The notes under the pieces are model-generated. The model made no database searches and was not told where the DNA came from. It saw only the letters and a list, made by a program, of their open reading frames with translations. From positions 1 through 25,236 of IMG/VR virus record IMGVR_UViG_3300023087_000088: 25,236 nt of DNA. One strand, 5' to 3'. Shown here piece after piece: positions 1 through 25,236 of this stretch (positions are counted from its first letter, which is position 1; every line of letters starts with the position of its first letter). The stretch comes from a virus. Position numbers and translations under genes: made by a program.

Positions 1-4
1 TGTT

Positions 5-682
5 TTAATCGGCATTCATCATGTCCGCAAGTTCTTGTTTCCATAGTTCATTGAACTCACAATGTCTATAGTTTTCAAACCACGGTCCTCCTTCGGTGTA
101 GTGTATTAGTTTTGGTGTTTCAATATCATCATACACGCCTACTAGGTAATTCCACGTATGATCTAGTTCACCAATCTCTTCATCTTTTAACCAACTAAAT
201 CTATGCAAGTATGCACCATTAATCTCAGGTTCATTAACCAAGTCCATTGTTAATGCTTTGTTACTAGGATGAGCACAGTTAAACAACATAACGCTTGACC
301 AGTTCTTGCGTGGATATATAGTTTGCTTTTGTCCATCCATTTTTGTACCTTCATTAACTTTGTAGTCATGATGTACACACATAACAGCGTACTTGTCATC
401 TGCTTGGTCAAATAGCTCTTTAATATCTGTAGTTAAGATCATGTCACAATCCATAAACAATGCCCAACCTTCAAAGTTAGTAAGTTCAGGAATAAGAAAA
501 CGTGTAAATGTAAATTCTGTGCTTGCAAGTTTATCTACAGGGCGAGTATACCATCCTGCATCTCTTAGTTCTTGTTGTTTTAATGGACGCACATCTGCGT
601 CAGGTTGTTTACTAATAATACTATGCTTACACACTTGATAAGCAATATCTTCTCTTGTATCGTATCCTACAAATACTTTCAT
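5..682 (-). CDS. Glycosyltransferase (GT8-like, DxD motif)
   Basis: A 225-aa protein that probably moves a sugar from a nucleotide-sugar donor onto a glycan in the host cytoplasm. It opens with a beta strand typical of GT-A folds (MKVFVGYDTRED) and has a metal-binding DxD motif, MDCDMI, with the aspartates near residues 78 and 80. A later IHYTEGGPWF segment resembles the second conserved histidine region of GT8-type enzymes. No signal peptide or membrane segment is seen. Its ATG shares a base with the stop of the upstream cytidylyltransferase-cupin gene (TAATG), so the two are probably translationally coupled and transcribed from the late box at 1458-1465. Donor and acceptor cannot be read from sequence. 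The family is fairly sure; the specificity is unknown. Confidence 0.75.
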   Translation of the reverse strand: MKVFVGYDTREDIAYQVCKHSIISKQPDADVRPLKQQELRDAGWYTRPVDKLASTEFTFTRFLIPELTNFEGWALFMDCDMILTTDIKELFDQADDKYAVMCVHHDYKVNEGTKMDGQKQTIYPRKNWSSVMLFNCAHPSNKALTMDLVNEPEINGAYLHRFSWLKDEEIGELDHTWNYLVGVYDDIETPKLIHYTEGGPWFENYRHCEFNELWKQELADMMNAD

Positions 683-1452
683 TAGTCTCTTCTTTCTATA
701 TCTTCTTCATAACAATCGCCCCATTGTATTTCAAGAATGTGTGCGTTTTCTCCGTTTGGATTAGACGCCTTGTGCCAAACTTCTTTACCAATTTCATAAG
801 GCAATGTATGTGGTTTTAGATGAACAGAGTCTTGTCTACCTTCCCATTCAGTGTCCATTTTAACTACACCTTCGAGAACAATCCACTGTTCTGAACGCTT
901 AAAGTGTTTCTGATCACTTAATGCTTTGCCAGGATATATTACAAGTTCTTTAACTTTATATCCTTTTTCAGGCTTGTGATCTAACACACGCCAGTAACCC
1001 CAATCGCGTTCTGTCTTTTGTGTTTTCCATTCATCTAGTATCCAACTACTAGAGTTCATTTTGTTTTCGCCGCCTACACCAAATTCAAATTTAACTTTAG
1101 GCATGTCACCGTAAGTTTCAAATTCTGGTGTAGTTGTGTTTGTTCTATCACCACCGTTAGCAAAAACTATTTTGATATCACCGTGTGTTGCCATAGTCTT
1201 ATAAATGGCACCACAAGCAGTGTCGTCACTGTCGTCAAAACTAATAACTTTGTCTACAACAGACAATTCTTCAATAATAGATGCACGATCTTTAAATTTC
1301 ATAAACGGTCTACCTTTTTTACGAGTAAGCCATTCGTCTGAGTTTAGTCCTACATGAAGTTCGTCGCCTAACTGTTTAGCGGCTTTAAAGTATTCTATGT
1401 GTCCTGGGTGCAGAGGATCAAATCCTCCAGTGACAATTACTACGGTTTTCAT
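682..1452 (-). CDS. Cytidylyltransferase fused to mannose-6-phosphate isomerase-like cupin
   Basis: A 256-aa two-domain protein. Residues 1-140 are a nucleotidyltransferase of the glycerol-3-phosphate cytidylyltransferase / HldE C-domain type: GGFDPLHPGHIEYF holds the HxGH signature, and NSSSWILDEW resembles the ISSS-type C-terminal motif. Residues about 145-256 are a cupin like the C-terminal part of type II mannose-6-phosphate isomerase / GDP-mannose pyrophosphorylase, with DWGYW, KHFKRSEQWIVLEG and the ending EIQWGDCYEEDIERRD. The combination suggests one polypeptide that activates a sugar or polyol phosphate and isomerises or binds a sugar phosphate; that function is inference. The ATG lies 5 bases after a perfect TATAAATA late box and has no Shine-Dalgarno. 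It is coupled to the glycosyltransferase at 5-682. Confidence 0.78.
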   Translation of the reverse strand: MKTVVIVTGGFDPLHPGHIEYFKAAKQLGDELHVGLNSDEWLTRKKGRPFMKFKDRASIIEELSVVDKVISFDDSDDTACGAIYKTMATHGDIKIVFANGGDRTNTTTPEFETYGDMPKVKFEFGVGGENKMNSSSWILDEWKTQKTERDWGYWRVLDHKPEKGYKVKELVIYPGKALSDQKHFKRSEQWIVLEGVVKMDTEWEGRQDSVHLKPHTLPYEIGKEVWHKASNPNGENAHILEIQWGDCYEEDIERRD

Positions 1453-1457
1453 GTAGA

Positions 1458-1465
1458 TATTTATA
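1458..1465 (-). promoter_or_regulatory. T4-type late promoter box TATAAATA
   Basis: An exact TATAAATA on the minus strand, with 5 bases between the box and the ATG of the cytidylyltransferase-cupin gene. In T4, transcription starts about five to six bases after this box, so the mRNA is predicted to begin at or next to the start codon. No Shine-Dalgarno lies between box and ATG. Confidence 0.75.
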
Positions 1466-1484
1466 TACCTATATTATTATACTT

Positions 1485-1976
1485 TTAAGGTTTGAAACAT
1501 TCTATATGCAAATGTTTATGCACTGGCTTCTTGAGGCTTTTTATACGTTCAAATCCTTTAGATAATAACAACTTTTCAAGAATAGCAAAGTCGTACCCAC
1601 TCTTATGTACGTCCCATAACTCTGTATCACCTTCTCTTTGCCATCCCCAAAACCCTGCTAGTGCATGATTTAATTCTTCAGTGGTTCTTCTGTTATTCCA
1701 TTGCTGTATATGAAATGTCATATTAGGCAACATCATTTCCATTTTGCCGCCTCTTTTTAAAATAGTATACCATTTTTCTAAAACTTTTTCTCCTTGAATA
1801 AAAGTTAAGTGTTCAAAAAAATGTCTAGAAAAAATACAATTTACCATATTAGGATTAACATGCTTGTCTATGTCCCATGCTGGACAAACAAAATCTACTC
1901 CAGGTAAATCTCTAATATCACAAGTTTTAAATCCTTCTTTTGTAGGTTTTTCTCCACAACCGAATTCTATATTCAC
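1485..1976 (-). CDS. Small SAM-dependent methyltransferase
   Basis: A class I methyltransferase-like protein of 163 aa. The N-terminus carries a glycine-rich SAM loop (NIEFGCGEKP), then an acidic strand (CDIRDLPGVDF) and the post-motif pattern FSRHFFEHL and LKRGGKMEMMLPN, typical of Methyltransf_11-like proteins in polysaccharide clusters. A GTG at 1976 is chosen as start: it overlaps the upstream stop as GTGA, and AAAGG precedes it by seven bases. A longer reading from a GTG at 2003 (172 aa) adds nine residues without a visible ribosome site. It follows the capsule-transferase-like gene in one unit. The target, probably a sugar or a sugar lipid, is unknown. Confidence 0.68.
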   Translation of the reverse strand: MNIEFGCGEKPTKEGFKTCDIRDLPGVDFVCPAWDIDKHVNPNMVNCIFSRHFFEHLTFIQGEKVLEKWYTILKRGGKMEMMLPNMTFHIQQWNNRRTTEELNHALAGFWGWQREGDTELWDVHKSGYDFAILEKLLLSKGFERIKSLKKPVHKHLHIECFKP

Positions 1977-2890
1977 TTCAATGCCTTTCGTAAATGATTC
2001 CACATAAGTCCTTGTGAAACTTCTTCTTCAGTCCATTGTCCGTATGATAAATCATATAACCATTGCTGTCTATCGAATGTTTTTGGATTGTCGATATCTT
2101 TTAAATCTTTATTTGAACATTCCCATGCCATACTACTTGGATCTTGACTAAATGTAGGAATACCTTCACATACGCTCTCAGTTAATGCGTTTGAGTTAAA
2201 TCCTACTACGCACCATGCGTCTTTAAAATCTATGTATAAACCGTCCTTAACATCTTTTCCGCTATTTGTACTAAAGAATACATTGTCTTCATCACCGTAG
2301 TTCTCCCAAAACTTAACTAAGTTTTTCTGTTTGTCTTGTCTTAGAGGGTGCATTCTAACCATGATAGGTTTATTAGTATACTGCTTTATTTCTTTTATCG
2401 TTTCGTCAACATAAGCATCATACGTTCCGTACTTTTCATACATTCTGTATAAACTGCTATCTCCAGGTCTTTGTAAAACCAATAAAACATATTTTCCGTT
2501 TTTTGTCCAAGGATTAATTTGTATATTTTGATCTTTTTGAATTTGAAGCCATCTATCTTTAGGAGAATTTTTATTGCAATAGTCTCCTTCGTCTGCATAA
2601 TAACTGTACCAACTATATCTATGATACGCTTTAGGATTATGCGGAGCAATACATCCTTTTCTAAATATAGCACTTTCTGTAACAATCCAAGGCTTTCTCG
2701 ATTGCTCTATGTACTCATACATATGTCCTAAAGGTTTTGTTTTTTTACTACCTTTTTGATTTGATTGTACTAAAACATCTGCACTATCAAGTGTTGCTTT
2801 ATCAGAAAACGGAACAACTATCCAACTGGGATCTAGTGGATGATAACTCCAAAGCAACTCTTCAATAGCAACAACTTTAAAATCTTTCAT
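1973..2890 (-). CDS. Capsule polysaccharide transferase-like protein (KpsS/KpsC-like)
   Basis: A 305-aa protein that resembles capsule polysaccharide export/biosynthesis (Kdo-transferase type, KpsC/KpsS) proteins in its C-terminal half. It has KYVLLVLQRPGDSS, then KPIMVRMHPLR with the family-type HP, and then WCVVGFNSNALTESVCEGIP, which fits the nucleotide-sugar binding loop followed by an 'always the same vassal gene' type TE..CEGIP. The N-terminal half (GHMYEYIEQSRKPWIVTESA) looks like the usual Rossmann lead-in. No membrane segment is seen. It starts 14 bases inside the end of the upstream methyltransferase and ends in a GTGA overlap with the next, so the three genes form one tightly coupled unit. 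The similarity is by eye; a different GT-B transferase is possible. Confidence 0.55.
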   Translation of the reverse strand: MKDFKVVAIEELLWSYHPLDPSWIVVPFSDKATLDSADVLVQSNQKGSKKTKPLGHMYEYIEQSRKPWIVTESAIFRKGCIAPHNPKAYHRYSWYSYYADEGDYCNKNSPKDRWLQIQKDQNIQINPWTKNGKYVLLVLQRPGDSSLYRMYEKYGTYDAYVDETIKEIKQYTNKPIMVRMHPLRQDKQKNLVKFWENYGDEDNVFFSTNSGKDVKDGLYIDFKDAWCVVGFNSNALTESVCEGIPTFSQDPSSMAWECSNKDLKDIDNPKTFDRQQWLYDLSYGQWTEEEVSQGLMWNHLRKALK

Positions 2891-3437
2891 TTATAAAAAC
2901 TAATCCTCTATATTTTACAAACGCTTTTCTTTTTTTACCTAACGTAGAACTTTCTCTTAGTCCTTTTGTATATTCATCGTTATATTTAAATCCATATGAT
3001 TTAAAAACATTTATCCAATATGATTCTTCTTGTTCGTTAACATGATGATAGCCGCCAAAGCCGGGAGGTGCAAATGTCATTATAATATTTCTACATTTTT
3101 GAAAAGTGTTCATATAGTTTGGAATATATTTTGCATATACATGTTCAACAAATTCTACACTCCATCCTAGATCGAATTTTTTATCTATGGGAGACCCTCC
3201 CTTGCTAAAATCATGTATTACAAACCTGTCTGGATTGTATCTCTTTAATGTAAAGTCACCGTCTACTCCGAGAGCATCTATACCTTTAGTTTCAGCAAGC
3301 TCAACCATGCCCCCGGGGCCGCACCCTATATCTAACATTGTTTTTGGTTTAAATGTTTGAATAGCCCAATCAAGGGCACCTTCGTCTAAGTTTGTTCTAT
3401 TGCCGTGGCCGCCGAGGTGTTCAGGTAATTGTGTCAT
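2877..3437 (-). CDS. SAM-dependent methyltransferase
   Basis: A 186-aa class I methyltransferase. Motif I is clear: TMLDIGCGPGGMVELAE at residues 33-49. It is followed by ALGVDGD (acidic end of strand 2), FVIHDFSKG and a motif IV-like DLGWSVEFVEHV. The C-terminal IIMTFAPPGFGGYHHVNEQ has the hydrophobic strand plus histidine-rich loop often seen in methyltransferases of glycan clusters. The ATG at 3437 is preceded by AAAGGA. The late box at 3462-3469 lies 24 bases upstream, giving a short leader. It is the first gene of a three-gene minus-strand unit that ends at 1485. Substrate unknown. Confidence 0.75.
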   Translation of the reverse strand: MTQLPEHLGGHGNRTNLDEGALDWAIQTFKPKTMLDIGCGPGGMVELAETKGIDALGVDGDFTLKRYNPDRFVIHDFSKGGSPIDKKFDLGWSVEFVEHVYAKYIPNYMNTFQKCRNIIMTFAPPGFGGYHHVNEQEESYWINVFKSYGFKYNDEYTKGLRESSTLGKKRKAFVKYRGLVFINERF

Positions 3438-3461
3438 TTTAATCCTTTAATAGCTTTGTTA

Positions 3462-3469
3462 TATTTATC
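3462..3469 (-). promoter_or_regulatory. T4-type late promoter box GATAAATA
   Basis: GATAAATA on the minus strand, 24 bases before the ATG of the methyltransferase at 3437. An AAAGGA ribosome site lies between them, so this is a conventional leader. It stands back to back with a plus-strand box at 3482-3489. Confidence 0.6.
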
Positions 3470-3481
3470 TGCATACTTAAT

Positions 3482-3489
3482 GATAAATA
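3482..3489 (+). promoter_or_regulatory. T4-type late promoter box GATAAATA
   Basis: GATAAATAC on the plus strand, with 5 bases between box and the ATG at 3495 of the pyruvyl-transferase-like gene. No Shine-Dalgarno is seen. The predicted transcript starts at or next to the start codon, which argues for 3495 over the upstream in-frame ATG at 3480. Confidence 0.65.
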
Positions 3490-3494
3490 CTAAC

Positions 3495-4298
3495 ATGAGC
3501 TACATTATACACAGAACAGATCAAAACAACGTAGGAGATTGGTGGAGTCGACCGTCTCATTACTATCCTATTAATGAGACACAGATAATCGATATCAGTA
3601 ATGTACAACAATACAGAAATTTAGAAAATAAAACAGTGGTACTAGGTGGCGGCGGACTGCTTGGTAAATTACATTGGGACTTCAATTTAAAAAATCTTGT
3701 AGAAAACAACAGGGTAATACTTTGGGGTGCTGGTCTTAATTTTACTCCGTTAGGTAAAAAAGGAGGACAACCTCTTTCAAATTCTGGATTACCTGCTTAT
3801 TTAGATAAGATGACTGCTGTTGGTCTTAGAGATTATGGTCTAGGATACGATTGGGTACCGTGTGCAAGTTGTATGCACGATGAGGTTTTTGGTGTGCAAG
3901 ATATAGCACAAACTAAAGATGTTCTTGTAGTGCAACATAAAAAGATTAAAATGAAAAGTGAGTCTCTTAAAAAATACAGAAAATTAAGGATGGGGCAAGA
4001 AGTAGGAAACCTAAAATCAATACTTACTGAAATTAAACGTCACAGTACAATTATTACAAATTCATATCATGGTGCATACTGGGGAACTATTTTAAAGAAA
4101 AAAGTTATTGTTCAACCTTGGGGTACAAAATTTAATCATTTAAAATGGAAGGTGCCGTTTTTAAATGAAGATTTTTCTAACCTTGATTATTGTATGGATA
4201 CTGCTACAGTATATCCGCATGCCTGGGAAGAAGCATTACACGCAAACCATCAATTTTGGCTGAAGCACAAACTACTCGTTGCCAGTGCCGGCTTGTAG
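3495..4298 (+). CDS. Polysaccharide pyruvyl transferase-like protein
   Basis: A 267-aa protein of the polysaccharide pyruvyl transferase (CsaB/WcaK) type, expected to place a pyruvate ketal on a sugar of a surface glycan, or to be a sugar transferase of the same fold. Visible signatures are NNVGDWW near residue 11, VVLGGGGLLG at about 48-57, ILWGAGLN at about 75-82 and ITNSYHGAYWGT, the usual SxHG box of the family. The start at 3495 fits the late box just upstream and the N-terminal beta strand SYIIHRTDQNN; ATGs at 3429 and 3480 are upstream of or inside the promoter. It is the only plus-strand gene in the glycan cassette and overlaps the end of the convergent glycosyltransferase by 27 bases. 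Confidence 0.72.
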   Translation: MSYIIHRTDQNNVGDWWSRPSHYYPINETQIIDISNVQQYRNLENKTVVLGGGGLLGKLHWDFNLKNLVENNRVILWGAGLNFTPLGKKGGQPLSNSGLPAYLDKMTAVGLRDYGLGYDWVPCASCMHDEVFGVQDIAQTKDVLVVQHKKIKMKSESLKKYRKLRMGQEVGNLKSILTEIKRHSTIITNSYHGAYWGTILKKKVIVQPWGTKFNHLKWKVPFLNEDFSNLDYCMDTATVYPHAWEEALHANHQFWLKHKLLVASAGL

Positions 4299-5060
4299 TC
4301 CAAATCTCTCTAGTCTAAACCGTTTAGCATTTTTTCTAATTCTTCTATCTTTGCCGTCGCCTTTTGTATGCACAAAACATTGGTTAAGAACTGTTTTATC
4401 AAACGGATGTTTATTTGTTTGGATACCCTTGTTCATATCATTAAATATTTCTTTGTGTCCAAAGGACTCTCTAGCTCGATCAAAAACATAACTATCATGT
4501 GTTTGCAAAAGAGTACTTAATTTATTATTATAATAATACGATTCAAAATGCTTGATAAAATCTAACCCTAATTGGTGATCAAGGTTATATGTTACATAAC
4601 CGCATTCGCTATGTGTACGTGGGCGACCTAGATAATTTACACAATAGTTTTCTGGAGCAATCGCTCTTAACTGATTGTGTGCAAGAGGTTGTATTGCTAA
4701 CACATCTGCATCTAACCAAATTAATACACCTTTTGTGTCTCTTGCTTGTCTAAAAATTGGAAATGTTTTATGTGCAAATTTTATAGCATTCCATTTGTAT
4801 GCAGGCGTTTGCTTAGTGCCATTATAATGGGGATCGTCTTTGTGGACTTCTATAAACGCAACCAGTTCGGGACATTCTTTATATAAGTTATGTACAATTA
4901 CTCGTTTTGATAAATTAAAATCTGCAGGTTGCATGTCTTCTGAGTAGATATGTATTTTTACGTTTGTAGGAAAAAATTTATCCCATGATTGTAAGTTTAA
5001 TCTAACTGCATGGTTTTCCCAATAATCTCTATTAATGCTAGTAACTACGGTGTACAGCAT
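4272..5060 (-). CDS. Glycosyltransferase with DxD motif
   Basis: A 262-aa GT-A type transferase. It begins MLYTVVTSINRDYWE, has NVKIHIYSED (second strand of the fold) and a clear metal-binding motif IWLDADVLA with aspartates at 117 and 119. The C-terminus is basic (KGDGKDRRIRKNAKRFR), which could bind a phosphorylated or membrane-bound acceptor; that is inference. The gene starts 23 bases inside the FkbM gene and so is probably read from the same message as uvsX, uvsY and FkbM. Its 3' end overlaps the convergent pyruvyl-transferase-like gene by 27 bases, and no terminator fits between them. Specificity unknown. Confidence 0.68.
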   Translation of the reverse strand: MLYTVVTSINRDYWENHAVRLNLQSWDKFFPTNVKIHIYSEDMQPADFNLSKRVIVHNLYKECPELVAFIEVHKDDPHYNGTKQTPAYKWNAIKFAHKTFPIFRQARDTKGVLIWLDADVLAIQPLAHNQLRAIAPENYCVNYLGRPRTHSECGYVTYNLDHQLGLDFIKHFESYYYNNKLSTLLQTHDSYVFDRARESFGHKEIFNDMNKGIQTNKHPFDKTVLNQCFVHTKGDGKDRRIRKNAKRFRLERFGLQAGTGNE

Positions 5061-5751
5061 ATTGCGTTCCTTTTTTTCTTTTTGGGCCCATTACTGCATT
5101 TTTCCGTGCATTACCAATATCTTGATATTTTACATATCCCAAATCTTCTAGCATTCTTAATGGTTCGTCTGGATCTTTATAACCATATCTCTCTTGATGC
5201 CCTTTACGTTCATACAAGATAACTGGATTATGTTCTTTAATAAGATTATATGCACCTTCAATTACTTGAGGTTCAAATCCTTCTACATCTATTTTAATAA
5301 AAGATATTTGCCCAGGAATATTAAGCGAATCAAGAGGTCGTACATTTATATTTCCAGGTTCATTTGGAGTAATATGTGTTCCGAACGTTTTTTTTCCTCG
5401 AGAAATCGAAACCTTTTCGACTACATTTCCGATGCCGCAATTAAATATTTTTACGTTTGTTAACTTTTTTCTAACAATAATATTTTCATGTAGGCAATCA
5501 TAAATTTTTGGGTCGAGTTCAAAACTAAAAACAGAATTAAATTTTTGTGATAATCTATTAGACATAATGCCAATATGAGCACCAATATCAAGAGCAACAT
5601 CAAATGTTTTTAAATATCTAAAAGCAATATCTAGTTCTTCTTTTTGATAATTTTCAATAATGCCATTACCTCGACGTTTTGCAGTTTTTAATGATATATC
5701 TCCTGCAACAGTTACCCAATTATCTGATTCAGTCCATTTAGAGTGTTGCAT
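5038..5751 (-). CDS. FkbM family methyltransferase
   Basis: A 237-aa FkbM-type SAM-dependent methyltransferase. VALDIGAHIGIMSNRLSQ at about residues 52-69 is the SAM loop, VFSFELDPKIYDCLHENI is the family's F-E-P segment, and ISFIKIDVEGFEPQVIEGA is the diagnostic FIKIDVEGxE motif. The ending VILYERKG also fits. FkbM proteins O-methylate sugars or polyketides and are common in glycan clusters and in large marine phages. The start lies 14 bases inside the end of uvsY, so it is probably co-translated with the recombination genes. The target is not predictable. Confidence 0.85.
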   Translation of the reverse strand: MQHSKWTESDNWVTVAGDISLKTAKRRGNGIIENYQKEELDIAFRYLKTFDVALDIGAHIGIMSNRLSQKFNSVFSFELDPKIYDCLHENIIVRKKLTNVKIFNCGIGNVVEKVSISRGKKTFGTHITPNEPGNINVRPLDSLNIPGQISFIKIDVEGFEPQVIEGAYNLIKEHNPVILYERKGHQERYGYKDPDEPLRMLEDLGYVKYQDIGNARKNAVMGPKRKKGTQYAVHRSY

Positions 5752-6193
5752 CTTCCATACCTGCTACACGTAGTTTAACAACATTAGTTATTTGCCATTG
5801 TTTTTGATCAAGTGCTTTAAGTACACCTAACCATTTGTTACGCATAAGAGCAAATTCGTTGATAATCTTTTCATAGTCAACAACGTCTGCCTCGCCGTCA
5901 ACGTATTTTTCAACGTCACGGCTTGACAGAGCTCGTTGATAGTTTTCAAGATATTTTTTGAAAAATGAGCTACGCAATCTGCGTAGCTCAATATTTAGGT
6001 AATTAAGAATCGCTTCAATCTCTTGCAGTTGATTAAAACGCTGTTCAACAATGCCGGGCATGGCCGCCGCGGCACGTTCAACATTACCAGAAAGTTTACA
6101 TTCTACTCGTGCATCTTCTAGTTCTGCATTAAAGAATGCAATAGCATCAGGGATTTTTGAGATATCTCGTGATACTGTGCTATACCAACCCAT
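5738..6193 (-). CDS. uvsY: Recombination mediator UvsY
   Basis: A 151-aa protein matching the UvsY family, close to the 137 aa of T4 UvsY. UvsY loads the UvsX recombinase onto ssDNA coated with gp32 during recombination-dependent replication and repair. The recognisable part is the C-terminal half: KKYLENYQRALSSRDVEKYV, then EFALMRNKWLGVLKALDQ and the ending LRVAGMEDATL, all typical of UvsY in marine T4-like phages. The N-terminal half is helical and rich in Glu and Arg. Its ATG shares a base with the stop of the 76-aa gene (TAATG). The gene order uvsX - small acidic gene - uvsY supports the call. Confidence 0.85.
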   Translation of the reverse strand: MGWYSTVSRDISKIPDAIAFFNAELEDARVECKLSGNVERAAAAMPGIVEQRFNQLQEIEAILNYLNIELRRLRSSFFKKYLENYQRALSSRDVEKYVDGEADVVDYEKIINEFALMRNKWLGVLKALDQKQWQITNVVKLRVAGMEDATL

Positions 6194-6423
6194 TAATCAT
6201 CCCATTCATCATAGTCGTCTTCGTCATCTACATCAGAGTCTAAATAATATTCAATTGCTTGATCTAAATTATCATCAACATCTAAACATTGTTGAAATGT
6301 ATGATCAGAAACACCATAGTCTGCTAATACATCAACAAACTTTTCTGCCACAATTTCAATATGTTTTTTATCAATTGAATCTTTAAACACCATCCATATA
6401 TCTACAATCTGACTGCTATCCAT
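6193..6423 (-). CDS. Small acidic protein between uvsX and uvsY
   Basis: A 76-aa protein without a function I recognise. Residues 1-50 look like a compact helical unit (VDIWMVFKDSIDKKHIEIV). The last twenty residues are almost all Asp, Glu, Tyr and Trp (VDDEDDYDEWDD). It overlaps uvsX by 8 bases and uvsY by one, so the three are translated together. A strongly acidic tail beside ssDNA-binding proteins could mimic DNA or bind their basic surfaces, as the acidic C-terminus of gp32 does; that is inference. Coupled overlaps on both sides make it a real gene. Confidence 0.75.
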   Translation of the reverse strand: MDSSQIVDIWMVFKDSIDKKHIEIVAEKFVDVLADYGVSDHTFQQCLDVDDNLDQAIEYYLDSDVDDEDDYDEWDD

Positions 6424-7504
6424 GTACTTCCTCCGTTGTTGGCTCAGTTGCGGTATTTACCTCATCTTGTTCAACAACGGGCGTTTGTGATTCTTTTGCA
6501 AGATAGTCTAGCATAACTTTATCAAGCAGTTCGCCGTTCCAATTTTTACGATATTCAAGCAGTTCTTCACCATCTAGTGTAGTGTACTTCAAACGGTTGC
6601 CGCTTTTTTCAATAACGCCTTTTGCTTCAAACAATTCAAGCAAGCCGCTATATGGGTTCATACCTGTTTCGTATGGAATCTTAACTTGTACACCTTCAAA
6701 CGGTTTAGCATAACGTGTTTTCATAACCTTACAAGCGGCACGAATACCACGTACTTCACTAATTTTGTTACCATCTTCATCTTCTTTTAGTTTCAACTTC
6801 TTCATTGCAACTACAATAGATGATGCATAGATAAAGCCTTGACCGCCTGAAATTTTATCATCCGGGTCAAACATATCTTGCGATGCGTAAGTGTGGTTAG
6901 TTGCTACTAAGCCAACATTATGTGAACCAAACATATTAACAGTATTACGTACAAGTGCAGTTAGTGCTTTAGGCTTACGACCCATATCGCCTTTCATATC
7001 ACCCTTGTTAAACTGATCTACGTCTGTAGGTGTTAGCAACATACCTAGTGAGTCAACAACAAACAGTACCTTAGGACGGTCTTCTTCTGCCATTGCTTTA
7101 TAGTCTGCCATAAACGTACTAATAGTCTTTGCTACATCATCAATCATTGACATGTTAAGTTTTAGTAGTTTATCTTCTGATGTATCTACATCAAGTGCTT
7201 GTAGCCACGCTTCGTCAAGTGCGTTCTCTGAGTCAATAAGAACTACGAAGATGCCTTGATCTTGTGCTGACTTAACAATGTTGCCTGAACAAATGTATGA
7301 TTTACCTGCACCAGACTCACCTGCAAATACAGATACCTTGCCTAGTGGAATACCTTTGTTCCAGTCACCTGAAATAAGATAGTTGAGTGCATAGTTGCCT
7401 GTGCTAATCCAATCAGTTGGGTCATTGAACCCTGCACTCATGCCTGTAATGGATTTTGTAAGCGATGTCCTAAACTTAGTAGGATCAAATGCTTTAGTTG
7501 CCAT
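6416..7504 (-). CDS. uvsX: RecA-like recombinase UvsX
   Basis: A 362-aa RecA/RAD51-type strand-exchange ATPase, slightly shorter than T4 UvsX (391 aa). The Walker A motif is GESGAGKS at residues 62-69. VLFVVDSLGMLLTPTDVDQF holds Walker B near 147-152. GLVATNHTY and ISGGQGFIYASSIV are the usual UvsX L1/L2-region segments. It polymerises on ssDNA to drive homologous recombination, recombination-dependent replication and repair. AGGAG lies six bases before the ATG. The 52-base gap to gene 32 holds a strong terminator and no promoter I can recognise, so expression probably depends on read-through from gene 32. The 3' end overlaps the 76-aa gene. Confidence 0.95.
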   Translation of the reverse strand: MATKAFDPTKFRTSLTKSITGMSAGFNDPTDWISTGNYALNYLISGDWNKGIPLGKVSVFAGESGAGKSYICSGNIVKSAQDQGIFVVLIDSENALDEAWLQALDVDTSEDKLLKLNMSMIDDVAKTISTFMADYKAMAEEDRPKVLFVVDSLGMLLTPTDVDQFNKGDMKGDMGRKPKALTALVRNTVNMFGSHNVGLVATNHTYASQDMFDPDDKISGGQGFIYASSIVVAMKKLKLKEDEDGNKISEVRGIRAACKVMKTRYAKPFEGVQVKIPYETGMNPYSGLLELFEAKGVIEKSGNRLKYTTLDGEELLEYRKNWNGELLDKVMLDYLAKESQTPVVEQDEVNTATEPTTEEVHG

Positions 7505-7526
7505 ATGTATCTCCTAATCTAAAAAG

Positions 7527-7550
7527 CAATGGGGGATTGCTCCCCCATAT
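7527..7550 (-). terminator. Hairpin terminator after gene 32
   Basis: On the minus strand ATGGGGG and CCCCCAT (7542-7548 and 7529-7535) form a 7-bp stem around the loop AGCAAT, followed by TGCTTTTTAG. It lies 8 bases after the gene 32 stop and before uvsX. The T-run begins three bases after the stem, so termination is probably partial. Confidence 0.75.
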
Positions 7551-7556
7551 AATTTG

Positions 7557-8522
7557 TTATTGTCCTTGACGGTTTCTAATCATTGCTAGAATGTCTTGTG
7601 CATTACCTTCTGCAGGAGCCGCTTCAGCCGCAGGTGCTGCCGCTGGTGCTTCTTCTACTACAGGTGCTGCCTCAGGTGCTGGTGCAGGAGCAGGAGTAGT
7701 AGCCGCTGGTGCTACTGGATCGCCTGTACGTGCCGCCATACCTGCTGGACGGAAGTATTGTCCCCAACGGTCCATGTCAAATGCTTCACCGTCTACTGAC
7801 GCTTCAAACATTTCTTGCATGACCTTAAGTTCTACTTCACCTGGCTTTTTAGGTAGGAAGTCATTTAGATTAAACAAGCCGTTGTTGTTAACTGCATTCA
7901 TTTCTGCATCAGTTAGTGGACGCTCTCTACGAGCCCACTGTGAAGTAGAGTAGTCTGCGTATCCGCCTTTTGAAGTTTTGTTAAGACGGAAGTCAACACC
8001 AGCAGTATAATCTGTTGGCAATTCTTCCATATCAGGATCCATAAGAGCCTGTTTAATGATTTGGAAGATTTGAGGACCAATAATAAATCTACGGATTGGA
8101 TTTTCCGGAGTAGTATCCTCTGCAATTGGATTGTCAGTTACAAAGCCTTGGAAAATATAAGAACGTTTTTTCCAGTACTTACGACCCATATCTTCTAGAC
8201 TTGGATCTTTAAACCAGCCACGTACTTCATTAAGAATGTTACATGTCTCGCCGTACATTTCCATACACGGAATTTGTACTTGTACTGGCTTGCTACCAGT
8301 TTCACCTTTCACACCTGCGAAAGGAAGTTTAATCATCAAACGTTCTACCCAAAAGAACGTATTATCTGCGTTGCCGTCTGGCAAGAAACGCATAGTAGAA
8401 GTTTCACCTTCTTTCATGTTCCAAAATGGGTAAATTGCGTTGTCGCCGCCGCCTGAAGAATTACCTGATGAACGGTTTTCTTGTTCTTTGAGCTTTGCTC
8501 TGATTTCTGCTAATGATGCCAT
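7557..8522 (-). CDS. 32: Single-stranded DNA-binding protein gp32
   Basis: A 321-aa gp32-type ssDNA-binding protein, near the 301 aa of T4 gp32. The N-terminal basic region (IRAKLKEQENRSS) corresponds to the cooperativity segment. The core runs from AIYPFWNMKEGETSTMRFLPDG through KRSYIFQGFVTD to about residue 250. A long Ala/Pro linker at about 260-305 leads to the short ending QDILAMIRNRQGQ. Only two cysteines are present (residues 86 and 94), so the Cys3-His zinc site of T4 gp32 is not complete. An excellent AAGGAGG lies upstream of the ATG. It is driven by a sigma70-like promoter at 8588-8615 and has a structured leader. It coats ssDNA and coordinates UvsX, UvsY and the replisome. Confidence 0.93.
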   Translation of the reverse strand: MASLAEIRAKLKEQENRSSGNSSGGGDNAIYPFWNMKEGETSTMRFLPDGNADNTFFWVERLMIKLPFAGVKGETGSKPVQVQIPCMEMYGETCNILNEVRGWFKDPSLEDMGRKYWKKRSYIFQGFVTDNPIAEDTTPENPIRRFIIGPQIFQIIKQALMDPDMEELPTDYTAGVDFRLNKTSKGGYADYSTSQWARRERPLTDAEMNAVNNNGLFNLNDFLPKKPGEVELKVMQEMFEASVDGEAFDMDRWGQYFRPAGMAARTGDPVAPAATTPAPAPAPEAAPVVEEAPAAAPAAEAAPAEGNAQDILAMIRNRQGQ

Positions 8523-8532
8523 AGTTATGCCT

Positions 8533-8580
8533 CCTTAAATTATTGCCTATGTCTATGTGCCTTTAAAGTGTATAGCACAT
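8533..8580 (-). promoter_or_regulatory. Possible pseudoknot in gene 32 leader covering the ribosome site
   Basis: In the predicted leader, ATGTGC (8580-8575) pairs with GCACAT (8560-8555). In the 14-base loop, CTTTAAA (8568-8562) can pair with TTTAAGG (8539-8533), seven pairs with one G-U, and this includes part of the AAGGAGG ribosome site. This is an H-type pseudoknot at the extreme 5' end of the message. T4 gene 32 is autoregulated through a 5' leader pseudoknot where gp32 starts to bind. The role here is inferred. Confidence 0.5.
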
Positions 8581-8587
8581 ACTGTAT

Positions 8588-8615
8588 ACTATACACTCTT
8601 AAGATCAAAAGTCAA
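8588..8615 (-). promoter_or_regulatory. Sigma70-type promoter for gene 32
   Basis: On the minus strand TTGACT (8615-8610) and TATAGT (8593-8588) are 16 bases apart. Transcription is expected to start near 8582, giving a leader of about 60 bases. A 9-bp inverted repeat, AGTGTATAG (8567-8575) and CTATACACT (8589-8597), overlaps the -10 box and could be an operator. No late box is present, so this is read as an early promoter. Confidence 0.6.
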
Positions 8616-8636
8616 GTGTTTTTTTGACTTTTTTTT
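8607..8636 (-). terminator. Weak hairpin after the 791-aa gene
   Basis: AAAAGTCAA (8607-8615) and TTGACTTTT (8624-8632) form a 9-bp AT-rich stem with an 8-base loop. On the minus strand only four T follow within the stem end; the longer T-run is on the plus strand, where no gene needs it. Its right arm also supplies the -35 of the gene 32 promoter. Termination is possible but unproven. Confidence 0.35.
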
Positions 8637-8645
8637 GCCTTTTTA

Positions 8646-11021
8646 TTAAAGATTCGCCAATTCGCGAATTCTATTGAGCTCGTTTGAGCTCTGATTCATC
8701 TCAACAAACTTGTGTTGTACTGCTTCGATGAACTTTTCTGCTACAGGAACGTATTTGTCACCGTAGTCTTTTTCTACCATTGTTAGAACTGCTGTTTCAC
8801 CTTTAGGGAATGATCCAGTTTCTCTATCAAAGTAAGAAAGAATAAATTCTGTTACTGGTACTTTAGCATCTCCGCTTTCTTGTAGTGATGTACCTGTTGG
8901 TTGTGGATCAATGTCATCAAATAGTAGTCCAAAGAACCATTTAATAACACGAAGACCGCCGATAATTGTTAAAAGTACTAGTCCTAGTGGCAACCAGTTT
9001 TGAGCCGCAATTTTTGCAATTTGGCTGATTGTGCTACCTTCAAATGATGGTAGAGCATCTTGTAGTTTCTTAGCCGCATCGCTTTGTGTTACTGCCTCAA
9101 TGCCTGACTTGGCTAGATCGGTTGCTTTATCCATTGCACTGTCTAAGCCGCCGGTGCCGCCTGTAACTTGATTAGCAACATCGTCAACTTTGCCTGTAAC
9201 TGCACCAACTGCTTGGTTGACCTTGTTAGCAATGCTATCGTTTGCTGTAGCAATCGTATTTTGTAAAGTGTCGAGCTTATCGCCAACTGCTCCAATATTA
9301 TCTGAAATGCTATCTTTCAAATCGTTTTGCATATATTTTGCCGCACCAATAGTTGCACCAGTTGCCACAAGTGGTGCCGCAACGTTTGATTTTCCAATAG
9401 CACTTGCCGCTTGGCCAGCACCTTTGGCCAACCCCTTGGCCGCATCACCTGCTACTTTACCTGCGGCCGATGCCGCATCACCTGCTACTTTACCTGCGGC
9501 CGATGCCGCATCACCTGCTTTGCCAGTCACTTTTGAAATAAATGATTGACTTGGCATTTCAATACCTTTGTCAATTGTTTTACCTAATCCCGGAGCAACT
9601 TCGTCAGCTTTCTTTTGAGCCGCATCGACTGCAATTTTGTTAATATCTGCAAGTGCGTCTGCTTGTTGTGCTGTATCTGGAGCACCTTTTGGAGGTGTAC
9701 CGTCGGCTGCTTTACCTGCCACACTTGCCGCATCGTCAGCACCTTTGCCAAATGCTTTGCCAATTGCGTCAATAGCGTTCTTGCCTGCTTTAGCAGTTTT
9801 GCTTAAAATAAAACTAAGTCCGCCTTCGTTAAGTTGTGCTTCAGCTAGTTGCGATTCGCTTAAACTAGAAGTATATGCTTTCCATAACTTTGTATGGCTC
9901 ATATTGTTAAATTGCTCTAGTGTTGTTACGTTTTCGATAACAAAATCAATGTAGTCTTTCTTTTCTGTCTTGTGTTCTGCAAAGTTACCTAAACTTTCAT
10001 CGAACATCTTGTCAAAATCGGGATTCATGTTTTCTCCTTTTGTTGCGTCTGTTAACTCTTCTAAAGATAGTTCTTTTGTCTTGCTGTTCTCACTTACTAG
10101 TTTATAGATATAAGGAAAAACATCTTTTAGTTCTTCATTAAACTGTTTAACAGTAAGTTGCTCAATCCAATCCCCTTGAATATCTTCCGGAACAACAACA
10201 TCGTCCTCAGGAGAAAAGGCTTCGTAATATTCTCTGTAAAAACTTTCTTTTTGAAGTTTATGAATAGTGGTTTTAATTGTGTCTAAACGTTCGTTTACGG
10301 CATCAGCATAACCACCTAACCCTTCAGCCATTACAGCTGATCTGTTCATGTAAGTTTTAAACTTTCTTAGTTTTGATAATTCTTCAGAAAGTCCAATTAC
10401 ATGTTTACCAAAGTCGTCGTACAAGTTACCACCTTCACTAACGTGACGTGCTATTGCTCTTGCACCACTTAAATGCTTGTAAGGATATTTAAATCTTTCA
10501 CCATCGGCGTTTTCAATATGAATACTTTTAATCTTTGTCGATCTATTTGTTTCATAATTCATACTTTCTGTATGTGTAATAATTAACTTTGAACTGCCAA
10601 TATCTTGGAAGCTCTTTTTACTTGTGCCGTATAATTTTGATTCGCTCATTGTGGTGTCTCCGAATTTTTCCTTACGTAAATATTCGTAATCTCTTCTATC
10701 TAAATTGCTTTTCGTAATATCCCTTATATCAAAGTTCAGCATACGCTTTTTAGCAAACATTCTTAGTTCTTTTAAAAATGAATACCAGTTATCTTTGCCT
10801 ATCTGATCTTCATCAAACAATTTCTGACTGTACATAATAGTTAAAGATTTTTCATCAAGAGCTAAATTTACGTTTTGTCCGTTTGTAATCTTTACATCAA
10901 AAAACCTAGCTTGGCCAGGTTCGTTAGTAATTGTGCTTTCTTGATTGCCAAGAGTTACGTTTTGATAACGTCCTCTAATTTTATCAAATAAATCTTTCGC
11001 TATGATATCTAACTTGTCCAT
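8646..11021 (-). CDS. Large repeat-containing, membrane-anchored phage protein
   Basis: A 791-aa protein placed between gp17 and gene 32; I recognise the type from marine T4-like phages but not its function. Residues 1-250 form a globular basic domain (for example KYPYKHLSGARAIARHVSEGG). Residues 260-420 are helical and charged. Residues about 420-670 are rich in Ala, Gly, Lys and Asp, including 11-residue repeats of the GKVAGDAASAA kind at about 507-530, which resemble LEA-type repeats. One membrane segment, LPLGLVLLTIIGG with RVIKWFFGLLF after it, lies near 677-699, and about 90 soluble residues follow. The ATG at 11021 lies 4 bases after a late box. An upstream in-frame ATG at 11069 lies inside gp17 and upstream of the promoter, so it is not preferred. 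Late timing suggests a virion, internal head or lysis-stage protein; this is inference. Confidence 0.75.
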   Translation of the reverse strand: MDKLDIIAKDLFDKIRGRYQNVTLGNQESTITNEPGQARFFDVKITNGQNVNLALDEKSLTIMYSQKLFDEDQIGKDNWYSFLKELRMFAKKRMLNFDIRDITKSNLDRRDYEYLRKEKFGDTTMSESKLYGTSKKSFQDIGSSKLIITHTESMNYETNRSTKIKSIHIENADGERFKYPYKHLSGARAIARHVSEGGNLYDDFGKHVIGLSEELSKLRKFKTYMNRSAVMAEGLGGYADAVNERLDTIKTTIHKLQKESFYREYYEAFSPEDDVVVPEDIQGDWIEQLTVKQFNEELKDVFPYIYKLVSENSKTKELSLEELTDATKGENMNPDFDKMFDESLGNFAEHKTEKKDYIDFVIENVTTLEQFNNMSHTKLWKAYTSSLSESQLAEAQLNEGGLSFILSKTAKAGKNAIDAIGKAFGKGADDAASVAGKAADGTPPKGAPDTAQQADALADINKIAVDAAQKKADEVAPGLGKTIDKGIEMPSQSFISKVTGKAGDAASAAGKVAGDAASAAGKVAGDAAKGLAKGAGQAASAIGKSNVAAPLVATGATIGAAKYMQNDLKDSISDNIGAVGDKLDTLQNTIATANDSIANKVNQAVGAVTGKVDDVANQVTGGTGGLDSAMDKATDLAKSGIEAVTQSDAAKKLQDALPSFEGSTISQIAKIAAQNWLPLGLVLLTIIGGLRVIKWFFGLLFDDIDPQPTGTSLQESGDAKVPVTEFILSYFDRETGSFPKGETAVLTMVEKDYGDKYVPVAEKFIEAVQHKFVEMNQSSNELNRIRELANL
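9439..9519 (-). repeat. 33-bp tandem repeat coding for 11-residue units
   Basis: Two identical 33-base units (9439-9471 and 9472-9504), followed by a 15-base partial third, lie inside the 791-aa gene. Each codes for 11 residues of the GDAASAAGKVA type. The perfect DNA identity points to recent duplication or slippage, and the frame is kept. Confidence 0.9.
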
Positions 11022-11025
11022 ACTG

Positions 11026-11033
11026 TATTTATC
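11026..11033 (-). promoter_or_regulatory. T4-type late promoter box GATAAATA
   Basis: GATAAATAC on the minus strand, 4 bases before the ATG at 11021, with no Shine-Dalgarno. It overlaps the stop codon of gp17. The nine bases TAAATACAG followed by TATG also occur before the gene at 17324. Confidence 0.65.
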
Positions 11034-12609
11034 AATAACCACTAATGAATATAGGCATCGGCGGTTCATAATCCTCGTCTGTTTCTGCCTGCGTAAAAGT
11101 ATTGTACACTCTTGGATCCCAATCTTTTAAAACACCCATCATTCTTATAGCAAGAAGTGTTGCACTTATAAGGTCATCCGTCATACCTACTTTTGCTTGA
11201 TAACTAGATCCTGTTGCAACGTAACCTTTTAGTTCTGAAATTAAGGGCTTTGAATGCACAATCATTTTATCATTTTCTATCATGGTTTTTAAACGACTAC
11301 ACGCAGTAACCTTTGTACTGTGTGTAGTATTGAAACCTTTGCGGAATTTACGAACGTGTCCTTTGCGGATAGGCTCACTGACGAACAAACCCGGAATGTT
11401 CTCTTCTCCGTAATCGTTTATAACAATAAGGGCAGCCTCGCCTAGTCCATTGTTTTCCACGCTCCAATAAATTCCTTGCGGGTTACTTGTGGTATCAGCA
11501 ACATATTTACATATGTCTGATAAAACTCTAATTTGTCCTGGGATAGCAGTTGTGTTATGACGCCATTCTGCTACTTGTTCATATGTAGGGAGTTCTATAA
11601 CTTGTATTGCGGCATAGTCGCCTCCTGTTCCCATGCTTGGATCAAGTGCAATACAATACGTGTACTCTGGAGATGGCTTTTTATACCAACGTGTTTGACC
11701 CATATTAAGTATTGGACTGCCGCCTTCCATTACAGCAAGTTTAATTGAGTTAATTAATGTTTCGTCGAATACTAAGAATTCACATCCGTACTCACGACGG
11801 AACTTTTCTTCGCCAATACGTCCAATTTCTGCATCACGCCATTTTTCATCACGGTCGGGGTGTTCGTCCCAACTTGCTCTAAATGCATGAAATCCGTTAA
11901 TACCTACTTCACTTTCGTTTCCTGACTCGTCAAACTTTTGTTCTGCTTGTTTCCAAATAGTAGCAAATGTATCTTCATCACTGTTTGGTGTGCTGGTAAT
12001 AATAGCACGACCACCTGTTGCTAGTGTAGGTGATATTGAAGTCCAAAACTCTTCCGCAATGTTAGGTTGTACAAACGCAAACTCGTCACAGTATAGTAGC
12101 GAGATAGACATACCACGTCCTGTGTTGCCTGTTGTTGTTTGACTTACAATGCGTGATCCGTTTTCGAACTCAATGCTACCTTTGTTGTAACTTGTAACAC
12201 CTGCTCTAATATGGTCTGGACACGTTTCATATACATAGCGTATACGTGCCATAATCTCCTGTGCACCTGTGTATTTGTGTGCGGCAATTAGAATAGTTTG
12301 ATCTGGATTAAACATTGCATACCAAGCAAGATAGATAGCCGCACAAGTAGTCTTACCTGTTTGTCTTGGCATCATATTAATATTAAATCTATAACTGTGA
12401 TATGAATGCATTAAACGCAATTGATATTCATAGGGATCGAATAAAAGTTTACCTTGCACAGGATGTTGAATAAATGCAAAGTGTCTTGCAAAATACAAGT
12501 ATCCTAGATCGGGGTCCATACATTGAGCAAGATCTTGAATCTGCTGTTCTGTGTATTGTTCTCGTTGATTTGCTTTTTTGGTTAAAACACCATCTAAACT
12601 CTTACTCAT
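11032..12609 (-). CDS. 17: Terminase large subunit gp17
   Basis: A 525-aa DNA-packaging motor, shorter than T4 gp17 (610 aa) but with all key parts. The ATPase domain has Walker A PRQTGKTT (81-88), Walker B LLYCDEF with the DE pair at 175-176, and the coupling motif TSTPN (205-209). The RNase H-like nuclease domain has ALDPSMGTGGDYAAI with Asp at 323 and 331, SVENNGLG with Glu at about 385, and MTDDLISATLLAI as the third acidic site. It pumps DNA into the prohead through the portal and cuts the concatemer at headful. The gene starts three bases after the stop of the 2OG-oxygenase-like gene and is probably transcribed with it from the late box at 13176-13183. Confidence 0.97.
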   Translation of the reverse strand: MSKSLDGVLTKKANQREQYTEQQIQDLAQCMDPDLGYLYFARHFAFIQHPVQGKLLFDPYEYQLRLMHSYHSYRFNINMMPRQTGKTTCAAIYLAWYAMFNPDQTILIAAHKYTGAQEIMARIRYVYETCPDHIRAGVTSYNKGSIEFENGSRIVSQTTTGNTGRGMSISLLYCDEFAFVQPNIAEEFWTSISPTLATGGRAIITSTPNSDEDTFATIWKQAEQKFDESGNESEVGINGFHAFRASWDEHPDRDEKWRDAEIGRIGEEKFRREYGCEFLVFDETLINSIKLAVMEGGSPILNMGQTRWYKKPSPEYTYCIALDPSMGTGGDYAAIQVIELPTYEQVAEWRHNTTAIPGQIRVLSDICKYVADTTSNPQGIYWSVENNGLGEAALIVINDYGEENIPGLFVSEPIRKGHVRKFRKGFNTTHSTKVTACSRLKTMIENDKMIVHSKPLISELKGYVATGSSYQAKVGMTDDLISATLLAIRMMGVLKDWDPRVYNTFTQAETDEDYEPPMPIFISGY

Positions 12610-12612
12610 GAT

Positions 12613-13170
12613 CTACTCAAAATCAAAAAAGAAACTTAATGTTTTACGTTTGTCAAATGTAAAATCATTTACTGGAGAATGTAGCATTTGTCCGCTATAC
12701 ATTACCATTCTATTAGGACACGCTCCAATTTCTATATCTGGAACTGTGTCATACTGTGTCCTATAAAACGCTGTACCTCCACTCGATGTTTGATCGAAAT
12801 ATAACATACCTGCTACACCTGTATGATCAGTATGCGGCGGATGATACTTCGTGTTCTTTTTTGACTGTAGTACCTCCTCTGTTATTGTATACCTCAACAG
12901 CATATGCCAGTTTTTAATTGGCTTGCCTATAATAGATTTTATCTTGTTATATATTAATTTATCCAAATTTTCATCAAAGGTATGTACATGCTCTGTTTCA
13001 TAAACAGGATATGCTTGTAATCTATTGCCGTAGTATATTCCGTACGGTTGATATATTGCATCAAATTTGTAGTCATAAAACTTTTCGTTTATTTCTTCAA
13101 AATCTTTAGGTTCTAAAAAACAATGATCGACGTAGAATCCGCCGCTTTCTATATAGTCCTGAATGTCCAT
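12613..13170 (-). CDS. 2OG-Fe(II) oxygenase-like protein
   Basis: A 185-aa protein with the jelly-roll pattern of 2-oxoglutarate/Fe(II) dioxygenases (DUF6445-like). The iron triad is visible: HTD at 113-115 inside YHPPHTDHTG, and the distal His at 164 in SGQMLHSP. Arg 175 in DKRKTLSFFF would bind 2-oxoglutarate. SSGGTAFY and a basic PNRMVMY lead into the last strands, as in prolyl hydroxylase-like phage proteins. The substrate is unknown; a virion or host protein, or a sugar, are options. The ATG lies 5 bases after a TGTAAATA late box, with no Shine-Dalgarno. It is directly upstream of gp17 in the same unit. Many marine T4-like phages carry such genes. Confidence 0.7.
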   Translation of the reverse strand: MDIQDYIESGGFYVDHCFLEPKDFEEINEKFYDYKFDAIYQPYGIYYGNRLQAYPVYETEHVHTFDENLDKLIYNKIKSIIGKPIKNWHMLLRYTITEEVLQSKKNTKYHPPHTDHTGVAGMLYFDQTSSGGTAFYRTQYDTVPDIEIGACPNRMVMYSGQMLHSPVNDFTFDKRKTLSFFFDFE

Positions 13171-13175
13171 GAAAA

Positions 13176-13183
13176 TATTTACA
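13176..13183 (-). promoter_or_regulatory. T4-type late promoter box TGTAAATA
   Basis: TGTAAATA on the minus strand, 5 bases before the ATG of the 2OG-oxygenase-like gene, without a Shine-Dalgarno. Its first base is the end of the T-run of the terminator at 13183-13209, so promoter and terminator abut. Confidence 0.55.
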
Positions 13184-13209
13184 AAAAAATAGCGGCCGAA
13201 GCCGCTATT
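13183..13209 (-). terminator. Terminator with TTCG tetraloop
   Basis: On the minus strand AATAGCGGC and GCCGCTATT form a 9-bp stem around the tetraloop TTCG, followed directly by a run of T. This is a textbook intrinsic terminator, 17 bases after the stop of the 273-aa gene. Confidence 0.9.
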
Positions 13210-13226
13210 ATGAGTTTATTTTTGAT

Positions 13227-14048
13227 TTAAGCCTTTACGCAATTATCAACTGTTTTGCCACCCTTTTTCTTGGTGCCCATACGCTTGTAGCCTTTCCAAC
13301 AAGCCTTGCCGTCAACGCCTTTTTGCTTTTCTGTTTCTACAGTCTTTTTTTTTGATTCGTACATGCTTTTTAGTTCTGCTCTAAGTTTTGCTTCTAGTGC
13401 CATAGGATTGTCACCGTCTGCTGCCTTAGGATGTGCGTTCTTTTCTTTGTTAAGTCCGCCTGCTAAATCTCTAGTCATGTATTGTGTGTCTTTGTATTCT
13501 TCTTCTGGTTCGTTTGCATAGCAATCTTCGTCAACATCTTCTTCGTCTTCGTGCGGACTTGCGTGTTCACCACAGTCACTGCAGATACCCATACCGTTTT
13601 CGTAGTTCTTTATAGGGGCGTCACAGCATGAGCTGTTTGGTCCATCGTAACGGCCTTCGCCCATATCTTCGTCTTCTGGGGCCATAATAGCCTTTAACTT
13701 GACCATTTCATCGCCTGCACTAGGAGGTCCCATTTTTGGTTCTGGCATTGGCATTGGCATAGGTGCTTTAGGAGCATCTGCTCCAGTTGCCGCTCTAATT
13801 AATCCCATTAAATCTTCTACATTTTCTTTGCCTTTGGCGTTTAGATTTACATTGATTGACACTGGTTGTCCATCATCTTGCGGTGCCATTGGTGCAGGTG
13901 CTTGCATTGGCATGTCACCACACTCTGTTGTCGCCGCATCAAAAGATTCTAAAATCTTTTTCATTTCGTTTGATTCTTGTTTTGCTGGGCCTTCAAATGT
14001 TCCATTTTCAATAGCATTTAAATTGCCTAGTAGTTTATTCATATCCAT
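13227..14048 (-). CDS. Structural-type protein with zinc knuckle and basic C-terminus
   Basis: A 273-aa protein of low complexity whose function I do not recognise. Residues 50-125 are rich in Pro, Met and Ala. About residues 140-165 carry two cysteine pairs, SSCCDAP and GICSDCGEH, that look like a small zinc knuckle. About 165-185 is very acidic. The C-terminus is basic and ends CWKGYKRMGTKKKGGKTVDN, a motif I associate with structural proteins of marine T4-like phages. AGGAGG lies seven bases before the first ATG; a second in-frame ATG is two codons later. It follows the 183-aa gene by three bases and ends at a strong terminator. A scaffold, core or virion role is inference from the late operon. 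Confidence 0.65.
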   Translation of the reverse strand: MDMNKLLGNLNAIENGTFEGPAKQESNEMKKILESFDAATTECGDMPMQAPAPMAPQDDGQPVSINVNLNAKGKENVEDLMGLIRAATGADAPKAPMPMPMPEPKMGPPSAGDEMVKLKAIMAPEDEDMGEGRYDGPNSSCCDAPIKNYENGMGICSDCGEHASPHEDEEDVDEDCYANEPEEEYKDTQYMTRDLAGGLNKEKNAHPKAADGDNPMALEAKLRAELKSMYESKKKTVETEKQKGVDGKACWKGYKRMGTKKKGGKTVDNCVKA

Positions 14049-14051
14049 TTG

Positions 14052-14603
14052 TTAGCCTCCTACAACCGATTTGGTGTTTTCTTCTGTGCTGATATCTGCA
14101 GACTCTCCTTTTGGAGCACCGTCTACAGGATCAATATCTCTTTCGTTGCGAGCCTTTTCTAGTTCAGCAAGTAAACTCATTACTCTGCTAGTGCCTACTT
14201 CTTCCTGAGCTGATTCTCCGCCCATATCTTCTGTTTCTAGTTTTGTTTCATAAGGTGCATCTTCTTGACCATCTTGATATGCTTCTTGTGGCTCATTTAC
14301 ATTTCTTACAATTACATGTGCTTGATCAATGTTACAGCAATTACCTACATACTCACGCATAATTTGAGGTGTAGTTGGATAGTCTAGCGTTGCTTCGTAG
14401 TAAGTAATTTCAACATTGTCTAATTGTGGAAAATCTAGAGGTCTTTTTTGAATTGGTGTTTTCTTGCCTGGGGAAATAGTGCCTTTAAATTTCTGTAAGG
14501 CAGTTTCAAGTGTATCTGCAAACCCTTCTGGAATCGGTCCTGCAACACCAATTTTAAATTCATATTGTTTTTTTGCTGTTTGTATATAATTTTCTAATAA
14601 CAT
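14052..14603 (-). CDS. Conserved late protein of unknown function
   Basis: A 183-aa protein. The first 110 residues look globular (YIQTAKKQYEFKIGVAGPIP and then ITYYEATLDYPTTPQIMREY, with a CC pair at about 90). The last 70 are acidic and probably disordered (ETEDMGGESAQEEVGTSR). I know similar proteins beside the terminase genes in marine T4-like phages but not a function. The late box at 14620-14627 lies 16 bases upstream with a GAGGTG ribosome site between. It is followed by the 273-aa gene in one two-gene unit that ends at the terminator at 13183. A virion or assembly role is inferred. Confidence 0.65.
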   Translation of the reverse strand: MLLENYIQTAKKQYEFKIGVAGPIPEGFADTLETALQKFKGTISPGKKTPIQKRPLDFPQLDNVEITYYEATLDYPTTPQIMREYVGNCCNIDQAHVIVRNVNEPQEAYQDGQEDAPYETKLETEDMGGESAQEEVGTSRVMSLLAELEKARNERDIDPVDGAPKGESADISTEENTKSVVGG

Positions 14604-14618
14604 AGTACACCTCTATAC

Positions 14619-15116
14619 TTATTTATCCATACCCTTTAGCTTTTCTAGCAAACTGTTACGATCTGTTATAACGTAACCTTCGCCATTTACAATATCTGCA
14701 CCGTCAGGGTTGGCTTCTTTATCCATTTTTTCTTTCTTAAGTTGCAACTCTACCATTTTTAATTTTTTATCTAGTTTAGCAACCTTGGCATCCAAACTTG
14801 TTTTTAACATACCGCCAGCAACTTCAAAAATTCTACCACTATAACGACTTTCAACATTCATGCCTAAGTCCATTAAATCTTCGTATGCTTGTGTTGCTTT
14901 TTCTGCTACATCATTAAGTTCTTTATCTGCCATTTCTCCCAAACCTTTAACAGCAGGAAGTGCCGCAGTAATTTTATCAAATTCTGCAATACGATCAAAT
15001 GTATCTTCTTGAGTCTTTAACTCTTGTTTTGCTTTTTCTTTATTTTTAGATTTTTCTTCATCAATTAATTCTTTTGAATCAGGTAAATCTAAAAGTTCTT
15101 CTAACTTCTTAGTCAT
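14619..15116 (-). CDS. 16: Terminase small subunit gp16
   Basis: A 165-aa protein, almost exactly the length of T4 gp16 (164 aa). The start (KKLEELLDLPDSKEL) resembles the gp16 N-terminal segment. Residues 35-125 are long helices that would form the coiled-coil ring (FEVAGGMLKTSLDAKVAKLD, then KKLKMVELQLKKEK). The end (VITDRNSLLEKLKGMDK) matches the C-terminal gp17-interacting tail type. It recognises concatemeric DNA and stimulates the gp17 ATPase. The late box at 15125-15132 lies 8 bases before the ATG without a Shine-Dalgarno. Its stop overlaps the next downstream late box (14620). Small terminase sequences diverge fast, so some doubt remains. Confidence 0.75.
   Translation of the reverse strand: MTKKLEELLDLPDSKELIDEEKSKNKEKAKQELKTQEDTFDRIAEFDKITAALPAVKGLGEMADKELNDVAEKATQAYEDLMDLGMNVESRYSGRIFEVAGGMLKTSLDAKVAKLDKKLKMVELQLKKEKMDKEANPDGADIVNGEGYVITDRNSLLEKLKGMDK
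14620..14627 (-). promoter_or_regulatory. T4-type late promoter box GATAAATA
   Basis: GATAAATA on the minus strand, 16 bases before the ATG at 14603, with GAGGTG between them. It lies inside the last codons of gp16. Confidence 0.65.
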
Positions 15117-15124
15117 AACACTTG

Positions 15125-15132
15125 TATTTAGC
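15125..15132 (-). promoter_or_regulatory. T4-type late promoter box GCTAAATA
   Basis: GCTAAATAC on the minus strand, 8 bases before the gp16 ATG. The ATG is preceded by GTGTT, the same five bases as before the gp14 ATG, and no Shine-Dalgarno is present. The predicted leader is about three bases. It overlaps the end of the gp4 gene. Confidence 0.6.
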
Positions 15133-15565
15133 GTCTACTGCCTTGGTGGAAAATATCTTTCTCAGTCACTATTCTAAACTTAATACCTTTTTGTTTAGCC
15201 CAGGCATTTGCCGCTTCCCATTTTGCTTGATTTAAAATCCAATGAGCTTGATTTGCTCTACTTCTACCAGTCTTTTCTTTTACCGCTTGATTTTCTGGTT
15301 TAACTTCTATTACTTCTACATGATTTTTGCCATTTTTATCTGTATACTGTATAAAGAAATCAGGAACATAAATTGTTTGTTTTCCTGATAAAGGGTTTCT
15401 ATATGGAATTTGTATTGCTTCACTTGCCCATCTGCTTATACTAGGAGATTCATCACAAAATTTCATAAATGCAAACTCCCAACTTGATCTGTATGTAGGC
15501 TGTTTAGTACCAACATATTTGTCAGGGTTTTTTAGATTAAATTTTCCTTGGGCAAAACGTGACAT
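15128..15565 (-). CDS. 4: Head completion protein gp4
   Basis: A 145-aa protein matching the T4 gp4 (gp50) head-completion family in length (T4: 150 aa) and motifs. It has FNLKNPDKYVGTKQPTYRSS followed by WEFAFMKFCD, then SRWASEAIQIPYRNP, YVPDFFIQY and VEVIEVKPENQ. The PDF and E-x-K residues are those of a TnsA/restriction-like nuclease fold, suggesting that it trims or protects packaged DNA ends before tail joining. It starts on the stop of the 129-aa gene (TAATG-type overlap) and is the last gene of a three-gene late unit from 17329. The end overlaps the gp16 late box. Confidence 0.88.
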   Translation of the reverse strand: MSRFAQGKFNLKNPDKYVGTKQPTYRSSWEFAFMKFCDESPSISRWASEAIQIPYRNPLSGKQTIYVPDFFIQYTDKNGKNHVEVIEVKPENQAVKEKTGRSRANQAHWILNQAKWEAANAWAKQKGIKFRIVTEKDIFHQGSRR

Positions 15566-15954
15566 TATACAATGATGTTTCTTGCTTCTGTACGTTCAAC
15601 GATATCTTCAATTTTAAATCCAATAGTACTAATTTTTTCTCTATTGTAATTCATAATTTCAGTTACAACAACACTTAGTTGTAATTCGTTCAAACCTTTT
15701 AATGTATCAAGGATTTCAAAAACTTTAATACCGTCTAGTTTGGCTTGTTGCATAATTACAGTGCCAACTGCAATGGCAGCCGATTCGTCAAAGTCTCTTT
15801 TACTAAAAAATCCAATTACAGCATCAACTTCATTGCTTGGAAAAGATAAAGGTTTATTAAAATAATTTGTAAATGCAAGTTTTGTTTTATCTGCACTATC
15901 TGTTGATTTAGACTTAGGTAGGTTTAATTTTGTTACTGCTTCGTTCGCTTCCAT
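15565..15954 (-). CDS. Conserved small late protein
   Basis: A 129-aa helical protein. EVDAVIGFFSKRDFDESAAI, then VIMQQAKLDGIKVFEILDTL and NELQLSVVVTEIMNYNREK look like a chain of four amphipathic helices, and the end is VERTEARNIIV. I recall close relatives beside gp4 in marine T4-like phages but no assigned function. It is coupled by one-base stop/start overlaps to the tube-fold gene before it and gp4 after it, so it is probably made at the same level as virion assembly proteins. A minor tail or head component is inference. Confidence 0.7.
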   Translation of the reverse strand: MEANEAVTKLNLPKSKSTDSADKTKLAFTNYFNKPLSFPSNEVDAVIGFFSKRDFDESAAIAVGTVIMQQAKLDGIKVFEILDTLKGLNELQLSVVVTEIMNYNREKISTIGFKIEDIVERTEARNIIV

Positions 15955-17324
15955 TAGTTAAACTCTCCATTTTTTGCTCCTGATACTGCCGCATCTCTCT
16001 GATCTTGTTTAACACCTTCAGGTAAACTGTCCCAGGCCGCATTAATTGCATCCGGAGTTGCATCCCCGCCTGCGGCAATGTGTGCCTTTTTAAATGTAGT
16101 GGCTTTGGCTAGATCATCTTGTGCATTTCTATTACCTAACAATCCGCCACTTACGTCTGACCAGCTTTTTCCACTTAGCAATCCGCCGAGTGCAACAGTT
16201 CCTCCTGCTATTGCAAGGTTTTTCAAAGCACCGCTTCCGCTTCCTTTTGAAAATGCTGTATTTGCAACCCCACTTACATCGATGCCAGCCGCACTTCCGA
16301 TTACATCTTTAAGAATACCAAATCCTTCTTGACGCAACCCATCACTTGATAAGTTGCCGCCTGCTCTAATTACATTGCTGGCTTTCAACACAGTGCCAAG
16401 TAAGTTGCTAGGATTTGCAAATGCGTTACCACTTGTAATATCTGACAGAACATCAAGGCCGCCTTCTAGTACGCCGCCTGCACCCATTAGACTTGTTACG
16501 CCGCCACCTTTTAAACTAATCGGACTTGGTGTTTTATCATAATGGTCAGTGGCAAACCCTGCTGGAGCAGATCCTTCAGATACAGGTCCTCTAGTATAAA
16601 ACACTGCTTCATATGCAATTTGGCAAGTGTTTGATACTGGATCACTTAACGATTGATCCATAGTATCATGTTGCCATTGTGTAATAATAGGGTTAACTAA
16701 AACAAATGCTGTATAACGTTTTCTTGACATTTGATAAATTATAATACTATCAAAAAACGGTTTAAAACTGTCGTTATCAAAACCAAATCTTAATTGGTTA
16801 TTTTCAGGACTAGAAAAAGCACTACCTCTATTATAAGGTGAGGTTTCATTTGAAGGTGCTTTAAATGCCGGAACGTTTGCAACAGGCTTTCCTGCCGCGT
16901 CAACTTGAGCATAGTTACCATCTCTATAATAATACCTGTAATATGCTTCCCACATAGCGGTAGTAATACCAAAGTTATCGTCATGGAAAACACACGTAAT
17001 TGGTTGGTAATCAATTCTTTGTTGTACTACACGCTTTTTATTATATTGATGTCTTGTTTGAGTTTCAACTTGAAACGATGGTAAATCAATTGACTTAACA
17101 AGCATGTTAAGTTCGTTACTGTGCTTTTCTCTTAGTTGAGGAATAGTTCTAGATGCTTCTCTATTAATATTAAAATTTACATGATAGAGAAATTTTGATT
17201 TAGGTGCAAGCCTAAATGCGTCATCTACGTATAGTCTAGCACCGTGTTGAAAATCCCCTAAGTTTCCTTTTGGGTTTCCTGCACCACTTGCTAAATTATC
17301 TAAGAATCCTTTTAATATGCTCAT
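15954..17324 (-). CDS. Tail-tube-fold protein, probably baseplate/tube junction (gp48/gp54-like)
   Basis: A 456-aa structural protein. Residues 40-250 have the pattern of the tail-tube fold: KFLYHVNFNINRE, SIDLPSFQVETQTRHQYNKK, RIDYQPITCVFHDDN and TAMWEAYYRYYY, then QWQHDTMDQSLSDPVSNTCQ and YEAVFYTRG. T4 gp48 and gp54, which start the tube on the baseplate, have this fold followed by a small-residue tail, as here (residues 270-400 are Gly/Ala/Ser-rich). The order after gp19 fits. The ATG lies 4 bases after a late box, has no Shine-Dalgarno, and an in-frame stop lies upstream, so no earlier start exists. Which of gp48 or gp54 it corresponds to, if either, is unclear. Confidence 0.6.
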   Translation of the reverse strand: MSILKGFLDNLASGAGNPKGNLGDFQHGARLYVDDAFRLAPKSKFLYHVNFNINREASRTIPQLREKHSNELNMLVKSIDLPSFQVETQTRHQYNKKRVVQQRIDYQPITCVFHDDNFGITTAMWEAYYRYYYRDGNYAQVDAAGKPVANVPAFKAPSNETSPYNRGSAFSSPENNQLRFGFDNDSFKPFFDSIIIYQMSRKRYTAFVLVNPIITQWQHDTMDQSLSDPVSNTCQIAYEAVFYTRGPVSEGSAPAGFATDHYDKTPSPISLKGGGVTSLMGAGGVLEGGLDVLSDITSGNAFANPSNLLGTVLKASNVIRAGGNLSSDGLRQEGFGILKDVIGSAAGIDVSGVANTAFSKGSGSGALKNLAIAGGTVALGGLLSGKSWSDVSGGLLGNRNAQDDLAKATTFKKAHIAAGGDATPDAINAAWDSLPEGVKQDQRDAAVSGAKNGEFN

Positions 17325-17328
17325 ACTG

Positions 17329-17336
17329 TATTTAGC
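17329..17336 (-). promoter_or_regulatory. T4-type late promoter box GCTAAATA
   Basis: GCTAAATAC on the minus strand, 4 bases before the ATG at 17324. No Shine-Dalgarno is present. It lies just after the gp19 terminator and would drive the tube-fold, 129-aa and gp4 genes. Confidence 0.65.
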
Positions 17337-17357
17337 ACATTAGATTATGTACGCAGA

Positions 17358-17386
17358 TAAAAAAAAGGGCGAGAAAAAATCGCCCT
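17358..17386 (-). terminator. Intrinsic terminator after gp19
   Basis: On the minus strand AGGGCGA and TCGCCCT form a 7-bp GC-rich stem around a T/C loop of seven bases and are followed by eight T. It lies 24 bases after the gp19 stop and before the late box of the next unit. Confidence 0.92.
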
Positions 17387-17410
17387 TCCTTATTAAGGTA
17401 AAGTCAGTTA

Positions 17411-18040
17411 TTAAACAGCACCGCCACCAGTTGATAGAGTATTAATTGTTCTACCTACTGCTGTACCAATACCAGTACCTTGTGGTGTTTGGATTGCGTT
17501 GTCGTATCTAATTGACATTTGGATTTGTACAGGTTCAGAACTGTTATATGCTAACTGTTGGTAGTTTACGTTTTCTACGTAAGCACCATATAGCTCAAAC
17601 GTTTCTAAAACACTAACATCATTTGCTCCGTTGCCACCATCTAGTATTTCAATACGTGCTACAAATTTGTAATCTGCACCACTTGCCGCACTAGATTGTT
17701 CAAAGAAATCAAATTGTTTCTGAATCTGTTCGCCGACTAACTTCTGAACTCCGCCAGTTACATCGTCTCTTACGTTTAACGTAATAGGTTCCCAAGTATG
17801 CTTACCAGCATAGTTAACTTTTGAGTTATAAACATGTAGTTCCATGTTTTCAAAAGTTAAATTAGGACGAGTAACGTCAATAACTTGTTTAGTTATTTCA
17901 GTGCTTGGTGAACTGACGCCAAAGTTTTCTAAAGTAACGCGGAAGCGATACTGTAGTTTTGGCATCAACAAGCCCTGACTGGAACTAGAAGCACTGCTGT
18001 CCAAAGGCACTGTTAATTTTGATAATGTTGAAATTGCCAT
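17411..18040 (-). CDS. 19: Tail tube protein gp19
   Basis: A 209-aa major tail tube subunit, longer than T4 gp19 (163 aa). It has the family's KLQYRFRVTLENFG, then ITKQVIDVTRPNLTFENMEL, NSKVNYAGKHTWEPITLNV and VLETFELYGAYVENVNYQQL, with the final AYNSSEPVQIQMSIRYDN strand. It stacks in hexamers inside the sheath to form the DNA channel. A GATAAATA late box lies 20 bases before the ATG with AGGAG between them, and a strong terminator follows. It is therefore a single-gene late transcript, as expected for an abundant virion protein. The sheath gene is directly upstream. Confidence 0.9.
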   Translation of the reverse strand: MAISTLSKLTVPLDSSASSSSQGLLMPKLQYRFRVTLENFGVSSPSTEITKQVIDVTRPNLTFENMELHVYNSKVNYAGKHTWEPITLNVRDDVTGGVQKLVGEQIQKQFDFFEQSSAASGADYKFVARIEILDGGNGANDVSVLETFELYGAYVENVNYQQLAYNSSEPVQIQMSIRYDNAIQTPQGTGIGTAVGRTINTLSTGGGAV

Positions 18041-18060
18041 TTATTTGCTCCTGTTAAATA

Positions 18061-18068
18061 TATTTATC
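18061..18068 (-). promoter_or_regulatory. T4-type late promoter box GATAAATA
   Basis: GATAAATA on the minus strand, 20 bases before the gp19 ATG, with AGGAG in the leader. It lies in the short gap after the gp18 stop. Confidence 0.75.
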
Positions 18069-18070
18069 CA

Positions 18071-21000
18071 TTAAAGGCCTGCTATTTCACCGGTGTTTTT
18101 CAAGCGTAGCGGAATGTAAATAAATTCAACTGCTTTCACTGGCTCAATCGCAATATCTACATAAAGCTCGTTACGATCAATTCTATTTGGCGTGTTGTTT
18201 GATTCATCACACACAACTAGGAAGTCATAAAGTGCTCTCTGTCCCACAAGTTCTAATAGTAAACTATCGACCTGCTGTTTGATTTCATCTCTTGTAATCT
18301 TATCGTTTGGTTCAAACACATAAGGTTTAGCAAGTTTGTTAAGTTGACTACGTAAGTAGATAACCAAACGTGCAACGTTAATTCTATCTAGTGAACTAGC
18401 GTTTCTAGCACGAGTTTTCTGACCGTAGTTAACAAGTCCTGCACCTTGTAAGAATGTTACAGGGTTAACATTGTTTGAGTACAATGTATCACGCTGTCCT
18501 TCATTAAGTGCAACACTTACAAATTCGCCCTCAGCATCAATGTAACCTGCCGCTGAAGCATTAGTAATACCACCGCGTCTTGTACCTGCTGGTGCAAACC
18601 ATGGATAACTAACTTGATCACTTAGTGCCATTGTTCTTAAGATACCGTGTGATGCTGGAACAACAATGTTGTTACCTGCGTTATCACTAGTATATAAGCT
18701 CGGATAGAACACACCTAAGTATTCATCTCTTGACACAAGCCCTTCGTCGTTGTCTTCAACTGCTAAATTAACGTTAGTTGCCCATTCGTTAATTGATGTT
18801 GCATCTGGTGTTAGTCTAAATGGACTATCGCCAACGATAAATGCAGTTAAGCCTCTGTCGTTGTTTAGTGCAATCATTTCACCAATTAGTTCTGGATAAC
18901 CTGGACATGCCATTACGTTAAACAATCTTGATTCATCATCGCGAATTTCTTGATTACTGTTAACCAATGCTTGTAGTCCTTGTACAACAACTTTACGCTG
19001 TGCCTTGCGACCAAATGTACCTGCACCGTTTTCTTGGTTAGCTGATTCAGTAACCCAACGGTGTGGATAGTAGCCATCCATTGATTCGTCGTTAAAGCGA
19101 CCATTATCATTTGCTTTATCAATGTAGTTACGAACAAACTTCTTAACATTAAAGCCGCTACGTCTTAGATTCCAAAGCAACATACCTTTTGGATATAGTG
19201 CTGGATCTGGAGCATCTGGGTCTAAGAAGTTACTAGTAAGTAACGCATCAATGTCTGCCATTTTATCGCTAGTAGCACCACTTGATCCCCAACGTGCATC
19301 AGCAAATAAAATACCGTCTTCAGTAGTTTGGTCACCTGTGTCTAACAAATTCCATTTTGCTGTTGTAGCATTGTACTTGTAAATTGTTGGATAGTTTTCG
19401 ATGTCCGAAGTATCAATCCAAATGTCGCCTGTTTTTAGTGCAGTGCCATCTGATTGACCATCAGGCTCAGTTGCACTAACAATAGGACCTGCAGGATCAG
19501 TTTGTTCTGCTTCGTCTGCATCGTAGAATGGGCTAGTAGTATCTAAGTAACCTACCCATGTGCTACCATTATGAATCATAAGGTCTACTTCGTCAACAAT
19601 TGAGTTATACCAAAGTTGTCCATCTGTCGCTAGTGCAGTTGGAGCATCTTCACTTGCTGTGTAAGAAAGTACTTTCCACTGTGTAGCAACAAAATCATTT
19701 GCTGTGTCACCTGCTGGTGCCGCATACAAATTAGGTGTACCGTTGTTAGCATCAACATATGCCGCAAAGCCGATATCGCCTAGTATGCCATCAGTGTCAA
19801 GTAATCTAAAGTCACCTGCTTGTGCATGACTAATAACAACTTTGTTTTGTGCGTTAACTGTTGCACTTACATGCTCAAAGTCGCCGCCGTTGATTGCTTC
19901 TGCGATTGCTTCAGCGTCTACTGTTGCGTCAGTACCACCAATAGTAACGCTTACAGTAATTGCCGCTTTTAATGCCGCTTCGCCTGTGTCACTTTCTTGA
20001 ATGCTAATTTGGTATGAACCTGCTCCAAGTCCTGTTGTAACAACATTACTTGTAATTGAAGTAGGACCAGTTCCAACTCTGCTAAACAATTTAAAATCAA
20101 ACTCTGCATCTGAATCTTCGCTGACGTTATATTGTGCGTACAGTGTGCCAACTGCAAGATTCTGTCCACCGCCAGTTTTATCTAACTGTGCGAGTGCTGT
20201 TGAGTTATTTTCATAAATTGGTGCCGCGTTGTCTACCCAAAGTTTAGTAGAATCATTCCATTTCTTAACTCTTAGTTTTGCACCTAAGTTAGGATCTGTT
20301 GTTTTAAACCAAATAGATCCAGTCGGACGTGGTGCTGAGTCAGTTGACTTAAATGCTGGAATGCTAGTATGTGGACCAATGTTTAGTTCAGGTGCCCAAT
20401 AACTACCTGCTGTAATTCCTAAGTCTGATAATGGAGTACCAGTGTCATTAGAAATAATAATATCAGCAGTTGAGCTGTCTGATGGTGCCCAAGAACCGTC
20501 ACTGTAAAGTGCTAGTTTGCTGTTAACTTTCTTAGCAGTTACGCCTGTTACGTTTGTTACTGCATTGATGTTAGCAACAAGTGCGTCAATGTCTGCACCC
20601 ATTAAAATTCTTTCATCGTTTAATTGAATTGCATCTGAAGCAGTCAATGAACTCGGAGTAGCTGTACCTTGTACTGCAATCCAGGCTTTTTTCCAAGCAC
20701 TTGAACCAACTTTAACCCAAGTATTGTCACCGTTTTTATAGTACAATCTGTTAAGTGTTGTAGTAGCAACTAGTACATAGTCACCAATTGAACCAACACT
20801 AGGCTTAGGATCAGAAGTAGCATCACTGCCTACTAGTTGTGTTTTATCTGTAATGATTGTAGGAACTTTGTTAGTGAATGTTTGGCCGCCTGTTGCTGTA
20901 ATAGCATTGCCGTTCCATTCAAAAAGACCTACTCTTGAAATCTGTGTGTCAAACCAAGAAGTACCATCTTCTGGATCTGCCGCAGGTGCGTCTGCAGATG

Positions 21001-21361
21001 CAACTAGTTGATTTGTATCAACGTCTGCTCTTACAACATATGCTCTGTTGCTTACGCCTAAGAATGAGTAAGCCGCTTGTAAACCGTATTCGTTTAACTC
21101 GCCTGCGTGAATTGGATTATTGTTGTTATCTGTTAAAAAAGTTGGATCTCCAAATAAATCCGCTAATTCTCTCTGTGAAGTAACTAGGTAAGGTTTGCCG
21201 GCGTTTGCTTTTGTAGTTGCCGTTGCTGTGCCTGTTCCAGATGAATTTGTTTTGTCTTGTGCAGACGCTACAAAAATCATTGGAGTCATTCCTGGCTCAG
21301 CCGGGGTGTAAAAACTTTCGTCTATAACACTAACCTGTACTCCTGGTGATACTAATGCCAT
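18071..21361 (-). CDS. 18: Tail sheath protein gp18, with a large insertion
   Basis: A 1096-aa contractile sheath subunit, far longer than T4 gp18 (659 aa). The N-terminus (MALVSPGVQVSVIDESFYTP) and the C-terminal 400 residues (RRGGITNASAAGYID, TRARNASSLDRINVARLVIY, LYVDIAIEPVKAVEFIYIPL) are typical sheath. The extra length is between about residues 120 and 690. It holds at least five short modules of the form G-x-I/L-W-x-x-T...Y-x-N-G-x-x-W (near 131, 190, 345, 575 and 640) and two related segments of the type AINxx...VSATVNxxNKVVIS (near 250 and 480). These probably decorate the outside of the tail. A late box lies 40 bases upstream, with AGGAG before the ATG. Confidence 0.93.
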   Translation of the reverse strand: MALVSPGVQVSVIDESFYTPAEPGMTPMIFVASAQDKTNSSGTGTATATTKANAGKPYLVTSQRELADLFGDPTFLTDNNNNPIHAGELNEYGLQAAYSFLGVSNRAYVVRADVDTNQLVASADAPAADPEDGTSWFDTQISRVGLFEWNGNAITATGGQTFTNKVPTIITDKTQLVGSDATSDPKPSVGSIGDYVLVATTTLNRLYYKNGDNTWVKVGSSAWKKAWIAVQGTATPSSLTASDAIQLNDERILMGADIDALVANINAVTNVTGVTAKKVNSKLALYSDGSWAPSDSSTADIIISNDTGTPLSDLGITAGSYWAPELNIGPHTSIPAFKSTDSAPRPTGSIWFKTTDPNLGAKLRVKKWNDSTKLWVDNAAPIYENNSTALAQLDKTGGGQNLAVGTLYAQYNVSEDSDAEFDFKLFSRVGTGPTSITSNVVTTGLGAGSYQISIQESDTGEAALKAAITVSVTIGGTDATVDAEAIAEAINGGDFEHVSATVNAQNKVVISHAQAGDFRLLDTDGILGDIGFAAYVDANNGTPNLYAAPAGDTANDFVATQWKVLSYTASEDAPTALATDGQLWYNSIVDEVDLMIHNGSTWVGYLDTTSPFYDADEAEQTDPAGPIVSATEPDGQSDGTALKTGDIWIDTSDIENYPTIYKYNATTAKWNLLDTGDQTTEDGILFADARWGSSGATSDKMADIDALLTSNFLDPDAPDPALYPKGMLLWNLRRSGFNVKKFVRNYIDKANDNGRFNDESMDGYYPHRWVTESANQENGAGTFGRKAQRKVVVQGLQALVNSNQEIRDDESRLFNVMACPGYPELIGEMIALNNDRGLTAFIVGDSPFRLTPDATSINEWATNVNLAVEDNDEGLVSRDEYLGVFYPSLYTSDNAGNNIVVPASHGILRTMALSDQVSYPWFAPAGTRRGGITNASAAGYIDAEGEFVSVALNEGQRDTLYSNNVNPVTFLQGAGLVNYGQKTRARNASSLDRINVARLVIYLRSQLNKLAKPYVFEPNDKITRDEIKQQVDSLLLELVGQRALYDFLVVCDESNNTPNRIDRNELYVDIAIEPVKAVEFIYIPLRLKNTGEIAGL

Positions 21362-21401
21362 GTGTTTTCTCCTGTACGCATAATAAGTTTATTTGCTACT
21401 G

Positions 21402-21409
21402 TATTTATT
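21402..21409 (-). promoter_or_regulatory. T4-type late promoter box AATAAATA
   Basis: AATAAATACAGTA on the minus strand, 40 bases before the gp18 ATG, giving a leader of about 35 bases that contains AGGAG. Confidence 0.65.
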
Positions 21410-21441
21410 ATCTAATCAAGAAAATACCGTTATTAGCACTT

Positions 21442-21464
21442 AAAAAAAGGGACCAAAAAGGTCC
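21442..21464 (-). terminator. Terminator for the kinase transcript
   Basis: On the minus strand GGACC and GGTCC pair across a five-T loop and are followed by C and seven T. It lies between the kinase unit and the gp18 promoter, and ends a transcript that runs antisense through the HNH-like gene. The stem is only 5 bp. Confidence 0.65.
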
Positions 21465-21470
21465 GTTTGA

Positions 21471-21478
21471 TGTAAATA
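21471..21478 (+). promoter_or_regulatory. T4-type late promoter box TGTAAATA
   Basis: TGTAAATAC on the plus strand, 5 bases before the ATG at 21484 of the HNH-like gene, with no Shine-Dalgarno. The same TGTAAATA variant is found before the 2OG-oxygenase-like gene. Confidence 0.55.
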
Positions 21479-21483
21479 CTTGT

Positions 21484-21816
21484 ATGAGACCGCTTTGTAA
21501 ATGCAAATTAAGGCCTTGTGCTGTTAATTACAAAAAAGGTAACAAGGTTTACTATCGATCAAAATGCGAAGTTTGTCTCTATCACAAGTCTACAGTTTCG
21601 CCTTTGTGGAAACAAGCAGGATACACAAAAAAAGATTCTTGTGAAAAATGTGGATTTACTAGTCAGCACACAGAACAGTTTGATGTGTTTCACATTGATG
21701 GTGATTTAACAAATTGTAGATATTCAAACTTAAAAACAGTATGTGCTAACTGTCAGCGTATCATGCAGAAAGAAGGTGTAAGGTGGAAGCAAGGCGATCT
21801 TGTACCTGACCATTAA
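21484..21816 (+). CDS. HNH-like, zinc-binding small protein
   Basis: A 110-aa protein with four Cys pairs (C5/C7, C28/C31, C53/C56, C87/C90). CEKCGF..., VFHIDGDLTNCRYSNLKTVC and ANC follow the HNH endonuclease pattern: His 70 as the catalytic base, Asn 82, and the CxxC pairs as a structural zinc site. The last His of the motif is Gln 91, so catalysis may be altered or lost. It is short for a homing endonuclease and may be a free-standing nuclease, a remnant or a regulator. The start at 21484 follows a late box; an upstream in-frame ATG at 21346 is in the gp18 start region and is not used. The last 56 bases overlap the convergent kinase gene. Confidence 0.65.
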   Translation: MRPLCKCKLRPCAVNYKKGNKVYYRSKCEVCLYHKSTVSPLWKQAGYTKKDSCEKCGFTSQHTEQFDVFHIDGDLTNCRYSNLKTVCANCQRIMQKEGVRWKQGDLVPDH

Positions 21817-22372
21817 GAGCATCTAGATCACTATCATTATAAATCACTTGATTAAAATCTGTTTGAGCCCATTCCCATTCTGAGCGATGCACGTCTTGAG
21901 GCTCAACACCAATGTCTTGATACATCCTAAACCAAACAGGATCTGCTCCTCTTTTTACAACCCATACTTGACCGTTAAGTTTTTTCACCATTTCGACTTC
22001 GTTTTTAAAACGTACATCTGGAATGACAAAGTTAACTGTAGGATTGTTTAGGATTTCTTGTTTTACAAGACTTACCCAAATGTTATCACTAAATCCATTA
22101 CGCATACACTCAGTACCAAACTCTTGTAGTACTAGTCGTGGAGTAATTGTACGGCCTGTTTCTTTAGTCCAAAAATCATCTTGGGTTTCACGCCACTCTC
22201 TTGATTCAACTGTTTCACCTTCTAGCATATCTCTATCCCACCCAAACACAGATGCAACTCCGTCTTTGAGTTTATCAGCAAAACTAATTTTTTTGAAGTT
22301 GTGTTTTTCAACTAGAGTGTCTGCGACAGTTCCTTTGCCGCTACCAATTAAACCGCAAATACCAATAATCAT
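21761..22372 (-). CDS. Deoxynucleoside monophosphate kinase (T4 gp1-like)
   Basis: A 203-aa P-loop kinase. The Walker A is GLIGSGKGT at residues 7-15. ISFADKLKDGVASVFGWDRD and RLVLQEFGTECMRNGFSDNI with WVSLV follow, and FVIPDVRFKNEVEMVKKLNG is the region with the same layout as the PDTRxxxE segment of T4 gp1. It would phosphorylate dNMPs for phage DNA synthesis and fits a nucleotide-metabolism role. It has its own perfect sigma70 promoter at 22399-22427 and AAGGA before the ATG, unlike the late genes around it. The 3' end overlaps the plus-strand HNH-like gene by 56 bases. Adenylate-kinase-like alternatives are possible. Confidence 0.8.
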   Translation of the reverse strand: MIIGICGLIGSGKGTVADTLVEKHNFKKISFADKLKDGVASVFGWDRDMLEGETVESREWRETQDDFWTKETGRTITPRLVLQEFGTECMRNGFSDNIWVSLVKQEILNNPTVNFVIPDVRFKNEVEMVKKLNGQVWVVKRGADPVWFRMYQDIGVEPQDVHRSEWEWAQTDFNQVIYNDSDLDALNGQVQDRLASTLHLLSA

Positions 22373-22398
22373 TAAGATTCCTTTGTAAAATAAAATAT

Positions 22399-22427
22399 AT
22401 TATATGATATTTTATTACAAATGTCAA
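22399..22427 (-). promoter_or_regulatory. Consensus sigma70 promoter for the kinase
   Basis: On the minus strand TTGACA (22427-22422) and TATAAT (22404-22399) match the sigma70 consensus exactly with a 17-base spacer. Transcription should start near 22392, 20 bases before the ATG, with AAGGAA in the leader. The -35 overlaps the stop codon of the 214-aa gene. Confidence 0.85.
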
Positions 22428-23068
22428 CCATATTTTTTTATGCTAAATTGATTCAAAACTTTTTCTTGTTTTCCTATTAAACTTTCTAACGATTCCCAAA
22501 CTCCAAAAGGAGTTTCTGCATTAATAATGTTCAAAGAGTTGTTAGTGTTATGTTTATTAGGTATGTCAACAATTAAGTTATCTTTATAATAAATTTTTAT
22601 TGTGCCGTGCATATTGGATACGTGTTTTTGAAAAACTACATTAACAAACTTTTTCCAGCTGTTATCCTCCTCATGCCAATCATCGGTTACAGGTGTATAG
22701 GATTGACTATGATATCTAAGTACGAACTTAGTTTTCAGTTGCTGTGTAGGATTTAATAAAAATTCTGGAGGACAATGTTCGTCGTGTGCAATTATACAGT
22801 CTACAGTTTGATTTTGCATGTGGCCATAAATTAACCGCTGATTGCCAGGATTAACAAACAAGGACTGTGTATGTGGTATACTTTCAAAATAAGTACATGA
22901 AACTGGTACTTTAATTTTCGAACTGTAATGTAAAGCTACAAATACTTTAGCAGGATAGGACCAATCCTTATTAGAAGAATACCATTTAGAATATCTGTCT
23001 TCTAAATATTCTTTTATAAGTTTATGTGATGTATCAATTTGTCCGGTTTGTACAAATAGTTTAGCCAA
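22424..23068 (-). CDS. Unknown protein downstream of gp13
   Basis: A 214-aa protein I do not recognise. It is mixed alpha/beta, with many His, Tyr and Trp (IIAHDEHCPPEFLLNP, FVLRYHSQSYTPVTDDW). There is no signal peptide, membrane segment or known motif. Its ATG lies 8 bases inside the end of gp13 (ATGGCTAA), so it is made with gp13 from the late box at 23835. The last codons overlap the -35 of the kinase promoter. The composition (Lys and Asn rich, AT-rich codons) resembles the glycan-cassette genes more than the neighbouring neck genes, which may point to separate acquisition; this is an impression only. Confidence 0.6.
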   Translation of the reverse strand: MAKLFVQTGQIDTSHKLIKEYLEDRYSKWYSSNKDWSYPAKVFVALHYSSKIKVPVSCTYFESIPHTQSLFVNPGNQRLIYGHMQNQTVDCIIAHDEHCPPEFLLNPTQQLKTKFVLRYHSQSYTPVTDDWHEEDNSWKKFVNVVFQKHVSNMHGTIKIYYKDNLIVDIPNKHNTNNSLNIINAETPFGVWESLESLIGKQEKVLNQFSIKKYG

Positions 23069-23819
23069 TGGTAAATCCGTAACCTACGCCGCCTGGCACA
23101 TTCATAGAAATGTCTACTTCTAATTTTTCCATTTCTGCTTGTGCTTCTGCTTTTAGTGCATCGCCGTTGAGGGCTGATCCACCTTGTGGTCCTGCGATAG
23201 TTGCGAATTTAGATCTTGCCTCGCCTAACATATACTTGCATTTAGCCAATGCATAGTCTTTAATCCATTGTTTGGCAAGATAGTCATCAAACAACTGAGA
23301 GTCAGGACGATAATTGTAAACATATAAAAGCAGTTCTTCTTCTGCTCTTGGACGTTGTAATATTGTTAGTTTTTTAGTAGTAGTATTCCAGTTAAATTCA
23401 ATAAATGAACCAAACATGCGTCCTACTAGTTCTTGATAACTTGCAAACGCATTATAAGTTGCAAGTCCGCCCATGTTTGAACTTGACAGCAAATATGTAT
23501 TAGTGTATGCCATATTAAATGGTTCAAACACAGTGCCGCCATCGCCGCCGCCTGTGCGTGATCCAATTGAGCGTCTAAAAATCTTTCTTACTTCGATAAC
23601 TTCATTTGGCAAAATATATTCATTTTGGTCAATAATAGTTGGCATAAACAAATAACTTTCTTCAACAGAGTTATCTGATCTTTGACGGAACTTGTTTAGT
23701 GCATTATCGATAGCAGTTTCATAGTGTATTGGATCTAATTCAACATCAACCATGCCGCCGCCGAGCATTGCGTAGATGTAATCTGTTATTTCTTTTTTCT
23801 GTGTTTGTAAGTCAGCCAT
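23061..23819 (-). CDS. 13: Neck protein gp13
   Basis: A 252-aa protein matching gp13 of marine T4-like phages (T4 gp13: 309 aa). The start (ITDYIYAMLGGGMVDVELDP), then ETAIDNALNKFRQRSDNSVE followed by ESYLF, and the C-terminal QWIKDYALAKCKYMLGEARS are typical. With gp14 it closes the filled head and forms the neck where the tail attaches. The late box at 23835-23842 lies 15 bases upstream of the ATG with GGAG between. It is transcribed away from gp14, unlike T4, where 13 and 14 lie in the same direction. The 214-aa gene overlaps its end. Confidence 0.88.
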   Translation of the reverse strand: MADLQTQKKEITDYIYAMLGGGMVDVELDPIHYETAIDNALNKFRQRSDNSVEESYLFMPTIIDQNEYILPNEVIEVRKIFRRSIGSRTGGGDGGTVFEPFNMAYTNTYLLSSSNMGGLATYNAFASYQELVGRMFGSFIEFNWNTTTKKLTILQRPRAEEELLLYVYNYRPDSQLFDDYLAKQWIKDYALAKCKYMLGEARSKFATIAGPQGGSALNGDALKAEAQAEMEKLEVDISMNVPGGVGYGFTIG

Positions 23820-23834
23820 ATGAAGTCTCCATAG

Positions 23835-23842
23835 TATTTATC
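23835..23842 (-). promoter_or_regulatory. T4-type late promoter box GATAAATA (gp13)
   Basis: GATAAATAC on the minus strand, 15 bases before the gp13 ATG, with GGAG in the leader. It is separated by only 5 bases from the plus-strand box for gp14. Confidence 0.75.
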
Positions 23843-23847
23843 ATACG

Positions 23848-23855
23848 AATAAATA
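23848..23855 (+). promoter_or_regulatory. T4-type late promoter box AATAAATA (gp14)
   Basis: AATAAATAC on the plus strand, 8 bases before the gp14 ATG, without a Shine-Dalgarno. The predicted leader is about three bases. With the gp13 box it forms an inverted repeat, TATTTAT and ATAAATA. Confidence 0.7.
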
Positions 23856-23863
23856 CATGTGTT

Positions 23864-24994
23864 ATGCCGAGAATAAGTTTATATAAACCAGAAAAAGGAA
23901 ATGACTATAATTTCCTAGACAAGCAGATAACCGAGATGTTTACTGTAGGAGGTACAGATGTATTTCTACACAAGTATCTTGGTCCTACCAATCCAAGTGA
24001 TGCAGATGCTACTGCCGCTACGCCTCAGTATGATGCTGTTAAAGAAACAAACATTCAGGACATGCTATTTTTAGAAAATAGAGATAGAAAATATGATCCT
24101 GACATTTATCAAATTAGAGGCATCTATAATGTACAAGATATAGATTTTGATCTTAGTCAATTTGGTTTATTTTTACAAAATGATACACTGTTTATGACAG
24201 TTCCTATCAATTATACTGTAAAAACAATCGGTAGAAAAATTATGCCAGGCGATGTAATTGAATTGCCACACCTTGTAGACGAACATGCACTTAATGATTA
24301 TAGTGTAGCACTTAAAAGATTTTATGTAGTCGAAGATGTAAACAGAGCCGCAGAAGGTTTCAGTCAAACATGGTGGCCGCATCTTTATAGATTAAAATTA
24401 AAACAAATAGTAGACTCGCAAGAATTTAAAGATATTTTAGACTTGCCGGCAGAAGAAGGAAGCAGTCAAACATTGCGTGATGTGCTTTCAACATACGAAC
24501 AAGAAATGCAAATTAATGATGCTGTTCTCGATCAAGCAGAAGCAGATGCTCCTAAGAGTGGATACGACACATCACACTACTTTACATTACAAGTAGACGA
24601 CAATGGCAAAACCGAGCTTGTAGATACAGATGCAGACGGTGTTGGTGATACAATGGCACCACCAGAAAGGACTGGTTATAGTGGTTACTTGTTAGGTGAT
24701 GGTATACCTCCAAATGGAAATGCGTTTGGACATGGAATAACATTTCCTACTCAAAATGAAGAAGGTGATTATTTCTTAAGGACAGATTTTATGCCAAATA
24801 GATTGTTTAGATACAACGGTGAAAGTTGGATTAAGATGGAAGATAGTGTGCGTCATACGTTATCTAACACTAATACAAGAAGCAACTTGAAAGGTACATT
24901 TATTAATAACACAAACTCTAGCGACATTGGCGGAGACACTGTTGAAGAAAGACAGAGCTTATCAGATGCATTGAAACCTAAGGCGGATAACTAA
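23864..24994 (+). CDS. 14: Neck protein gp14
   Basis: A 376-aa gp14-type neck protein, longer than T4 gp14 (256 aa). Recognisable parts are NDYNFLDKQITEMFTVGGTD with VFLHKYLGP after it, DIDFDLSQFGLFLQNDTLFM, and TWWPHLYRLKLKQIVDSQEF followed by KDIL. Near residues 301-326 a module GDYFLRTDFMPNRLFRYNGE plus SWIKMED has the same form as the sheath insertion modules. The end contains RSNLKGTFINNTN. The ATG at 23864 is used because the late box ends at 23855 and the conserved MPRISLYKP start is here; an in-frame ATG at 23729 lies inside gp13. The gene is followed, overlapping by one base, by another structural gene. Confidence 0.85.
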   Translation: MPRISLYKPEKGNDYNFLDKQITEMFTVGGTDVFLHKYLGPTNPSDADATAATPQYDAVKETNIQDMLFLENRDRKYDPDIYQIRGIYNVQDIDFDLSQFGLFLQNDTLFMTVPINYTVKTIGRKIMPGDVIELPHLVDEHALNDYSVALKRFYVVEDVNRAAEGFSQTWWPHLYRLKLKQIVDSQEFKDILDLPAEEGSSQTLRDVLSTYEQEMQINDAVLDQAEADAPKSGYDTSHYFTLQVDDNGKTELVDTDADGVGDTMAPPERTGYSGYLLGDGIPPNGNAFGHGITFPTQNEEGDYFLRTDFMPNRLFRYNGESWIKMEDSVRHTLSNTNTRSNLKGTFINNTNSSDIGGDTVEERQSLSDALKPKADN

Positions 24995-25236
24995 TGCAAC
25001 ACTTTTACGACGGACAAATTAGACGCTACATTACTCAAGTTATTCGGTTAATGAGTAACTTCTCTTACAAAGACGGTGATGGTGATTTAAAACAAGTTCC
25101 AGTAATGTATGGCGACATGACTCGACAAGTTGCTAATATTATTCGTGACAACTCGGAAAACAAAATACCAAGTGCTCCTAGAATATCTGTGTTCATTACA
25201 GGACTAGAAATGGATAGAAGTAGAACAAGTGATGCT
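24994..25236 (+). CDS. Virion structural protein, N-terminal part (runs off the window)
   Basis: The first 81 codons of a gene that continues beyond the window. Its ATG overlaps the gp14 stop by one base (TAATG). The start reads MQHFYDGQIRRYITQVIRLM and continues SNFSYKDGDGDLKQVPVMYG, DMTRQVANIIRDNSENKIPS and APRISVFITGLEMDRSRTSD. I recognise this as a conserved structural protein in marine T4-like phages, usually found near the neck genes; its position in the particle is not known to me. Expressed from the gp14 late promoter. Confidence 0.7.
   Translation, partial: MQHFYDGQIRRYITQVIRLMSNFSYKDGDGDLKQVPVMYGDMTRQVANIIRDNSENKIPSAPRISVFITGLEMDRSRTSDA

Follow-up and report, generated by a model that had tools for sequence, protein, structure and literature searches.

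Does the leader of a giant-phage single-stranded DNA binding protein (SSB) gene fold into a pseudoknot that hides its own ribosome site? The question is raised by a gp32-type SSB gene on the minus strand of the window, a virus contig of 25 kb (Table 1). In T4 and RB69, gp32 nucleates on a 5′-terminal fold of the gene 32 leader and spreads over an open ribosome site (PMC535899). The original prediction held that an H-type pseudoknot would act more directly here, its second stem including the Shine-Dalgarno (SD) sequence. The gene identity from which it started was borne out: the product matches PHROG 1192 (E 1.6e-61) and PHROG 224 (E 1.8e-8), and a profile built from 17 SSB relatives matches the solved T4/RB69 gp32 structures 2a1k, 2atq and 1gpc (E 2.6e-5 to 3.8e-5). 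On the 3′ side follow genes matching the UvsX and UvsY families, and the three genes are a T4-like recombination block. On the 5′ side, a structural-protein gene on the same strand ends at 8646; the gap between it and the SSB gene measures about 120 nt. An Rfam scan over the window and a DNA-level search of the leader against phage records each gave zero matches.

Table 1. Features in and around the SSB leader of the window
Feature	Position	Strand	Details
SSB gene, gp32-type	7557..8522	minus	321 aa; ATG 8522
uvsX-like gene	7504-6416	minus	3′ of SSB gene; UvsX family match
uvsY-like gene	6193-5738	minus	3′ of uvsX-like gene; UvsY family match
Open A+U-rich linker	8523..8553	minus	holds CATAGGCA 8551-8544 and SD AAGGAGG 8536-8530
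Stem 1 hairpin	8554..8581	minus	8 bp; UAUGUGCU 8581-8574 / GGCACAUA 8561-8554
Stem 2 of the original prediction	8568-8562 with 8539-8533	minus	judged coincidental
Promoter-straddling hairpin (a:a′)	8565..8599	minus	8599-8585 with 8579-8565
Promoter, sigma70-type	8588..8615	minus	-35 TTGACT 8615-8610; 16-nt spacer; -10 TATAGT 8593-8588
Second dyad, around the -35 box	8632-8624 / 8615-8607	minus	AAAAGTCAA / TTGACTTTT; MFE -6.9, z -3.4

We compared this leader with two sets of relatives. The marine set comprises 103 distinct leaders chosen for their TTGAC and GTGC/GGCA-like motifs, whose occurrence within the set is therefore partly due to selection; pairing statistics between other segments are independent of them. 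The non-marine set, separate from the marine 103, comprises 62 non-redundant leaders. Pairing was assessed by an own-vs-cross permutation, in which the segment of each leader is paired with its own partner segment or with those of other leaders, and pseudoknots were sought with a simple scanner that, in a control run, recovered the known pseudoknot of T4 gene 32.

Firstly, we established the layout of the leader. The SSB promoter carries 10 of the 12 sigma70 consensus positions, and its predicted transcription start, at about 8583-8580, falls directly upstream of stem 1. This agrees with the claim that the fold sits at the 5′ end of the predicted message, and it places the predicted start upstream of 8575, not downstream of it. 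A TTGAC-17-TATAAT-like element occupies the same place in the marine relatives, a set that had been collected using TTGAC. The motifs of the linker follow one another in the same order in the relatives, and pairing between linker and SD in the 103 marine leaders is below expectation (z -4.2). Extra optional hairpins, GTAGCAATGTAGCTAC for example, are found between stem 1 and CATAGGCA in several leaders (L010, L028, L030, L043, L126 and others). The second dyad around the -35 box gave own-vs-cross scores of z 6.0 in the marine and z 4.2 in the non-marine set.

Secondly, we analysed stem 1. Its bases had been read correctly on the minus strand (ATGTGC 8580-8575 with GCACAT 8560-8555), and it proved longer than the 6 bp originally given, with an MFE of -6.5 kcal/mol (8582-8555). 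A core of 4-5 bp, GUGC(U)/(G)GCAC, recurs in most of the 103 relatives, and the cells of the stem are paired in 79% of cases; when the stem is slid, this share is 49% at most. Columnwise covariation was not significant in the marine leaders, because the core is nearly invariant and the register shifts in some relatives; in a few, a shifted stem, GUA..UGC with GCA..UAC, takes its place. The two arms scored z 2.2 in the own-vs-cross comparison of the marine leaders (b:b′), and the 5′ hairpin of the RNA started at the gene's own promoter scored z 7.3 in the 62 non-marine leaders. Stem 1 as predicted thus stands: from the comparison of leaders it is real and conserved, mainly by invariance of sequence and not by covariation.

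Thirdly, we assessed the second stem. Here too the bases (CTTTAAA with TTTAAGG) and the loops of 6, 1 and 15 nt are correct, and the geometry is legal. The complete knot reaches an energy of -9.8 in the pseudoknot scan, close to the T4 gene 32 control (-9.25) and attained by about 0.5% of shuffles, as would be expected if a pseudoknot at 8580-8533, stabilised by SSB, stopped translation by taking the SD into its second stem. When stem 1 was held fixed, however, stem 2 was equalled by 240 of 3000 shuffles, which implies that the signal of the scan stems from stem 1. The median of the conditional p of stem 2 over the 103 leaders is 0.7. Pairing of the stem 1 loop with downstream sequence in these leaders is slightly worse than in crossed pairs (z -2.2), its pairing with the start of the coding region is without support (z -1.0), and alternative loop partners sought in the linker, the SD and the coding start found no support either. 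Together with the avoidance of SD pairing by the linker, these results leave the direct SD-hiding design unsupported; we judge stem 2, on sequence comparison, to be a coincidence of one genome, and the pseudoknot that would use it to be very improbable. Hence the likeness to the T4 operator extends to the gp32-type gene, the 5′-end fold and the conserved stem 1, and stops short of an SD-including pseudoknot: stem 1 is conserved in relatives and stem 2 is not. Compensatory changes, looked for in relatives, gave nothing for stem 2; the covarying partner of the loop lies upstream, in the promoter.

That partner forms one arm of a hairpin that straddles the promoter (a:a′). In the 103 marine leaders, the stem 1 loop pairs with sequence lying between the -35 box and stem 1 at z +13.7, and the equivalent pairing in the 62 non-marine leaders scores z 9.5. 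The core of the hairpin in the window is 9 bp, all Watson-Crick (AGTGTATAG 8597-8589 with CTATACACT 8575-8567), which wobbles extend to 14-15 bp; its MFE of -16.2 kcal/mol (z -5.2) compares with the -6.5 kcal/mol of stem 1. Stem 1 and a:a′ are mutually exclusive in the window, since a:a′ takes the 5′ arm of stem 1. RNA started at the gene's own promoter lacks the upstream arm, and therefore a:a′ is possible only in RNA started further upstream.

The same dyad could be read as a DNA operator, bound by a dimeric repressor at the -10/start region, and not as an RNA hairpin. Its overlap with promoter elements is seen in nearly every relative, the upstream arm covering the -10 box in the window and varying in position relative to the promoter among relatives; in a second marine class this arm is displaced upstream by about 10 bp, into the spacer (index 8 vs 18), which amounts to one helical turn, and dyads also occur in and around the early promoters of a related phage. 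Yet the arms vary freely while staying complementary, with 74 distinct stem pairs, and a U-tract follows the 3′ arm in many relatives. Moreover, each set contains 11 G.U and 3 A.C mismatches inside a:a′ (pooled 22:6), as against 15 G.U and 18 A.C in mismatched control partners; a binomial calculation by hand from the pooled counts gives p of about 0.004, an optimistic value because the sequences share ancestry. A dyad read by a protein in DNA would treat both mismatches alike, so the excess of G.U over A.C argues that a:a′ probably pairs in the sense RNA, and a symmetric DNA operator seems to us unlikely.

We then considered whether the straddling hairpin is simply the terminator of the upstream gene, within which the gp32 promoter evolved, the 5′ hairpin serving as a stabiliser of the mRNA. 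By our own reading of the pairing results, some 17 among the 62 non-marine leaders have a terminator-like look, with a long stem and a T-rich tail after the 3′ arm, and in the non-marine relative L278 a standard terminator scan called a 13-bp terminator-like hairpin (508-539) that contains the -10 box (517-522); a further leader with a larger loop (L379) was not called. No other terminator-like site is present in the gap of the window. Against this, the marine group, the window included, lacks the U-tract and still pairs at the z of 13.7 given above. The hairpin of the window is followed by no U-tract and is therefore not an intrinsic terminator; nor did a search of 8480-8700 detect any GC-containing stem with a U-tract. 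We regard this explanation as plausible, if short of probable. Elsewhere in the window, terminator-like hairpins with T-runs lie in the minus-strand gaps 7505-7556 (between SSB and uvsX), 13171-13226 and 17325-17410, and so differ from the hairpin in front of the SSB gene, which has no U-tract.

Because the two folds exclude each other, and because some relatives look terminator-like while the window has no tail, a promoter placed inside an RNA hairpin is the mechanism that we consider best. The -10 region of the gene's own sigma70 promoter would also encode the 5′ strand of the hairpin, with the 3′ strand just past the start site. RNA from this promoter, devoid of the 5′ strand, is predicted to fold the small 5′-terminal hairpin, stem 1, and to keep the A+U-rich linker and the SD open. 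Read-through RNA from the upstream structural gene, if it is made, would instead form the stronger straddling hairpin at the expense of the 5′ arm of stem 1, and this hairpin may silence, terminate or process that RNA. The arrangement would separate the SSB gene from upstream transcription, and the 5′-terminal fold with its open ribosome site could serve as an SSB operator of the T4 kind, SSB binding the 5′ hairpin and repressing its own translation by analogy with gp32. Taken as a whole, this two-part explanation, a promoter inside an RNA hairpin and a 5′-terminal fold with an open SD, is in our view the rather probable one.

Known systems offer counterparts to both parts. Like the gene 32 operator of T4, T2 and RB69, the window combines a gp32-family gene with a predicted 5′-end fold equal in length (about 28 nt) and an unpaired A+U-rich stretch carrying the SD. 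Unlike that operator, which is putative here, it has no supported second pseudoknot stem (the candidate is at chance level and unconserved, with a scanner that recovers the T4 knot), it has AGGCA motifs in the linker in place of repeated UUAAA, and it has the straddling hairpin upstream. In T4 gene e, late promoters are embedded in the sequence that gives rise to the 5′ strand of an inhibitory RNA structure (PMC3014915). As in gene e (also soc, 49 and I-TevI), the SSB promoter of the window, with its predicted start, occupies DNA that specifies the 5′ strand of a conserved RNA hairpin, which only read-through RNA can therefore form. The promoter is sigma70-type, however, whereas those of T4 are late; some relatives have a U-tract; and the 3′ strand (8579-8565) covers the start of the leader and neither the SD (8536-8530) nor the start codon, pairing between the upstream part of the read-through RNA and the SD giving z -0.4, that is, no measurable sequestration of the SD. 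Bacterial intrinsic terminators that overlap promoters are matched by non-marine relatives such as L278, which have a stem and U-tract with the -10 box inside, unlike the window and its marine relatives. The literature on overlap of promoters and terminators in phages yielded nothing directly comparable. Overall, the SSB leader resembles the promoter-in-hairpin layout of T4 gene e more closely than it does an SD-hiding pseudoknot.

Scanning of SSB leaders elsewhere returned two H-type pseudoknot candidates, one in Pseudomonas phage PA5oct (L082; UAGUUUUGC/GCAAAACUG with AACCC/GGGUU) and one in Vibrio phage 2.275.O (L085; UUGUAGG/CCUACAA with CGUUGU/ACAACG). Both are stronger than the knot of the window, with none of 200 shuffles as good, and both lie just after a promoter, clear of the SD and no more than about 90 nt ahead of the SSB start codon. 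They thus stand at the predicted 5′ end of an SSB transcript outside the T4-like phages. The arms of the PA5oct pseudoknot are identical in four genus-mates; the Vibrio phage SSB, used as a query, found no further relatives. We tentatively propose, as a possibility that we would not call likely, that gp32-type genes across a large non-T4 group of giant phages have a two-state 5′ region: mRNA from the gene's own promoter would expose a 5′-terminal hairpin or pseudoknot as operator for autogenous repression, and read-through RNA would be switched into the exclusive straddling hairpin and be terminated or silenced. The SSB leaders form a large covarying set in which PA5oct and Vibrio phage 2.275.O are culturable test cases, and an upstream hairpin common to many distant phages links the position of a replication gene's promoter to the folding of its RNA.

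Promoters associated with dyads were also seen at other genes. A second promoter of the window, TTGACA-17-TATAAT in the stretch 22373-22427 on the minus strand, precedes a dNMP kinase gene and lies within the dyad TTTGTAATAAAATAT/ATATTTTATTTTACAAA; like that of T4 gene e, this dyad has a 3′ arm extending to the SD, and the fold is no better than shuffles. In a related phage record (G001, that of leader L071), an apparent early region at 11.6-23.3 kb (L320-L338) carries about 20 near-consensus sigma70 promoters; in many of them, inverted repeats lie within the -35/-10 region or span it (z about 3.4). The early leaders of this record share a motif, ACATAGGGCAAACA, that is similar to the CATAGGCA of the SSB leader.
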